Shown here piece after piece: positions 1 through 64,000 of a stretch of 64,000 nucleotides of DNA. Source of the stretch: Rhodoligotrophos defluvii (GTDB lineage: Bacteria; Pseudomonadota; Alphaproteobacteria; Rhizobiales; Im1); the NCBI RefSeq assembly GCF_005281615.1, contig NZ_SZZM01000001.1, positions 1,353,001 to 1,417,000 on the forward strand, in the 5' to 3' direction. The notes under the pieces are model-generated. The model worked only from the letters and a program-made list of their open reading frames with translations, was not told the origin of the DNA and made no database searches. The first letter of the stretch is position 1, and each line of letters begins with the position of its first letter. The translations under genes and the position numbers were made by a program.

Positions 1-38
1 TCGGGGCGATCGACCCTTCTGAAGTCTGGCGAGTAATC

Positions 39-2468
39 ATGCGTTCTTCCACACGGCCTTTTACTGTCTACGATTTCTCACGCCGGACCGTCAGCCAACA
101 TCCTTCACCGGGCGGGCAGCCCCTACCAAAAGCGCCGCCCAAGACCGGCAGAAGCAAGCTTGACGAGGTGCTGCTCGGCTCGGCCCCCGTACCGAGCTGG
201 CTTCAGCAATTCTCGCGCGGGGCAAATGCGCGCTTCACGCGCACGCCGGACTATCTGCTGAAGTCGCGCCAGCCGCCGGCGCCGGGCGCACCAGCCGATA
301 CTTACGAGCCAACCCTGCGCGACGAGACGGCCGAGGATGATCTGATCGCGTTCGACGAGATGCCGGACGGGGAGTGCCCGGCGCCGGCACGAACCGGCGA
401 GCCGAGCCCCTCGAATTGGGCGGAGATCGCGTTCGCACCAGCCAATCAGGACGATGCCCTGCCGCCGCCGGCCGATGCCGAGGCGGATGTCGCTCCGGAT
501 GAAACGGCCGGACAAGATGCGGATATGCGGGAGGCGGCCGAGGAGGCGAGGGAGCCCGCTACCCTGCTGGCCACGCCTCCCGGTTCCCCCGTGTTCAGCT
601 TGCGGGCCTCATTCTCATGGTCTCCCTTTGGGCCGGTCAGCCCGCCGATCGCGCCGGTGGAGGAGCCACAGCCGCGGCCGGCCGCATCCACTCACGCGCC
701 CATGCCGGCGCCTGTACCGCCTGCCGTGCCACAGCAAGCAGTGGCCGATGCAGCGCCGGTGCATCCGAGCGCCATCCCGCCGGTGCCGATCGTACGCGCG
801 CCGAGCAGCCCGCCGGCACAGGTGGTGCCGCCCGCGCCGGCCCGGCCAGCCGCTGCCGCCAAACCGGCCCGCGCACCGTTCCCCGGGCAGCAGGCGTTTG
901 AGCGGGACTTGCCGCCGGATCACGCGAATGGGGAATACGAATTTCCGTCTCTGTCGCTGCTTGCCCTACCGCCGGCCAGCGAGCCCTGCTACGAGCTCTC
1001 CGAGCGCTATCTCGAGGATACATCGGAGCGCCTGCAGCGCACCCTGCACGATTTCGGGGTGAAGGGTGAGATCATCGACGCCAATCCCGGCCCGGTGGTC
1101 ACCCTTTACGAGCTTGAGCCGGCGCCCGGCACCAAGCTCAGCCGCGTCATCTCGGTCTCCAGCGATATCGCACGGTCGATGAGCGCGGTTTCGGCCCGGG
1201 TGGCGGTGGTCGAAGGCCGTAACATCATCGGCATCGAGCTGCCAAACCAGCGCCGCGAGACGGTCTGGCTCAGGGAACTGCTGTCCAGCCCCGACTTTGC
1301 CGAAGCCACGGCCAAGCTCGGCCTGTGCCTCGGCAAGACCATTGGCGGCGAACCCGTCATCGCCGATCTCGCCCGCATGCCCCATCTGCTGGTGGCCGGC
1401 ACCACCGGTTCCGGCAAATCGGTGGCCATCAACACCATGATCCTGTCGCTGCTCTACCGGCACAAGCCGGAGGACTGCCGCCTGATCATGATCGACCCCA
1501 AGATGCTGGAGCTCTCCGTTTACGAGGGCATTCCGCATCTGCTCACCCCGGTGGTGACCGATCCCAAGAAGGCGGTCGTGGCGCTCAAATGGGCGGTGCG
1601 CGAGATGGAGGATCGCTACCGCAAGATGTCTCATCTCGGCGTGCGCAACATAGATGGCTTCAACGCCAGACTGGCGGAGGCGCGCGCCAAGGGCGAGACC
1701 ATCGTGCGCCGCATCCAGACCGGCGTCGACCGCGAGACCGGCGAGCTGCTCTTCGAGGAGCAGGAGATGGATCTCACAGCGCTGCCTTATATCGTGGTGA
1801 TCGTGGACGAAATGGCCGACCTGATGATGGTCGCCGGAAAGGAGATCGAGGGCGCCATCCAGCGCCTCGCCCAGATGGCGCGGGCGGCCGGCATCCATAT
1901 TGTCATGGCCACCCAGCGCCCGTCGGTCGACGTGATCACCGGCACGATCAAGGCCAATTTCCCCACCCGCATCAGCTTTCAGGTGACCTCGAAGATCGAC
2001 AGCCGCACCATTCTCGGCGAGATGGGGGCCGAACAGCTGCTGGGCCAGGGCGACATGCTGTACATGGCCGGCGGCGGGCGCATCATGCGCGTGCATGGGC
2101 CCTTTGTCTCCGACGCCGAGGTGGAGAAGGTGGTGGACCACCTCAAGCGCCAGGGCCGGCCCGAATATCTCGATGCGGTCACCTCCGACGAGGATGATGA
2201 CGATGCCCCGGCAAGCAGCCCCGCGGGCGACGATGATGACGCGGTGTTCGACAAGGGCATGTTCGGCGAGGACAGCGGCGACCTCTACGAGCAGGCGGTG
2301 GCGGTGGTGCTGCGCGACCGCAAGGCTTCGACCTCCTATATCCAGCGCCGGCTCAAGATCGGCTATAACCGCGCCGCCTCAATCATGGAGCAGATGGAGA
2401 ACGAGGGCATCGTCGGCCCCGCGAACCACGCCGGCAAGCGCGAGATCCTCACGGCCAAGCCGCGCTGA
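39..2468 (+). CDS. ftsK: FtsK/SpoIIIE-family DNA translocase lacking a membrane domain
   Basis: An 809-residue double-stranded DNA translocase of the FtsK/SpoIIIE type, which pumps DNA toward the division site during chromosome segregation. The C-terminal motor is complete: Walker A GTTGSGKS at about residue 454, Walker B IVDEM near 590, and a gamma winged helix at about 745-809 ([16 protein letters not shown]) that in this family reads polarity sequences. Residues 1-290 are Pro/Ala-rich linker with no hydrophobic segment, so the usual four-helix membrane anchor is missing. An acidic Asp-rich linker at about 717-738 separates motor and gamma domain. It ends 4 bases before the convergent aldo/keto reductase. 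It may be a second, soluble FtsK paralog; a membrane-anchored copy is not in the window. Confidence 0.93.
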
Positions 2469-2472
2469 TGTC

Positions 2473-3423
2473 TCAGGCACTCGCCTGGTCGAGCGCCTGG
2501 ATGTCTTCTGGGTCAAGCTTCAGCGTGGCCGACTTAACCAGGCTCGCCAGCTGCTCGGGGCTGGTGGCGCTGGCAATGGGCGCCGTTACCCCCTTGCGGG
2601 TGAGAAGCCAGGCCAGGGCAACCTCGGCCGGCTTGGCGCCATGGCGGGCCGAAACCTCGTCCAGCGCCTTGAGGATGCGCTCGCCGCGCGCATTGAGATA
2701 TTTGCCCACGGCCTCGCCGCGCCGGCTCTGGGCAAGATCGGCCGGCGACCGGTATTTGCCGGTGAGGAAGCCCGATGCCAGTCCGTAATAGCTGATGACC
2801 CCGAGATCTTCCCTCACCACCAGATCGCATAACGGCCCCTCGAACGCGCTCCGGTCATAGAGGTTGTAGCGGGGCTGCAAAGTCTCATACCGCGGCAGAC
2901 CCTTGTCACGGGCCACGGCCAGCGCATTCGCAAGCTGCTGTGCGTCCAGATTGGACGCGCCGATCGCCCGCACCTTGCCCTGCTGCAGCAGGCTGGCATA
3001 GGCGGCAAGGGTCTCTTCGTAAGGCGTGTCCGGGTCCGGCCAGTGCGACTGGTAGAGATCGATGACGTCGACCTGCAGACGCCGCAGGGAGTCCTCGACC
3101 GCCTGCATGATCCAGCGCCGCGACAGGCCTTTCCGGCCCTCGCCCATGTCGGACGCGACCTTGGTGAAGATCAGCACCTTGTCCCGCTTGCCCGGATTGG
3201 CTTTCAGCCACTTGCCGATGATCGTCTCGGATTCGCCGCCTTGGTTTCCGGGCTTCCAGCGCGAATACGAATCCGCCGTGTCGATGGCGTTGAAGCCCGC
3301 ATCCACAAAGGCGTCCAGCACGGCGAAGCTGGCATTCTCGTCGATGGTCCAGCCGAAGACATTGCCGCCGAGCACCAGCGGCGCGATCATAAGATCTGTT
3401 CGACCCAGGCGTCGAAATTCCAT
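2473..3423 (-). CDS. Aldo/keto reductase
   Basis: A 316-residue NADPH-dependent aldo/keto reductase with the usual (beta/alpha)8 length. The catalytic tetrad is visible as Asp48, Tyr53 (IDTADSY), Lys88 (FTKV) and His127 (YQSHWPDP). The SHWPDPDTP segment and the C-terminal LTRKGVTAPIASATSPEQL phosphate-binding region resemble the bacterial YajO/Tas-like group acting on small aldehydes or sugars. It is the last gene of a minus-strand operon, 43 bases after the two racemase-fold genes, so it may act on the same catabolic intermediate. The substrate cannot be read from the sequence. Confidence 0.9.
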   Translation of the reverse strand: MEFRRLGRTDLMIAPLVLGGNVFGWTIDENASFAVLDAFVDAGFNAIDTADSYSRWKPGNQGGESETIIGKWLKANPGKRDKVLIFTKVASDMGEGRKGLSRRWIMQAVEDSLRRLQVDVIDLYQSHWPDPDTPYEETLAAYASLLQQGKVRAIGASNLDAQQLANALAVARDKGLPRYETLQPRYNLYDRSAFEGPLCDLVVREDLGVISYYGLASGFLTGKYRSPADLAQSRRGEAVGKYLNARGERILKALDEVSARHGAKPAEVALAWLLTRKGVTAPIASATSPEQLASLVKSATLKLDPEDIQALDQASA

Positions 3424-3466
3424 GTGCGGCTCCGCAGTGGTTCGGCTCTAAAGGCGCATGGAACGC

Positions 3467-4201
3467 TCAGTAGTAGCCGGTATAGGCAGGCTGGTGTGTT
3501 GCGTGCTTGAGCTGCCGGATCATGGTCATGTAATCGAACACCGGCAGCCCGGTCGCCCGGTTCACCGCCGCAGAATAGGCGGGCATCATCGCGGATTCCA
3601 GCAGGAAGGCACCGAGATCGGCGTCGGCCCGCACCATGTCGCGTGCCGCGGCGACGATCTCCTGCTCGATGCGGTCCGGATCCATCGGCTCGTCATGGCC
3701 GAGCACGGAGGCGCGGAAATGCGCGGCCGTCTCCATGCCGTGCACCATCACCTTGCGCTGGGCATCGATGCCGCTCAGCGCCAGCGTGCGGTTGCCGAGC
3801 AAGCAGGCATCCGCCGTGATTACTCCGATCGACCGGTGCCTTGCGAGCAGCATCGAGATGAACGGCAGCTGCGACAGGCTCGACAGCAGCACCGGCACCT
3901 TGGCGGCGCGGGCCACCGCTTCCTGGTAATGGATCAGGAGCCCGGAAGCGCCGGTGATGGCCCGCACGCCGCGCAGCTCGAGCGCGCGTGCCGCGGCAAG
4001 GACCGCATCTTCCAGCGCCGCATCGCCCCGGGCCACGCCGGCCGTGGCGGCGCCGGCGGCCGTGCAGTAATAGACCGGGAAGTCGTAGCTCTCCGCATGC
4101 GCCACATGACCCGGCGCGAATACCGCGTCCTCATCGAGCGTGATCACGCCCACGGGATAGCCATAGCTGCCCTTCCGCGGCCGCGAGGGGTAAACCGGCA
4201 T
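3467..4201 (-). CDS. Asp/Glu racemase-fold protein with both catalytic cysteines replaced by serine
   Basis: A 244-residue member of the aspartate/glutamate/hydantoin racemase superfamily, the same length as its upstream neighbour and alignable to it without gaps at the key sites (GVRAITGASGLL versus GVRGISSDCGFM; FLLESAMMPAYS versus VLLECSMTPPYA). In this superfamily two cysteines deprotonate and reprotonate the substrate carbon. Here both are serine (Ser86, Ser203), read from TCC codons on the minus strand. It is therefore either catalytically altered, a non-racemizing binding partner of the neighbour, or an enzyme with different chemistry. It lies 24 bases downstream of the paralog in one operon. 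Annotation beyond the fold is not justified. Confidence 0.85.
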   Translation of the reverse strand: MPVYPSRPRKGSYGYPVGVITLDEDAVFAPGHVAHAESYDFPVYYCTAAGAATAGVARGDAALEDAVLAAARALELRGVRAITGASGLLIHYQEAVARAAKVPVLLSSLSQLPFISMLLARHRSIGVITADACLLGNRTLALSGIDAQRKVMVHGMETAAHFRASVLGHDEPMDPDRIEQEIVAAARDMVRADADLGAFLLESAMMPAYSAAVNRATGLPVFDYMTMIRQLKHATHQPAYTGYY

Positions 4202-4225
4202 GAGACAGGCTCCGAGTCGAGCGGT

Positions 4226-4960
4226 TCACTGGAGATGGGCGTAAGCCGGCGGCCGGGTCGCCGCTTCCAGCTGGTTGATCATGGTCACGAAATCGAACAC
4301 GGGCAATCCCACCGCATCCTGTACAGCCTTGGCATAGGGCGGGGTCATCGAGCATTCCAGCAGCACGGCGCCCACATCGGGGTGCTCGGCCATGATCTCC
4401 CGGGTCACCGCGACCACCTCCTCGGTCACCAGGTCGGAATCGATACCGCCGGCCTCGTCGAACACCGCACGCTTGAACTCCGGCCGGTCCTGAAGCCCGC
4501 GGATCACGAGCGGGTTGGGCACCCCGATGCCGGCGCGGGCCAGGAAATCCGGCGTGAGATTGGAGGAGTCCGCCGTGATCACCGCGATCGGCTGGGTCGG
4601 CGCGAGCATGGCCGCAACCGTCGGCAGCTGCAGCAGGCTCGACATGGCGACGGGGATGCGCACCGCCTCGCGCACCGCATCCTGGAACTGCAGCATGAAG
4701 CCGCAATCGCTGGAAATGCCGCGCACCCCCTGCTTCTCCAGCTCCACGGCGGCGGCGGCCACCTGCGAGGCGAACTCCGGTGCGCCCGACAGGCACGCGG
4801 CCGTCGTAAGCCCAGGCACCGCCTTGTAGATGACGGGGTAGCGATAGGTGCTGGCGTTGTCCACATCGCCGGGAATGAAGGGCAGCAGGCAGTCGAGCTG
4901 AAGAATGCCAATGGCATGTCCGCCGCTGCGGCTGCCGGGATTTACGCTATAGGTGGCCAT
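4226..4960 (-). CDS. Asp/Glu (hydantoin) racemase-family protein, intact cysteine pair
   Basis: A 244-residue racemase-superfamily protein with both expected cysteines, Cys86 (SSDCGFM) and Cys203 (LLECSMTP). I chose the start at 4960 because AGGAGG lies 6 bases upstream of that ATG and it gives exactly the length of the downstream paralog; a longer reading frame to 5002 has no comparable ribosome-binding site. Family members racemize amino acids or hydantoins or isomerize maleate; which applies here is unknown. It is first in an operon with the Cys-less paralog and an aldo/keto reductase, and divergent from a GntR regulator that probably controls it. Confidence 0.87.
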   Translation of the reverse strand: MATYSVNPGSRSGGHAIGILQLDCLLPFIPGDVDNASTYRYPVIYKAVPGLTTAACLSGAPEFASQVAAAAVELEKQGVRGISSDCGFMLQFQDAVREAVRIPVAMSSLLQLPTVAAMLAPTQPIAVITADSSNLTPDFLARAGIGVPNPLVIRGLQDRPEFKRAVFDEAGGIDSDLVTEEVVAVTREIMAEHPDVGAVLLECSMTPPYAKAVQDAVGLPVFDFVTMINQLEAATRPPAYAHLQ

Positions 4961-5096
4961 TCCGATCCTCCTGCGTTGGGAAGACTTCGAGCACGATGCC
5001 ACGCGAGATAGCGTTGAGACTACAGATTGGATTTAGAAGTGTCTACAGGGTCATTCCGCAACGAATCCGTGCTATGCACGCGCGGATTGCGGGGGC

Positions 5097-5819
5097 GTGG
5101 TCATGACGGTGTGCAAGCGTAGCGCAGACGTGGTCGACCGGGTTTACGCCACCCTGCAGGAATGGCTTGCGGACTTCGCCATCAGGCCAGCCGAGCGCAT
5201 CAACGAGGTGGAACTCGCCGCGCAACTGGGCGTGAGCCGGACGCCGGTGCGGGAGGCGCTGAACCGGTTGACGACCGAAGGCCTGGTCATCTTTGCCCCC
5301 AATCGCGGCTTTTTCTGCCGCAGTCTCACGGCGGGCGAAATCACAGCCTTGTCTGAGTTGCGCCAGGCAGTTGAAGGGGTGGCTGCCGCCCGCGCCTGCC
5401 AAAGGGCAGGGGACGAGCCGATCAATGCCCTTGCGCAACATTGGTCGGAGATCCTGGCGCGCATGGACGAGATGTCCGCTCCGGATCTGGCGATGGCGGA
5501 TGAGCAGTTTCACCAAGCCCTGGTCGGGCTCGCCGGCAATGCGGAGCTCGACAAGCTCATACGCAATATCAATCTGCGCCTGCGCTTCGTCCGGCAATGC
5601 GCAATCGAGCACCCTCGGCGCCGGCGAGATACCGCGGCCGAACATTTGGAGATCATCCAGGCGCTGAAGCGGCGCGAGGCGGCCAAAGCGCGAGCGACGG
5701 TCGAGCGGCACGTGCGGATCACGCCTGCCGACGCAGCCGACATTGTCGCCCAAACCATGGCGCGCATGATCGGGTCTGCCGGCTCGCAATCTGGCGACCC
5801 GCCCGCAACTCCGATATGA
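5097..5819 (+). CDS. GntR-family (FCD) transcriptional regulator
   Basis: A regulator of about 240 residues with an N-terminal GntR winged helix (LAAQLGVSRTPVREALNRL at about 40-59) and a C-terminal FCD ligand-binding domain. It is transcribed away from the racemase/AKR operon across a 136-bp gap, the usual arrangement for an autoregulated local repressor. The first possible start is GTG at 5097; ATG at 5103, two codons on, is equally plausible. Its stop codon overlaps the ATG of the cytochrome b561 gene (ATGA), so the two are probably translationally coupled. Confidence 0.9.
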   Translation: MVMTVCKRSADVVDRVYATLQEWLADFAIRPAERINEVELAAQLGVSRTPVREALNRLTTEGLVIFAPNRGFFCRSLTAGEITALSELRQAVEGVAAARACQRAGDEPINALAQHWSEILARMDEMSAPDLAMADEQFHQALVGLAGNAELDKLIRNINLRLRFVRQCAIEHPRRRRDTAAEHLEIIQALKRREAAKARATVERHVRITPADAADIVAQTMARMIGSAGSQSGDPPATPI

Positions 5820-6385
5820 TCGGACAAACTTTGGGGAATCGCGACGTGTCGACCATTCCGGCGCAAACGAAGGTGGAACGTTTTCATCCCGCCCTACGGG
5901 CGCTGCACTGGATCGTCGCGCTGCTGGTGCTGATCGTGCTGCCTGCGGGCATTCTCATCAAATTCATGACGGAGGACGACAAGCCGGCCTTCTACCTCGT
6001 GCACGAATCGCTCGGCTTTCTCATCTTGTGGTTCATGCTGGCGCGGGTGGCCGTGCGCATGAGCCATCCCATTCCGGCCGAGGTGGAAGAGCCGGTGCCT
6101 GCCTTCCGCGCGCTGGCCAAAACCGTGCACATATCCCTGTACGTGACCTTGATCCTGCAGCCCATCTTCGGCTTTCTCGCCACCAATGCTTTCGGCTTTC
6201 CCCTGCAATGGTTCGGCGCCGTGACCATACCGAGCCCCATCGGCAAGTCGGACCTCGCGCCATACCTGATGGGCGTGCATATCTTCCTGGGCTACACCAT
6301 CCTCGCCCTGTTCTGCCTGCACATGGGCGGCGTCATCTACCACCAGTTCGTGCGCCGAGACTCCCTGCTGCAGCGCATGTTGTAG
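5816..6385 (+). CDS. Cytochrome b561 family membrane protein
   Basis: A 189-residue di-heme cytochrome b561 of the bacterial CybB type, which passes electrons between ubiquinone and acceptors in the inner membrane. Four hydrophobic segments are clear. Candidate heme-ligand histidines occur in RALHWIVALL, YLVHESLGFL, KTVHISLY and GVHIFLGY...CLHMGGVIYHQ. The ATG at 5816 overlaps the GntR stop. A GTG at 5846 (VSTIPAQTK) preceded by GGGGAA is an alternative start. Fusion of a FCD regulator and b561 in one transcript is unusual; the redox partner is not obvious nearby. Confidence 0.9.
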   Translation: MIGQTLGNRDVSTIPAQTKVERFHPALRALHWIVALLVLIVLPAGILIKFMTEDDKPAFYLVHESLGFLILWFMLARVAVRMSHPIPAEVEEPVPAFRALAKTVHISLYVTLILQPIFGFLATNAFGFPLQWFGAVTIPSPIGKSDLAPYLMGVHIFLGYTILALFCLHMGGVIYHQFVRRDSLLQRML

Positions 6386-6396
6386 CCGGCTGAGGC

Positions 6397-7167
6397 TCAG
6401 AGCCAGTCGCCCATGGGAGCGAGGTGGTGTCCCGCCGCCTCCAGCCGTTCCCGAACCCGCCGCGCCATGGCGACCGCCCCGGGCGTGTCGCCATGCACGC
6501 AGATCGTGTCGACTCGCAGCGGCAACCGTTTCCCGGACACGGTCATCACCTCCTGATCCTCCACCATGCGCAGAACGCGCTCGGCCGCGAGCTCCGCGTC
6601 ATGGATGACGGCGCCCTCCAGCTTGCGCGACAGCAGGTTGCCGTTATCCGCATAGGCGCGGTCCGCATAGATCTCCCGCGCGACCCGCAACCCCATTTCT
6701 TCGCCGGCCCGCTCCGTCGGCAGGCCCGGCATCACGACAAAGATGTAATTGGGGTCGACCGCCTTGATCGCACGGGCCACGGCCCGGGCAAGCTCGATAT
6801 CCTCGTTCGCCATGTTGCCCAGCGAGCCGTGGGTTTTCACATGAGTGAGCCGCTGGCCGATGCTGTGGGCGAGCGCCTGCAAAGCGCCAATCTGGTAGAT
6901 GATCGCCTTCTCCACATCCGCCGGCCGCTCGCCGTGGATTGGGCGCCGTCCGAAGCCCCACAGGTCGAGGAAGCCGGGATGAGCACCCGCGCCAACGCCA
7001 TTCGCCTTGGCCCCTGCAAGGGTACGGGCCATGACCAGCGGATCGCCCGCGTGAAAGCCGCAGGCGATGTTGGCCGATGTGACCACCTCTAGCATCGCAG
7101 CGTCATCACCCAGCCTGTAGACGCCGAACCCTTCTCCCATGTCGCAATTGAGATCGATCTTGGTCAT
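6397..7167 (-). CDS. pxpA: 5-oxoprolinase subunit A (LamB/YcsF family)
   Basis: A 256-residue LamB/YcsF protein, subunit A of the prokaryotic ATP-dependent 5-oxoprolinase that opens pyroglutamate to glutamate. Signature segments are DLNCDMGEGFG at about 5-15, NIACGFHAGDP at about 33-42 and GAHPGFLDLWGFGRRP at about 61-76. I used the ATG at 7167, preceded by CAGGAGT, rather than an upstream in-frame ATG. It is the last gene of a pxpB-pxpC-pxpA operon, 4 bases after pxpC. The operon ends 11 bases from the convergent b561 gene. Confidence 0.95.
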   Translation of the reverse strand: MTKIDLNCDMGEGFGVYRLGDDAAMLEVVTSANIACGFHAGDPLVMARTLAGAKANGVGAGAHPGFLDLWGFGRRPIHGERPADVEKAIIYQIGALQALAHSIGQRLTHVKTHGSLGNMANEDIELARAVARAIKAVDPNYIFVVMPGLPTERAGEEMGLRVAREIYADRAYADNGNLLSRKLEGAVIHDAELAAERVLRMVEDQEVMTVSGKRLPLRVDTICVHGDTPGAVAMARRVRERLEAAGHHLAPMGDWL

Positions 7168-7171
7168 GGCA

Positions 7172-8212
7172 TTACTCCTGAGCTGCCGGCGCCGAGGCCG
7201 AATGAACGCCGCTGATGAGATTGGCTGCAAGCAGCCGTTCGGACGTCAATCCAAACACGCCCTCGACCACTGGTTCCAAACGGTCGGCCATCCCTTGCAG
7301 CTGCGCCCGATATTGGCGGGTGATCTCCACCGCCTGCTCGATCGGGACCTGCTGGAACCGGATCTCTTCTCCCGGCCTGCGCTGGGCGATGCGCGGCAGG
7401 TCCGCCTCGATCACGGTCGCGATCTTGGGATAGCCCCCGGTCGATTGGCGGTCGGCCAGCAGCACGATCGGCCGGCCGTGGCCCGGCACCTGCACACTGC
7501 CATTCATAATCCCATCGGAGATGATGTTGAAGCCGTCCGCATGCGCGATCGAGGGCCCGTCCAACTGGCAGCCCATGCGGTCCGTCTTCTGCGACACGCG
7601 ATAGGTGGAATTGAGAAAGGTATCGATCCCCGCCTGGCTGAACATGTCCGCTTGCGGCCCCAGCACCACCCGTATCGGCCCGCTCCAGTCCGGCCGGCGC
7701 GGCGGGGGAAGGGCAAGACGTGGACCTGACGGCAAGCTCGGCCGCAGCGGCAGGCGATCGCCTGAGATCAGCGCCCGGCCATTGAGGCCACCAATGCCCG
7801 AACGGGAGTGGGTGGAGAGGCTGCCTAAGGTCGGCGGAATGTCGAAGCCGCCCTGCACCGCGAGATAGGCCCGAACGCCGGTCCTGAACGTCCCGATCTC
7901 CAAAACGTCGCCCCGTTCGAGATCGAGGCTGGTGTACCCATCGGCGGCCTTGCCGTTGACGGTGATGGGCCCCTCGGCCCCGGCGATGCTCACACGGCAT
8001 GCCGGCGCATCCACCCGGGCGGCAACACCGGTGAAGGTCATCTCGATGGCCGCCATGTCCAGTGGATTGCCGACCAGCGTGTTGGCCGTGGCCAGGGAGA
8101 GCATGTCCATGGCGCCCGAGGCGGAAATGCCATACCGCTGATAGCCGCGTCGGCCCCGGTCCTGGAGGGTCGAGAACAGACCACCCTGAGTGATCAAGAT
8201 GTGGTCAGCCAT
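7172..8212 (-). CDS. pxpC: 5-oxoprolinase subunit C (biotin-dependent carboxyltransferase-like, KipA)
   Basis: A 346-residue PxpC/KipA protein, the carboxyltransferase-like partner of PxpB in 5-oxoproline hydrolysis. Family signatures are visible: LITQGGLFSTLQDRGR near the N-terminus, GISASGAMD, RSGIGGLNGRAL and LLADRQSTGGYPKIATVI. The start at 8212 (MADHILITQ) overlaps the end of pxpB by 8 bases, as usual for this tightly coupled pair. Relatives are often misannotated as allophanate hydrolase subunit 2; no urea carboxylase is present here, so the oxoprolinase role is preferred. Confidence 0.94.
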   Translation of the reverse strand: MADHILITQGGLFSTLQDRGRRGYQRYGISASGAMDMLSLATANTLVGNPLDMAAIEMTFTGVAARVDAPACRVSIAGAEGPITVNGKAADGYTSLDLERGDVLEIGTFRTGVRAYLAVQGGFDIPPTLGSLSTHSRSGIGGLNGRALISGDRLPLRPSLPSGPRLALPPPRRPDWSGPIRVVLGPQADMFSQAGIDTFLNSTYRVSQKTDRMGCQLDGPSIAHADGFNIISDGIMNGSVQVPGHGRPIVLLADRQSTGGYPKIATVIEADLPRIAQRRPGEEIRFQQVPIEQAVEITRQYRAQLQGMADRLEPVVEGVFGLTSERLLAANLISGVHSASAPAAQE

Positions 8213-8951
8213 GCGCGCTCTCTTCCACCGCGACCTCGACGCCGGCTTCCGCCGCCGCGCACATGTCTTCATAGTCCTCCACCGAGATGGGCGTAAACCG
8301 CACCCGGTCGCCCGGCTCGAACAGGAATGGCTGGCTTGCCCGGCGCGGATCATAGGTGCGCACCGGCGTCTGCCCAAGCAGGTGCCAGCCGCTGGGCAAC
8401 TCCAGGGGCGGCGAGATCGCCGCCTGCATGCCGCCGATCGAAATGGTGCGCGGTGGCGTCTTGAGGCGCGGATCGGTCCTGCGGCTGGTATGAATGGCTT
8501 CTGGCAAGCCTCCGAGATACGAGAAGCCCGGCGCAAAGCCCAGCATGTAGACGCGGTACTCCGCGCCGGCGTGGCAGGCGATCAGTTGCTCCGGCGTCAT
8601 CCCGTGACTCTGCGCAACGAATTCGAGGTCAACCCCATGTTCGCCGCCATAGCACACGGGAACACGCCAGCATCGGGCGTGCTTGGTGTTCCGCTCGTCG
8701 GTTGGCCATAGGTCGAGCACGGTCTGGCACAGCGCATCCCGCGACAGCCGCAAGGGATCATAGAGCACGAGCAGCGACCGGTAGGTCGGCACCATCTCCT
8801 CTATGCCGTCGAGTCCGGTCTCCGCCAGCGCGTCGCTCAAGCGGATCACCCGGCTGTTCACGTCCTCGCTGACGATATTGCCGAGCTCGATCGTGAGCCC
8901 GGTCTCGCCGGCGTCGAGAAAGCGCGGAAACGGATAGATGCCATCGGTCAT
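8205..8951 (-). CDS. pxpB: 5-oxoprolinase subunit B (KipI family)
   Basis: A 248-residue PxpB/KipI protein (allophanate hydrolase subunit 1-like), cyclophilin-like fold. Diagnostic segments are YMLGFAPGFSYLGGLP and SIGGMQAAISPP...GWHLLGQTP. The ATG at 8951 begins the conserved region; AGGAGGG lies about 33 bases upstream, too far to be a normal ribosome-binding site, so the start is not certain. It is the promoter-proximal gene of the pxpBCA operon and divergent from the DUF1989/transporter operon across 186 bp. Confidence 0.93.
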   Translation of the reverse strand: MTDGIYPFPRFLDAGETGLTIELGNIVSEDVNSRVIRLSDALAETGLDGIEEMVPTYRSLLVLYDPLRLSRDALCQTVLDLWPTDERNTKHARCWRVPVCYGGEHGVDLEFVAQSHGMTPEQLIACHAGAEYRVYMLGFAPGFSYLGGLPEAIHTSRRTDPRLKTPPRTISIGGMQAAISPPLELPSGWHLLGQTPVRTYDPRRASQPFLFEPGDRVRFTPISVEDYEDMCAAAEAGVEVAVEESAHG

Positions 8952-9093
8952 GGCGCGCAGCCAGTGTGCCTCGAGCGGGAAGGTTGCCCTCCTAATAGCA
9001 GATGCAGGAGGAGCCCGCGACCGCTCTTGTTCCCACCAGAGCACGATGAAAAGCTGGGCAATCCCTGCCTAAAAATTCCACTTGCATTCCACT

Positions 9094-9101
9094 GGTATAC
9101 C
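9094..9101. promoter_or_regulatory. Small palindrome in the pxp/DUF1989 divergent gap
   Basis: GGTATACC, a perfect 8-bp palindrome 37 bases before the DUF1989 gene, resembling the core of FadR/FCD-type GntR operators. Either nearby GntR protein could bind it. Confidence 0.35.
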
Positions 9102-9137
9102 GAAGACGCTGGTGAAGAAACAAGAAGGGGCGGGGAC

Positions 9138-9776
9138 ATGGAGCTGCAGCTCATCGAAAGGCTCACGCTGCCGGCAGGCTATGGCAAGGCATTGCGCCTG
9201 CGGGAAGGCCAGCAGCTGAAGCTCATCAACATCCATGGCACGCAGGCCGTGGATACTTGGGCTTTCGTCGATGGCGATATGAGCGAGCATCTGTCCATGG
9301 ACAATCTCCGCTCGTTCAACAGCACGGTCTATGTGAACAAGGGCGTCGCGCTGGTCAGCAACCACCGCCGGCCGCTGATCTCGATCGTGGAGGACACCTC
9401 CGCCGGCAACCACGACACGCTGCTCTGCGCCTGCAATGCCGACATCTACCGGCAGCTCGGGGTTCAGGGCTACCACCGCAGCTGTGCCGACAACCTGCAC
9501 GAGGCCCTGGCCGAACTGTCCTTGAGCCTGCCTTTCACGCCATCGCCGCTGAACATGTTCATGAATGTCTCGGTGAATCCGGACGGCAGCCTGAACCGGC
9601 TCCTCCCAACGTCCGCGCCTGGGTCATATGTCACCTTGCGCGCCGAGACCGATGTGGTCGTCGCATTCTCCTGCTGCCCACAGGACGTGACCACCATCAA
9701 CGGCCTGGACCGCAAACCGCGGGACTGTACGATCGAGATCTACGCGCCCGCCAGCCAGCCGGGGGCGTCCTCATGA
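9138..9776 (+). CDS. DUF1989 (urea carboxylase-associated) family protein
   Basis: A 212-residue DUF1989 protein. The fold's conserved segments are KLINIHGTQAVDTWAF at about 34-49, HLSMDNLRS, and the cysteine/histidine cluster NHDTLLCACNADIY...HRSCADNLHEAL. Two DUF1989 paralogs form the carboxyguanidine deiminase that works with guanidine carboxylase in other bacteria; here only one copy and no carboxylase is present. The ATG follows AGAAGGGGCGGGG. The stop overlaps the ATG of the ABC ATPase (ATGA), tying it to the uptake system and, 1.5 kb on, to a ureohydrolase. A guanidino or related C-N substrate is an inference. Confidence 0.87.
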   Translation: MELQLIERLTLPAGYGKALRLREGQQLKLINIHGTQAVDTWAFVDGDMSEHLSMDNLRSFNSTVYVNKGVALVSNHRRPLISIVEDTSAGNHDTLLCACNADIYRQLGVQGYHRSCADNLHEALAELSLSLPFTPSPLNMFMNVSVNPDGSLNRLLPTSAPGSYVTLRAETDVVVAFSCCPQDVTTINGLDRKPRDCTIEIYAPASQPGASS

Positions 9777-10603
9777 CGCTTGCGGCCGGTGCACCCGATG
9801 GCGCAGGGCCGCTGATCAGCGTCCGCGACCTTCGCAAGAGCTTCGGTGCGCACGAGGTGCTCAAAGGCATATCGCTGGATGTGCAGCGAGGCGAGGTCGT
9901 CGCCATCATTGGGGCTAGCGGCTCGGGCAAGAGCACTTTCCTGCGCTGCCTCAATGTCCTTGAGGTGCCGACCGCCGGCCAAATCCTGTTTGACCGCTTC
10001 AATTTCGACTTCGGCGCCGACAAGGGCCGGCCAACACCCCGCCAGCTCACCGCCCTGCGCAGCGAAATCGGCATGGTGTTCCAGAGCTATAATCTCTGGC
10101 CGCACATGACGGTTCTTGAGAATGTCATCGAAGCGCCGATGCAGGTGAAGAAGATGCCGCGGGCGGAGGCGGTCGCCACCGCCGAGGGGCTGCTGAGCCG
10201 CATCGGTCTTGCGGAAAAGCGCAACGCCTATCCCGCCCATCTCTCGGGCGGCCAGCAGCAGCGCGTAGCCATTGTTCGGGCGCTTGCCATGTCGCCCAAA
10301 TTGATGCTGTTCGACGAGGTGACCTCCGCCCTTGATCCGGAGCTGGTGGGCGAAGTGCTCGCGCTCATGGCGGCGCTCGCCGAAGAGGGCATGACCATGC
10401 TCCTCGTCACCCACGAGATCGGCTTTGCCCGGGATGTGAGCACCCGCACTGTCTTCTTTGACAGTGGCCTGATTGCTGAGGACGGCCCCCCGCGCGAGGT
10501 TCTGTTCAAGCCGAAAAGCGAGCGCCTGCGCCAATTTCTGAAGCGGGTGCTGCACGAGCATGTGGCAGAGGAGGCGCACGCCACCATGGGGGCCCATCCA
10601 TGA
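9773..10603 (+). CDS. Polar amino acid ABC transporter ATP-binding protein (HisP/GlnQ type)
   Basis: A 276-residue ATPase of a polar amino acid importer. Walker A GASGSGKS at 47-54, Q-loop Gln104 (MVFQSYNLWP), signature LSGGQQQR at about 157-164 and Walker B LMLFDEVTSALD around Asp181-Glu182. The DEVTSALDPEL form and the H-loop THEIGFARDV are typical of the HisP/GlnQ group. It overlaps both neighbours by ATGA junctions, so DUF1989, ATPase and permease are translationally coupled. Substrate is unknown, probably a cationic or guanidino amino acid by context. Confidence 0.93.
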   Translation: MTLAAGAPDGAGPLISVRDLRKSFGAHEVLKGISLDVQRGEVVAIIGASGSGKSTFLRCLNVLEVPTAGQILFDRFNFDFGADKGRPTPRQLTALRSEIGMVFQSYNLWPHMTVLENVIEAPMQVKKMPRAEAVATAEGLLSRIGLAEKRNAYPAHLSGGQQQRVAIVRALAMSPKLMLFDEVTSALDPELVGEVLALMAALAEEGMTMLLVTHEIGFARDVSTRTVFFDSGLIAEDGPPREVLFKPKSERLRQFLKRVLHEHVAEEAHATMGAHP

Positions 10604-11265
10604 CCATGATCTCCGATTGGTGGGAGGGTTTCGCTCCTTACGTGCCGGGCTTCCTGCACGCCTCCTGGCTGGTGCTGGTGATCACCGCCCTGGTCATCAT
10701 CGTGAGCTGGATCTGCGGCCTCATTGCCGCCCTGGGCAAGCTCTCGTCCATCCCTGTCCTGCGCCAGGTGAGCACCTTCTATATCTGGTTCATCCGCGGC
10801 ACCCCGACTCTGATCCAGATCTTCATCGTCTATTTCGGCTTCCCGCAGCTGGGGATGCGTCTGTCGCCCTTCGTCGCGGGCGTGCTGGCGCTCGGCATCA
10901 ACAGCGGCGCCTATGTGGCCGAGATCATCCGGGCCGGCCTGTCCGCCATACCCAAGGGCCAGACGGAATCCTCCCTTGCCTTAGGCATGAGCCGCTATCA
11001 GACCATGAAGCGCATCATCCTGCCGCAGGTCTCCAGGATCGTCCTGCCGCCGATCACCAACGAGGCGATCACCACGCTCAAGAATACGTCGCTCCTCTCC
11101 ACCATTACCGTGGTGGAGCTGACGCTCTATTCCCAGACCATTATTGCGACGACTTTCCGGCCATTCGAATTCTACATCGCCACTGCACTCATCTATCTGG
11201 TCATGACAACGATCCTGTCCCAACTGGCCACACGATTGGAACGTCACTATGCCCGTTACGTCTGA
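10600..11265 (+). CDS. Polar amino acid ABC transporter permease (HisM/GlnP type)
   Basis: A 221-residue inner-membrane permease with about five transmembrane helices. The FIRGTPTLIQIFIVYFG segment at about 65-81 and the EAA loop (SLALGMSRYQTMKRIILPQ) identify the His/Glu/Gln/Arg permease family. Only one permease gene is present, so the transporter probably uses a homodimer. It overlaps the ATPase gene by 4 bases and the ureohydrolase by 17 bases. Confidence 0.93.
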   Translation: MTMISDWWEGFAPYVPGFLHASWLVLVITALVIIVSWICGLIAALGKLSSIPVLRQVSTFYIWFIRGTPTLIQIFIVYFGFPQLGMRLSPFVAGVLALGINSGAYVAEIIRAGLSAIPKGQTESSLALGMSRYQTMKRIILPQVSRIVLPPITNEAITTLKNTSLLSTITVVELTLYSQTIIATTFRPFEFYIATALIYLVMTTILSQLATRLERHYARYV

Positions 11266-12223
11266 CGCGGCCGGGGCAGCGAGCGTGCTGCCGATCAACT
11301 CGCTGGAAACGCCCCGCTTCTGCGGCGTGCCCACCTTCATGCGCCTGCCACAGGCCACCTCTCTCGATAATCTGGATGCGGCCATTATCGGCCTGCCGTC
11401 CGACTCGGGCGGGCCATACCGGACGGGCGCCCGCTTCGGACCGAATGCGGTGCGTGCCATTTCGGTGATGCTGCGGCCGATCAACCCGTATCGCGGCATC
11501 AATGTATTCGAGCGTCTCCGCGTTGCCGATGTGGGCGACGCATCGGTCGTTCCGGGCTACCAGGAGGAGTCACTTGGCCGCCTGGAGGAATCCCTGCGCA
11601 GCCTGGTGGATGCCGGCGTGGCGCCATTCAGTATCGGCGGCGACCATTCCGTTTCGCTGCCGGGCCTGCGGGCGGTTGCCGCGCGACATGGCCCGCTGGC
11701 ATTGATCCATTTCGACAGCCATAGCGACACCTGGGATAAATATTTCGCGGGCAAGCGCTACTCGGCGGGCACGCCCTTCCGCCGCGCCGTGGAGGAGAAC
11801 CTCGTCTCGCCCGAGCACTCGATCCAGATCGGCATGCGGGGCTCGCTGTTCCAGACCAACGACGTCAGCCAGTCGCTCGACCTGGGCTATGAGGTCATCA
11901 CCACCGATGGCCTGTTCGAGATGGGAATCCCCGCGGTCGTAGATCGCATCGCCCAGCGGGCCGCAGGCCGGCCAGCCTATATCAGCTTCGACCTCGATTT
12001 CGTCGACCCGGCCTTCGCCCCAGGCGTGCAGACGCCCGAGGCTGGCGGCCCCTCGTCCCGCGAGGCGCTCGATCTTCTGCGCCGGCTGCACGGTGTGAAC
12101 CTGGTCGGCTGCGACGTGGTCGAGCTGAACCCGCTCTACGACGGCCCGGCCCAGACCACGGCGCTGCTTGCGGCGACGGTCATGGCCGAGCTCCTGGCGC
12201 TGCGCGCCGCTACCGGATCCTGA
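11249..12223 (+). CDS. Agmatinase/ureohydrolase family protein
   Basis: A 324-residue binuclear metal ureohydrolase that releases urea from a guanidino substrate. All metal ligands are present: His133 (GGDHS), Asp156, His158 and Asp160 (FDSHSDTWD), Asp248 and Asp250 (SFDLDFVDP). The DSHSD variant of the usual DAHxD motif also occurs in guanidinobutyrase and guanidinopropionase relatives, so agmatine is not the only candidate. It overlaps the permease gene and is followed by the substrate-binding protein, which makes transport and hydrolysis of the same guanidino compound likely. No ornithine or putrescine pathway gene adjoins it. Confidence 0.92.
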   Translation: MPVTSDAAGAASVLPINSLETPRFCGVPTFMRLPQATSLDNLDAAIIGLPSDSGGPYRTGARFGPNAVRAISVMLRPINPYRGINVFERLRVADVGDASVVPGYQEESLGRLEESLRSLVDAGVAPFSIGGDHSVSLPGLRAVAARHGPLALIHFDSHSDTWDKYFAGKRYSAGTPFRRAVEENLVSPEHSIQIGMRGSLFQTNDVSQSLDLGYEVITTDGLFEMGIPAVVDRIAQRAAGRPAYISFDLDFVDPAFAPGVQTPEAGGPSSREALDLLRRLHGVNLVGCDVVELNPLYDGPAQTTALLAATVMAELLALRAATGS

Positions 12224-12310
12224 GGCACGGGTGACATGATGGACATAACCGGCGCCCAGCCTCATGGATGCTCTGCAACAAGCGGAAACAGAGGGGGAAT
12301 GGAGGTGCGT

Positions 12311-13093
12311 ATGAAGCTCTTTGCATCGATGGCCGCGGCGCTGGTCGCCGCCTTTATGATCCAGCCCGCAGCTGCCCAGGAACTGGAGCTGATCAAACCC
12401 GGCCAGCTGTCGGCCGCCACGGAAGGCACCTATCCGCCGTTCAGCATGCGCACGCCGGACGGCCAGCTTGATGGGCTCGAGATCCGGGTCGCGAAGGAGA
12501 TTGCCCGCCGGCTGGGCCTCGAATATGTACCGGTGGTGATCAAGTGGGAGTCCCTGCTGGTTGGCCTGATGAGTGACCAGTACGACTTTGCCAGCGCCGC
12601 CATGGACATCACGCCGGAGCGCCAGAAGCAGGTGCTGTTCGCCGATGGCTGGCTCGAGTCCGGCGGGCGGATCGTGACGCAGAAGGATAGCCCGATCAAA
12701 AAGCCGGCCGACGTCAAGGGCAAGACCGTGGGCGTGCTGGTGGCCACCACCTGGCAGAAGATCGCCGAGGGCCTCGGCGCGTCGGTCAAGACCTACAAGG
12801 CCGAGTCCGATGCGATCCAGGATCTCGTGAACGGCAATATCGACGCGGTGATCACCGACTCGATCGCGGCTGCCTATGCGATCCAGGCTTCCAAGCTGCC
12901 GCTGGTCATGGTGGATGAGTATGTGAGCCATGTGCAGAAGGGCTTCCCCTTCAAGAAGGACAAGCCCAATCTGGTCCGCGCCGTGAACAAGGCGCTCGCC
13001 GACATGATCGCCGATGGCACCTATGCCAAGCTGACGGAGCCGCTGGTGGGCTATTCGCCCGCTCCGAAGGAGCCGATCCGCAGCCAGTTCTGA
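12311..13093 (+). CDS. Polar amino acid ABC transporter periplasmic binding protein
   Basis: A 260-residue family 3 solute-binding protein with a signal peptide (MKLFASMAAALVAAFMI, likely cleaved after AAAQ). The mature start (LSAATEGTYPPFSM) and LDGLEIRVAKEIARRLGL are typical of the His/Lys/Arg/Gln binding group. The ATG at 12311 directly follows GGAGGTGCGT; upstream in-frame ATGs at 12236 and 12299 lack a signal peptide. It completes the importer encoded just upstream. A stem-loop follows the stop codon, so transcription probably ends here. Confidence 0.93.
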   Translation: MKLFASMAAALVAAFMIQPAAAQELELIKPGQLSAATEGTYPPFSMRTPDGQLDGLEIRVAKEIARRLGLEYVPVVIKWESLLVGLMSDQYDFASAAMDITPERQKQVLFADGWLESGGRIVTQKDSPIKKPADVKGKTVGVLVATTWQKIAEGLGASVKTYKAESDAIQDLVNGNIDAVITDSIAAAYAIQASKLPLVMVDEYVSHVQKGFPFKKDKPNLVRAVNKALADMIADGTYAKLTEPLVGYSPAPKEPIRSQF

Positions 13094-13102
13094 GCAGGCA
13101 AA

Positions 13103-13130
13103 CCCGGCCGCTGCGGCGGCCGGGCCATTT
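13103..13130 (+). terminator. Stem-loop terminator after the amino acid transporter operon
   Basis: A perfect 9-bp stem (CCCGGCCGC / GCGGCCGGG) with a 4-base loop, followed by CCATTTTC. It lies 10 bases after the binding-protein stop and before the next GntR gene. The T-run is short, so termination may be partial, which would let some transcription reach the downstream regulator. Confidence 0.7.
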
Positions 13131-13154
13131 TCACTTTTCGGAGCAAACCACACG

Positions 13155-13805
13155 ATGAGCCCTCCCGCCGGCCGTGCAGAGAGTCTCGGCAGGACCGCCT
13201 ATAACGAGATCCTCGACCGGCTGCTCAAGCACGAGATCCCGGTCGGCTCGGTGCTGCAGGAGCGCAGGCTCGCAGAACAGCTGGACATGTCGCGCACCCC
13301 TGTCCGCGACGCGCTCAACCGGCTGGAAAGTGAAGGCTTCATCATCCGCAAGCCGGGCCGTGTGCTGGTGGTGAAGGAGTTCTCGACCCGCGAGCTGATC
13401 GAGACCCTGCATGTTCGGCAGATCATGGAAATGGAAAGCGTGACATTGGCCACCGGCCGCATTCCGGCGGAGGAGCTCGACGCGGCTGAGGCCGGTATCC
13501 GCGAGCTTTTGGAACGCGCTTCACCCAGCGCCGAGGACGACTGGGACGTGGACAACCGCTTCCACTGCATGATTGCCGACCGCAGCGGCAATGCGGTGCT
13601 CGCCAAGTTCATTCGCGACCTGCGGGTCAAGACCTACATGTTCAACCTCGACCGGGTGCCGGAGCGGTTCGAGATCGGCCATCGCGAGCATCTCGCCATC
13701 ATCGACGCCCTGCGGCGCAACGACCGCGACGCGGCGCGTGCCGCCATTCACGGCCATATCGAGAATGTCAAGCTGAGCATCATCGAGAAGCTCAGGACCA
13801 TCTGA
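13155..13805 (+). CDS. GntR-family (FCD) transcriptional regulator
   Basis: A 216-residue GntR regulator. The winged helix contains LAEQLDMSRTPVRDALNRL at about 40-58; the rest is an FCD domain with the metal-binding acidic/histidine pattern (NRFHCMIAD, GHREHLAIID). Its stop TGA shares one base with the ATG of the following dehydrogenase (TGATG), so it heads a co-translated unit with the D-2-hydroxyacid dehydrogenase, N-carbamoyl-amino acid hydrolase and FAH hydrolase. It probably responds to the substrate of that unit and may also control the upstream transporter. Confidence 0.92.
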   Translation: MSPPAGRAESLGRTAYNEILDRLLKHEIPVGSVLQERRLAEQLDMSRTPVRDALNRLESEGFIIRKPGRVLVVKEFSTRELIETLHVRQIMEMESVTLATGRIPAEELDAAEAGIRELLERASPSAEDDWDVDNRFHCMIADRSGNAVLAKFIRDLRVKTYMFNLDRVPERFEIGHREHLAIIDALRRNDRDAARAAIHGHIENVKLSIIEKLRTI

Positions 13806-14824
13806 TGGAGCACGCGCGCGGAATGGAGGGACGTTGCCTCATCCTTCAGCCCATCCACCTGGCAGGCATCGAAGCCTTACGCCGCGCCGGCCTTACGATG
13901 CGAACGGCTTCCAGCCTTGACCACGAAGCCCTCCGCGAGGAGATCCGCGACTGTCGCGCCGTGCTCACCCGCAACGCAGCCATTACTCGGCCAATGATCG
14001 AAACGGCGCCTGCCCTGGAGGTGATCGGCGTGCACGGCATCGGCGTCGACCCGATCGCGGTGGATTTCGCCGCCGAACGGGGCATCCCGGTGGTCAACAC
14101 GCCATACGCCAATGTGCGCTCGGTGGCGGAACAGGCGATCGCGCTCACCCTGCATCTCGCCAAGGCGATCGGGCCCGCCGATCGGGCGGCACGCGCAGGC
14201 GATTTCGATTTCAAATACCGCGCCCGCCTCGTCGAGATCGAGGGGCTGACCTTCGGCGTGATCGGCTTGGGCAATATCGGCCGCGCCACCGCCAGGCTGG
14301 CCAAAGCTGTCGGTTTTCGCGTGGGCGCCTATTCCCGCGGCAAGCCTGATGAGGTCTTCGCCGCCGAAGGCATCGAGCGTTTCGCGAGCGTGGACGCGCT
14401 GCTCCAGGCCAGCGATGTGGTCTCGCTGCATCTTCCGGCCCGACCCGGCGCGCCCCCGCTGATCGGCGCCCGCGAATTGCGCCTCATGAAACCCACAGCC
14501 TTTCTCATCAACACGGCCCGCGGCGCCTTGGTCGACGAAGCCGCCCTGGCCGAAGCCTTGGCGGCCGGACACATTGCCGGGGCCGGACTCGATGTCTTCG
14601 CGCGCGAGCCCCTTTTGCCGGATTCTCCACTCTGTAGGCTGGACAATGTGGTGCTGACGCCGCATACGGCGGGCTCGACTGGCGCGGCCCTGAAGCGAAC
14701 GGCAATACAGCTCGCAGAACAGGTGCTCGCGGTCCTGTCAGGCCGGCGTCCTGATCATCTGGTCGACCCGCAGGCCTGGCCGCGCTTCGTTGAGCGCCGT
14801 GCGAGAGGTGAGGCAAAATGCTGA
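13805..14824 (+). CDS. D-isomer-specific 2-hydroxyacid dehydrogenase
   Basis: A 339-residue NAD(P)-dependent dehydrogenase of the D-2-hydroxyacid family. Rossmann motif GLGNIG at 154-159 and the catalytic triad Arg239 (NTARG), Glu268 (FAREP) and His287 (TPHTAG). Overall layout resembles phosphoglycerate/hydroxypyruvate reductases, but the substrate is not evident. It starts inside the stop codon of the GntR gene and overlaps the next gene by 7 bases, so it belongs to a tightly coupled catabolic operon. Confidence 0.93.
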   Translation: MEHARGMEGRCLILQPIHLAGIEALRRAGLTMRTASSLDHEALREEIRDCRAVLTRNAAITRPMIETAPALEVIGVHGIGVDPIAVDFAAERGIPVVNTPYANVRSVAEQAIALTLHLAKAIGPADRAARAGDFDFKYRARLVEIEGLTFGVIGLGNIGRATARLAKAVGFRVGAYSRGKPDEVFAAEGIERFASVDALLQASDVVSLHLPARPGAPPLIGARELRLMKPTAFLINTARGALVDEAALAEALAAGHIAGAGLDVFAREPLLPDSPLCRLDNVVLTPHTAGSTGAALKRTAIQLAEQVLAVLSGRRPDHLVDPQAWPRFVERRARGEAKC

Positions 14825-16074
14825 CCGTCGACATGGACCTGGCGCGGCGCCTGTTCGAGACGCTCGCCGAGAAGACGCAGGACCCGCCCGGCATAACACG
14901 GGCCGCCTATGGTGCGGGCGAGGAATTCGCCCATGGGCTTGTGCGTCAGGTGGGCCGGGATCTCGGCCTCGTTCAGGCGGTCGATGCGGCCGGAAATCTC
15001 TATCTCACGCTGCCGGGCCGGCAGCCCGAGCTGCCGCAATGGATCATCGGCTCCCATCTCGACTCCGTGCCCCACGGCGGCAACTACGATGGCGCAGCGG
15101 GGGTGATTGCCGGGCTCTGTACCATCGCGGCGCTCAAGCACGCTGGCATTGATCCGCATCGAAGCATCACGGTAATGGTGATCCGCGCCGAGGAGAGCAC
15201 CTGGTTCCCCATCTCCTATCTGGGCAGCCGCGCTGCCTTCGGCTTGCTGCCGGGCGAGCTCTTGGACACCCCGCGCAGCGACACGGGCCTGAGTCTTTAC
15301 GTCCATATGGCTGAGCTGGGCCTGCGTCCCGACGCGGTGCGTCAAGGCGAGGCCCACCTCAACCCTGAGCACATTCACGGCTTCATCGAGGTCCATATCG
15401 AGCAAGGGCCGGTGCTGGAGATGGCCGACAAGCCCCTTGGCCTCGTCACCGGCATCGCCGGCAGCTTCCGCTACCGTACGGGGCGTTGCATCGGCAGTTA
15501 CGGCCATTCCGGCGCGGTGCCGCGGCCCTACCGGCAGGACGCGGTGGTGGCGCTGGCCGAGCTGATCACCGGCATGGATGAGATCTGGGCCAAGCAGCTG
15601 GCGGCCGGCCGCCACGCCACCGTTACCTTCGGCGAGGTCGGCACCGATCCTGAGATGCACGCCTTCAGCAAAGTGCCCGGCGAGGCCCGCTTCTGCCTCG
15701 ACGTGCGGAGCGATCGGGTGGAGACGCTGAACCTTCTGCACGCCGAGCTGATGGCCCTGGGCGCCCGTATCGAGCAGAAGCGCGGCGTGCGCTTCCTGTG
15801 GGGCGAGCGCACCGGCAGCACACCGGCCCCGCTCGACCCGGAGCTGCGCCAGGGGCTTGCGGAAACAGCCACCGCTGAGGGCATAGGCTTCGTCGAGATG
15901 GCCAGCGGCGCTGGGCATGATACGGCCGTGTTCGCCAATGCCGGCGTGAAGGCGGCTCTGATCTTCGTGCGCAACCAGAATGGCAGCCACAATCCGCACG
16001 AAGCCATGCGCCTGGAGGATTTCGAGCAGGCATGCAACCTGCTCACCCGTTTCATCGCCCTCCAGGAGCAGTAA
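14818..16074 (+). CDS. Zn-dependent amidase/hydantoinase-type carbamoylase (M20 family)
   Basis: A 418-residue M20 amidohydrolase of the N-carbamoyl-L-amino acid hydrolase / allantoate amidohydrolase / beta-ureidopropionase group. Metal ligands are His80 and Asp91 ([16 protein letters not shown]), Glu126 (RAEEST), His193 ([11 protein letters not shown]) and a C-terminal His in GSHNPHE. These enzymes cleave a ureido group to ammonia, CO2 and an amino acid. No cyclic amidase (hydantoinase, dihydropyrimidinase) lies in the window, so its substrate must come from elsewhere or from uptake. It sits between the hydroxyacid dehydrogenase and a FAH hydrolase. Confidence 0.92.
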
Positions 16075-16103
16075 GGACTGAGGTACGAGTGGGAGTATCC
16101 GAA

Positions 16104-16814
16104 ATGACTATTCGAGAGAAGTCCGCGGTCGCCTATCTGTTCGAGCCGACTCCGCGCCCGGCCGTCCCGGTTGCCGGGTCGGACAAGCTGTTCCCGGTGC
16201 ATCGCATCTATTGCGTCGGCCGCAACTATGCGGACCACGCCATCGAGATGGGCCATGACCCGAACCGCGAGCTGCCCTTTTTCTTTCAGAAGAGCCCGGA
16301 TTGCCTGGTGCTGAACGAGAGCGACTTTCCCTACCCCACCCGCTCCGACGACGTACACCACGAGATCGAGCTGGTGGTCGCCCTCGGCAAGGGGGGCGCG
16401 GATATCCCGGTGGAGAGGGCGCTCGACCACGTCTTCGGCTATGCGGTCGGTCTCGACATGACCCGCCGCGACCTGCAGGGCGAGGCGAAGAAGCAAGGCC
16501 GGCCCTGGGAGGTCGGTAAATCGTTCGAGGCCTCCGCGCCGTGCTCGGCCATCGTGCCGGCATCCCGCATCGGCCACCCGGCTAAAGGCGCCATCTGGCT
16601 GAATGTGAACGGCACGCAGAAGCAGAGCGGCGACATCGACCAGCTGATCTGGAAAGTGCCGGAGATCATATCCTACCTGTCCGGCCTGTTCACATTGCAA
16701 GCTGGCGACCTGATTTTCACCGGGACGCCCGCCGGCGTCGGCCCGGTGGCCCGGGGCGACAAGCTGCATGGCGGCGTCGACGGGATCGCCGAGATCCGCA
16801 CCCGGGTCGTCTAG
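16104..16814 (+). CDS. Fumarylacetoacetate hydrolase family protein
   Basis: A 236-residue FAH-fold hydrolase/decarboxylase. The metal-binding acidic residues are in [11 protein letters not shown] and [13 protein letters not shown], with the N-terminal [16 protein letters not shown] and C-terminal [12 protein letters not shown] typical of the fumarylpyruvate/acylpyruvate hydrolase branch. The ATG at 16104 follows GGGAG by 8 bases. It is the last gene of the GntR-led operon. Its stop codon lies in the first CTAG of a palindromic extragenic repeat. Substrate is not determined. Confidence 0.9.
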
Positions 16815-16877
16815 AGCATTTCGCGCGAAGTGGATACCGGTTCGCGTAAAGAAAATGCGACCAAGCCGGAAATCTAG
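16811..16877. repeat. Palindromic extragenic repeat, copy 1
   Basis: A 67-bp element bounded by CTAG at both ends, with an internal hairpin (CGCGAA, then GTGGATACCGG, then TTCGCG) and outer GCATTT/AAATGC arms. It shares CTAGAGCATTT, TGGATACCGGTTCGCGT and TGCGA-CAAG with the copy at 25528-25634. It fills the gap between two convergent genes, and its terminal CTAGs provide the stop codons of both the FAH hydrolase and the TetR gene. Such elements are common in Rhizobiales genomes. Confidence 0.85.
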
Positions 16878-17548
16878 CCTGAGCGCGGCGCGATGCCCGT
16901 GGTGAGCAGGTCGACCATGTGCTCGGCCAGATCGGCGGCTGGCGTATCGCCGTCCTGGCGGAACCAGAAGGCTGGCCAGTTGAGCGCGCCGGCCAGCACG
17001 AAGGCGGCGAGGCGCACATCCGTCTGCTTGATGGAGCCGTCGGCTACCCCTTCGGCGATCAGACCACGCATGGCCGTATCGATCTGTCGCTTGAGCGAGC
17101 GGAACCGCTCGGCGCTATCCGGTGACAGAGCGCTCGCATCGGTGCGGATCACGCAGCGGCCGAAATCGGTCATGTTGATCTCGGCATAGAGGCGGAGGAA
17201 GACCTGCAGCCGGTCCAGACCGGTACCCGGCTGGGCACGCGCCTTGCTGGCCGCCTCCTGCAGGCGCTCCAGCCCCCGGGTCAGGCATTCCAGCAGCACC
17301 TGATCCTTGTTGCCGAGATAGTGGTAGATCGTGGGCTTGGATACCCCGAGGCTGGCGGCCACCTCGTCCAGCGAGGTTGCGTGGAAGCCGCGCGCGTTGA
17401 ACATTCTCACCGCAGCCAAAAGGATCGCTTCGCGCTTCTGCGCGCGCTCCTCGTCCCGCTCCTTCTGTGACCTGAACGGCGAGGGGCCGATGCTGAATTC
17501 CGTGTCGCTCAAAGATGCCCACCTGGTTGAGGCTTCTCGAATTGACAT
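16874..17548 (-). CDS. TetR/AcrR-family transcriptional regulator
   Basis: A regulator of about 224 residues from the ATG at 17548 (an ATG at 17563 is also in frame). The TetR helix-turn-helix (LDEVAASLGVSKPTIYHYLG) is near the N-terminus and a variable all-helical ligand domain follows. It is divergent from the acyl-CoA dehydrogenase operon across about 55 bp that contain a perfect 12-bp palindrome, so it is probably the repressor of that operon and of itself, responding to an acyl-CoA. Its stop codon comes from the adjoining repeat element. Confidence 0.92.
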   Translation of the reverse strand: MSIREASTRWASLSDTEFSIGPSPFRSQKERDEERAQKREAILLAAVRMFNARGFHATSLDEVAASLGVSKPTIYHYLGNKDQVLLECLTRGLERLQEAASKARAQPGTGLDRLQVFLRLYAEINMTDFGRCVIRTDASALSPDSAERFRSLKRQIDTAMRGLIAEGVADGSIKQTDVRLAAFVLAGALNWPAFWFRQDGDTPAADLAEHMVDLLTTGIAPRSG

Positions 17549-17569
17549 GGCGTAACACAGCATGATAGC

Positions 17570-17581
17570 TACTGGCCAGTA
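17570..17581. promoter_or_regulatory. Candidate TetR operator with overlapping promoter
   Basis: TACTGGCCAGTA is a perfect 12-bp palindrome lying between the divergent TetR and acyl-CoA dehydrogenase genes. A perfect TATAAT at 17582-17587 abuts its right side, reading toward the acyl-CoA dehydrogenase, so a bound repressor would block the promoter. No good -35 box is visible. Confidence 0.65.
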
Positions 17582-17602
17582 TATAATCTACGGAGAAGTT
17601 TC

Positions 17603-18730
17603 TTGCTTCTTTCCGAGACCCAGCAGGCCGTACGTGATGCGGTGCGCGCCTTTGCCCAGGCGGAAATCCGCCCGCGCAGCGCTGCGTTCGAGCGCGCCGG
17701 GGGCTACCCGCCCGAGCTGTTCACGGAACTTGCGGGCCTCGGTCTCATGGGCATGAGCGCGCCGGAGTCGGTCGGCGGCGCCGGGGCTGATTGCGTATCC
17801 TATGCCCTTGCCCTGATCGAGATTGCCGCCGCTGACGGCGCGCTCTCCACCATTCTCTCCGTTCACAACAGCCTGGCCATTTCAGGCCTGTTGAAGGACG
17901 GCACCGAGGCGCAGAAAGAGCGCTTCCTGCCGGAGCTGATCAGCGGCCGTATGATCGGCGCCTTCGCCCTGACCGAAGCGGATGCAGGCTCCGATGCGGC
18001 GGCGATCCGTACCCGGGCAACGCGGGTGGACGGCGGCTGGCGCATCGATGGCGCCAAGCAGTTCATCACCTCTGGCCGCATCGCCGGCGTGACCATGGTC
18101 TTCGCCGTCACCGACCCGGAGGCGGGCAAGCGCGGCATCTCTGCCTTTCTCGTGCCGAGGGATACGCCCGGCTACATCATCGACAAGGTGGAGCACAAGC
18201 TCGGCCAGGGTGCATCCGACACCTGCGCTCTACGCTTCGAGAACATGTTCCTGCCTGACGAGCTGCTTCTCGGCCAGCCGGGGCAGGGCTACCGCATTGC
18301 ATTATCCAACCTCGAGACCGGGCGCATCGGCATCGGCGCCCAGGCCGTGGGCATGGCCCAGGGCGCTCTCGAGACGGCCGTCGATTACGCCCGCGAGCGC
18401 CGGTCCATGGGCAAGCCCATCATAGAGCATCAGGCGGTCGGTTTCAGGCTCGCCGATCTTGCGGCGCGGCTGGAAGCCGCCCGCCAGCTGGTGCTGCACG
18501 CGGCCAGCCTCAAGGACGCGCAGCGCCCCTGCCTGAAGGAAGCCTCCATGGCCAAGCTGGTGGCATCGGAGACTGCCGAGGCCGTGGTTTCCGGCGCCAT
18601 CCAGACCCTGGGCGGCTACGGCTATCTCGAAGAATTTGGCTTGGCCAAGATCTATCGGGACGTCCGTGTCTGCCAGATCTACGAGGGCACATCCGACATC
18701 CAGCGAATGGTCATCGCGCGCTCGCTTTAG
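17603..18730 (+). CDS. Acyl-CoA dehydrogenase (short/medium-chain type)
   Basis: A 375-residue FAD-dependent acyl-CoA dehydrogenase catalysing the first, alpha-beta dehydrogenation step of acyl-CoA oxidation. FAD/substrate motifs [13 protein letters not shown] and [10 protein letters not shown] are present, and the catalytic base is Glu361 in [11 protein letters not shown]. The start is TTG at 17603, 7 bases after GGAG; I see no better ATG. It is first in a five-gene operon with an HSD10-like dehydrogenase, a second acyl-CoA dehydrogenase, a thiolase and a nitronate monooxygenase-like protein, under the divergent TetR. Confidence 0.94.
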
Positions 18731-18777
18731 GGCGGGCCGACTCGCGGCGCAGAGTTTCACGGGGAAAGGAAGACGGA

Positions 18778-19539
18778 ATGCAGATTGAAGGGGTTGCAGC
18801 GATCGTGACCGGAGGGGCCTCCGGGCTTGGCGCCGCCACCGCCGAGCGCCTGGCGCGCCTGGGGGCCAAGGTCACGATCTTCGATCTCAATCAGGATCTC
18901 GGTGAGGGCAAGGCGGCGGAGATCGGCGGCCGGTTCATGGCGGTCAATGTCACCGAAGAGGATGCGGTCTCGGAGGCGATGGCCAAGGCGGAAGGCTTGC
19001 ATGGCAAGGCGCGCATCCTCGTGAACTGCGCCGGCATCGGCCCGCCCCAGAAGACGGTGGGCCGTGAGGGTCAGCCGCATGCCCTTGCCGATTTCCGCAA
19101 AGTGATCGAAATCAACCTGGTCGGCACCTTCAACGTGCTGTCGAAATTTGCGGCGTCCCTGAGCAAGGCCGAACCGCTGGGCGAGGAGCGCGGCGTCATC
19201 GTCAACACCGCTTCCGTTGCCGCTTTCGACGGACAGATCGGCCAGGCCGCCTATTCCGCCTCCAAGGGCGGCATCGTGGGCATGACCCTGCCGGTTGCGC
19301 GCGATCTCGCCCAGTTTGGCATCCGGGTGGTCACCATCGCGCCCGGCCTGTTCATGACGCCATTGCTGGCCACCCTGCCGCCCCAGGCCCAGGAGTCGCT
19401 CGGCAAGCAGGTTCCCTTCCCGAACCGCCTCGGACGGCCGGAGGAATACGCGCAACTGGTGGAGAGCATCGTGACCAATCCCATGCTGAACGGCGAGGTC
19501 ATCCGCCTCGACGGCGCCATCCGGATGGCACCCCGATGA
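18778..19539 (+). CDS. 3-hydroxyacyl-CoA dehydrogenase type 2 (HSD10-like SDR)
   Basis: A 253-residue short-chain dehydrogenase closely resembling type 2 hydroxyacyl-CoA dehydrogenase (HSD17B10), which oxidises 3-hydroxyacyl-CoA including 2-methyl-branched intermediates. The cofactor motif TGGASGLG is at 11-18 and the catalytic residues are Ser146, Tyr159 and Lys163 (YSASK). A good ribosome-binding site (AAAGGAAGA) precedes the ATG. Its stop overlaps the next gene's ATG. It supplies step three of the beta-oxidation spiral of this operon. Confidence 0.94.
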
Positions 19540-20714
19540 GCGGCGTCGGCATAGAGAAGGCGGCGGAAATCGCCGCGCGGGTAGAGGACTTCGTTCGCAA
19601 CGTGGTCATCCCCTACGAGAAGGACCCGCGGCGCGACAACCATGGTGGGCCGCTGGACGAACTCGTGTTCGAGATGCGCGAGAAGGCGCGGGCCGCAGGG
19701 GTGCTCACCCCGCACATCCTGGCCGATGGCAGCCATCTCTCCCAGCGCGAGACGGCCATGGTGCTGAAGAAGTCGGGCCTGTCGCCGCTCGGCCCGCTCG
19801 CCTGCAACACCAACGCGCCCGACGAAGGCAACATGTACCTCCTGGGCAAGGTCGGCAGCCCGGAGATCAAGGAGCGGTTTCTCAAGCCGCTGGTCGAGGG
19901 CCGCGCCCGCTCCGCCTTCTTCATGACCGAGCCGGCCTCGGAAAACGGTGCGGGCTCCGACCCCTCCATGATGAAGACCACCTGCGTGCCCGACGGCAAC
20001 CATTGGGTGATCAATGGCCGCAAGGCCTTCATCACCGGGGCGCAAGGCGCGAAGATCGGCATCGTCATGGCCAAGTCTCAGGACGGCGCTTGCATGTTCC
20101 TGGTCGATCTGCCCGACCCCGCCATCAAGATTGAGCGGGTGCCCAACACCATCGACAGCTCCATGCCTGGTGGTCATGCCGTCGTCACCATCGACAACCT
20201 GCGCGTTCCCGCCGACCAGATGCTGGGCAACAGCGGCGAAGGCTTCAAATATGCCCAGGTCCGCCTGAGCCCGGCCCGCTTGTCCCATTGCATGCGCTGG
20301 CACGGCGCCGTCACCCGCGCTCACGAGATCGCCACCGCCTATGCGGTGAAGCGCCAGGCCTTCGGCAAAGTGCTCATCGACCACGAGGGCGTGGGCTTCA
20401 TGCTGGCCGACAACCTCATCGACCTGAAGCAGGCCGAGCTGATGATCGACTGGTGCGCCGACGTGCTCGATACCGGCTCGCTCGGCACCGCCGAAAGCTC
20501 CATGGCCAAGGTCGCGGTCTCCGAGGCGCTGTTCCGGGTGGCCGACCGCTGCATCCAGGTGATGGGTGGCTCCGGCGTCACCGAGGACACCATCGTCGAG
20601 CAGGTGTTCCGCGAGATCCGCGCCTTCCGCATCTATGACGGCCCGACCGAGGTGCATAAATGGTCGCTGGCCAAGAAGATCAAGCGCGAGGCAATCCAGG
20701 CGAGCCAGCACTGA
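19536..20714 (+). CDS. Acyl-CoA dehydrogenase (ACAD10/11-like)
   Basis: A 392-residue acyl-CoA dehydrogenase of the ACAD10/11 branch. The FAD motif is [17 protein letters not shown], and the C-terminal [17 protein letters not shown] has Asp where short-chain enzymes have the catalytic Glu, as is usual in this branch. Such enzymes act on long, branched or hydroxylated acyl-CoAs. It starts within the stop codon of the HSD10 gene. Two different acyl-CoA dehydrogenases in one operon suggest a branched or modified substrate. Confidence 0.93.
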
Positions 20715-20744
20715 CCCACATCCGCCTCAGGGAGAACGAGACAA

Positions 20745-22923
<2,179 letters not shown>

Positions 22924-23001
22924 GCGAGCGAAAAACAAAGGTCTTTCCAATCTGTCACGCACGGCCTTGAGCCGTGAATCCTGGGCCGCTCGGCACGCCC
23001 T

Positions 23002-23214
23002 TCAGCCCGTCGACCCCATATTGGCATCGTCCTCGCTGCCGATAGGAGGCAGCGCGCCGGTGCCCGGTGTCGCATCGGGATTCATCAGCCGCGGATCGGC
23101 ATGGGGGCCAGCGGGCGGCATTCTGCCCCGATCCTTCTTTCCGGTCTTGCCGGGCTGCGGCGCGCCCTGCTGCATGGCCTGAGCGACGCCTATAGGCTTG
23201 TTCTTCTTCTTCAT
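23002..23214 (-). CDS. Small hydrophilic protein of unknown function
   Basis: A 70-residue protein beginning MKKKNKPIGVAQAMQQG, rich in Lys, Gly and Pro, with no hydrophobic segment or cysteine. The ATG at 23214 follows GGGAGAGT. It lies 20 bases downstream of the Zn alcohol dehydrogenase on the same strand, so it is probably the third gene of the SRPBCC-ADH unit. It is likely disordered. I do not recognise a family. Confidence 0.65.
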   Translation of the reverse strand: MKKKNKPIGVAQAMQQGAPQPGKTGKKDRGRMPPAGPHADPRLMNPDATPGTGALPPIGSEDDANMGSTG

Positions 23215-23234
23215 GATACTCTCCCGGAGGGGAC

Positions 23235-24404
23235 TTACGGGACGAACACTGCCCGCACACACCCGTCCTGCTTATGCTTGAACATTGCATAGCCGCGCGG
23301 CGCCTCCTCGAGCGGGAAGCGATGGGTGGCGAGGAAGGACGGGTCGAGCTCACCCTTCTCCACATGCGCGAACAGGCGCTTCATATAAGCTTGCCCGTTC
23401 TGCTGCGAGGCGCGCACGGTGAGCCCCTTGTTCATGATCATGCCGAGCGGGAACTTGTCCATGATGCCATAGACGCCGAGCACGGTCAGGGTGCCGCCCT
23501 TGCGGCAGGCCTGAATGGCCTCGCGCAGCGCCTGCCCGCGGTCGCTGTGCATGTACATGAACTGCTTGGCGCGGTCATAGGCATATTGCAGGCCCGTGCC
23601 GTGCGCCTCCATGCCCACCGCATCGATGCAAGCATCGGGGCCGCGGCCGCCGGTCATCTCCCTCAGCATCTCGGGAACACTCGCCACGGCCGTATAGTCG
23701 ATCGTCTCGGCGCCCACGTGCTGGCGCGCCATCTGCAGCCGCTCCGGGAATCGGTCGATGGCGATCACCCGTTCCGCACCCATGAGAAACGCGCTTTGCT
23801 GCGCCATTAGCCCGACGCCACCGCAACCCCACACCGCCACCGTGTCCCCCGGCCGGATATTGGAGAGGTCGGCGCCCATATAGCCGGTGGGCGCCGCATC
23901 CGAAAGGAACAGCGCCTGCTCGTCTGTCAGCGCCTCCGAGACCTGGAAGCAGTTCTGGTCGGCAAAGGGCACGCGGATATACTCCGCATGCGACCCGGCA
24001 TAGCCGCCGAACACATGGGTATAGCCGTAGATCCCCGCCGTCGTGCATCCCAGAAGGGGTTCCTGCAGCTCGGGCTTCGGATGGGTGTTGTCGCACAGCG
24101 AATGCAGATCGTGCTTGCAATACCAGCATTGGCCACAGGTGACGAAGGAAGGCACCACCACCCGGTCGCCTTTCTTCACCTTGCTCACCTCGCGGCCGAC
24201 ATCCTCGACCACGCCCATGAACTCGTGGCCGATCACGTCACCTTCCTTCATGCCCGGCAGATAGCCATCAATGAAGTGCAGGTCGGAGCCGCAGGTGGTC
24301 GACATGGTCACCCGCAGAATGCAGTCATGCGGATTGACGATCTCGGGATCCTTGACGGTTTCGACACGAAGATCGTTGACGCCGTTCCAGCAGAGCGCGC
24401 GCAT
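23235..24404 (-). CDS. Zinc-dependent alcohol dehydrogenase (glutathione-independent formaldehyde dehydrogenase-like)
   Basis: A 389-residue medium-chain dehydrogenase. The catalytic zinc ligands sit in TTCGSDLH and GHEFMGVVEDVG; the structural zinc site is FVTCGQCWYCKHDLHSLCD; the NAD site is VWGCGGVGLMAQQ. The overall pattern matches glutathione-independent formaldehyde dehydrogenase/FdhA-like enzymes common in stress clusters. AGGAAAAG precedes the ATG. It follows the SRPBCC gene by 13 bases and is probably transcribed from the same candidate stress promoter. Confidence 0.92.
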   Translation of the reverse strand: MRALCWNGVNDLRVETVKDPEIVNPHDCILRVTMSTTCGSDLHFIDGYLPGMKEGDVIGHEFMGVVEDVGREVSKVKKGDRVVVPSFVTCGQCWYCKHDLHSLCDNTHPKPELQEPLLGCTTAGIYGYTHVFGGYAGSHAEYIRVPFADQNCFQVSEALTDEQALFLSDAAPTGYMGADLSNIRPGDTVAVWGCGGVGLMAQQSAFLMGAERVIAIDRFPERLQMARQHVGAETIDYTAVASVPEMLREMTGGRGPDACIDAVGMEAHGTGLQYAYDRAKQFMYMHSDRGQALREAIQACRKGGTLTVLGVYGIMDKFPLGMIMNKGLTVRASQQNGQAYMKRLFAHVEKGELDPSFLATHRFPLEEAPRGYAMFKHKQDGCVRAVFVP

Positions 24405-24417
24405 GGTGACTTTTCCT

Positions 24418-25122
24418 TCAGACGGTATTGCTGCGGGCAGCGGGCTGCCTTTCGGTGGTTGGAACCTCGCCAGTCTGCACCAGGCTCTTGAAGTAATGCA
24501 GCGCCTTGCCGGCCAGCGCCGAGGGCACCAGGCTGTCGAACATTCTCATGGCGCCGCGGCCGAGCGTTCCGCCCGGCGGATCGAACCGGGCGCGGAGAGT
24601 GACCACCGTGCCGCGGTTGCCGGTCGCCGGATGGAGTGACACCGACGCCTCGCTGACCCAGGCCGCGCCGCCTTCCGCCGGCTGCCAACGGAGAAATTCG
24701 TGCGGCCGCTCCTCGACCAGGCGCATTTCCCATTCGGCGCTAAGGCCCGGGCCTGCATCAATAGCCCATGTGGTGCTGCCGTCACCCGAAGGCCTGACAT
24801 CGCCGAAGGGTGCGAACACCTTGGCCACCGTTTCCGGGTCACGCCACCGGCGGTAGAGTTCCTCTCTCGGCACGTCCTCGATGGTGATGGATTTCTCCAG
24901 TTCGGGCTGCGGCGAGAAGTCGGACACTCCGCCGGCGCGGTGCTCTCTGCCTCGGCGCGAGGCGATCAGGCCGAGCGCCACCGCACCGCCCGCCACGGCC
25001 AAGGCCACGCCCACCGCCGAGCGCGTTCCCGAAAACCCGCGCCCGTGCCGTCGGTAGGGCGGCTCTCCATGTGGCCGTTGTCCGCCGTGGCGGGATGGGA
25101 ATTCCTCGTGATGCTGGGTCAT
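24418..25122 (-). CDS. SRPBCC-family (polyketide cyclase/dehydrase-like) membrane-anchored protein
   Basis: A 234-residue protein. One N-terminal transmembrane segment (SAVGVALAVAGGAVALGLI at about 35-53) is followed by an SRPBCC/START-like domain (ITIEDVPREELYRRWRDP, FAPFGDVRPSGDGSTTW, VTLRARFDPPGGTLG) of the group typified by coenzyme Q-binding and YndB-like proteins. GAGGTG precedes the ATG at 25122. It is the first gene of the unit with ADH and the 70-aa protein, and a GGAAC-N17-TGTT motif lies upstream. A role in membrane lipid or quinone handling under stress is inference. Confidence 0.86.
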   Translation of the reverse strand: MTQHHEEFPSRHGGQRPHGEPPYRRHGRGFSGTRSAVGVALAVAGGAVALGLIASRRGREHRAGGVSDFSPQPELEKSITIEDVPREELYRRWRDPETVAKVFAPFGDVRPSGDGSTTWAIDAGPGLSAEWEMRLVEERPHEFLRWQPAEGGAAWVSEASVSLHPATGNRGTVVTLRARFDPPGGTLGRGAMRMFDSLVPSALAGKALHYFKSLVQTGEVPTTERQPAARSNTV

Positions 25123-25212
25123 GAAGCACCTCGTTGGGCCGCATCGGCCGGTAAATCCCTGGTGAGGTTGCATGGGGGCGTGCTCGTAGGCCCGCCTGCC
25201 CCGTTTCATGCG

Positions 25213-25238
25213 AACATCAAACACCCCGCCAAGGTTCC
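25213..25238 (-). promoter_or_regulatory. Candidate EcfG-type promoter for the SRPBCC-ADH operon
   Basis: On the minus strand GGAAC is followed by 17 bases and TGTT, one mismatch from the alphaproteobacterial general-stress sigma consensus GGAAC-N16/17-CGTT. It lies about 90 bases upstream of the SRPBCC start. Confidence 0.5.
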
Positions 25239-25249
25239 CAGTTCGGCCA

Positions 25250-25275
25250 GGAACCGGCACGCCTCCGCCCGCATT
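25250..25275 (+). promoter_or_regulatory. Candidate EcfG-type promoter for the DUF3072 gene
   Basis: GGAAC, 17 bases, then CATT, one mismatch from GGAAC-N16/17-CGTT, ending 31 bases before the DUF3072 start. It is back to back with the minus-strand candidate 11 bases away, so both neighbours could be general-stress genes. Confidence 0.45.
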
Positions 25276-25306
25276 GTCCTGCGGCAAGGACGCTGACGAG
25301 GTTGCC

Positions 25307-25522
25307 ATGTCGGACGAGAACCCGAAGACGACCCCCTCCTCCAATATGGAGAAGGACCCGAATGACTGGGTCAGCGGCGACGAGCCGATGACCGGCGCGC
25401 AGGCATCCTACCTGAAGACGCTGTCGGAGCAGGCCCATGATCCCGATGCCTTCGCCGAAGACCTCACCAAGGCTGAGGCGTCGCGGCGCATCGACGCGCT
25501 CAAGGCCAAGCTGAAGCTGTAG
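25307..25522 (+). CDS. DUF3072 domain-containing small protein
   Basis: A 71-residue acidic protein. NDWVSGDEPMTGAQASYLKT followed by a helical C-terminus with KAEASRRIDALKAKL is the DUF3072 pattern, a family found near stress and repair genes. The ATG at 25307 follows GACGAGG. It reads away from the SRPBCC operon and is followed by the second palindromic repeat. No biochemical function is known to me. Confidence 0.82.
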   Translation: MSDENPKTTPSSNMEKDPNDWVSGDEPMTGAQASYLKTLSEQAHDPDAFAEDLTKAEASRRIDALKAKLKL

Positions 25523-25527
25523 GCCTG

Positions 25528-25634
25528 CTAGAGCATTTGCGGAGCGAACGTGGATACCGGTTCGCGTGACGAAAGTGCGATCAAGGAAGAACTTAGAGCG
25601 GATCCGCGATTCAAGGAAAGCGGAAACGATCTAG
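25528..25634. repeat. Palindromic extragenic repeat, copy 2
   Basis: A 107-bp element starting and ending with CTAG. Its first half matches the copy at 16811-16877 and keeps the hairpin with a shifted stem (GCGAAC / GTTCGC around GTGGATACCG). The second half (TTAGAGCGGATCCGCGATTC onward) is an added module. It separates convergent genes, and its terminal CTAG gives the stop codon of the flavoprotein. Confidence 0.83.
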
Positions 25635-26941
25635 CCCGCCAAGCGGTCGATATGGTCCCGCAGCTTGTACCAGGCGAGCATGCCCGGCAGGAACCACGGG
25701 CGCCCATCATAGAGCGGGATCGTGGGGAAGGGCAGGCCAGTGAAGGCGCTCTGCTCGTTCGGGCCGCCTATCATATTGCGGGCCGCCTGATAACCGAGCC
25801 AGCTCTGCATGGCGACGCCGCTGCCTTGGCAGCCAAGAGCATAATGCATGCCTTGATGCTGGCCGAGATGGGGGATGAAGTCGAAAGTGAAGGCGACGTT
25901 TCCGGTCCAGCTGTGGGTGATCCGGACATCCTGCAGTTGCGGCCAGACACGGCACATCATCGCATGCAGCCGGCGTCCGCTCTCGCGCGGGTCCATGGCC
26001 GCGGTGCCGACCCGCCCGCCCCATAGCACACGCCGTCCATCCGGCGACAGGCGGAAATAGCTAAGCACACGCCGTGAATCCGCCAGCACCCGGCCGCGGG
26101 GCACCAGGTCGCGGGTAAGCGCGTCCGGCAACGGCTCGGTCGCGATGAGGAAGCTCGCGACCGGAACCACGCGCCGCCTGAGCCACGGTGTCGCCGGCCC
26201 GGTATAGGCATTGGTGCCGATCATCACCTCTTCGCACGCGATCGCCCCCCGCTCCGTCTCGACTTGCCAACGGCCGCCGTTCCGTTGCAGCCGCGTCACT
26301 CGCGTCTTGCCGAACAGCATCGCGCCCGCCCGCTCCGCCGCCTGTGCCAGACCGCGCACGTATTTGGCTGGATGCAGGCCCGCCGCTGCCTCCACCAGCT
26401 GGCCGCCGCGATAGTGGTCGCTGCCGATCTCTTCCCGCTGGCGTTCCGGCGGCACCATATAGGCGGGTGCGCCCGTCAGCTCCGCAATCCTGTCGACCTT
26501 GGCTGCAAGCTCGTCGTAATGCTTGCGTGAATAGGCGCAGACGAACCGGCCCGTCCGCTGGAAATCGCAGTCTATGCCCTCCCGCCCGATCAAGTCCTCG
26601 ATGAAAGGCAGCGTGCCGATGGCCTCCCGAACAAGCCGGTCGGCGCGTTCCGCTCCAAGCTGGCCGGACATATCCGCGAGCGCCAGCTTGAGGCCGCCGT
26701 TGACCAGCCCGCCATTGCGGGAGCTCGCGTTGAACCCGATCGCGTCGGCGTCCAGCACCGTAACGCTCGTTCCCCTCCGGGCAAGCTCCAGGGCGCAGGA
26801 CAGGCCGGTATAGCCGCCGCCGACCACCACAACGTCGCTGCGCTGGGGAAGCTCGCCCGGGGACGGACTTGCAGGTTCAGCCGCCTCCCACCAGTATGGA
26901 CGCCCCTTGAAATCCGGCGCGAACAAGCTCTCGAAGCTCAT
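25631..26941 (-). CDS. FAD-dependent oxidoreductase (DAO family, gamma-glutamylputrescine oxidase-like)
   Basis: A 436-residue DAO-fold flavoprotein. The dinucleotide-binding motif VVVVGGGYTGLSCALELARR lies at about 37-56, with an N-terminal YWWEAAEP and GFNASSRNGGLVNGG loop typical of PuuB-like amine oxidases, and a C-terminal FAD segment GMHYALGCQGSGVAMQSWLG. It probably oxidises a secondary or polyamine-derived amine. It follows the sirtuin gene by 3 bases in one operon with a class V aminotransferase upstream. The substrate is inferred only from fold similarity. Confidence 0.9.
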   Translation of the reverse strand: MSFESLFAPDFKGRPYWWEAAEPASPSPGELPQRSDVVVVGGGYTGLSCALELARRGTSVTVLDADAIGFNASSRNGGLVNGGLKLALADMSGQLGAERADRLVREAIGTLPFIEDLIGREGIDCDFQRTGRFVCAYSRKHYDELAAKVDRIAELTGAPAYMVPPERQREEIGSDHYRGGQLVEAAAGLHPAKYVRGLAQAAERAGAMLFGKTRVTRLQRNGGRWQVETERGAIACEEVMIGTNAYTGPATPWLRRRVVPVASFLIATEPLPDALTRDLVPRGRVLADSRRVLSYFRLSPDGRRVLWGGRVGTAAMDPRESGRRLHAMMCRVWPQLQDVRITHSWTGNVAFTFDFIPHLGQHQGMHYALGCQGSGVAMQSWLGYQAARNMIGGPNEQSAFTGLPFPTIPLYDGRPWFLPGMLAWYKLRDHIDRLAG

Positions 26942-26944
26942 TGC

Positions 26945-27673
26945 CTACTCCCGAACCGCTCGCTCGGTCCCGCCCAGCATGTCCTCCACCCAGGCCGGCA
27001 CCGTCTCGCTGGCCGGCCCGTACCGCCGGTCATCGAACAGATAGGCGCCATCCGAGGGCTCGAGATTGATTTCGCAGGTGCGGATGCCACGGGCGCGGGC
27101 CTCGGCAACGAAGCCCGCCGCCGGGTAAACCGTGCCGGACGTGCCGATCGCCACGAACAGATCCGCATCATCGAGCGCACGACTGATGGTGTCGAGCTCG
27201 AACGGCATTTCGCCGAACCAGACCACATGCGGCCGCAGCCGGCCGGTTTCGCCGCAGGTGCCGCAGCGATCTGCACGCCCGAGATCATTGCGCCACTCAG
27301 CCACGCCCTCGCAGGCGGCGCAGCGTGCCTTGAGCAGCTCCCCATGCATATGCACGACTGCTTGCGACCCTGCGCGCTCGTGCAGGTCGTCGATGTTCTG
27401 GGTGACCAGGGTCATGTGCCCGCCTTGTTCGGCCAGGCCGGCCTCCAGCCTGGCCAGGGCATGGTGCGCTGCATTGGGCTGGGCGGAAAGCAGGTTCTTG
27501 CGGCGCGCGTTGTAGAACGCGTGCACCTCGTCCGGATTACGCGCAAAGCCCTCGGGCGTGGCGAGCTTCATCGGGTCGAAGCGCGCCCAGATGCCCGTGC
27601 CCGCCTTGTCGCGGAACGTGCCGAGCCCGCTTTCAGCGGAAATACCTGCCCCGGTCAGGACGAATATCCTCAT
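26945..27673 (-). CDS. cobB: NAD-dependent protein deacylase (sirtuin, CobB type)
   Basis: A 242-residue sirtuin. The NAD loop is TGAGISAESGLGTFRD at 7-22, the core TQNIDDLHERAG is at 91-102, the catalytic base is His110 (HMHGEL) and four zinc cysteines are 118, 121, 137 and 140. Tyr54 and Arg57 (FYNARR) form the YxxR pair associated with desuccinylase activity, so it may remove acetyl and succinyl groups from lysine. It lies between aminotransferase and amine oxidase genes. The upstream operon encodes an AMP-forming acyl-CoA synthetase, an enzyme class often regulated by lysine acylation. Confidence 0.94.
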   Translation of the reverse strand: MRIFVLTGAGISAESGLGTFRDKAGTGIWARFDPMKLATPEGFARNPDEVHAFYNARRKNLLSAQPNAAHHALARLEAGLAEQGGHMTLVTQNIDDLHERAGSQAVVHMHGELLKARCAACEGVAEWRNDLGRADRCGTCGETGRLRPHVVWFGEMPFELDTISRALDDADLFVAIGTSGTVYPAAGFVAEARARGIRTCEINLEPSDGAYLFDDRRYGPASETVPAWVEDMLGGTERAVRE

Positions 27674-27719
27674 AGGGCTGATTTATCATGCAATGCCGAG
27701 GATTCACACCCAGCGCAGG

Positions 27720-29441
27720 CTATGTCAGCGCCGACTGGAACAGTTCTGCCGGCGTGCGGCTCGCCTCTGCATCCGCATGAGTGGCCTGCGCCCGGCAATC
27801 GCAATCGGCTGGAATCCAGAACCAGCGCATCGCCTCGACAGCGGGTGGAAGGGTTGCCTCGCTGGCATCGGGCGAAACCTCCCTGAGCTCCTGGGCCAGA
27901 GCACGCGCCTTGTCCAAATAGGTGGACAACGGCTGATTGCCCGCACCCGCGTTGGAGCACGAGGGACGCCTTAGGCCGGTTTCGTCGATCCTGATGTCCC
28001 GCAGCCGGCAGATCGGCGCATCGCCGAAGGCACGGTGCCGCCAGCGGCCGGTCGCCAGGCAGAAGTCATAGAGCGGCAGAAAGGCGGGCCCGTGCTCCGC
28101 CACGAACCGCACGGCATCGATGATGTAGTCCACCTCCTCCGGCGACATCAGATAGTGGAGGTTGAGGCGGATCCACCCCGGCCGCGCCAACAGGCCGTGG
28201 GCCCCCGCGGCCTGGAACAGGCGTCGCGACTGCGCCTCGTCGATGCCCAAGAGCCTGTGAGCATAGGGACCGGCGCAGAACAGCCCCCCGCGCAGCTGAA
28301 TGCCGAACAGGTCGTTGAGCAGCTGCACGATGAAGGCATGGTGCAGGAACCGCCGGCCGGCCTTGATCATCAGCGAAAAGATGGCCAGCCGCGAGGAGGC
28401 TTCCCGCCCCAGCACCAGGATGCCCGGCACCGTGCGCCAGCGGGCCAGTGCTCGCTGAACATAGAAATCCTCGATTTCCCTGATGCGGTCAGGCCCGACC
28501 GCATCCTTGACCATGAAGGCGAGGGCTGCCCTGACCGCCGCCACCGAGGCGGGCGTGCCGCCCTCTTCGCGCCGCTCCAGCTCGTTGTAGTAAGCATGGC
28601 CGAACGGGGTCACATAATGCACGGTGCCGCCGCCCGGCTTGCAAGGAACCGGCCGGCGAATGACGCCGCGTTTCACCGCCAGAATGCCCGGCGTATCGGG
28701 GCCGCCGAGGAATTTGTGCGGGGAGAGGAAGACCGCGTCCTTGCAGAGCTGTGGATCGGCGGGCGTTGACATGTCAACCGGATCATACGGGCCCGCCGCC
28801 GCGTAGTCCCAGAAAGCAAGGGCGCCATGGGCATGCAGAATCCGGGTGATGTCCTCGGTTCGCGTGCGGATACCGGTGACATTCGAGGCTGCGGAAAAGC
28901 TGCCATAGACCGCCCGGCCGGGCTGCACGCGCCCAAGCTGCTCCTTCAGGCAGGAAACATCCGGCTGGCCTTTTGGATCCTCAGGTATGACAATGAGGTC
29001 CACATCGCATTCCCGCCACGGCAGCTCGTTCGAGTGATGCTCGTAAGGACCGATGAACACCACGGGCCGGCTGCTGTCGGTAAGCGCGGGGGCAGCTTTG
29101 CCCGGCTTGAGGTCGAGCAATCCGATCAGCTTGGCGATGGCGTCCGTGGCGCCGGTGCCGCAGAACAGCACGGCATCGTCAGGCCCGGCCCCGAGCGAGC
29201 GCGCGATGATCTCGCGCGCCTCCTCCACAAGCGATCCCGTTTGGCGCCCGGTGAAGGACTGCCGGGAATGTGGATTGGCGTAGAAAGGCAGAATTTCGCC
29301 GTCGATGAAGCTCTCGATCGAGCGAAGGCTGCGGCCGGACGCGGTGAAATCCGCATAGACCAGCGGACGTGGCCCGAATGGCCCGGGAATAGATGCGCCG
29401 CAACCGACGAGATCGCTCCGCAGCTGGTCAATGAGAGACAT
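27720..29441 (-). CDS. Class V aminotransferase / cysteine desulfurase-like protein with C-terminal extension
   Basis: A 573-residue PLP enzyme, longer than the usual 400. The SufS/NifS-type fold is shown by NPHSRQSFTGR, LFCGTGATDAIAKL and the PLP lysine Lys243 in FLSPHKFLGG. The later LRGGLFCAGPYAHRLL segment corresponds to the desulfurase active-site region. About 110 residues follow the fold, ending with a Cys-containing tail (FWIPADCDCR). Substrate is unknown; it could be a desulfurase, lyase or epimerase. A strong sigma-70-like promoter precedes it, and the sirtuin and flavoprotein genes follow closely. Confidence 0.86.
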   Translation of the reverse strand: MSLIDQLRSDLVGCGASIPGPFGPRPLVYADFTASGRSLRSIESFIDGEILPFYANPHSRQSFTGRQTGSLVEEAREIIARSLGAGPDDAVLFCGTGATDAIAKLIGLLDLKPGKAAPALTDSSRPVVFIGPYEHHSNELPWRECDVDLIVIPEDPKGQPDVSCLKEQLGRVQPGRAVYGSFSAASNVTGIRTRTEDITRILHAHGALAFWDYAAAGPYDPVDMSTPADPQLCKDAVFLSPHKFLGGPDTPGILAVKRGVIRRPVPCKPGGGTVHYVTPFGHAYYNELERREEGGTPASVAAVRAALAFMVKDAVGPDRIREIEDFYVQRALARWRTVPGILVLGREASSRLAIFSLMIKAGRRFLHHAFIVQLLNDLFGIQLRGGLFCAGPYAHRLLGIDEAQSRRLFQAAGAHGLLARPGWIRLNLHYLMSPEEVDYIIDAVRFVAEHGPAFLPLYDFCLATGRWRHRAFGDAPICRLRDIRIDETGLRRPSCSNAGAGNQPLSTYLDKARALAQELREVSPDASEATLPPAVEAMRWFWIPADCDCRAQATHADAEASRTPAELFQSALT

Positions 29442-29467
29442 CTGGGCCCGCGTTTTTGGATGCTGAA

Positions 29468-29496
29468 ATCTTATTTCCTATCCCATGAAATGTCAA
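29468..29496 (-). promoter_or_regulatory. Sigma-70-type promoter of the aminotransferase-cobB-oxidase operon
   Basis: On the minus strand, TTGACA, a 17-base spacer and TAAGAT (four of six matches to TATAAT), ending 26 bases before the aminotransferase ATG. This separates the operon from the upstream ABC importer genes. Confidence 0.72.
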
Positions 29497-29564
29497 CGCG
29501 GACGCGCAAACGCCCTTCCTCCCTGAACAGCCAGTCGCGCACGCAACATGCGGCCGCCGGGACA

Positions 29565-29590
29565 CCATCACCAGACTAGCCCGGTGATGG
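29565..29590 (-). terminator. Hairpin after the branched-chain-type binding protein gene
   Basis: CCATCACC and GGTGATGG form a perfect 8-bp stem around a 10-base loop, 24 bases downstream of the binding-protein stop. There is no T-run, so it may be a Rho-assisted or mRNA-end-protecting structure. Confidence 0.5.
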
Positions 29591-29613
29591 CACCCTGGTG
29601 CGTCAGAAACGTG

Positions 29614-30786
29614 TCAGTTTTCGGCAAGGGTTTCGATGTTGCCGTCCTTCACTTGCGACACGAAGACGTGCTGGCGGGAGACCTCGCGTGTCTCCGGATC
29701 GATGCTCAGGTCGCCGTTGGCGCCCTTGAAATCTTTCGTGTTGTTCGCAAGCTCGTCGCGCACCCGCTCGCGGGTCACATCGGGCCAGGCGCGCGTTGCC
29801 GCCTGCATGATCAGCGTCGCCGCATCGAACCCGTAAGCCGACCACACGTCCGCCTTGCGGTTGTACTTGGCCTCATAGGCCTTGATGAAACTCTGCACGT
29901 TGGGGTCGGGATTGTTGGGGTTGAAGATGGTGGCGAGGTACCAGCCGTCCATCGCTCCACCGGCAAGGTTCACCGAGCGCGGTGTGACACCCACCGCCGA
30001 GTCCACCACCGGAACGTCGCCCATGCCCAGCTGCTGCAGCTGCTTGGCGAAGTTGGCGGCTTCCTCCTCCAGCATGGCGAGGTAGATGGCTTCTGGCTGC
30101 GCCCGTTTCAGCTGGGTGATGATGGCGCGGAAATCCGTGGTGCCGTCCTTGTAGACGGAATGCTGCACCACTTCTCCGCCGCGCTCCTCCAGCTGCTTGA
30201 TGAAGGCATTGGCCACCGCCACGCCCCAATCCGTCTGGACCTGCATGACCGCCACCTTCTTCTTGCCGAGCTTGTCGACGATGAAGTCGGCCATGGGCGG
30301 CACATAGACGTCCACGGTCTCGCTCGCCCGGAACATCCACTCGTTCATTTTGGTGAGGTCCGGGTGCGAGGCGCTCGGCGTGAGCTGCACCAGCCCGGCC
30401 CGCTCATAGGTATCGGCCGCGGCCATGGTCGCCGTCGAGCTGAAGTCGCTGATCGAGGCGATCACATCGGCCTGGTCGGCGAGTCGCTCGCCGATATTGA
30501 TCGTTTCCTTGGGGTCTGCCTTGCTGTCATAGCACTGCAGCACGAACTTGGCCTCTGGCAAGGCCTCCGAGGCGTTATAGGTCTCCACCGCAAGCTCCGC
30601 GCCCTGCTTCATCGGCTCGCCGAACCCGACCAGCGGGCCAGACAGCGGCAGCGAGCAGCCGATGACCAGGGTTTTCTCCTGTGCCTGCGCCGTCAGCGGG
30701 GCCATGCTCACCAGCGCGGCAACTGCCGCCGCGGCGAGGGATCCTGCCCATCTGCTGATGCGAGCCTTGTGTGTGCTCTCTTTCAT
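29614..30786 (-). CDS. Branched-chain-amino-acid-type ABC transporter substrate-binding protein
   Basis: A 390-residue type I periplasmic binding protein of the LivJ/LivK class with a signal peptide (SLAAAAVAALVSMAPLTAQA, likely cleaved before QEK). The mature N-terminus KTLVIGCSLPLSGPLVGFG is characteristic. GGAGGTGAGCA precedes the ATG. Relatives bind amino acids, aromatic acids, amides or urea. It is the fifth importer gene on this strand, after livM, with a short hairpin in the gap. The acyl-CoA synthetase upstream suggests a carboxylic acid substrate. Confidence 0.93.
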   Translation of the reverse strand: MKESTHKARISRWAGSLAAAAVAALVSMAPLTAQAQEKTLVIGCSLPLSGPLVGFGEPMKQGAELAVETYNASEALPEAKFVLQCYDSKADPKETINIGERLADQADVIASISDFSSTATMAAADTYERAGLVQLTPSASHPDLTKMNEWMFRASETVDVYVPPMADFIVDKLGKKKVAVMQVQTDWGVAVANAFIKQLEERGGEVVQHSVYKDGTTDFRAIITQLKRAQPEAIYLAMLEEEAANFAKQLQQLGMGDVPVVDSAVGVTPRSVNLAGGAMDGWYLATIFNPNNPDPNVQSFIKAYEAKYNRKADVWSAYGFDAATLIMQAATRAWPDVTRERVRDELANNTKDFKGANGDLSIDPETREVSRQHVFVSQVKDGNIETLAEN

Positions 30787-30812
30787 TGCTCACCTCCATG
30801 CTCCTGATGTGA

Positions 30813-30828
30813 CGGGATCAGGATCCCG
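30813..30828. other. Short intergenic palindrome between livM-like and binding-protein genes
   Basis: CGGGATC and GATCCCG flank a 2-base centre in the 62-base gap. Such hairpins can stabilise or uncouple the highly expressed binding-protein message; no direct evidence here. Confidence 0.4.
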
Positions 30829-30848
30829 ATGCCGCTCTTCTCATGCGG

Positions 30849-31850
30849 CTATTTCCAGCCGATGCCGGCCTTGCCGTCTCGTCCTGGCCGCCAGGCGCAG
30901 CCGAACCAGCGCCGCACGAAGGCGATGGCCGCGGTCTCGCTGAACAGCCCTCTCGGCATTGCGACGATCGCAATGAATAGCACGATGCCGACCAGGATCA
31001 TGCGCAGTTCGCCCACCTCGCGGCCAAGCTCCGGCAGCAGGATCATGATCAGCGCGCCAATGATCGCCCCGGGCAGGCTGCCGAGGCCGCCGACCACCAC
31101 CATGGTCAGCACCAGGATCGATTCCGGCAGCCGGAACATGTCCGGGCTGATGTAGCGCGTGCTGTGGGCGAGCAGCGCGCCCGAGAGGCCCGCGAACGCC
31201 CCTGCGATGGCGAAAGCTTGGATCTTCAGCAGGTTGGCGTTGATGCCCATGGCTTCCGCACTCTGATCATCCTCCCGCAGCGCCCGCAGCGCATTACCGT
31301 AATAGGAATGCGTAATGCGGTGCAGCATCCATAGGGATGCGAGCATCACCACCGCGATCACGTAGTAAGTGGCAAGGCGGCTGGACAGGTCGATCCCGAA
31401 AATCTCGATCGGTGAGATGCCGCGGATGCCCAGCGGACCGCGGGTCACGTCATACCAGTTGGTGATCGCGAGCGTGATGATCTCGCCGATCGACAGGGTG
31501 GCCACCGTGAAGAAGATGCGCACCAGCCGAATGGCGGGAATGCCCGTGAGAAAGGCGAAGGCGCCGGAGAACAGCATGGCCGCCGGCAGGGTCACCAGGA
31601 AGGGCAGACCGAATTGGGTGGAGGCAATGGCCGCCACATAGGCGCCGATACCGTAGAACGCCGCCTGCGCCAGCGAGAGCAGACCCGCCGTGCCGCTCAC
31701 CAGGTTCAGGCTGGCCGACAGGATGATGAAGATCATGCTGAGATGGGCCAGCCGGAACAGGTAGCCCTGGTCGAGCGCCAAGAGCCCGCCGGGGATGGCC
31801 AGCAGAACGAGGGCGAGGAGCGCACCGGTCCAGATCGCAGGGCGTGCCAT
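30849..31850 (-). CDS. Branched-chain-type ABC transporter permease (LivM family)
   Basis: A 333-residue LivM-type inner-membrane permease with eight or more hydrophobic segments. The family segment SLAQAAFYGIGAYVAAI and the cytoplasmic loop NALRALREDDQSAEAMGIN are clear. It starts 3 bases after the livH-like stop and forms the second permease of the importer. Confidence 0.93.
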   Translation of the reverse strand: MARPAIWTGALLALVLLAIPGGLLALDQGYLFRLAHLSMIFIILSASLNLVSGTAGLLSLAQAAFYGIGAYVAAIASTQFGLPFLVTLPAAMLFSGAFAFLTGIPAIRLVRIFFTVATLSIGEIITLAITNWYDVTRGPLGIRGISPIEIFGIDLSSRLATYYVIAVVMLASLWMLHRITHSYYGNALRALREDDQSAEAMGINANLLKIQAFAIAGAFAGLSGALLAHSTRYISPDMFRLPESILVLTMVVVGGLGSLPGAIIGALIMILLPELGREVGELRMILVGIVLFIAIVAMPRGLFSETAAIAFVRRWFGCAWRPGRDGKAGIGWK

Positions 31851-31853
31851 CGT

Positions 31854-32771
31854 TCACATCCGCTCAGAACGCTTGCCGAACAGGCCGCTGGGGAAGAACA
31901 GCAGGGTGAGCAGCAGGTAGAAATGCGGCACCACCTCGACCCATTGCTGGTAGGAGGGAAAGGCATTGGCGAGCAGGCTTTCCGACAAGCCGATGATCAG
32001 GGCGCAGACCACTGCGCCGAGGATGTTGTTGAGCCCGCCCATCAGCATGGCGATGAAGGCCTTCAGCATGGGCGTGAAGCCCATGAACGGAAAGATCTGG
32101 CCGTAATAGAGCCCCACCAGCAGACCGGCAATCGCCCCGAAAGCCGAGCCGATCATGAAAGTGCGCACGATCACCTTGTTGGCATCGACCCCCACATAGA
32201 GCGCGCCGAGGAAGTCGTCGGCCACCGCGCGGATCTCGCGCCCCGCATTGGTGCGATAGAGCAGCACCTGCAGGAAGGCCAGCATGGCGATGGCGGAAGC
32301 GAAGATCACGAGGTCGCCATTGGCCACCGTGAGCTCGCCCAGCGCGATCGGCTGGTTCAGCAGATAGTCCGGCGGAATGCTCTGCGCCTCGCCGCCGAAA
32401 TAGAGGGTGAGTGCCTCGCGGGCAATGATGCCCATGGCCAGCGACGACATGAGGGTCGCCTCCCGCATGGCCCGCGATTTCAGCGTCGCCTCGTCCCGCG
32501 AGCGCCGGAACGGGCGGAAGGCGATGCGCTCGAGCCCCCAGCCCAGCAACAGGCCGACAATGGCAACCAGCAGGATAAGCGCGACGATCGGCGGGGCGAA
32601 CATCAGGATCAGCACGAGCGCGGCGAAGGCGCCGAGCGTATAGATCTCGCCATGGGCGAAGTTCACAGCGTTCAGGACGCCAAAGATCAGGGTGAAGCCG
32701 ATGGCCACCAGCGCATAACCGAAGCCGATGCTGATCCCGTTGATCACCGCCTGCGCGAAATAGATGTCCAT
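31854..32771 (-). CDS. Branched-chain-type ABC transporter permease (LivH family)
   Basis: A 305-residue LivH-type permease. INGISIGFGYALVAIGFTLI at the N-terminus, NFAHGEIYTLGAFAA and the loop RTNAGREIRAVADD are typical. A Shine-Dalgarno AAGGAAAG lies upstream of the ATG. It is co-transcribed after the two ATPase genes and directly before the LivM-type permease. Confidence 0.93.
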   Translation of the reverse strand: MDIYFAQAVINGISIGFGYALVAIGFTLIFGVLNAVNFAHGEIYTLGAFAALVLILMFAPPIVALILLVAIVGLLLGWGLERIAFRPFRRSRDEATLKSRAMREATLMSSLAMGIIAREALTLYFGGEAQSIPPDYLLNQPIALGELTVANGDLVIFASAIAMLAFLQVLLYRTNAGREIRAVADDFLGALYVGVDANKVIVRTFMIGSAFGAIAGLLVGLYYGQIFPFMGFTPMLKAFIAMLMGGLNNILGAVVCALIIGLSESLLANAFPSYQQWVEVVPHFYLLLTLLFFPSGLFGKRSERM

Positions 32772-32795
32772 CCGACGCGGTCTTTCCTTGCTGCG

Positions 32796-33497
32796 CTAGC
32801 CGCCGAGATAGATCCGGCGGATACGGTCGTCCTGCTCCAGCTCGCTCGGCCGCCCCTCCATGGTGATGCGGCCGCTGTCCATGACATAGGCATAGTCGGC
32901 GATCTTGAGCGCCGCCTTGGCATTCTGCTCCACCAGCAGGATGGAGGTTCCCCGCTCGCGGATCCTCACGATCAGGTCGAAGATCAGCTTGACGATCTTC
33001 GGCGCGAGCCCGAGCGATGGCTCATCCAGCAGCAGCAGCTTCGGCCGTGCCATCAGCGCCCGCGCGATGCACACCATCTGCTGCTCGCCGCCGGAGAGCG
33101 AGCCCGCCTTCTGCTGCAGCCGCTGCTGCACGATCGGGAACAGCTCCACCACCTCGCCGAAGGCCGCCTCATAGTCTTGCGCCGGCAGCACGGCGCCACC
33201 CAGCTGCATGTTCTCCGCCACGGTCATGTTGGGAAAGAGGTGCCGTCCTTCAGGTGCTTGGGCGATACCCAGCCGGACGATCTCGTGGGTGGGGCGGCGG
33301 TCGATGCGCTCTCCCTTGAGCAGGATTTCGCCGCCCGATGGCCGGTATATGCCCATGGTCGCTCGCATCAGCGTGGTCTTGCCCACCCCGTTGCTGCCGA
33401 GCACGGTCACGATCTGGCCTTGCGTGACCTCGAGGCTCACGGACTGCAGGATGCGCTGGATGCCGATGGTGACGTCGAGGCCTTTGATCTCCAGCAT
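32796..33497 (-). CDS. Branched-chain-type ABC transporter ATP-binding protein (LivF family)
   Basis: A 233-residue ATPase. Walker A GSNGVGKT at 34-41, signature LSGGEQQM and Walker B LLLLDEPSLGL. The ATG at 33497 begins the conserved MLEIKGLDV; longer in-frame starts run into the LivG gene. It starts 5 bases after the LivG stop, and the two ATPases would form a heterodimer. Confidence 0.93.
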   Translation of the reverse strand: MLEIKGLDVTIGIQRILQSVSLEVTQGQIVTVLGSNGVGKTTLMRATMGIYRPSGGEILLKGERIDRRPTHEIVRLGIAQAPEGRHLFPNMTVAENMQLGGAVLPAQDYEAAFGEVVELFPIVQQRLQQKAGSLSGGEQQMVCIARALMARPKLLLLDEPSLGLAPKIVKLIFDLIVRIRERGTSILLVEQNAKAALKIADYAYVMDSGRITMEGRPSELEQDDRIRRIYLGG

Positions 33498-33502
33498 GAC
33501 CG

Positions 33503-34270
33503 TCACTCCGCCCCGAGATAGGCTTCGAGCACCGCCGGGTCGCGCTGGACCTGGTCGGGTGGGCCGTCCGCGATCTTGCGCCCCGAGGCGAGCACCACCA
33601 CCCGCTCGCACACGCTCATCACCAGGGTCATGTCGTGCTCGACCAGCAGAATGGTCAGGCCCTTTTCATGCAGCCCGCGAATGAATTGGCCGAGCGCTGC
33701 GGTTTCCGTCTCGTTCAGGCCGGCGGCCGGCTCGTCCAAAATCAATAGCTTCGGCTGCGCCGCCAATGCCCGCGCGATCTCCAGATATTTCCGGCGGCCG
33801 TAGGAGAGATTGGCCGCGAGCTCCGCCGCCACATCAGTGAGCCCGGTCTGCTCCAGGGCTTCCCACGACCGCCGGCTGATCTCCTCGGAATAGGTGCCCC
33901 CGCGAAAGGCGGTAAGGGGCGACACGCTCTCCCGGCCGATCGCCCCGACCGAGACGTTGTCGAACACGGTCATGGTGGGGAAGATGCGCAGGTTCTGAAA
34001 GGTGCGCGCCACCCCCAGGCGCGCGATCTGATAGGGCTTGAGCCCGGCAATGCCTGTCCCGCGCACTGAAATGGCGCCATGGGTCGGCCGCACGAAGCCG
34101 GTGATCAGGTTGAACAGGGTGGTCTTGCCCGCGCCATTGGGTCCGATGATGCCGACGAGCTCGCCCTCGTCCACGGACAACGTGACGTCGTCGATCGCCA
34201 CCAGCCCCCCAAAGCTGCGGGTCACCGCCTCGATACGAACCAGTTGTTCTCGCGTTGGCGCCACCGCCAC
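33503..34270 (-). CDS. Branched-chain-type ABC transporter ATP-binding protein (LivG family)
   Basis: A 255-residue LivG-type ATPase. Walker A GPNGAGKT at 43-50, signature LSYGRRKYLEIARAL and Walker B LLILDEPAAGLNE. The first start is GTG at 34270, immediately after GAGGG; a second GTG at 34264 has better ribosome-binding spacing and may be the real one. It opens the importer section of a long operon that begins with the thioesterase gene. Confidence 0.92.
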   Translation of the reverse strand: MAVAPTREQLVRIEAVTRSFGGLVAIDDVTLSVDEGELVGIIGPNGAGKTTLFNLITGFVRPTHGAISVRGTGIAGLKPYQIARLGVARTFQNLRIFPTMTVFDNVSVGAIGRESVSPLTAFRGGTYSEEISRRSWEALEQTGLTDVAAELAANLSYGRRKYLEIARALAAQPKLLILDEPAAGLNETETAALGQFIRGLHEKGLTILLVEHDMTLVMSVCERVVVLASGRKIADGPPDQVQRDPAVLEAYLGAE

Positions 34271-34336
34271 CCCTCACATGCACTGCCCGTGGGATGATCC
34301 AATCGGGCATGCCCCCCAAGCCGAGCCCGCTCCCCT

Positions 34337-35347
34337 CTACGGTCGGATAATGAGCTTGCCGAAAATCTGCCGGTCTTCCATCAGTCGCAACGCCTCTTTG
34401 GCCCCCTCCAAAGGCATTACGCGATCGATCGACGGCTTGATCTTGCCCGTGCGCACCAGGTCGAGCAGGGCATGCAGATCCTCGCGCGACCAACCATTGG
34501 AGCCGCGGATATTGAGTTCGAACGTCCAGATATAGCGGATGTCCTCCTTGGGGTCGAAGCCCGCAGTCGCCCCGCAGGTGAGCAGGCGGCCGTCCTTGCG
34601 CATCACCTTGAGCGAAGGCACCCAGGTCTCGCCACCCGTGAAGTTGACCACCACGTCGACCCCACCTTCGCCCTGGCCGAACACCCGCGGCTTACCATAG
34701 AGGTTGCGAACCGCCTGCGGCCAGTCCTGCTCGCGGTAATTGATCAGGTGGTCGGCGCCGAGCGCCTTGAGTTTCTCCAGCTTGTCGGCACTGCTCGCGC
34801 AGGCAACGACCTCTGCGCCCAGCATCTTGGCGAGCTGCACGCAGCAGGTGCCCACCCCGCCGCTCGCGCCCAAGATAAGCACCTTCTCCCCCGGCTTGAT
34901 GTCGCCGCGGGTGACCATCATGCGGTGGGCGGTGCCATAGGCGACCGGCAGGGCGGCCGCGTCCTCGTAGGACACATCGTCCGGCAGCTTGATGAGCTGG
35001 TGCGTCGGCACCTTGAGATATTCCGCAAGCCCCCCTTCGATGGTCTCGCCCACGAGCCCGCCCTTCACCCGGTTGATGGGATCGATCAGCACCCGGTCGC
35101 CCACCGCCCAGTCCTTAACCTCGGAGCCAACCGCGACGATGTCGCCGGCCACATCGATGCCCATGATCATCGGCATTTTGATCTTGATGCCGGGCATGCC
35201 GTGCAGGGTGAACAGATCATGGTAGTTGAGCGATGTGGCCTTCACCGCCAGAACCACCTCGTCCGCCTCGGGCGTCGGGTCGGGGAAGTTCCCGTCGAAA
35301 ACGAGCTCGTCGAGCGTCCCGTGCTGGTGAATGACCATGGCCTTCAT
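34337..35347 (-). CDS. Medium-chain dehydrogenase/reductase (quinone oxidoreductase-like)
   Basis: A 336-residue zinc-independent or zinc-poor MDR protein. The NAD(P) site is LILGASGGVGTCCVQLAKML at about 157-176; the N-terminal catalytic region has SLNYHDLFTLHGMPG and GIDVAGDIVAVGSEV. GGAGGGAG precedes the ATG. It lies between the acyl-CoA synthetase and the importer ATPases. It may reduce an enoyl-CoA or quinone intermediate of the pathway; the substrate is not visible. Confidence 0.91.
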   Translation of the reverse strand: MKAMVIHQHGTLDELVFDGNFPDPTPEADEVVLAVKATSLNYHDLFTLHGMPGIKIKMPMIMGIDVAGDIVAVGSEVKDWAVGDRVLIDPINRVKGGLVGETIEGGLAEYLKVPTHQLIKLPDDVSYEDAAALPVAYGTAHRMMVTRGDIKPGEKVLILGASGGVGTCCVQLAKMLGAEVVACASSADKLEKLKALGADHLINYREQDWPQAVRNLYGKPRVFGQGEGGVDVVVNFTGGETWVPSLKVMRKDGRLLTCGATAGFDPKEDIRYIWTFELNIRGSNGWSREDLHALLDLVRTGKIKPSIDRVMPLEGAKEALRLMEDRQIFGKLIIRP

Positions 35348-35387
35348 AGGCTTAACTCCCTCCTGTTCCTGGGCGCCGCGGCTAAGC

Positions 35388-36911
35388 TCAGCTGCGCGGC
35401 GTGAAATCCTTTGCTGCCCGCGCGATCAGCGCCTTGCGGTCGATCTTGTTGGTGCCGGCCAGCGGCAGCTCTTCGATGAAGAATACGGCCCTTGGATGCG
35501 CGTAGGCCGGGCCATGGCTAAGCGCGAACTGCTTGATGTCCTCTTCGCTCACCGGCTGGCCGGGAACCCTCACCACATAGGCGACCGGCAGTTGGCCCTT
35601 CACCTCGTCTGGCACGGGAACCACCGCGGCCTGGTGCACGGCCGGATGGCGCTCCAAGAGCTTCTCCACCTCGCCGGGATAGATGTTCTCGCCGCCGCAG
35701 ACGAACATGTCGTCGGCGCGGCCTACGAAGAAATAGAACCCGTTCTCGTCGCGCCGCATGATATCGCCGGTGTCATACCAGCCGTCCTGCAGGCGCTTGG
35801 CGGTAATATCGGGCAGATTGAGATAGCCGGGCATCATCGCCTGGGTGCGGATGTGCAGCACGCCTTCATCCGGCGTCTCGCCGCCCACCAGCCGCACCTC
35901 CACCCCGGGCGACGGGTAGCCGAGCGACGTGTCGGGCCGGCGCAGGCCTTGCGGATGCGGCCCGAACGCCACCGGACCGGATTCCGTCGTGCCGAAGCTC
36001 ACGCTGGTCTCTGCGCCCGGGAAGATCTCCTTGATCTTGTCCATCAGCCCTTGGGTCACCGGCGCCGACCCCGTGGTCACCATGCGCACGCTGGAGAGGT
36101 CGGCCGAGGCCAGCGCCTCCTTCTCCTTGGCCACCAAAGCGAGCATGGTGGGCACCGATGTGAGCAGCACGCAGCGGTGCTCTTCGATGGCGCGGATATA
36201 CCCCCGGGCCGTGAACCGTCGCATCAGCACGTTTATGGCACCCAGCCGGAACAGCAGCTTGCTATAGAACAGCGCGTTCATATGGAACAGCGGGGCCGCC
36301 ACCAGCACCGGCTGGCCATGGGCAATGGGGCGCATATGCTCGAAGACGCCGGTCGCCCAGAGATAGCCGCCATGGGTGAGCGGCACGCCCTTGGGCCGGC
36401 CAGTCGAGCCGGAGGTGTAAAGGATCGTTGCCCATTCCTCCGACCGCATGGTCGCGCTGGTGAACGGCCCGGCATCGAGGAATGCCTCGAACCCATCTGC
36501 CTCCGCGCCGTCGAAATCCGCAAGGGGCAGCCGGCCTTCCACCATGGCGCGCCGCTCGCCGTCCACGAAGGCGAACACGCAGGACGAATCCTGAAGGATA
36601 AACGCGATCGTGTCGGCGCCGAGCCGGCTGCTGATCGGCACCGGCACGAGGCCGGCGCGCATTATGCCCATATAGGCGATGAGATAATCCGGCCGGTTAT
36701 TGGCGAGGATCGCCACCGAAGCGCCCCGCTTGAAGCCGCGTGCGCTGAGCGCTCGCGCCACCGCGTTGGCATCCGCATCGAAGGCGCCCGCGGTGATCGC
36801 CTCGGACGAGCCATCCTCGCGCACGTCGATGATCAGGGTGCGCTCCGCCGGCACGCCCGGGTCCAGGATGTCGCCGAGGTTACCGGTTTCCGCGGCCCGC
36901 ATTTCGCTCAT
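35388..36911 (-). CDS. AMP-forming acyl-CoA synthetase/ligase
   Basis: A 507-residue adenylate-forming enzyme that activates a carboxylic acid to its CoA thioester. The P-loop-like motif is ILYTSGSTGRPKGVPLTHG, motif A5 is SFGTTESGP, A7 is GWYDTGDI and the C-terminal catalytic lysine is in GTNKIDRKAL. The ATG at 36911 follows GAGGAAA, 13 bases after the thioesterase stop. With a thioesterase, an MDR enzyme and an importer in one operon, it probably activates an imported organic acid. Confidence 0.93.
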   Translation of the reverse strand: MSEMRAAETGNLGDILDPGVPAERTLIIDVREDGSSEAITAGAFDADANAVARALSARGFKRGASVAILANNRPDYLIAYMGIMRAGLVPVPISSRLGADTIAFILQDSSCVFAFVDGERRAMVEGRLPLADFDGAEADGFEAFLDAGPFTSATMRSEEWATILYTSGSTGRPKGVPLTHGGYLWATGVFEHMRPIAHGQPVLVAAPLFHMNALFYSKLLFRLGAINVLMRRFTARGYIRAIEEHRCVLLTSVPTMLALVAKEKEALASADLSSVRMVTTGSAPVTQGLMDKIKEIFPGAETSVSFGTTESGPVAFGPHPQGLRRPDTSLGYPSPGVEVRLVGGETPDEGVLHIRTQAMMPGYLNLPDITAKRLQDGWYDTGDIMRRDENGFYFFVGRADDMFVCGGENIYPGEVEKLLERHPAVHQAAVVPVPDEVKGQLPVAYVVRVPGQPVSEEDIKQFALSHGPAYAHPRAVFFIEELPLAGTNKIDRKALIARAAKDFTPRS

Positions 36912-36924
36912 CTTGCTTGTTTCC

Positions 36925-37356
36925 TCATCCCGCCTTGGCGCCGTAGCACCCGCGGCCCACTGCACAAAGCCGGCCCTGGTCGTCGAACACGTCGATATCG
37001 ACCACCGCCACCGTCCTGCCGGCGCGCCGCACCTTCGCCTTGCCGATGAGGTAGGCGCCGCCGGCGGGCCGCAAGTAGTCCGTGCGGAAATTGATCGTCG
37101 GCACGGGCGCGCCCACCGTGAGAATGACGGCAAAATCGCCGACCGTGTCGATCAGGGCGGCGATCGGCCCGCCATGCACCTGGCCCGTGCCGTCGGAACG
37201 CTCCAGCTCCGCTCGCATGGGCATTTTCATGGTGATCTCGCCGGCGTCGTGATCGGCTGCTTCGATCGTTAGTCCGAGGAAACGGATAAAAGGCGATGTC
37301 TCGATGATCTTGTGCAGCGCATCGGTGGTCAGACGCTCGGTCATACCAGGTTCCAT
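36925..37356 (-). CDS. PaaI-family hot-dog thioesterase
   Basis: A 143-residue hot-dog fold thioesterase. GQVHGGPIAALIDTVGDFA holds the acidic catalytic and substrate-loop residues typical of PaaI/YbgC-like enzymes. Start is 37356, or ATG at 37344 (MTERLTTD); neither has a strong ribosome-binding site. It is the first gene of the synthetase-MDR-importer operon, likely preventing CoA trapping. Confidence 0.9.
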   Translation of the reverse strand: MEPGMTERLTTDALHKIIETSPFIRFLGLTIEAADHDAGEITMKMPMRAELERSDGTGQVHGGPIAALIDTVGDFAVILTVGAPVPTINFRTDYLRPAGGAYLIGKAKVRRAGRTVAVVDIDVFDDQGRLCAVGRGCYGAKAG

Positions 37357-37406
37357 GCTTGAGGTGTCGATAGGGCTCAGGAGAAATGTTAGCGTGGGAA
37401 GCCGCT

Positions 37407-37435
37407 ATCATTCATCCGCACAGCAGCCCTGTCAA
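37407..37435 (-). promoter_or_regulatory. Sigma-70-type promoter of the thioesterase-synthetase-importer operon
   Basis: On the minus strand, TTGACA, 17 bases, then AATGAT (four of six matches to TATAAT), about 50 bases upstream of the thioesterase start. No operator palindrome is evident beside it. Confidence 0.6.
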
Positions 37436-37509
37436 CGATGGGCCGTTCGTGGCAGTTTATCCGCGAGACACCAGCCGATCATCCATTCATTCGCGAGGCG
37501 AGGAATTCA

Positions 37510-38130
37510 ATGAACAAGCTTGACCATCTTCTCTGGGGTTCACCATCGCTCGACGCCGGGATCGATGAATTCGAACGCCTCACGGGTGTGCGGCTGAGCC
37601 TTGGCGGCCGGCACGAGGGATTCGGCACACGCAACGTCCTCGCGACGTTCGGCGATGGCACCTATTTCGAGATCATCGCGCCCGATCCCCAGCAGACGCT
37701 CACCGATACCCTGGGCGAGGTGCTGGGCAAGCTGGAGCGCCCGAAGCTGTTCACCTTCGCGGTCAGCACCACCGACATACCTGCCATGCACGAGCGGCTG
37801 AGCCGGGTAAGCCTGCTGAGCCGGCATGTGAAGATGTCGCGCACCAGGCCGGACGGCGAGGTGCTGAACTGGCAGATCCTCTATCCGGAAGGGCATCCAT
37901 TCGGCTATTTCGTGCCGTTCTTCATCCAATGGGACACGCCGCACCACCCCTCGCAAATGGCTTCCGACGGGCTGACATTGCGTTCCTTCACCGTCAGCCA
38001 TCCGCGTGCGGAGGAACTCAAGGCGCTGTACGGCACGCTCGATATTCCGGTCCGGGTCGAACAGGCTGCGCAGCCCGCGTTCCATGCGCTCATTGGCACA
38101 CCCAGGGGCGAGGTCGAGCTGACGGGCTAG
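37510..38130 (+). CDS. VOC-family glyoxalase-like protein
   Basis: A 206-residue glyoxalase-like (Glyoxalase_3 type) protein. MNKLDHLLWGSPSLDAGIDE and FGDGTYFEIIAPDPQ mark the N-terminal half-barrel. The ATG follows GCGAGGAATTC. It reads away from the thioesterase operon, and its stop overlaps the stop of the convergent GntR gene (CTAG). The metal and substrate are not known for this branch. Confidence 0.87.
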   Translation: MNKLDHLLWGSPSLDAGIDEFERLTGVRLSLGGRHEGFGTRNVLATFGDGTYFEIIAPDPQQTLTDTLGEVLGKLERPKLFTFAVSTTDIPAMHERLSRVSLLSRHVKMSRTRPDGEVLNWQILYPEGHPFGYFVPFFIQWDTPHHPSQMASDGLTLRSFTVSHPRAEELKALYGTLDIPVRVEQAAQPAFHALIGTPRGEVELTG

Positions 38131-38867
38131 CCACCGATCTGAATCTCGACCGACTGGAAGTTCGAGCTGGCCAGGATCGCATCCAGCACCATGCGGCGTG
38201 CCGCTTCGATCTGCGCGATGGTGACCTTCTCGGCCGTTTCGCCGTCGCCCGCCACCAGCGCGTCGATGAGCTCACGGTGCTCGTGCTTCATCTCGTCGGT
38301 GCGATTGCGCAGGGCAAGACCGAGGTGGAACAGGCGCGACATTTCCTCCAGGATGTGGGAGAGGATGCGGGTGAGCTTTTGGTTGCCTGCCCCGTCCACC
38401 ACGGCGATGTGAAAATCCTTGTTGGCCTCGAGGAAAGCGCTCTCGCTTGCCCGGTCGCCAGGCACATAGCCCGCCTGGCAGATCCGCTCCAGCTCCTGGA
38501 TGCGCTTGGGATCGATCTTGCCCGCCGCCTTGCGCGCCGCGGCCGGCTCGAGCAGCAGCCGGATCTCGAACAGCTGGTGCACGTCACGCAGGGTGATCGG
38601 CGCAACCACATAGCCCTTGCGCGGCAGCGACTTCACGAACCCGTCCTGCACCAGCCGCGACAGGGCCCGCCGGATCGGCGCCTTGCCGAGCCCGATCTGC
38701 AAGGCGAGCTGCGCCTCCGTGATGGCTGCCCCGGGCTCGAACTCGCAGCGGATGATCTTCTCCTTGATCCGGTCATAGGCGATCTCGCCGAGTGTCCGGG
38801 CAGTTTCCTCCGGGGCAACGGGCGCAAGCTTGGGAATGGCGTGGGATCGGCTCATCGGTTCCGACAT
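38127..38867 (-). CDS. GntR-family (FCD) transcriptional regulator
   Basis: A regulator of about 246 residues. The winged helix contains LALQIGLGKAPIRRALSRL, with Lys-Ala replacing the usual Arg-Thr before the recognition helix PIRRAL. The FCD domain (ANKDFHIAVVDGAGN, HEHRELIDALV) follows. The start at 38867 is tentative; ATG 38855 is also possible. It shares its terminal CTAG with the convergent VOC gene, leaving no space for a terminator. Its regulon is not evident. Confidence 0.88.
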   Translation of the reverse strand: MSEPMSRSHAIPKLAPVAPEETARTLGEIAYDRIKEKIIRCEFEPGAAITEAQLALQIGLGKAPIRRALSRLVQDGFVKSLPRKGYVVAPITLRDVHQLFEIRLLLEPAAARKAAGKIDPKRIQELERICQAGYVPGDRASESAFLEANKDFHIAVVDGAGNQKLTRILSHILEEMSRLFHLGLALRNRTDEMKHEHRELIDALVAGDGETAEKVTIAQIEAARRMVLDAILASSNFQSVEIQIGG

Positions 38868-38947
38868 TTCAGTGAGATCTGCTTGAGCATCGAAGCTATG
38901 TATCTTGACAGCGTTGTTTGGCAAAACGGTTCCTCGGGCAAGCAAAA

Positions 38948-38973
38948 AGAACCAACTCTCGCCGTGACGCGTT
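38948..38973 (+). promoter_or_regulatory. Candidate EcfG-type promoter of the 94-aa protein gene
   Basis: AGAAC, 17 bases, CGTT: a perfect -10 and one mismatch in the -35 of the general-stress consensus. It ends 26 bases before the ATG. Confidence 0.5.
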
Positions 38974-38999
38974 AAGCCTCCAGCAGCAAGGAGGACGTC

Positions 39000-39284
39000 A
39001 TGCTCAGCGACGCCGCGCGACTGTACAATTCCATCAGCACCCTGCACGCTGCCCTCGTCGATGCCGGATTGCGAGGCGACTTCGAGCTTCGGCTCAGCGC
39101 CGATGACGGGGCGCAATTCGAGCACATGGTCACGAGCGGCGGCACGCAGTACCGAGGCGAGGTCGTCGAGCCCTATTCCCTGAGCCCCGGCGAGCGCGCC
39201 ATGGATATGTCCGGCATCCGCATCGTCTGGCCGGCAGGCGGCAGCCCTGCCCACGAGCCCGGCCCCATCCAACCCGCGCCCTGA
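39000..39284 (+). CDS. Small protein of unknown function (94 aa)
   Basis: A 94-residue soluble protein (MLSDAARLYNSISTLHAALV) with a helical start, a mixed middle (DFELRLSADDGAQFEHMV) and a Pro-rich tail. AAGGAGG 6 bases before the ATG is a strong ribosome-binding site. A near-consensus EcfG-type promoter lies upstream, so it may be stress induced. I recognise no domain. It is convergent to the alpha-glucosidase operon. Confidence 0.7.
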   Translation: MLSDAARLYNSISTLHAALVDAGLRGDFELRLSADDGAQFEHMVTSGGTQYRGEVVEPYSLSPGERAMDMSGIRIVWPAGGSPAHEPGPIQPAP

Positions 39285-39327
39285 TCGCCCGGTGCGGCCA
39301 GCATCGGAACGCCAATACGGGCAACCC

Positions 39328-40911
39328 CTAAAGGAGCACCAGTCCCTCGTTTGGGCGCAACATGAGTGCGCCTTGGACAGGCTCCAGCCGGTCGAGATGG
39401 GTCGAGAGGGTGATCCGCCACGGGCCTGCCGTACGGCCGGGCAGGCTCACTTCGGCAGGGGCGCCGCCGAGATTCAATGCGACGAGAGCCCGCTCCTCCC
39501 CGTGCCGCCGCTCGTAGATGAGTAGGTCGCCCTCGGCCTCGATGGGGTGATAGTCGCCGATCTGGAACACTGGCCTGGCGCGCAATGCGATGAGTTCGCG
39601 GTAAAGCGTCAGGATCGAGCGCGGGTCGTCCTGCAGCACCGCCACGTTGCGCCGGCCGAAATCCGGGGAGAGCGGCAGCCACGGCTTGGCAGTGGAGAAG
39701 CCCGCGCCGGGCGATGCGTCCCACTGCATCGGCGTGCGCTGCGGGTCGCGACCCACACCGAGGCCTGGCTCGTTCTTCTCCCAGGGGTCCTGGGCGTCCT
39801 CCGGCGCGATCGGCACGTCTTCGAGCCCGATCTCGTCGCCGTAATACATGGTCGGTGTGCCGCGCAGGGTGAGCAGCAACATGGCGGCGACCCGCGCCTG
39901 CTCCTGGCCGACGCGCGAGGCGATGCGCGACTTGTCATGGTTGCTGAGGACCCAGTTCGGCCAGCCGCCGCGCGGCAGCGCCCCCTCGTATTCGGAGATG
40001 ATGCGGGCGAGGTTGCGGGCATGCCAGGTCGCTTCGATGAGCTGGAAATTGAACGGCAGATGGGTCCCGCGCAGCTCGGTGCCGTAATAGGCCACCAGCC
40101 GCTCGATCGGCAGATAGATCTCGCCGATCAGCACCCGGTCCGGGTATTCGTCGACGACCCCACGCATCTCTGCGATCACGTCGTGCACATCGGGCTGATC
40201 GGTCGAGTGAACCTGCAGCAGCCGGCGGATGGTCGGATCTCCCGGCTGATAACCCGGATTGGGCGGGTTGTCGCGGAAGTCCGGGTCCTTCATCAGATGC
40301 CAGATCACGTCCACCCGAAAGCCGTCGACACCCCGCTCCAGCCAGAAGCGCAGCACGTCATACATGGCGGATCGCACCTTCGGATTGCGCCAATTGAGAT
40401 CGGGTTGCTGCTCCAGGAACGCGTGGTAGTAGTACTGTCCGGTGGCTTCGTCCCAGGTCCAGGCGCTGCCGCCGAAATTGCTGACCCAGTTGTTGGGTGG
40501 CCCGCCATCGGGTGCGGGGTCGCGCCAGATGTACCAGTCCCGCTTCGCGCTCCCTCGCGATGATCGGCTTTCCAGGAACCAGGGGTGCTGGTCGGACGTA
40601 TGATTGGGCACGTAATCGAGGATCAGCTTCAGGCCGCGCGCATGGGCCTCTGCCAGCAGCGCGTCGAAGGCGGCCAGATCGCCGAAAATCGGGTGGATGT
40701 CGCAATAATCCGAAATGTCGTAGCCGAAATCGGCCATGGGCGAGGGATAGATCGGCGAGACCCAGATCGCGTCGATGCCGAGCCAGCTGAGATAATCGAG
40801 GCGCTGGCGAATGCCGTCGAGATCGCCGATGCCGTCGCCGTTGGAATCCTGGAACGAGCGGGGATAGATCTGGTAGAAAATCGCGCGCTGCCACCAGTCT
40901 CGGCCGTCCAT
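39328..40911 (-). CDS. GH13 alpha-glucosidase
   Basis: A 527-residue GH13 retaining glycosidase of the oligo-1,6-/alpha-glucosidase type. All four conserved regions are intact: DYVPNH at about 99-104, nucleophile Asp201 (GFRVDVIWH), acid/base Glu264 (LIGEIYLP) and Asp326 (SNHDKSRI). AAGGGG lies upstream of ATG 40911, which is two bases after the LLM gene's stop. It is the third gene of the ASRT-LLM-GH13 operon. It probably hydrolyses or transglycosylates small alpha-glucosides such as trehalose, sucrose or maltose. Confidence 0.93.
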   Translation of the reverse strand: MDGRDWWQRAIFYQIYPRSFQDSNGDGIGDLDGIRQRLDYLSWLGIDAIWVSPIYPSPMADFGYDISDYCDIHPIFGDLAAFDALLAEAHARGLKLILDYVPNHTSDQHPWFLESRSSRGSAKRDWYIWRDPAPDGGPPNNWVSNFGGSAWTWDEATGQYYYHAFLEQQPDLNWRNPKVRSAMYDVLRFWLERGVDGFRVDVIWHLMKDPDFRDNPPNPGYQPGDPTIRRLLQVHSTDQPDVHDVIAEMRGVVDEYPDRVLIGEIYLPIERLVAYYGTELRGTHLPFNFQLIEATWHARNLARIISEYEGALPRGGWPNWVLSNHDKSRIASRVGQEQARVAAMLLLTLRGTPTMYYGDEIGLEDVPIAPEDAQDPWEKNEPGLGVGRDPQRTPMQWDASPGAGFSTAKPWLPLSPDFGRRNVAVLQDDPRSILTLYRELIALRARPVFQIGDYHPIEAEGDLLIYERRHGEERALVALNLGGAPAEVSLPGRTAGPWRITLSTHLDRLEPVQGALMLRPNEGLVLL

Positions 40912-40913
40912 CG

Positions 40914-41918
40914 CTATGCCGTCCCCTTTGCTGTCGATGCGATCCTTTCCGCTGCGCCAAGCACGGCCGGGAGGACCCGGTCGCCGAACGCCTCGATGAA
41001 GTCTCGCTGGTTGCGGCCGACATTGTGCAGATGAATCTCTTCGAAGCCGAGGGCGAGGTCCTCTGCGATCCAGTCGATGTGCCGGGTGAGGCCGGCGGAT
41101 ATGCGCACGCTCTCGTCCAGGTCTTCCGGCCGGACGAACCGGGTTGCCGCGTCGAACTGGGCCGGCAGCTTGAGCTCGGCCGCGACGCTGCCGGCCAGCG
41201 TGTTCGTTCGCCACTGCTCATGCGCATTGCGGCGGGCCTCTTGCTCGCTCCCCGCGAAGGAGAGATGCACCTGCAGGAACAGCGGCTTGCCTCCGCCACC
41301 GCCTTCCCGAAAGGCGTCGACCATGGCCTTGAGCTGGTCGCCCGGCTTGTTGATGGTGATGAGACCGTCGGCCCAGCCGCCTGCCCAGCGCGCCGTCTCC
41401 GGCGTGAGGGCAGCGGCGATGATCCGCGGCGGTGTGTTCGGACGGGAATAGAGCCGCGCCTCTTCGACCGGGATCAGTCCGTGGCGCGTGACGGTCTCGC
41501 CTGCCCATAGTGCGCGGATGATCTCGGCGCTCTCCTTGAGGCGCGCATCGCGCTCGGCCTTGAGCGGCCAGCGCTGGCCGGTGATCCGCTCGTTGAGCGC
41601 CTCGCCCGAGCCCAGCGCCATCCACAGCCGGCCCGGAAACATTTCGGCCAGGGTGGCGCCGGCCTGCGCAATGATCGCCGGGTGATAGCGCATCCCGATC
41701 GGCGTTGTCACAACGCCGAACGGCAGCTCGGTCTTTGCCATGGCCGCGCCCAACCAGGTCCATGCAAAGCCGGAATGGCCCTGAGCTTCGCTCCACGGGG
41801 CAAAATGGTCCGACGACATGGCGGCCGTGAAGCCCGCTTTCGCTGCCAGCTCAACATGCGCAAGCAGCTCGCTGGGCGCGAACTGCTCATGCGAGGCGTG
41901 GTAGCCGATCTTTGGCAT
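40914..41918 (-). CDS. LLM-class flavin-dependent oxidoreductase (non-F420, TIGR03885-like)
   Basis: A protein of about 334 residues with a bacterial luciferase-like TIM barrel. The GYHASHEQFAPSELLAHVEL start, SSDHFAPWSEAQGHSGFAW and GSGEALNERITGQRWP match the group related to F420-dependent glucose-6-phosphate dehydrogenase-like enzymes that occurs in F420-lacking bacteria. An FMN cofactor is therefore likely. The start at 41918 is preferred; 41957 is in frame. It lies between the ASRT gene (19 bases) and alpha-glucosidase. The recurring link of this family with sugar metabolism is suggestive only. Confidence 0.88.
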   Translation of the reverse strand: MPKIGYHASHEQFAPSELLAHVELAAKAGFTAAMSSDHFAPWSEAQGHSGFAWTWLGAAMAKTELPFGVVTTPIGMRYHPAIIAQAGATLAEMFPGRLWMALGSGEALNERITGQRWPLKAERDARLKESAEIIRALWAGETVTRHGLIPVEEARLYSRPNTPPRIIAAALTPETARWAGGWADGLITINKPGDQLKAMVDAFREGGGGGKPLFLQVHLSFAGSEQEARRNAHEQWRTNTLAGSVAAELKLPAQFDAATRFVRPEDLDESVRISAGLTRHIDWIAEDLALGFEEIHLHNVGRNQRDFIEAFGDRVLPAVLGAAERIASTAKGTA

Positions 41919-41937
41919 CGAGACTTGGTGTCCTGGA

Positions 41938-42309
41938 TCAGTCTTGCGAATAGGCAATAGTGGTGATCAGCGCGTTTTCGGCTTGTCGGCTGTCAAGCCT
42001 CGTATGCTGCACCACGATCGGCTCGTCCGAGACGATGGTGCTGGAATACGGTGTCCCCAGGGGAACGGGCTCGGGATCATTAAGGTCGTTGAAGCGGATA
42101 TGGCAGCTGCGGCGCGCACCGACCGTCACCTTGTAGGGGCCGGCCGGCTCGCGATCCGTGAAATAGAGCATGATCGTGACATGTGCGTCGCGGTCCCCGG
42201 TGTTCAGCAGGCACGCTGTCTCATGGCTCGTCATTTCCGGCTCCGGCCCGTGGCTGCTGGCCGGAATATAGCCCTCCGCGATCGCCCAGATCTTTCGTCC
42301 AATCGGCAT
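41938..42309 (-). CDS. Sensory rhodopsin transducer (ASRT) family protein
   Basis: A 123-residue beta-sandwich protein of the Anabaena sensory rhodopsin transducer family. Nearly the whole sequence follows the family pattern: RKIWAIAEGYIP, HGPEPEMTSHETACLLN, VTIMLYFTDREPAGPY, HIRFNDLNDPEPVPLGT and QHTRLDSRQAENALITTIAYS. No rhodopsin gene is in the window. The family has been described as a widespread small-molecule-binding fold. The ATG at 42309 matches the usual N-terminus. It is the first gene after a consensus EcfG promoter and leads an operon with LLM and alpha-glucosidase genes, so a sugar ligand is a reasonable inference. Confidence 0.92.
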   Translation of the reverse strand: MPIGRKIWAIAEGYIPASSHGPEPEMTSHETACLLNTGDRDAHVTIMLYFTDREPAGPYKVTVGARRSCHIRFNDLNDPEPVPLGTPYSSTIVSDEPIVVQHTRLDSRQAENALITTIAYSQD

Positions 42310-42343
42310 ATCCGTCCTGTCCCAAGCTTGCGCTGCCCCGCAC

Positions 42344-42371
42344 GGAACGAAAAACGGATTGAAACCGTTCC
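42344..42371. promoter_or_regulatory. Bidirectional, face-to-face EcfG-type promoter
   Basis: GGAACG, 16 bases, CGTTCC. Read on the plus strand it is GGAAC-N17-CGTT; read on the minus strand it is again GGAAC-N17-CGTT, because each -10 box overlaps the complement of the other's -35 box. The plus reading would drive the trehalose-synthase-like gene (ATG 58 bases on), the minus reading the ASRT operon (ATG about 37 bases on). The match to the alphaproteobacterial general-stress consensus is perfect in both directions. Confidence 0.8.
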
Positions 42372-42427
42372 ACAACCGCTCCGCTATCCGCGCTTCGCTT
42401 GTCGGGACATTTCGGGACGTCAGCACG

Positions 42428-44050
42428 ATGCCAGAGCTTTGGTGGAAAGATGCCATCATCTACGGCATCGACGTGGAACGCTTTCATGATGGCAACGGCG
42501 ACGGGATCGGTGACTTTCAAGGCCTGATCTCCAAGCTCGATTACATCGCTGACCTCGGCGTCACCTGCGTGTGGCTCCTGCCATTCTACCCGTCCAACAA
42601 TCGCGACAACGGCTACGACATCACCGACTATTTCCGCGTGCACACCCGCTATGGCACGTTCGAGGACTTTCTTGCTTTCGTGCGAAGGGCAGGCGAGTTG
42701 GGCTTGCGGGTCATTCTGGATCTGGTGGTGCACCACACCTCCGATCATCACCCTTGGTTCCAGGCCGCCCGGCACGACCCTAAATCGCCCTATCGCGACT
42801 TCTACTATTGGACGGACCATCCGCCACCCGCACGACCTGGCAAGGGGCCGATGTTCCCCGGCGAGGAAAAGAGCGTCTGGACTTATGACGAGCTCGCGGG
42901 CGCCTACTATCATCACCGGTTTTACCGGTTTCAGCCGGGCCTCAATCATAGCAATCCAAAGGTGCTGGCGCAGATCGAGGAGGTGGTCGACTACTGGCTG
43001 AGCTTCGGCGTCTCCGGTTTCCGGGTCGATGCAGCCTCCCACATGGTCGAGCGGCCGATAGGGCCGGAGCCGGTCGACAAGTCCCACGCGGTGCTGCGCC
43101 ATCTCTATCACCACACGGTCACCCGCAAGCCGGACGTGCTGTTGATGGGCGAAGTGGATGAAACGCCGGAGCGGCTGAAGGACTATTTCGACGGCGAGCA
43201 GCTGAACATGATGTTCAACTTCCTGCTCAACAACTACCTGATCCTGGCCTTGGCCTCCGAGAAGGCCGAGCCGGTCCGCCGCGCCATCGACATGTTGCCG
43301 CCGGTGCCCCTCAGCGGGCAGTGGGCCAATTTCCTGCGCAACCTCGACGAGGCCGATCTTGAGCGGCTCGCGCCGGAGGAGATGGAGGTGGTCAACAAGG
43401 CTTTCGCGCCGAAGCCGGAGATGCGGATCTTCGGCCGCGGCATCCGCCGCAGGCTTGCCCCCATGCTCCAGGGCAACAAGCAGCGCCTGAAAATGGCCTA
43501 CAGCCTGCTGTTCTCGCTCCCCGGCTCGCCGGTGATCGTCTATGGCGACGAGATCGGCATGGGCGAAGACTTGTCCCAGCACGGCCGCAACAGCGTGCGA
43601 ACGCCAATGCAGTGGTCGGCGGCCAAGAACGGTGGCTTCTCGTCAGCACCGAACAACCGGATCATTCAGCCGGCCGTCGAGGACGGTCCGTTTAGCTATA
43701 AGTCGGTGAATGTGGAGCTGCAGCAGAGCCGGCCTGATTCGCTGCTCAACTTCATCAAGCAGCTTGCCGCCGCGCGGCTGGCCCACAAGGAGATCGGCAC
43801 GGGCTTTGTCGAGTTCCTGGAAAGCAGCTCCGAGCAGGTGCTGGTGCATCGCTATCCGCCAGGAGAGACCGCCCTGGTCATCATGCACAACCTCAGCGGC
43901 AAGGAAGCACCGGTCGACATCAAGCTCGGCATCTCTGCCCAGCCGCGGCACGAGCCCATTCTCGGCGGAGACATACCCGATCCGGTGGAAGGTCGGCTGC
44001 ATCTCAAGCTCGAGCCCTACGGCTTCCGCTGGATCCGGGTGCACCGATAA
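42428..44050 (+). CDS. GH13 trehalose synthase-like protein with altered active-site regions
   Basis: A 540-residue GH13 protein most like trehalose synthase/amylosucrase-type enzymes (PELWWKDAIIYGIDVERFHD, RTPMQWS, LPGSPVIVYGDEIGMGEDL). The nucleophile Asp201 (GFRVDAASH), acid/base Glu242 (LMGEVDE) and Asp307 are kept, but region I reads VVHHTSDHH (Asn to His at 102) and region IV reads RNLDEADL (His to Leu at 306). These changes remove residues that normally hold the substrate at subsite -1. It may be a specialised isomerase or hydrolase. It is divergent from the ASRT operon with a shared stress promoter. Confidence 0.9.
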   Translation: MPELWWKDAIIYGIDVERFHDGNGDGIGDFQGLISKLDYIADLGVTCVWLLPFYPSNNRDNGYDITDYFRVHTRYGTFEDFLAFVRRAGELGLRVILDLVVHHTSDHHPWFQAARHDPKSPYRDFYYWTDHPPPARPGKGPMFPGEEKSVWTYDELAGAYYHHRFYRFQPGLNHSNPKVLAQIEEVVDYWLSFGVSGFRVDAASHMVERPIGPEPVDKSHAVLRHLYHHTVTRKPDVLLMGEVDETPERLKDYFDGEQLNMMFNFLLNNYLILALASEKAEPVRRAIDMLPPVPLSGQWANFLRNLDEADLERLAPEEMEVVNKAFAPKPEMRIFGRGIRRRLAPMLQGNKQRLKMAYSLLFSLPGSPVIVYGDEIGMGEDLSQHGRNSVRTPMQWSAAKNGGFSSAPNNRIIQPAVEDGPFSYKSVNVELQQSRPDSLLNFIKQLAAARLAHKEIGTGFVEFLESSSEQVLVHRYPPGETALVIMHNLSGKEAPVDIKLGISAQPRHEPILGGDIPDPVEGRLHLKLEPYGFRWIRVHR

Positions 44051-44058
44051 TCCGAGAC

Positions 44059-44787
44059 CTAAATCCCGTCTGGCAGCAGCACGCGTGAGGGCAGGGGGTA
44101 GACGCCCTCCCGGCCCAGCATCCACACCCCGAAGCGGTCGCCGGGAAACACGCCGGCAAAGGCCCTGCTCTTTACGTTCAACCCGCCGGTGAAGGCGCCG
44201 AAGGCCGGCATGACCAGGCGCCGGCCGTCGCTGGCGAAGCACTTCGCCCGCAGTCGCAGGCCGCGCCGCGCAACCGCCGCCACCGGATGAAGATGGCCGG
44301 CGATCTCCGATTCGAGGGCCAGGCCGGTACTTGGCTCGTGCCGCAGCACCACGGGGCCGAGCCGCAGCTCGCTCGCCACGCGGCCGCCCAGGTCATCCGG
44401 CGGTTGGCGGTCATGGTTGCCGATGAGCCATACCACTTCGTAAGCCTCGGTCAGCCGCCGGATCCGCGCGATGTCGTCCGAATCCAGCCGCTGCCGCGCG
44501 TGGCCGTCATGAAAGCTGTCGCCCAAGGATATGACCGTGTCCGGTCGTAGCCGCGCGCAGACGGCGGCCAGTGCATCCAGCGTCGAGCGGGTGTCATAGG
44601 GCGGCAGGTGCACCCCGCGGGCAGCGAAGCTCGAGCCCTTTTCCAAGTGCAGATCGGCCACGATCAGCGCCCGCATGTCAGGTGCATAGAGCGCGCCGGA
44701 CACGTCCGGCACCAGCGCCAGGCCGTCGATGCGGATGGACGGGTCCTGTGCGGCGCGACGCTGGACATATGACGGCTGGCTAGACAA
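44059..44787 (-). CDS. pdeM: Ligase-associated DNA damage response endonuclease PdeM
   Basis: A calcineurin-like metallophosphoesterase of about 242 residues. The metal-site motifs are VADLHLEKGSSFAARG, ISLGDSFHDG, WLIGNHD and AGHLHP. This matches PdeM, found with the ligase-associated helicase. The start is uncertain: TTG at 44787 overlaps the end of the helicase gene by 8 bases, and no in-frame ATG lies before the conserved region. It is directly downstream of the helicase on the same strand. Confidence 0.86.
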   Translation of the reverse strand: MSSQPSYVQRRAAQDPSIRIDGLALVPDVSGALYAPDMRALIVADLHLEKGSSFAARGVHLPPYDTRSTLDALAAVCARLRPDTVISLGDSFHDGHARQRLDSDDIARIRRLTEAYEVVWLIGNHDRQPPDDLGGRVASELRLGPVVLRHEPSTGLALESEIAGHLHPVAAVARRGLRLRAKCFASDGRRLVMPAFGAFTGGLNVKSRAFAGVFPGDRFGVWMLGREGVYPLPSRVLLPDGI

Positions 44788-47326
44788 GGCGCATGGCTTC
44801 TTCAATGAGGGCGTCGGCTGCTTCGGCAAGAAGAGCCTCATGCGCTTCGCCATAGATCTGTTCGCGTCCGATCTCAAGCATGACCGGCACGGCCAGCGGC
44901 GAAACCGTCTCCAGCGGCCTGTGGACGATATGCCCCTTGATGCGGCGGAGCAGGGCGCCGAGCCTGCGGATGTCGAGCAGGCCCTCGGCCGCATCGTCCC
45001 ACGCGGCGCGCAGCAGCACGTGGCGGGGCTCGTGTTGGCGCAGCACGTCGTAGATGAGGTCCGACGAGAAGGTCACCTGCCGTCCGCTCTTCTCCTGGCC
45101 CGGATGGCGCCGCTCGATGAGCCCGGCAATGATGGCGCAGGTACGGAAGGTGCGCTTCATCAGGTTTGATTCGGCCAGCCAGGCATCGAGATCGTCACCC
45201 AGCATGTCCTCGTCGAAAAGTCTGCCGAGCGGCAGCTTGCCGGCGCTGATCATCAGGGCGAGGTCGCGCGTTCCCCACACGGCAAGCGCGTACTCATTGG
45301 CCACGAAACCCAAGGGCCGCGCCCGCATGCGATCGAGCCGCCGGGTCAGCAGCATGCCCAGGGTCTGGTGCGCCAGCCGGCCCTCGAACGGATAGCACAC
45401 CAGATACCAGCGGCTGCCCCGCGGAAACGTCTCCACCAGCATCTCGTCCGCCTTGGGCACCACGGACTTGAACCGCTGCACCGAAAGCCAGTCCCGCACC
45501 TGGTCCGGCAGCTGCCGCCAGTCGTCCGGCCGCGACAGCATGTTGCGCACCCGCTCGGCCAGATAGGTCGAGAGTGGAAACTTGCCGCCTTCGTAAGAGG
45601 GGATCTTCGGGTCTTCCCGCTCGGCCCTCGTCACCAGCGCATCGAGCTCATCCAGGCCCTCGAAGCGCAGCACCTGGCCGGCGAACACGAACGTGTCGCC
45701 CGGCGAGAGCTGCTCGATGAACCATTCCTCGACCTCGCCCAGCACCCGCCCCCCGCGGGAGACCACCCCCTTGCCGCGCCCGCGGCGGCTCACCAGCCGC
45801 ACCCGCAGCATCGCCGCCTCTACGATCGTGCCCACATTCAGGCGGTACTGCTGAGCCACCTTCGGGTGCGAGATGCGAAACCGCCCGTCCGGCTGGCGCC
45901 GCAACTTGGCATATCGTTCATAGCTGCGCAGGGCATAGCCGCCGGTGGCGACGAAATCCACCACCGCATCGAAATCCGCCCGGGTCAGCCGCCGGTAGGG
46001 ATAGGACGATCGCACCTCGTCATAGAGTACGTCCGGATCGAACGGCTCGGCGCATGCGGAGCCGAGCACATGCTGCGCCAGCACGTCGAGTTTGCCCAGC
46101 ATGGGCGGCTGGGTATCCTGCTGGCCCTCGGCGGCCGCCGCTTTGGCCGCCTGGCACTCCAGCACCTCGAAGCGATTGGCCGGCACCAGCAGGGCGCGGG
46201 AGGGGTCATCAAGCCGGTGATTGGCGCGGCCGATGCGCTGCAGCAGCCGGCTCGCCCCTTTCGGCGCGCCCACATTGATGACTAAGTCTACGTCGCCCCA
46301 GTCGATGCCGAGATCGAGGGTAGAGGTGCACACCACCGCCCTGAGTCTTCCCTCGGCCATGGCGGCTTCCACCCGCCGCCGCTGTGCCACGTCAAGCGAG
46401 CCATGATGCAGGGCGATGGGCAGATTGTCCTCGTTGATATGCCAGAGCTCCTGGAAGATCATCTCCGCCTGGGAGCGGGTATTGACGAACACCAGCGTCA
46501 TGCCCGCATCGCGAATGGCCTGGTAGAGATCCGCCATGGCATAACGGGCGGAATGGCCGGCCCATGGCACCCGCTCCTCCGACCGCAGGATGGAGATGTC
46601 GGGGTCTGCGCCCTTCCCACCCATGACCAGGGCAGACAGGGTCAGCTCGTCGCGCGACGGTTGCGGCATCAGCCATGCGCGCAGTCGGTCTGGCTCGGCG
46701 ACGGTTGCGGACAGGCCGATGCGTCGCGCTTGTGGTGCAAGCCGGCCGAGCCGCGCCAGGCCCAGCGCCAGCAGGACGCCCCGTTTGCTCGCCACCATGG
46801 CATGTAGCTCGTCCAGCACCACCGCGCGCAGTCCTGAGAACAGCCGGGCGGCATCCGGCAGCGCGATGAGCAGGGCCAGCTGCTCCGGAGTGGTCATCAG
46901 GATATCCGGCGGCGCCATCCGTTGCCGCTGTCGTTTGGACTGCGGCGTATCGCCCGTGCGCGTCTCCACCTGGATCGGCAGGGCCATTTCCCTGACCGGC
47001 CGTTCCAGGTTGCGCGCCACGTCGACCGCCAGCGCCTTGAGCGGCGAGATATAGAGCGTGTGGGGGCCAAACCGGGCCTTGCGCGTGCTTGCATCCTCGC
47101 CGGCGAGTTCCACCAGGCTCGGCAGGAAGCCGGCGAGTGTCTTGCCGCCGCCGGTGGGCGCGATCAGCAGGGCCGACCGGCCGGTAAGCCCGTGTGCGAG
47201 CAGCTCCAGCTGATGCGGCCGCGGCGACCAGCCCTGGTCGGTGAACCAGCGGGCAAAGCGCGGGGGCAGAGCCTCCCGCCCTGATTGGATGAGCGCGTCG
47301 CCGGAGGTGCCCGCCGGAGCGCTCAC
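44780..47326 (-). CDS. Ligase-associated DNA damage response DEXH-box helicase (LHR type)
   Basis: An 848-residue superfamily 2 helicase. Walker A APTGGGKT at 56-63, DEXH box VVLDELHAM near 172, motif IV-VI region TSTLDLGIDWGDVDLVINVG and LLQRIGRANHR, followed by LHR-specific winged-helix and C-terminal domains. GTG start at 47326. In the family's usual setting it is encoded with an ATP-dependent ligase and an exonuclease; only pdeM accompanies it here. Confidence 0.92.
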   Translation of the reverse strand: MSAPAGTSGDALIQSGREALPPRFARWFTDQGWSPRPHQLELLAHGLTGRSALLIAPTGGGKTLAGFLPSLVELAGEDASTRKARFGPHTLYISPLKALAVDVARNLERPVREMALPIQVETRTGDTPQSKRQRQRMAPPDILMTTPEQLALLIALPDAARLFSGLRAVVLDELHAMVASKRGVLLALGLARLGRLAPQARRIGLSATVAEPDRLRAWLMPQPSRDELTLSALVMGGKGADPDISILRSEERVPWAGHSARYAMADLYQAIRDAGMTLVFVNTRSQAEMIFQELWHINEDNLPIALHHGSLDVAQRRRVEAAMAEGRLRAVVCTSTLDLGIDWGDVDLVINVGAPKGASRLLQRIGRANHRLDDPSRALLVPANRFEVLECQAAKAAAAEGQQDTQPPMLGKLDVLAQHVLGSACAEPFDPDVLYDEVRSSYPYRRLTRADFDAVVDFVATGGYALRSYERYAKLRRQPDGRFRISHPKVAQQYRLNVGTIVEAAMLRVRLVSRRGRGKGVVSRGGRVLGEVEEWFIEQLSPGDTFVFAGQVLRFEGLDELDALVTRAEREDPKIPSYEGGKFPLSTYLAERVRNMLSRPDDWRQLPDQVRDWLSVQRFKSVVPKADEMLVETFPRGSRWYLVCYPFEGRLAHQTLGMLLTRRLDRMRARPLGFVANEYALAVWGTRDLALMISAGKLPLGRLFDEDMLGDDLDAWLAESNLMKRTFRTCAIIAGLIERRHPGQEKSGRQVTFSSDLIYDVLRQHEPRHVLLRAAWDDAAEGLLDIRRLGALLRRIKGHIVHRPLETVSPLAVPVMLEIGREQIYGEAHEALLAEAADALIEEAMRLV

Positions 47327-47362
47327 AGGACGCGAAGGCCCATGGAGAGGCGGCCGGCTGCC

Positions 47363-47866
47363 TTACCGCTTGGCAGGGCGTAGGTCGAGCTGCGTGACGC
47401 CCACCGCTGCATTGAGGCCTCCGGTCTGGGTCTGCATGCCGATAGGGTCGAGATGCACCGCTCCCTCGCCCTCGCGCACGAGGATATTGGCGCCCGAGCC
47501 GACGCCGATGGTCGCCTCCACCGTGAAGCCGCGATAGGTTCCAGCGAGCGCCCGGCGTGGGATGCGGCTGGTCGGTGCCAGCACCCGCCAGCTGATGGAG
47601 GTGTTGCCGATCACCCCGACCTCGACCCCGTATTTGCGGAAATGGCCGGCATACACCTGGGCGCGGCCCCGCCGCGGGTGGTAAACGCAGCGCACCGGCC
47701 GATTCGACCCGAAATGCAGCGCCACATCCGGCCCCGGAACGTCACAAGTCAGCGTGCCGACCACGCGTAATGCGGCGGCTGCGCCGACCGGTTCACCGGC
47801 GCCGGCGAGCCAGGCCGCCAAGCCAAGCACGATACCGGCGGCAACCGCTCGCATCCGCGGTATCAT
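47363..47866 (-). CDS. DUF992 domain-containing secreted protein
   Basis: A 167-residue protein with an N-terminal signal peptide (AVAAGIVLGLAAWLAGAG) and a DUF992 domain: VVGTLTCDVPGPDVALHFG, RAQVYAGHFRKYGVEVGVIG and GGLNAAVGVTQLDLR. It is probably periplasmic and beta-rich. The family is common in Hyphomicrobiales and has no established activity. It lies between pckA and the helicase; ATG at 47866 or the internal ATG at 47854 could start it. Confidence 0.88.
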   Translation of the reverse strand: MIPRMRAVAAGIVLGLAAWLAGAGEPVGAAAALRVVGTLTCDVPGPDVALHFGSNRPVRCVYHPRRGRAQVYAGHFRKYGVEVGVIGNTSISWRVLAPTSRIPRRALAGTYRGFTVEATIGVGSGANILVREGEGAVHLDPIGMQTQTGGLNAAVGVTQLDLRPAKR

Positions 47867-47879
47867 TGCCGCAGAGCCC

Positions 47880-49493
47880 TCACTCTGCCGCTTCCTTCCA
47901 AATGGGCGCTGCCGCGCGCACCTCGGGGTCGACGTGAGACTCGAAACGCTGGAAGTTCTTGTTGAACATCTTCACCAGCGCTTTGGCCTGTACGTCATAG
48001 GCCTGCTTGTCGGCCCAGGTCTCCCGCGGCGAAAGCAGCTTGCTGTCGATCCCGGGAACGGCGGTCGGCACCAGGAAGCCGAAATTCGGGTCGGTGCTGA
48101 ACTCGGCCTTGTCGAGCGATCCGTCCAGCGCCGCATTGAGCAGCGCGCGCGTCGCAGCGATCGGCATGCGCTGTCCCACCCCGTACTTGCCGCCGGTCCA
48201 GCCCGTGTTCACCAGCCAGCACGAGACATTGTGCGTGGCGATCAGGTCGCGCAGCAACCGTCCGTACTCACCGGGGTGGCGCGGCATGAACGGGGCGCCG
48301 AAACAGGCCGAGAAGGTGGCTTCCGGCTCGGTCACGCCCTTTTCGGTACCCGCGACCTTCGCCGTATAGCCGGAGATGAAATGGTACATCGCCTGGCTCG
48401 GCGACAGACGCGCGATCGGCGGCAGCACCCCGAACGCGTCCGCCGTGAGCATGATGATGTTGCGCGGCTGCGGCGCCAGTCCCGTGTCGCTGGCGTTGGG
48501 GATGCTGTGCAGCGGATAGGCCGAACGGGTGTTCTCGGTCAGCGAGCCGTCATCAAGGTCGAGCTCGCGGGTGACGGGATCCATCACCACGTTCTCGAGC
48601 ACCGTGCCCCATTGCCGGGTGGTGGCATAGATCTCCGGCTCGGCCTCGGGCGAGAGGCGGATGACCTTGGCATAGCAGCCGCCCTCAAAATTGAAGATGC
48701 CGTTCTCCGACCAGCCGTGCTCGTCATCGCCGATCAGCGTGCGGCTGCTATCGGCCGAAAGCGTCGTCTTGCCGGTGCCCGATAGGCCGAAGAAGATCGC
48801 CGTGTCCCCGTCTGCGCCCACATTGGCCGAGCAATGCATCGGCATTACGCCGCGCGGCGGCAGCAGGTAGTTGAGGGCGGTGAACACCGATTTCTTGATC
48901 TCGCCCGCATAGGACGTGCCGCCGATCAGCACGAGGCCGCGCTTGAAGTCGATGGCGATCACCGTTTCCGAACGCACCCCGTGCCGCTCCGGATCGGCGC
49001 GGAAGCCCGGCAGGTCGATGATGGTGAGCTGTGGCTGGAAGGTCGTGAGGTCCTTGGCCGGCGGCACGATCAGCAGATGCTGGATGAACAGCGCATGCCA
49101 GGCATATTCGCAGAAGATCCGGGTCGACAGGCGGTGCACCGGGTCGGCGCCGCCATAGAGGTCCTGGACGAAGAGCTCCTTCCCTTCCGCATAGACGAGG
49201 AAGTCCTTGTAGAGCTGGTTGAAATGCTCCGGCGAAAGGGGCCTGTTGTTATCCCACCAGATCTCGTCCCGGGTGGTTTCGTCGCAAACGATGAACTTGT
49301 CCTTGGCTGAGCGGCCGGTGTGCTGGCCGGTCGACACAACGAAGGCGCCGCCTTGAGCGATCGACCCTTCGCCCCGTTTGACGGCCGTCTCGTACAACTC
49401 CGCTGCGGTCTGATTCCAATGCACCTTGGCGACCGCACGGAACCCCGTCGCCTCCGCCCCCAAGGCTGTGTTGTAACGCCCGCACTGTTTCAC
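47880..49493 (-). CDS. pckA: Phosphoenolpyruvate carboxykinase (ATP)
   Basis: A 537-residue ATP-type PEP carboxykinase converting oxaloacetate and ATP to PEP and CO2, the entry step of gluconeogenesis from organic acids. The kinase P-loop GLSGTGKT is at about 236-243, with [17 protein letters not shown] and ENTRSAYPL active-site regions. The start is GTG at 49493, preceded by AGGAGATAGGC. Full length, no anomalies. Growth on the organic and amino acids imported by neighbouring systems would require it. Confidence 0.97.
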
Positions 49494-49753
49494 GCCTATC
49501 TCCTGGCCTTATCCTCGCCGCATCGCGGCTTCTGCAATCTGCAGCACCTGCAAAATGAACAACTCGCAAGCTCTTCGAAATGACCGAAAACCGCGGCGAC
49601 TTCCCTGCGGCAGACAGCCACAGCGTTCTTCGGTCCCACAGTGAAGCCGCAAAATTAGGCCGCGTCGCGGCAGGCTCCAGGTCAGGGCCTACAACTCTAT
49701 GCAATCTCCGCCCTTTGGACAATGCCTCCGGAAGAGGACGAATTCCGGGGCGT
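49494..49753. other. Intergenic region upstream of pckA
   Basis: 260 bases between pckA and the AhpD-like gene, both on the minus strand. It must hold the pckA promoter. I see a CTGCAATCTGCAG near-palindrome but no convincing sigma-70 or EcfG box, no RNA gene and no small reading frame with a ribosome-binding site. Confidence 0.5.
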
Positions 49754-50149
49754 TCACCTGTCGCTGTCGGGTTTTTCATCCAGCGGCACGCGATAGGCGG
49801 TCGCCAACCGGTTGGTCATATTGGCGAGGCCGACAATCGCATAGACTTCCGCAAGCATTTCGTCCGTCACGCCCTTCGTCCGCGCCGCCGCCGTGTGGCT
49901 CGCCTGGCAGTACGCACAGCCATTGGTGATCGACACCGCGATATAGATCAGCTCCTTCACCGCCGGGTCGAGATGGCCGCCCGCGCCCATCACGTCCTTG
50001 AGCGAAGACCATACATGGTCGAGCATGCGCGGGTCGTTCGCCAGATATTTCCAGAAATTGTTGACGTCGGGCACGTTCCGTGAGGATTTGATGTCGTCGT
50101 AGATGGCGCGGACCTCGTCGCTCGCATCCGCATACTCGATTGCCTTCAT
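49754..50149 (-). CDS. Carboxymuconolactone decarboxylase / AhpD-like protein
   Basis: A 131-residue CMD-family protein. The CxxC redox motif is in ITNGCAYCQASHTAAA, followed by LAEVYAIVGLANMTNR, typical of AhpD-like peroxidase partners. The ATG at 50149 follows AGAGGG; upstream in-frame methionines lie in the ndk promoter region. It probably reduces a peroxiredoxin or acts as an alkylhydroperoxidase itself. It is divergent from ndk. Confidence 0.88.
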   Translation of the reverse strand: MKAIEYADASDEVRAIYDDIKSSRNVPDVNNFWKYLANDPRMLDHVWSSLKDVMGAGGHLDPAVKELIYIAVSITNGCAYCQASHTAAARTKGVTDEMLAEVYAIVGLANMTNRLATAYRVPLDEKPDSDR

Positions 50150-50258
50150 GTGAACGCCCTCTGCTTGCCTCTGGCTCGGCTTGAAGGAGTGTAGGTCCGC
50201 CGCTATAAACCGCGCCACCCTTAAATCCATGACCTGATCCAATCACAAGAGGACGACC

Positions 50259-50681
50259 ATGGCGCTCGAGCGCACCTTCTCGATCATCAAGCCCGACGCG
50301 ACAGCGCGCAACCTCACCGGCAAGATCATCGCCAAGCTGGAGGAGGCGGGCCTGCGCGTCGTTGCGCAGAAGCGCGTGAAATGGACACGAGAGCAGGCGG
50401 AAGCCTTCTACGCCGTGCACAAGGAGCGGCCGTTCTTCGACGACCTGGTGGCGTTCATGACGTCCGGCCCGATCGTCGTGCAGGTGCTGGAGGGCGAGAA
50501 CGCGGTGGCCCGCAATCGCGAGGTCATGGGCGCGACCGACCCCGCCAAGGCCGACCCGGGCACCATCCGCAAGGAATTCGCCGAGAACATCGAGCGCAAC
50601 TCCGTGCACGGTTCCGACAGCCCGGAGAACGCGAAGATCGAAATCGAGCTGAACTTCCGGCCCGAGGAGATCGTCGGCTAA
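50259..50681 (+). CDS. ndk: Nucleoside diphosphate kinase
   Basis: A 140-residue NDP kinase that balances nucleoside triphosphate pools. The start [18 protein letters not shown] and the phosphorylated His117 in [12 protein letters not shown] are canonical. AGAGGACGACC precedes the ATG. Normal length and residues. Confidence 0.97.
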
Positions 50682-50685
50682 TCCG

Positions 50686-51930
50686 CTAACGCGTGCTGAC
50701 CGTGCGCGCAAGCCGCTGGCTCGGCTGATTCGGCTTGTAGCGCTCGAACCCCAAGGCGGGCGGCATGGCCATCCATTCCGCGCCGCTTCGGCCGATGGCG
50801 TAGCCGCGCCTGTACAACGCCTGCATGTACTGCACGTCGAAGCCTGTATTGCCCGTGTGCTCGAAATCAGCGGGAATGGCAGCCATCCGAAACGCGAGGC
50901 CATGCGCCTGCGCCAGGGCATAGAGGCGGAACAGGTCGCCGATGCCGTGCGCCTTGGTGAGGGTGTTGAGCGAGCGTGCAATGGTCGGCAGCAAGCTCGG
51001 CTTCGTGGGTGAATATTCCGGGCTGAGCTTCCCGTTGTGAATGACATAGAGCTGGCGCGGCACATGCTGACCGCGAGGCGACAGGGCCTTCATGAACAAG
51101 GCCGGGAAGATGAAGGCATTCGCGCTGACCGAGCCGTCCACGTGCAGCTCGTCATAGTGCGCGCCGTTCGCGGCAACGGCGATCCTCACCGGCGGAAAGA
51201 AGCCCGGCACCGAGGCCGAGGCCAGCAATACCGACCGGAACAGGGTGAGCCGGCCGGGTTCTCCGCTCGCCGCGATCGCCCCCATGTCCCAGATCACCGG
51301 CCGCTGCGCATCGAGATTGGTGGTGGCCACGAAAAATCGCCGGCCGCGCCGGTGCTCTGTCGCGACCTCATCGAGATAGGCCGCATCGATCGTACGAGCG
51401 ATCAGTCCGGCGAGCGGTGCGTCGTCGGCAAGCGATTCGCCCCCCAGCAGAACGGGCAGCAATCCGCGCCATCGCATGATGTGCTGTCCACCATATTGGG
51501 TATAGAGCGCGGTCAGCTGCGCATCGCGCGACGGGCCGAGAAAGGCCAGGGCGCCGATCAGCGCGCCGGTGCTGACGCCCGTGACGACCTCGAATCGTGG
51601 CCGACTGCCGCGCAAACTCCACCCGGCCAGCACGCCGGCACCGAACGCGCCGTTCTCGCCGCCACCCGAAATCGCGAGGAAATCGAGCCTGTGCGGCGCG
51701 CGTCCTGCGCCCCGGTAGGCGCCGGCGCGATGGGCCGCCTGCAGGGTCGCCGCTGCATCATCCGTGTCCGGCAGTACATCGCCCCAGAAGCGGATTTGCG
51801 GATAGCCGGCCGGGTTGGCGGCCCGGAGCTCGGCAGGCGGAACGGGGTGGCGCGGTTGAAACGACGTGCAGGCGACAAGGCCTGCCGACAGCAAGACGAT
51901 GGCCCCAGCTCGCAGCAAGCTGGTTATCAT
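50686..51930 (-). CDS. Patatin-like phospholipase lipoprotein
   Basis: A 414-residue patatin-fold acyl hydrolase exported as a lipoprotein (lipobox LVAC, Cys21). The oxyanion motif SGGGENGAFGAG is at about 88-99, the nucleophile Ser120 is in GVSTG and the Asp of the dyad is in DELHVDGSVSAN. It probably cleaves phospholipids at the outer or inner membrane. It is convergent with ndk with 4 bases between stops. Confidence 0.91.
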   Translation of the reverse strand: MITSLLRAGAIVLLSAGLVACTSFQPRHPVPPAELRAANPAGYPQIRFWGDVLPDTDDAAATLQAAHRAGAYRGAGRAPHRLDFLAISGGGENGAFGAGVLAGWSLRGSRPRFEVVTGVSTGALIGALAFLGPSRDAQLTALYTQYGGQHIMRWRGLLPVLLGGESLADDAPLAGLIARTIDAAYLDEVATEHRRGRRFFVATTNLDAQRPVIWDMGAIAASGEPGRLTLFRSVLLASASVPGFFPPVRIAVAANGAHYDELHVDGSVSANAFIFPALFMKALSPRGQHVPRQLYVIHNGKLSPEYSPTKPSLLPTIARSLNTLTKAHGIGDLFRLYALAQAHGLAFRMAAIPADFEHTGNTGFDVQYMQALYRRGYAIGRSGAEWMAMPPALGFERYKPNQPSQRLARTVSTR

Positions 51931-52085
51931 GATGGCGATGTCCCCAAGTGAACCCGCGCCATTCTGGCTGAACGCGCCCGCTCTTAAAAGTTGTGTGTAT
52001 GGAAATCACGCGCGATATGCGTGAGTTGCGCGCCGATGTGTCCTCGAGGCCGCACCGGCTGCTTGGGGCCTGCGCCTTGTTCGCG

Positions 52086-52511
52086 TCAAGGGCGCCGCTT
52101 GTGCGGGACCACGTCCCAGATCTGCTCGTCGTAGAGATGGAGATCGACCGTGCCGTCCTGTCCCTGCGAGATCGTGAATGTGTGATCTGTAACGTCCAAA
52201 TACTTGTAGCTCACTTTCAGGACGTGGCGCCCCACCTTCACGACGAAGCCGTCAAACTCCTTCTCGATTTTGATGTCCTTGAGGGCGGCATTTCCGATCT
52301 TGAGATGCTCGACCTCGACTTTCTCCACGATCTGGAGGTCTGCTGACCACGGAACCAGCAGATGATCCGGAACGGGGGTCCGGCAGAAATGGGTGTCGGG
52401 ATCCACAGGACCAAAGGAGATGACCGGCCCTTCGTCGTGATCTTTTGCTTTGGCGACGTGAACCGTGAAGACATTGGAACCGTCGTGGTGAGTGCCCCTT
52501 GCCTTTGCCAT
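52086..52511 (-). CDS. Hypothetical 141-aa protein
   Basis: A 141-residue protein (MAKARGTHHDGSNVFTVHVA) rich in His, Asp, Lys and Val with alternating hydrophobic pattern suggesting beta strands (VEKVEVEHLKIG, DGFVVKVGRHVLKVSYKYL). No signal peptide or transmembrane helix. AAGGATT precedes the ATG. It is flanked upstream by unusually A+T-rich DNA and downstream by the patatin gene promoter region. I recognise no family; horizontal acquisition is possible. Confidence 0.7.
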   Translation of the reverse strand: MAKARGTHHDGSNVFTVHVAKAKDHDEGPVISFGPVDPDTHFCRTPVPDHLLVPWSADLQIVEKVEVEHLKIGNAALKDIKIEKEFDGFVVKVGRHVLKVSYKYLDVTDHTFTISQGQDGTVDLHLYDEQIWDVVPHKRRP

Positions 52512-52801
52512 AATCCTTACTCCGCGTTGTAAAATTCGCCTCCGTCTCACCCAGCACACATGCTTGAGTGGAGCAAAATACGCCTTGAGCTTGGGAGAAA
52601 TAGACTTAGAAAAACAACCTATGATTGAAGATAAATGCTTGGCATGGTTAAGATTTAGCCCGGGAAATGCCTTCAAATCGCGCGAGGCAGCCCGGCTTGT
52701 CCGCCGCGCGTGCGCCGGCGCCTTTGCCGAAGGAAGTATGGACAGCGGCGCGGGCTCAGATGCACACTCCTGTTTCAACACGCGAAAAGGGAGGGAAACC
52801 A
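52512..52801. other. A+T-rich intergenic region
   Basis: 290 bases between the divergent 141-aa gene and peptide-binding protein gene. About 52560-52660 is clearly richer in A+T than its surroundings. It should carry both promoters, but no box pair is convincing. No RNA gene or repeat is evident. Confidence 0.5.
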
Positions 52802-54397
52802 ATGCGAATGCCTCGGCTCCGAGAGTTCCTGTCGGCAACAGTGATCGTGCTCGGCCTGTCAGGGCCGGCCATTGCGGATACGCCCGCCGACACCCTGGTG
52901 CAGGCCTGGCAGTTCGACGACATCATCTCGCTCGATCCCGCCGAGATCTTCGAGCTTTCCGGGGCCGAGATCGCCGGCAACACCTATGAGCGGCTGATCG
53001 GCTACGACATCAACGACGTCTCGAAGCTGCACGGCGTGGTGGCCGAGAGCTGGACCGTGTCCGAGGACGGCAAGACTGTCACATTCAAGATCCGTCAGGG
53101 CCGCAAATTCGCATCCGGCAATCCGCTGACCGCCAACGACGTCGCTTATTCCCTGCAGCGCGCCGTGTTGTTGGACAAGTCGCCCGCCTTCATCATCAAC
53201 CAGTTCGGCATCACCAAGGACAATGTGAAGGACAAGATCAAGGCCACGGGCGATTACGAGTTCACCTTCACTATGGACAAGCCCTATGCCATCAGCTTCG
53301 TCCTCTATTGCTTGACCTCCACCGTCGCTTCGGTCGTCGACAGCAAGCTGCTTATGGAGAACGAGAAGAACGGCGACTTCGGCTATGAGTGGCTGCGTAC
53401 GCACTATGCCGGCTCCGGTCCGTTCAAGATCCGCGACTGGCGGGCCAACGAGGTCATCGTGCTGGAGCGGAATGAGAACTATGCCGGCGACGCCCCGCCG
53501 CTCGCCCGGGCGATCTATCGCCATATTCCGGAAACAGCCACCCAGCGCCTGCTGCTGGAAAAGGGTGATGTGGACGTGGCCCGCAATCTCGGCCCAGAAG
53601 AGATCGCAGCGGTCTCGGGCAAGGACAACATCGATATCGTGCAGGCGGCGAAGGGCACGCTTTACTATTTCAGCCTGAACCAGAAGAATGAGATGCTGGC
53701 CAAGCCGCAGGTGCGCGAGGCGATCAAATATCTCGTGGATTACGATGCGATCGCCGACACCATCATGAAGAACCTCGGCGAAAAGCATCAGGCCTTCCTG
53801 CCCAAGGGCTTCCTGGGTGCGATCAACGACACGCCCTACAAACTCGATGTCGAGAAGGCCAAGGGGTTGCTCGCCGAAGCCGGCTATCCCGACGGCTTCA
53901 CCATCACCATGGACGTGCGCCAGACCCAGCCGATTGCGGGCATGGCCGAGGCGGTTCAGCAGACCCTGGCCCAAGGCGGCATCAAAATGGAGATCATCCC
54001 CGGCGACGGCAAGCAGACGCTGACGAAATACCGGGCGCGCCAGCACGACATGTATATTGGCCAGTGGGGTGCGGACTATCAGGACCCGCACACGAACGCC
54101 CAGACTTTCGCGTCAAATCCCGACAATTCCGACGATGGCCCTTCCAAGACCCTGGCCTGGCGCAATGCCTGGCCCACGCCCGAGCTGAACAAGCAGGTGG
54201 ATGCGGCCATTCTTGAGAGCGATACCGATAAGCGTGCCCAGCTCTACCAGGCTATGCAGAAGGAGGTGATGGAGACTGGCCCCTTTATCATCATGTTCCA
54301 GCAGATCGAAGTCGCGGCCGTGTCCGACAAGGTCAACAACTTTGTGCTGGGCCCGTCGTTTGACACCAATATCGTTGCCTCGGTGAGCAAAGACTGA
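52802..54397 (+). CDS. Dipeptide/oligopeptide-type ABC transporter substrate-binding protein
   Basis: A 531-residue family 5 solute-binding protein (DppA/OppA type) with a signal peptide (FLSATVIVLGLSGPAIA). LDPAEIFELSGAEIAGNTYE, GRKFASGNPLTANDVAYSL and YRHIPETATQRLLLEKGDVD are typical. ATG 52802 follows GGGAGGGAAACC. It leads a five-gene importer operon; the ligand may be a peptide or another oligomeric solute. Confidence 0.94.
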   Translation: MRMPRLREFLSATVIVLGLSGPAIADTPADTLVQAWQFDDIISLDPAEIFELSGAEIAGNTYERLIGYDINDVSKLHGVVAESWTVSEDGKTVTFKIRQGRKFASGNPLTANDVAYSLQRAVLLDKSPAFIINQFGITKDNVKDKIKATGDYEFTFTMDKPYAISFVLYCLTSTVASVVDSKLLMENEKNGDFGYEWLRTHYAGSGPFKIRDWRANEVIVLERNENYAGDAPPLARAIYRHIPETATQRLLLEKGDVDVARNLGPEEIAAVSGKDNIDIVQAAKGTLYYFSLNQKNEMLAKPQVREAIKYLVDYDAIADTIMKNLGEKHQAFLPKGFLGAINDTPYKLDVEKAKGLLAEAGYPDGFTITMDVRQTQPIAGMAEAVQQTLAQGGIKMEIIPGDGKQTLTKYRARQHDMYIGQWGADYQDPHTNAQTFASNPDNSDDGPSKTLAWRNAWPTPELNKQVDAAILESDTDKRAQLYQAMQKEVMETGPFIIMFQQIEVAAVSDKVNNFVLGPSFDTNIVASVSKD

Positions 54398-54399
54398 CA

Positions 54400-55509
54400 T
54401 TGGCGCTGAGGGGCACAGCACGGGTTGGCGCCGCCTCCGAAGCTGCCGTCGGCGGGGTTCGCAGAGGCGGCGCGGCAGCCTTCCCGGCGGTGATCCGCAT
54501 CAGCTGGCGCATTTTGCGCTTCTTGCTGATGCTGGCCATCACCCTGGTGGGTCTGCTCGCCATGACCTTCGTCATCGGCCGGCTGGTACCGATCGATCCG
54601 GTGCTCGCCATCGTCGGCGACAGGGCATCGCCCCAGGTCTATGCGCGCGTTCGCGAGGAACTGGGGCTCGACCTGCCGCTCATCCAGCAGTTCTGGATCT
54701 ATTGCAAGCAGGCGGTGACCGGCGATTTCGGCCGCTCGGTGCTCACCTCCAACCCGGTGCTGCAGGACATCGCCCGCTATTTCCCCGCCACCCTCGAGCT
54801 TGCCACCCTCGGCACCATCATCGGCACGGTGATCGGCATACCCCTTGGCGTGTTTGCCGCGGTGCGCGCCGGCAGCCTGCTCGACCAGATCGTGCGCGTG
54901 ATCGGGCTGGTCGGCTATTCCGTGCCGATCTTCTGGCTGGGGCTGATGGCGCTCCTCCTGTTCTACGCCAAGCTCGGCTGGGTGGCCGGGCCGGGCCGGC
55001 TTGACATCGCCTATGATTATCTCGTGACCCCCGTCACCGGCATGCTGCTGATCGACAGCCTCATGCAGGGCCAGATCGACGTGTTCTGGAACGCGCTCTC
55101 CCATATCATCCTGCCGGCAAGCCTGCTCGGCTACTTCTCCTTGGCCTATATCAGCCGCATGACCCGCTCGTTCATGCTGAACGAGTTGGCCCAGGAATAT
55201 GTCACCACCGCCCGCGTCAAGGGCCTCTCGGAAGCGCGGGTGGTCTGGTTCCACGCCTTGCGCAACGCGGCCGTGCCGCTGGTCACGGTCATCGTGCTGT
55301 CCTATGCCAACCTTCTCGAGGGCTCCGTGCTGACGGAGACCGTCTTCGCCTGGCCCGGCCTCGGCTCCTATCTCACCAATTCGCTGCAGAACGCCGACAT
55401 GAACGCGGTGCTTGGCGCAACCCTGGTGATCGGCGTCACCTTCGTGGGGCTCAACCTGGTGTCGGACCTGCTCTATCGCCTGCTTGATCCGAGGACGAGA
55501 ACGCCATGA
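54400..55509 (+). CDS. Dipeptide-type ABC transporter permease (DppB family)
   Basis: A DppB-like permease of up to 369 residues. The membrane part starts at FLLMLAITLVGLLAMTFVIG; the EAA loop is YVTTARVKGLSEARVVWFHA. The first start is TTG at 54400, giving a 30-residue Ala/Gly-rich leader longer than usual; GTG at 54490 is an alternative. Neither has a clear ribosome-binding site, so the start is uncertain. It overlaps the next permease by ATGA. Confidence 0.92.
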   Translation: MALRGTARVGAASEAAVGGVRRGGAAAFPAVIRISWRILRFLLMLAITLVGLLAMTFVIGRLVPIDPVLAIVGDRASPQVYARVREELGLDLPLIQQFWIYCKQAVTGDFGRSVLTSNPVLQDIARYFPATLELATLGTIIGTVIGIPLGVFAAVRAGSLLDQIVRVIGLVGYSVPIFWLGLMALLLFYAKLGWVAGPGRLDIAYDYLVTPVTGMLLIDSLMQGQIDVFWNALSHIILPASLLGYFSLAYISRMTRSFMLNELAQEYVTTARVKGLSEARVVWFHALRNAAVPLVTVIVLSYANLLEGSVLTETVFAWPGLGSYLTNSLQNADMNAVLGATLVIGVTFVGLNLVSDLLYRLLDPRTRTP

Positions 55510-56438
55510 CCGACGTGACCGGCCCCCGCTCCGCCGCTTCGCTCAGGCAATGGCTGCTTGCGGCCGAGCCTCAATCGCGCACCCAGGCCCGGCTCGGTCG
55601 GATGTATGTCGGCTGGCGCACGCTTATGGGCAATCCGCTCGCGGTCATCGGTCTCGTGATCGTGCTGGTTCTGGTGCTGGTGGCGATCTTCGCCGATGTG
55701 CTGGCCACCCACTCGCCTGTGATCGGCGGCGATCTGCGCACCGAGCGCCTGCTGCCGCCAAACGCGGAATTCTGGCTCGGCACCGATGACCAGGCTCGCG
55801 ACATCTATTCCCGCATCATCTATGGCTCGCGCCTGACGCTCGTGGTGGTGGCCCTGGTCACGGTCATCGCCATGCCCGTCGGCCTGTTCTTCGGCACCAT
55901 TGCCGGCTATTTCGGCGGCATCGTCGATGCGGCCTTCATGCGCATTACCGATATCTTCTTGGCCTTTCCGCGCCTCGTGCTGGCGCTGGCTTTCGTGGCG
56001 GCGCTCGGGCCCGGCATCGAGAATGCGATCATTGCCATTGCCATCACCATCTGGCCGCCCTACGCCCGCCTGGCCCGCGCCGAGACGCTCACCATCCGCA
56101 ACAGCGAGTTCATCCATGCGGTGCGCCTGCAGGGTGGCTCGGCCCCGCGCATCATCCTCAAGCACGTGGTGCCCCTGTGCACGTCCTCCGTCATCGTCCG
56201 CGTGACGCTCGACATGGCCGGCATCATCCTCACCGCCGCCGGCCTCGGCTTCCTAGGGCTGGGTGCGCAGCCACCCTCGCCCGAATGGGGCGCCATGATC
56301 GCCTCCGGCCGGCGCTTCATCATGGACCAGTGGTGGGTGGCGGCCATGCCGGGCCTTGCCATCTTCATCGTCAGCCTGGGCTTCAACCTGCTGGGCGATG
56401 GCCTGCGCGACGTGCTCGACCCAAAGGCCTCGCGATGA
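55506..56438 (+). CDS. Dipeptide-type ABC transporter permease (DppC family)
   Basis: A 310-residue DppC-type permease. The N-terminal soluble segment, then the LGTDDQARDIYSRIIYGSR motif, are diagnostic; the EAA loop is IHAVRLQGGSAPRIILKH. Its ATG and stop both form ATGA overlaps with the flanking genes, so the operon is translationally coupled. Confidence 0.95.
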   Translation: MTDVTGPRSAASLRQWLLAAEPQSRTQARLGRMYVGWRTLMGNPLAVIGLVIVLVLVLVAIFADVLATHSPVIGGDLRTERLLPPNAEFWLGTDDQARDIYSRIIYGSRLTLVVVALVTVIAMPVGLFFGTIAGYFGGIVDAAFMRITDIFLAFPRLVLALAFVAALGPGIENAIIAIAITIWPPYARLARAETLTIRNSEFIHAVRLQGGSAPRIILKHVVPLCTSSVIVRVTLDMAGIILTAAGLGFLGLGAQPPSPEWGAMIASGRRFIMDQWWVAAMPGLAIFIVSLGFNLLGDGLRDVLDPKASR

Positions 56439-57277
56439 CCGGTCCCGCGCTTCTCACCGTCGAAGACCTGCATGTGCGGTTCCACCTGCGCCGGGGCACG
56501 GTCGAGGCGGTGCGCGGCGTATCCTTCACACTGGGGCGCGAGCGGCTCGGTATCGTGGGTGAATCCGGGTCGGGCAAATCGCAGACCGGTCGCGCCATTC
56601 TCGGCCTGGTTCGCCCGCCGGGAGAGATTACCGCCAAACGGCTGACCTTCGACGGCATCGACCTGCTCAAGGCTCCGTCCCGCCAGCTGCGCGCTCTGCG
56701 CGGCAGCCGTATGACCATGGTGATGCAGGACCCGAAATACTCCCTCAACCCGGTCATGACGGTGGGCCGCCAGATGGTCGAGGCCTATCGCGCCCACAAC
56801 CGCAAGGCCGGCCGATCGGAGGCGCTCGACCGCTCCGCCGCCATGCTTCAGGCGGTCAAGCTGCATGATCCCGCCCGCGTCATGGCGCTCTACCCCCACG
56901 AGCTGTCCGGCGGCATGGGCCAGCGGGTCATGATCGCTATGATGCTGATCACCGAGCCCGACCTGCTGATCGCCGACGAGCCAACCTCGGCTCTGGATGT
57001 CACCACCCAGCTCGAGGTGCTGCGCATCCTCGACGAGCTGGTGGCGGAACGGGGCATGGGCCTCATCTTCATCAGCCACGACCTGGAGCTCGTCGCCTCG
57101 TTCTGCGACCGGGTGCTGGTGATGTATGCGGGCAAGGTGGTGGAGACGCTGCCCTCCGGCGATCTCCACGCCGCGCAGCACCCCTATACACGTGGGCTCA
57201 TGGGCTGCCTGCCGAAGCTGGTGGGCGACAGCCACCCGCTCCCTGTGCTCAAGCGCGATCCTGCCTGGGCTGCATGA
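56435..57277 (+). CDS. Dipeptide-type ABC transporter ATP-binding protein (DppD family)
   Basis: A 280-residue oligopeptide-type ATPase, shorter than the usual 320-330. Walker A GESGSGKS, signature LSGGMGQRVMIAMML, Walker B LLIADEPTSALD and the C-terminal HPYTRGLMGCLP are present. The four-cysteine iron-sulfur-like C-terminal region of many DppD proteins is lacking. It pairs with the following ATPase. Confidence 0.94.
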   Translation: MTGPALLTVEDLHVRFHLRRGTVEAVRGVSFTLGRERLGIVGESGSGKSQTGRAILGLVRPPGEITAKRLTFDGIDLLKAPSRQLRALRGSRMTMVMQDPKYSLNPVMTVGRQMVEAYRAHNRKAGRSEALDRSAAMLQAVKLHDPARVMALYPHELSGGMGQRVMIAMMLITEPDLLIADEPTSALDVTTQLEVLRILDELVAERGMGLIFISHDLELVASFCDRVLVMYAGKVVETLPSGDLHAAQHPYTRGLMGCLPKLVGDSHPLPVLKRDPAWAA

Positions 57278-57278
57278 C

Positions 57279-58061
57279 ATGGCCAAGCCCCTGCTCGAGA
57301 TCGAAGACCTTGGCGTCGTGTTCGGCTCGGGCGGCAGCCGCTTCGTCGCCGTGCACGAGGTGAGCTTCGTCTTACAGGAGGGCGAATCCCTGGGCCTGGT
57401 CGGCGAATCCGGTTCGGGCAAATCCACGGTGCTGCGTGCTATTTCGGGGCTGAACTCCATCTCGCAGGGCGCGATCCGCCTGCTGGGCAAGCCGCTTGGC
57501 GCCCGCCGGGACATGAGTTTCTTCCGCACGGTGCAGATGGTCTTTCAGGACCCCTACGGCTCGCTGCATCCAAGGCACACGGTCGACCAGATCCTGTCGG
57601 AACCCCTGGCCATTCACCGGATCGGCAACGCCTCCGATCGCATCGTCGCGGCCTTGCGGGAGGTCGGGCTCGGGCCAGGCTTCCGCTTCCGCTATCCGCA
57701 CCAGCTCTCCGGCGGGCAGCGCCAGCGAGTGGCCATCGCCCGCGCGCTGATCCTGCGCCCCAGGCTCATTCTGCTGGACGAGCCGACCTCCGCGCTGGAC
57801 GCTTCCGTCCAGGCGGAGATATTGAATCTGCTCGAAGACCTGCGCCGCGAGCACGGCTTGACCTACATCCTGGTGAGCCATGATCTTGCTGTTGTCGCAC
57901 ATCTGTGCGAGCGCATTCTGGTGATGCGGCACGGCGCCGTGGTGGAGCAGACCACGGCGGCCGCTTTGCGCCGCGGCGAGGTCGAGAACGACTATACTCG
58001 GGAAATGCTGGAAGCCGACCAGGGCTTTGTGAGGCGTCCGAGGTCTGCCGCAATGTCATAG
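57279..58061 (+). CDS. Dipeptide-type ABC transporter ATP-binding protein (DppF family)
   Basis: A 260-residue ATPase. Walker A GESGSGKS, QMVFQDPYGSLHPRHTV, signature LSGGQRQRVAIARAL and Walker B LILLDEPTSALD. It starts one base after the DppD-type stop. It completes the SBP-permease-permease-ATPase-ATPase importer. Confidence 0.94.
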   Translation: MAKPLLEIEDLGVVFGSGGSRFVAVHEVSFVLQEGESLGLVGESGSGKSTVLRAISGLNSISQGAIRLLGKPLGARRDMSFFRTVQMVFQDPYGSLHPRHTVDQILSEPLAIHRIGNASDRIVAALREVGLGPGFRFRYPHQLSGGQRQRVAIARALILRPRLILLDEPTSALDASVQAEILNLLEDLRREHGLTYILVSHDLAVVAHLCERILVMRHGAVVEQTTAAALRRGEVENDYTREMLEADQGFVRRPRSAAMS

Positions 58062-58079
58062 AAACGGAAGGGGCCACTC

Positions 58080-58688
58080 ATGAGCGATGAGATCGTGTTC
58101 TACTCCAACCCGCGCTCGCGGGCGCTGATCGTCCATTGGATGCTGGAGGAGGTCGGCGCCAAGTACCGCACCGTCACCCTCGACCTCCAAAAGGGCGAGC
58201 AGCGGCAGCCGGACTATCTCGCCATCAATCCCATGGGCAAGGTGCCCGCCATCGTCCATCGCGGCAACGTGGTGACGGAGACGCCGGCCATCATCGCCTA
58301 TCTCGCCGACGCCTTCCCCGATGCCGGGCTCGCCCCTGCCGTGGACGACCCGGCGCGCGGGCCCTATTACCGCTGGCTGTTCTTCGGCGGCAGCTGTTTC
58401 GAGCCGGCCCTCCTGGACAAGATGATGAAGCGGCCACCAGTGGAGCCGGCCGGCATGACCGGCCATGGCTCCTACGAAGACGTTCTTGCATCGCTCAAGA
58501 CCGCGCTGACGCCGGGCCCCTATCTCTTGGGCGAGCGCTTCTCCGCGGCCGATGTCTATATCGGCTCCGAGCTCGGCTGGGCCATCAAGTTCGGCGCGCC
58601 CGGGCTCGACACTGAGCCGGTCATCACCGATTATGTGTCTCGCATGGCCAGCCGGCCGGCTTTTATGCGCACCATCGGCCAGACCTGA
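58080..58688 (+). CDS. Glutathione S-transferase family protein
   Basis: A 202-residue GST. The thioredoxin-like N-terminus (FYSNPRSRALIVHWMLEEVG, NPMGKVPAIVH, TETPAIIAYLAD) and an all-alpha C-terminal domain (GERFSAADVYIG) are clear. AAGGGGCC precedes the ATG, 18 bases after the importer. It may detoxify or process the imported compound, or simply be co-transcribed. Confidence 0.92.
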   Translation: MSDEIVFYSNPRSRALIVHWMLEEVGAKYRTVTLDLQKGEQRQPDYLAINPMGKVPAIVHRGNVVTETPAIIAYLADAFPDAGLAPAVDDPARGPYYRWLFFGGSCFEPALLDKMMKRPPVEPAGMTGHGSYEDVLASLKTALTPGPYLLGERFSAADVYIGSELGWAIKFGAPGLDTEPVITDYVSRMASRPAFMRTIGQT

Positions 58689-58694
58689 CCGGGC

Positions 58695-59108
58695 TCACGG
58701 TGTGATGGCCCGCATGACCGCCAGCCCGGCAAACAGCGCCGCGATCGACAGCACCACCGACCCCAGCACGTAGACGGCGGCGATCGAAAGGTCGCCCCGC
58801 TCATAGAGCACGGAGGTGTCCAGGGCGAAGGCGGAGAAGGTGGTGAACCCGCCGAGTACGCCGGTCATCAGGCAGAGCCGCAGCCATTGCGGCGCCTCGG
58901 TGGTGAAGGCGAACAGGCCGGCGAGGAGCCCCATGATGAAGCAGCCTGCGATGTTGACCGCCATGGTGCCCGCCGGGAAATCCGGCCCGACCAGATACAG
59001 CGCCAGCCTATTCACGCCATGGCGGGCGGCGCTGCCGATGCCGCCGCCCAGGAACACCACTAAGTATGGCCAGAAAAATTGCATGGGCGGGTATTTTTTC
59101 CGAATCAT
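58695..59108 (-). CDS. crcB: Fluoride ion exporter CrcB/Fluc
   Basis: A 137-residue four-helix fluoride channel subunit. GGGIGSAARHGVNRL, FPAGTMAVNIAGCFIMG and GVLGGFTTFSAFALDT contain the conserved polar and Phe residues of the pore. ATG 59084 (MQFFWPYL) is an alternative start. I find no fluoride riboswitch upstream. It is convergent with the GST gene. Confidence 0.94.
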   Translation of the reverse strand: MIRKKYPPMQFFWPYLVVFLGGGIGSAARHGVNRLALYLVGPDFPAGTMAVNIAGCFIMGLLAGLFAFTTEAPQWLRLCLMTGVLGGFTTFSAFALDTSVLYERGDLSIAAVYVLGSVVLSIAALFAGLAVMRAITP

Positions 59109-59208
59109 CTGCGCGGGACGGCCGCAAGCAGTATCGCCATCCGGCGCATATCTGCTAGAGGAGTCGGCAAGACACCTGTTCGGTTAACCCAAATACGAAG
59201 GTAGTGCC

Positions 59209-60756
59209 ATGATGACGGCCGCCATGAAACTCCCTCTCCCTGCCGATGTCGATGCGCTGCTGTCCGGCCTCGGCATTCCAGCTAGCCGATACAAGGATGG
59301 TGGTCTGGAGGTCAGAACGCCCATAACCGGCGAGGTGATCGCCAGCGTGCCGGAAGCGGATGCCGCCACCGCCCGCGAGGTGATCGAGCAGGCGCGCAGC
59401 GCGTTCCTCTTCTGGCGCAACGTGCCGGCGCCTCAGCGCGGCGAGCTGATCCGGCTATTCGGCGAGGAGCTGCGGGCGCACAAGGAGCAGCTCGGCCGGC
59501 TCGTCTCAATAGAAGTGGGCAAGATCACCTCCGAAGGCCTCGGCGAGGTGCAGGAGATGATCGATATCTGCGACTTCGCGGTGGGTCTCTCGCGCCAGCT
59601 CTATGGCCTCACCATTGCCACCGAGCGCGTGGAGCACCGGATGATGGAGACCTGGCACCCGCTGGGCGTCGTCGGCATCATCTCCGCCTTCAACTTCCCC
59701 GTGGCCGTGTGGTCGTGGAACACGGCGCTCGCCCTTGTCTGCGGCAACAGCATCGTCTGGAAGCCGTCGGAGAAGACACCGCTCACCGCCATGGCCAGCA
59801 AGGCGCTGTTCGAGCGCGCCGCCAAGCGCTTCGCCGAAAGCGTCACGCCCGTGCCCGATGGCCTGTTCGGGCTGCTGATCGGCGGAAGCGAGCTCGGCGA
59901 GATCCTGGTGGATGACCACCGCGTGCCGCTGGTCTCCGCCACTGGTTCCACTGCCATGGGCCGCGCGGTGGCGCCCCGCTTGGCCCAGCGCTTTGCCCGC
60001 GCCATCCTCGAACTCGGCGGCAACAACGGGGCCATCGTCTGCCCGTCTGCGGACCTGGATCTCACTTTGCGTGCCGTGGCCTTCGCCGCCATGGGCACCG
60101 CGGGCCAGCGCTGCACCACGCTGCGCCGCCTGTTTGTCCATCGCAGCGTCTATGATCAGCTGGTGCCGCGCCTGGCCAAGGCCTACGGCTCGGTGAAGGT
60201 CGGCAATCCTCTCGAGGCCGGCACCCTGGTCGGACCGCTCATCGACGAGCGCGCCTATGCCAACATGCAGAAGGCGCTGGAGCAGGCGCGGTCCCTGGGC
60301 GGCAAGGTGACCGGTGGCGAGCGGGTGCACGAGGCGGAGGCGCCCCAAGCCTATTACGTGCGGCCGGCCCTGGTGGAGATGCCGGGCCAGGTTGGCCCCG
60401 TGGACCAGGAGACCTTCGCCCCCATCCTTTATGCCATCGCCTATGACGATTTCGAGGAAGCGCTCAGCCTCCACAATGCCGTGCCCCAGGGCCTGTCCTC
60501 TTCGGTCTTCACCAACGACCTGCGCGAGGCCGAACTCTTCCTGTCGGCGCGCGGATCCGATTGCGGCATCGTCAATGTCAATATCGGCCCGTCCGGCGCG
60601 GAAATCGGCGGCGCCTTTGGTGGCGAGAAGGAGACCGGCGGCGGCCGTGAATCGGGCTCGGACGCCTGGAAGGCTTACATGCGCCGCGCCACCAACACCG
60701 TCAATTACGGTCGCACCCTGCCGTTGGCTCAGGGCGTGAAGTTCGACGTGACGTGA
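59209..60756 (+). CDS. Antiquitin-type aldehyde dehydrogenase (ALDH7 family)
   Basis: A 515-residue NAD-dependent aldehyde dehydrogenase of the ALDH7/antiquitin branch, in which bacterial members oxidise L-2-aminoadipate 6-semialdehyde (piperideine-6-carboxylate) in lysine catabolism. Catalytic Cys302 (GTAGQRCTTLRRLF) and Glu268 (LELGGNN) are present; the C-terminal FGGEKETGGGRESGSDAWK is diagnostic for the branch. AAGGTAG precedes the ATG. No other lysine-degradation gene adjoins it, so the exact semialdehyde is unproven. Confidence 0.92.
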   Translation: MMTAAMKLPLPADVDALLSGLGIPASRYKDGGLEVRTPITGEVIASVPEADAATAREVIEQARSAFLFWRNVPAPQRGELIRLFGEELRAHKEQLGRLVSIEVGKITSEGLGEVQEMIDICDFAVGLSRQLYGLTIATERVEHRMMETWHPLGVVGIISAFNFPVAVWSWNTALALVCGNSIVWKPSEKTPLTAMASKALFERAAKRFAESVTPVPDGLFGLLIGGSELGEILVDDHRVPLVSATGSTAMGRAVAPRLAQRFARAILELGGNNGAIVCPSADLDLTLRAVAFAAMGTAGQRCTTLRRLFVHRSVYDQLVPRLAKAYGSVKVGNPLEAGTLVGPLIDERAYANMQKALEQARSLGGKVTGGERVHEAEAPQAYYVRPALVEMPGQVGPVDQETFAPILYAIAYDDFEEALSLHNAVPQGLSSSVFTNDLREAELFLSARGSDCGIVNVNIGPSGAEIGGAFGGEKETGGGRESGSDAWKAYMRRATNTVNYGRTLPLAQGVKFDVT

Positions 60757-60766
60757 GGCAGGTAAT

Positions 60767-60905
60767 CCGCGCGCCCGAGGTCAAGGCCGCGCGGATGGAT
60801 GTCCGGTATGGTGGGCAGGAGTGCAGGCACCGCCCTGCGAGGCGCGAGAGCTTATGGTCTCTCGCGCTGCTGTGGTCGCGCGATCCTCGAACGACTCGGT
60901 TCGAG
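60767..60905. other. Three consecutive inverted repeats between convergent genes
   Basis: Between the aldehyde dehydrogenase and GntR genes lie three hairpins: CCGCGCG/CGCGCGG (60767-60794), GCGCGAGAG/CTCTCGCGC (60842-60867) and CTCGAAC/GTTCGAG (60886-60905). None has a T-run. They may jointly end transcription from both sides. Confidence 0.55.
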
Positions 60906-60928
60906 CCACTCGGCACCGAAGTGCAGCC

Positions 60929-61606
60929 CTAATGCTGCCGCCCCAGCAAGTTCTGCTCGACATTGACCAGATGAGCCTGCATCGCCGATCGCGCTGCTGA
61001 AGGGTCGCGGCGCAGGATGGCCTCGAGGATCGCCGCGTGCTCGGTGCAATAGCGCTGGCGGCGTTCCTCGGAAAACGACCTCTGCTTCATGTCGAACCAC
61101 GGCGCCTGGTTGCGCAGCATGCGCAGCACGTTGTGGATCTCGCGCAGGAGCTCGTTCCGGCAACAGCCGAAGATCCGGTGGTGGAACTCCGCATCCCAAT
61201 GCTCGAATTCAGGCATGTCGGTTGCATTGCAGGCGGCGTCGTGCGCCTCGCGGACGGCGTTGATCTCGGCGGCGCTGGCCGTCGTCGCGGCACTTGCCGC
61301 CGCCGCAGGCTCGAGCAGCAGCCGCACCTCCATCATGTCGGCGGGGCTCGAGCCCGCCATCCGGCTCACCGCCTCGAGCATCGACGGATCGGCCGCCGGG
61401 GCAACATATGTGCCGCGGCCCACGTGGCGCAGGATCATGCCGCTGTCCGCGAGCGCGACCAGGGCGCGCCGGATCGTGTTTCGGGCAACCCCGAATTCCG
61501 CCGCCAGTTCGCGCTCCGGCGGCACCCGACGGCCATCCGACCACTCGCCGGCCTCGATGCGCTCCTTGAGCGCAAGCGCAATCTCTGAAGCAACCAGCCG
61601 GGGCAT
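60929..61606 (-). CDS. GntR-family (FCD) transcriptional regulator
   Basis: A 225-residue GntR regulator. The winged helix contains LAAEFGVARNTIRRALVAL and the FCD domain has EHWDAEFHHRIFGCCRN. The ATG at 61606 follows AGAGAGA. It is divergent from the FAH-hydrolase operon; a perfect 11-bp inverted repeat pair flanks the gap, one copy near each start, so it probably represses both itself and that operon. Confidence 0.92.
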   Translation of the reverse strand: MPRLVASEIALALKERIEAGEWSDGRRVPPERELAAEFGVARNTIRRALVALADSGMILRHVGRGTYVAPAADPSMLEAVSRMAGSSPADMMEVRLLLEPAAAASAATTASAAEINAVREAHDAACNATDMPEFEHWDAEFHHRIFGCCRNELLREIHNVLRMLRNQAPWFDMKQRSFSEERRQRYCTEHAAILEAILRRDPSAARSAMQAHLVNVEQNLLGRQH

Positions 61607-61621
61607 GCCGTCTCTCTTATG

Positions 61622-61632
61622 TGAGCCAATGT
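61622..61632. promoter_or_regulatory. Candidate GntR operator, copy near gntR
   Basis: TGAGCCAATGT, 15 bases upstream of the GntR start. Its exact reverse complement lies at 61748-61758 before the divergent operon. Confidence 0.5.
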
Positions 61633-61747
61633 TGAACCATTAGCACAGCCATGCTCTCCGGTCCAGCGCGTGTAGGTCGGGTTTTTGCGGTCATTTTTTC
61701 CATTGCGCTCCAGGAGCCATCCGGTCTACGTTTGCACCAACGAGGCC

Positions 61748-61758
61748 ACATTGGCTCA
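61748..61758. promoter_or_regulatory. Candidate GntR operator, copy near FAH-hydrolase gene
   Basis: ACATTGGCTCA, the exact reverse complement of 61622-61632, 20 bases before the preferred start of the FAH gene. Symmetric placement suits control of both divergent promoters by one regulator. Confidence 0.5.
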
Positions 61759-61778
61759 AAAAAATGCGGGAGGAATGG

Positions 61779-62648
61779 ATGCGGCTTGCCACGGTCTCGA
61801 TCAATGGGGAAAGGCGCGTCGGCCTTGTCGATCTCGATGACCGCACGATCGCACCGTTCGATTTGACCATGGACGAGGCCGCGAAGGGTGTCGTCGCCCT
61901 GATCGGCCGCGAGACGCTGCCGCCGCTCCTTTCGCCCATCGGGTTGGACCGGGTTCGGATCGAAGCGCCCATTCCAAGGCCGTTCCGCAATATCTTCTGT
62001 GTGGGCAAGAACTATTACGAGCACGCGGAGGAGTTCGCCAGGAGCGGCTTCGATTCCAGCGCGGCAGCTGGGGCGGTGCCGAAATTCCCGATCATCTTCT
62101 CGAAAGTGCCGGAGACGGTGATCCCCAGCGCCGCGGCGGTGCGGATCGACCCGAAGGTCTCGCCCGCGATCGACTACGAGGCGGAATTGGCCGTGATCAT
62201 CGGCAAAGGCGGCCGCGGTATTTCTCACGAGCGGGCGATGGAGCATGTCTGGGGTTATACGATCGTCAACGACGTGACGGCGCGGGACCTGCAGGGCCGG
62301 CACAGCCAGTGGCTGATCGGCAAGTCCCAGGATACGTTCTGCCCCATGGGGCCGTGGGCGGTGACCGCGGATGAGATCGACCTCGGCAATACCGGCATTC
62401 GCTGCTTCGTCAATGACGAGCTGCGGCAGAACTCCAATACGCGCCTGCTGATCTTCGACATTCCGACAATCATCGCGACCCTCTCCGAAGGTCTCACCCT
62501 GCAGCCGGGCGACGTCATCGCCACAGGCACCCCCGCCGGCGTCGGCATCGGCTTCGACCCGCCGAAATATCTCAAGAGCGGCGACGTGGTGCGGATCGAG
62601 ATCGACGGCATCGGCGTCTTGGAGAACCCGTTCGAGGCAGCCGCATGA
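61779..62648 (+). CDS. Fumarylacetoacetate hydrolase family protein
   Basis: A 289-residue FAH-fold protein. The two-part layout has an N-terminal domain (MRLATVSINGERRVGLVDLD) and the catalytic domain with NIFCVGKNYYEHAEEF, acidic metal ligands in DYEAELAVIIGKGG and NDVTARDLQGRHSQW, and [23 protein letters not shown] precedes ATG 61779; ATG 61764 is in frame. It leads an operon with an alpha/beta hydrolase and an amidohydrolase; it may cleave a 2,4-diketo or acylpyruvate intermediate. Confidence 0.91.
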   Translation: MRLATVSINGERRVGLVDLDDRTIAPFDLTMDEAAKGVVALIGRETLPPLLSPIGLDRVRIEAPIPRPFRNIFCVGKNYYEHAEEFARSGFDSSAAAGAVPKFPIIFSKVPETVIPSAAAVRIDPKVSPAIDYEAELAVIIGKGGRGISHERAMEHVWGYTIVNDVTARDLQGRHSQWLIGKSQDTFCPMGPWAVTADEIDLGNTGIRCFVNDELRQNSNTRLLIFDIPTIIATLSEGLTLQPGDVIATGTPAGVGIGFDPPKYLKSGDVVRIEIDGIGVLENPFEAAA

Positions 62649-63421
62649 GCACGATCAGCACGGGGCGGATGGTGGTCGAGGTGGCCGGCGAGGGCATGCC
62701 GGTCGTCATGGTGCCCGGTCTTGGCGGGACATCGAACACCTTCCAGCCGCAAATGGAAGCCTTGCGCGGCTTTCGGGTGATCCGCCCCGATCTGCCGGGG
62801 TCCGGCCGTTCGCCGGTGGCGCCGGAGGCGCAGACCATCGAGACCCTGGCCCGCACCGTCGCGGAAACGGCAAGAATGCTCGGTGCCGAGCGCGCGCATT
62901 TCGTCGGTCACTCCCTGGGCACGCTGGTCTGCCAGCGCATCGCGGTCGAATGGCCGGAGCTCGTGGCGTCCCTGACCTTGTTCGGCGCCTTGACGGAGCC
63001 GACCGAGGCGGCGCGGACCGGGCTTGCGGCGCGGGCGCAGGTCGCGCGCACGGACGGCATGGAGCCGATCGCCGACCAGATCGTCGCCAACGCGCTCTCG
63101 TCCGCCACGCGCAGCACGCAGCCGGCGACGGTCGCCTTCGTGCGTGAATCGGTGATGCGGCAGAATCCGGAAGGTTACGCCCGCATGTGCGAGGCGCTCG
63201 CCAAGGCGCAGGCGGCGGATTTTCGGCGGATTTCCGCGCCGACCCTGTTGATCACCGGTGATGCGGACGTGGTGGCGCCGCCGAGCATGGCGCAGATGAT
63301 CGCCGACAAGGTGGCCGGCGCGCAGCTTACGGTCCTTGACCGCGCCGGTCACTGGATTACGCTCGAAAGGGCGCAAGATTGCAGCGAAAGAATGGGTGGT
63401 TTTCTCAGAACCGTTCAATAA
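62645..63421 (+). CDS. Alpha/beta hydrolase
   Basis: A 258-residue alpha/beta hydrolase. The nucleophile Ser90 is in VGHSLGTLV, an acidic residue in ITGDADVVAPP and the histidine in AGHWITLERA, resembling 3-oxoadipate enol-lactonase-like and meta-cleavage hydrolases. It begins in the stop of the FAH gene (ATGA). Role in the same catabolic route is inferred from coupling. Confidence 0.91.
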   Translation: MSTISTGRMVVEVAGEGMPVVMVPGLGGTSNTFQPQMEALRGFRVIRPDLPGSGRSPVAPEAQTIETLARTVAETARMLGAERAHFVGHSLGTLVCQRIAVEWPELVASLTLFGALTEPTEAARTGLAARAQVARTDGMEPIADQIVANALSSATRSTQPATVAFVRESVMRQNPEGYARMCEALAKAQAADFRRISAPTLLITGDADVVAPPSMAQMIADKVAGAQLTVLDRAGHWITLERAQDCSERMGGFLRTVQ

Positions 63422-63500
63422 AGATCACAAGGACGAAGAAGATCGCCCGCCCGAAAAATGGCGGCAACGATCCGGCAATTATAGTCCATGGGAGGACGTC

Positions 63501-64000
63501 ATGGCGGACAATGGCAGCTATGGACCGCGCTGGAGCTCGACCGCGCGCGAGGGCGACGGTGTGTTGTTCACGAATGTCCGGATCCTCGATGGGACCGGAG
63601 AATATCCCTATACCGGCGAAGTGCTGGTCCAGGGCAACCGCATCAAACAGATCACCAAGGGCGGCTCGCGTTTCGGCGCCGGCATGACCGGCATGAATGG
63701 CGGCGGCGCGACGGTCATCGATGGCATGGGCGCAACCCTGATGCCCGGCATGATCGATGCGCATCTGCACCTCTCCTGGAACAACGCGCCCGGCATCGAC
63801 CCGATCCAGATGATGCCGCCGGAGGAGCACATCCTGGTCACCGCCGAAATGGCGAAGCTGGTGCTGGATGCGGGCTTCACCGCGGGCCGGGGCGCTGCGG
63901 CGGCAAAGCCGCGGCTCGATGTGGTGATCCGTAACTTCATCAATGCCGGGCGGGTGCCTGGCCCGCGCTATACGGCCGCCGGGCCGGAGATCACCACTGT
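63501..64000 (+). CDS. Amidohydrolase family protein (partial, runs off the window)
   Basis: The first 166 residues of a metal-dependent amidohydrolase. GGGAGGACGTC precedes the ATG. The metal motif DAHLHL gives His88 and His90, after the strand pattern FTNVRILDGTG and ATLMPGMIDAHLH. AGFTAGRGAAAAKPRLDVVI is typical of prolidase/imidazolonepropionase-like amidohydrolases. It is 79 bases after the alpha/beta hydrolase on the same strand; the C-terminal half lies beyond 64000. Confidence 0.88.
   Translation, partial: MADNGSYGPRWSSTAREGDGVLFTNVRILDGTGEYPYTGEVLVQGNRIKQITKGGSRFGAGMTGMNGGGATVIDGMGATLMPGMIDAHLHLSWNNAPGIDPIQMMPPEEHILVTAEMAKLVLDAGFTAGRGAAAAKPRLDVVIRNFINAGRVPGPRYTAAGPEITT

Follow-up and report, generated by a model that had tools for sequence, protein, structure and literature searches.

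What does a symmetric EcfG-type element do in the gap between two divergent carbohydrate genes? The question is raised by a locus of Rhodoligotrophos defluvii that lies in the window, the whole stretch of 64,000 nt analysed here. An ASRT gene and a trehalose synthase–like (TreS-like) gene diverge there across an intergenic gap of 118 bp, which holds the 28-bp dyad GGAACGAAAAACGGATTGAAACCGTTCC (42344-42371), read directly from the window and of the form GGAACG-N16-CGTTCC. Sequence comparison makes it quite likely that this element is one bidirectional general-stress promoter, built of two fully superposed EcfG promoters.

The dyad and its flanking genes

The features of the locus are the following.

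42344-42371, no strand: dyad GGAACG-N16-CGTTCC, read in the sequence as two superposed, opposite EcfG-type promoters; arms GGAAC/GTTCC kept in 5/5 divergent TreS-ASRT loci
42344-42369, plus strand: predicted promoter toward the TreS-like gene; -35 box GGAAC 42344-42348, spacer 17, -10 box CGTT 42366-42369
42346-42371, minus strand: predicted promoter toward ASRT-LLM-GH13; -35 box GGAAC 42371-42367, spacer 17, -10 box CGTT 42349-42346
42374-42381, plus strand: predicted window for the start of the TreS-like transcript, 5-12 nt beyond the promoter end (range as in the available text of PMC3616915)
42334-42341, minus strand: predicted window for the start of the ASRT operon transcript (same 5-12 nt range, PMC3616915)
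42428-44050, plus strand: TreS-like GH13 gene (TIGR02456, 520 bits, under the 678 cut-off)
41938-42309, minus strand: ASRT gene (PF07100; profile match and gene model), at the head of the predicted leftward operon
40914-41918, minus strand: LLM-class oxidoreductase gene (TIGR03885)
39328-40911, minus strand: gene for a GH13 alpha-amylase-family enzyme, alpha-glucosidase-like (no NCBIfam model shown reached its own cut-off)

On each strand the dyad reads GGAAC-N17-CGTT, as the sequence-only reading had proposed (42344-42369 on the plus strand and 42371-42346 on the minus strand), and both directions carry the EcfG (ECF15) promoter pattern of GGAAC, 16 to 17 nt and CGTT. Each copy also has a gene a short distance ahead of it in its own reading direction: 34 bp separate the dyad from the ASRT start, and 56 bp separate it from the TreS-like start. 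The consensus GGAAC-N16-CGTT is given in the available text for Sphingopyxis (PMC7083833) and for Rhizobium etli (PMC3892343), and up to 14 different -10 boxes, CGTT being the commonest, are described in Sphingopyxis (PMC7083833). The complement of GTT is part of GGAAC, which allows each arm to be the -35 box for one strand and the -10 box for the other; three bases (GTT) are common to each CGTT and the opposite-strand GGAAC. The overlap of each -10 box with the other promoter's -35 box had thus been described correctly, but the label "face-to-face" was wrong, as the two promoters are superposed and divergent, pointing apart. A scan of 42250-42480 found no sigma-70-like promoter, and no strict EcfG site for the TreS-like gene was found other than the dyad.

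To the left, the ASRT, LLM and GH13 genes run in series, separated by 19 and 2 bp, a spacing that makes them look like an operon. Together with the GH13 TreS-like neighbour on the opposite strand, this agrees with the ASRT-LLM-alpha-glucosidase unit and the trehalose-synthase-like gene named earlier. The latter is TreS-like by similarity; with a TIGR02456 score under the cut-off, its trehalose synthase activity is putative and unproven. A codon-usage gene model recovers both the ASRT start (42309, minus strand) and the TreS-like start (42428, plus strand); its neighbour calls are unreliable where GC is low or gaps are large (e.g., L129), and its gaps for L374-L376 disagree with the annotated records. 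ASRT has a second copy in this genome (L115 1501-1851; G000:C2:296704-297054), which comes with its own dyad, GGAACGAACCGACTTGGTCCGAGTTCC. About 310 bp upstream of that copy lies a 41-residue match to the ASRT C terminus (C2:296272-296394), which may be a decayed third copy.

The core genes of the general stress response (GSR) are present. The genome holds one NepR match (nepR, C3:449410-449511), which is overlapped by an ECF sigma factor gene with PhyR_sigma2 similarity, and phyR lies divergently on the other strand. The sigma factor gene is taken as ecfG because it adjoins nepR and has this similarity, no EcfG-only model being among the results. On this assignment, EcfG, NepR and PhyR are all encoded. 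The genome's own nepR is preceded by GGAAC-N17-CGTT, placed back-to-back with GGAAC-N16-AGTT toward phyR.

Conservation of the dyad at ASRT loci

ASRT homologues are rare. They occur in 2 of 101 relatives, in 7 of 385 genomes of the class and 3 of 297 of the order, and in 6 of 346 genomes from the Mesorhizobium sp. RMAD-H1 family and 3 of 256 from the Paracoccus family, all of these sets overlapping in part. The best 80 of 229 ASRT loci were kept for comparison, and 5 of 79 plasmid records with ASRT were inspected. Five loci have ASRT divergent from a TreS-like gene, namely those of the window, a congener (G001), Mesorhizobium sp. RMAD-H1 (L002), Limoniibacter endophyticus (L012) and Paracoccus thiocyanatus (L057); the congener's locus is L114. 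The gap of all five contains GGAAC-N17/18-GTTCC, beginning 55-62 bp before ASRT. The arms are identical throughout, and the spacer columns show a pairwise identity of 0.1-0.6, which is near-random. Total dyad length is 28 bp in the window, Limoniibacter and Paracoccus and 27 bp in G001 and Mesorhizobium. Both -10 boxes are CGTT in the window, G001 and Mesorhizobium; in Limoniibacter and Paracoccus, the box is GGTT toward ASRT and TGTT toward TreS. Since the five loci share descent, this pattern represents retention of the dyad and not five origins. Loss of the symmetry in close relatives had been named as a refutation, and the dyad is kept in the one congener found with the locus and in the genomes of Mesorhizobium, Limoniibacter and Paracoccus. 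A second congener (G002) gave no ASRT match and neither supports nor contradicts this, and a distant DNA search with the intergenic region found no match in plasmids.

Elsewhere, the strict dyad is found in 1 of 21 other alphaproteobacterial ASRT loci, this being the second ASRT copy of the R. defluvii genome, which is without a divergent TreS gene. With relatives counted separately, 5/5 against 1/21 gives a Fisher p of 9e-5. The contrast set counts L081 and L236 once, as they have the same promoter sequence, includes L179-L181, which are merely 29-30% identical, and leaves out of the locus count the second ASRT copies in Sinorhizobium-type operons (L212, L224, L225, L228 and L229). In Sinorhizobium meliloti, the ASRT, TreS-like and LLM genes are co-directional behind a one-way GGAAC-N16-GGTT, and the ASRT locus of S. 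medicae has a similar one-way site. The strict dyad is absent from eight ASRT loci with a divergent upstream gene that is not TreS-like (neighbours by gene model, three also annotated). In Sphingobium (L375) and Croceicoccus (L376), where ASRT diverges from other genes, there are near-dyads in which a single mismatch falls in one -35 box; such one-mismatch "relaxed dyads" were set aside, as most of them equal one-way promoters. In Sphingobium, ectoine genes neighbour ASRT.

Outside Alphaproteobacteria, a TreS-like gene follows ASRT on the same strand at seven loci (L010, L013, L028, L036, L042, L073 and L078), precedes it on the same strand at two (L074 and L077) and lies downstream on the other strand at five (L022, L026, L039, L072 and L076). 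The divergent layout was not found among the non-alphaproteobacterial ASRT loci within the flanking DNA examined. The presence of the dyad in 5/5 divergent TreS-ASRT loci and 1/21 others argues that the two-way promoter goes with the divergent TreS layout.

Dyads at other loci and alternative readings

The sequence-only reading had hinted that the arrangement was unique. However, it recurs in five nepR/phyR gaps as well as between other divergent genes. The nepR set comprises 138 loci from 136 genomes, leaving out L165 (a short contig) and weaker or second NepR matches. The commonest layout upstream of nepR is the back-to-back one, GTTCC-N8/9-GGAAC, with counts of 20 and 23 among the 138 loci (e.g., L112; -35 boxes 8-9 bp apart). 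Superposed matches of the form GGAAC-Nk-GTTCC number seven at k=17 and two at k=18, every other k up to 60 giving zero to two. Seven nepR loci have the superposed form without a separate back-to-back pair, and two have both layouts. In five of these seven (G508, G100, G538, G065 and G562), phyR is divergent across the dyad; in G244 and G342, phyR was not found within the 3.1 kb examined, and the idea that all superposed nepR loci are nepR/phyR gaps was rejected. In one genus (g60), all four species found with nepR (G065, G100, G538 and G562) have the dyad between nepR-ecfG and phyR, with differing spacers and both lengths. Upstream of nepR, CC follows CGTT at 11 of 134 strict sites against a background of 7%. 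Enrichment of nepR dyads was rejected for this near-background rate, leaving the spacing peak and the retention within one genus, and these dyads are likely to have arisen by chance and to have been retained later.

Motif number is similarly uninformative. The exact dyad occurs once in the window and in 0 of 100 shuffles, and the N16 form is found once in the 5.49-Mb genome, the reversed control giving zero. The one-way pattern with a spacer of 16-18 has two matches in the window, both within the dyad; 0.95 would be expected, and 27 of 100 shuffled sequences have at least two. The genome has four N15-16 dyads against three for the reversed pattern, with 90 one-way matches listed against 135 for the reversed control. 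Summed from the per-genome table, 83 dyads in 101 genomes stand against about 169 reversed-pattern matches, and the genome-wide number was rejected as evidence because dyads are fewer than the control. With counts this near to control, the case is carried by position in divergent gaps and by conservation.

With respect to position, two of the four dyads in the genome lie in divergent gaps. In contrast, none of 24 classified single sites does so (Fisher p 0.016); these 24, among 30 loci returned for this genome, comprise 12 in coding sequence and 12 between co-directional genes. Among the 75 dyads listed of the 83, 37 are intergenic, compared with a baseline of 11% of positions, and 11 are divergent, compared with 1.6%; the rows L355 and L357 have identical sequence in two genomes of one genus. 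The divergent share of intergenic dyads is 11/37 against 14% (p 0.013), and 7/28 (p 0.10) once hairpin-like dyads and three loci known beforehand are removed. Among intergenic dyads, the bias toward divergent gaps is weak.

These data bear on three other readings of the element. One holds that only the direction toward ASRT is a working EcfG promoter and that the reverse match is a by-product. GGAAC...GTT needs just an adjoining CC to look two-way, the CC rate upstream of nepR is near background, and several genomes have ASRT with a one-way site and no dyad (e.g., L054, L081 and L212). However, CC is kept in 5/5 divergent loci despite the randomised spacer, for which the background rate would give 0.07^5, about 2e-6, or 0.07^4, about 2e-5, with the congeners merged. 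Moreover, 20 of the 21 other ASRT loci lack a strict dyad, and a one-way site would leave the TreS-like gene with neither a strict EcfG nor a sigma-70-like site. This reading is considered unlikely.

A second reading takes the dyad as the operator of a dimeric regulator acting on sugar genes, with an incidental resemblance to EcfG promoters. It is very improbable, even though the element is an inverted repeat between divergent carbohydrate genes and a gene for a GntR-family regulator is present at 38127-38867. The half-site spacing is not fixed, as dyad length is 27 or 28 bp across loci. EcfG promoters accept both N16 and N17, whereas a rigid dimer rarely tolerates such a change in length, and the variation therefore fits EcfG spacer tolerance better than a dimer operator. 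Co-directional relatives, furthermore, keep just one promoter orientation, and the same element is present at nepR/phyR. Chance, by which a GC-rich genome would yield a few dyads of which one falls between divergent genes, is hardly credible: the four dyads against three control matches would allow it, but conservation at 5/5 loci with saturated spacers and the 2/4 against 0/24 placement in divergent gaps speak against it.

Proposed action and relation to known promoters

As a bidirectional EcfG promoter, the dyad is probably functional, with a single polymerase site through which the two units would both be activated. PhyR would free EcfG from NepR, and EcfG-RNA polymerase would then bind the dyad in one of two orientations, the orientation deciding whether TreS-like or ASRT-LLM-GH13 mRNA is made. 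One pipeline for Sinorhizobium meliloti accepted a promoter if it lay 5-12 nt before the start (PMC3616915, available text), a range that would place the starts on opposite strands and 33-47 bp apart. Since both promoters cover the same bases, simultaneous occupancy by two polymerases appears sterically implausible. The units would thus be co-induced in the population while sharing a single loading site, with mutual exclusion on each molecule. In E. coli, according to the text available, five tested bidirectional promoters fire too rarely at the basal level to compete, and bidirectional promoters compete once one direction is substantially activated (PMC12825309). At the dyad, low EcfG activity would likely give co-induction with sharing, and high activity mutual limitation.

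Such a promoter would resemble the sigma-70 bidirectional promoters of Warman, Grainger et al. (PMC12825309, PMC10268837; available text), in which a short symmetric sequence takes polymerase in two orientations and gives divergent RNAs with steric exclusion, as is predicted here. In the sigma-70 type, the symmetry lies in a shared -10 box, which the starts flank or fall within (PMC12825309), and the starts are 7-25 bp apart (PMC10268837), most often 18. In contrast, the whole -35/-10 pair is symmetric in the dyad, with boxes swapped between strands, and one alternative sigma factor would drive both directions. Its -10 boxes are separate and overlap the -35 boxes, and the predicted start distance of 33-47 bp exceeds the sigma-70 range; the dyad would therefore work like a bidirectional promoter while lying outside the sigma-70 definition.

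Divergent transcription units under GSR control, nepR-ecfG and phyR, are already known, and the available text of PMC8103513 describes a comparable situation, with EcfG-type sites on both strands of one intergenic region and GSR-driven units, as predicted for the dyad. Unlike the back-to-back layout, present at this genome's own nepR/phyR, where each promoter has its own boxes, the dyad shares them. ASRT neighbourhoods have been described in which ASRT is linked with amylases and other sugar enzymes, for example in Sinorhizobium, as it is here (PMC2739507); that work concerns operons and a sugar-sensor proposal, and its available text names neither EcfG nor a divergent promoter common to two units. 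A superposed EcfG promoter was not found in the accessible text of PMC7083833, PMC3892343, PMC8103513, PMC3616915, PMC6180224 and PMC4842269 or in search listings of the open-licence literature, which is weak evidence of absence.

Bacterial bidirectional promoters have so far been explained by sigma-70 -10 symmetry; here, the symmetry of an entire alternative-sigma promoter would suffice. If this is true, such pairs would escape start-site surveys that apply a cut-off of 7-25 bp. The dyad would also be a clean system for the study of orientation choice, in which both strands carry the same boxes, a single sigma factor is involved and small mutations are expected to silence one direction only. 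In addition, it suggests a simple route for a change of gene order within a stress regulon, the promoter being one-way where genes are co-directional and two-way where they diverge. The odds are about even that whole-promoter dyads form a separate bidirectional class for those ECF sigma factors in which the complement of the -10 box is found within the -35 box. In such a class, a change of two bases, giving CC after the -10 box, would make a one-way promoter two-way and keep an inverted gene in the regulon, the units dividing one polymerase site.

Three further dyads were observed near divergent genes. In the R. defluvii genome, one (L319 1472-1498; G000:C1:654571-654597) separates a TrkA_N-domain gene from a divergent gene for a small predicted membrane protein and is possibly a second two-way promoter. 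Another (L145 1501-1528, G064) is flanked by divergent PRC-barrel and DUF3096 genes at distances of 69 and 19 bp, and the third (L353, G070) is 34 bp from a Host_attach/baeRF_family12 gene, with a siroheme synthase gene divergent.
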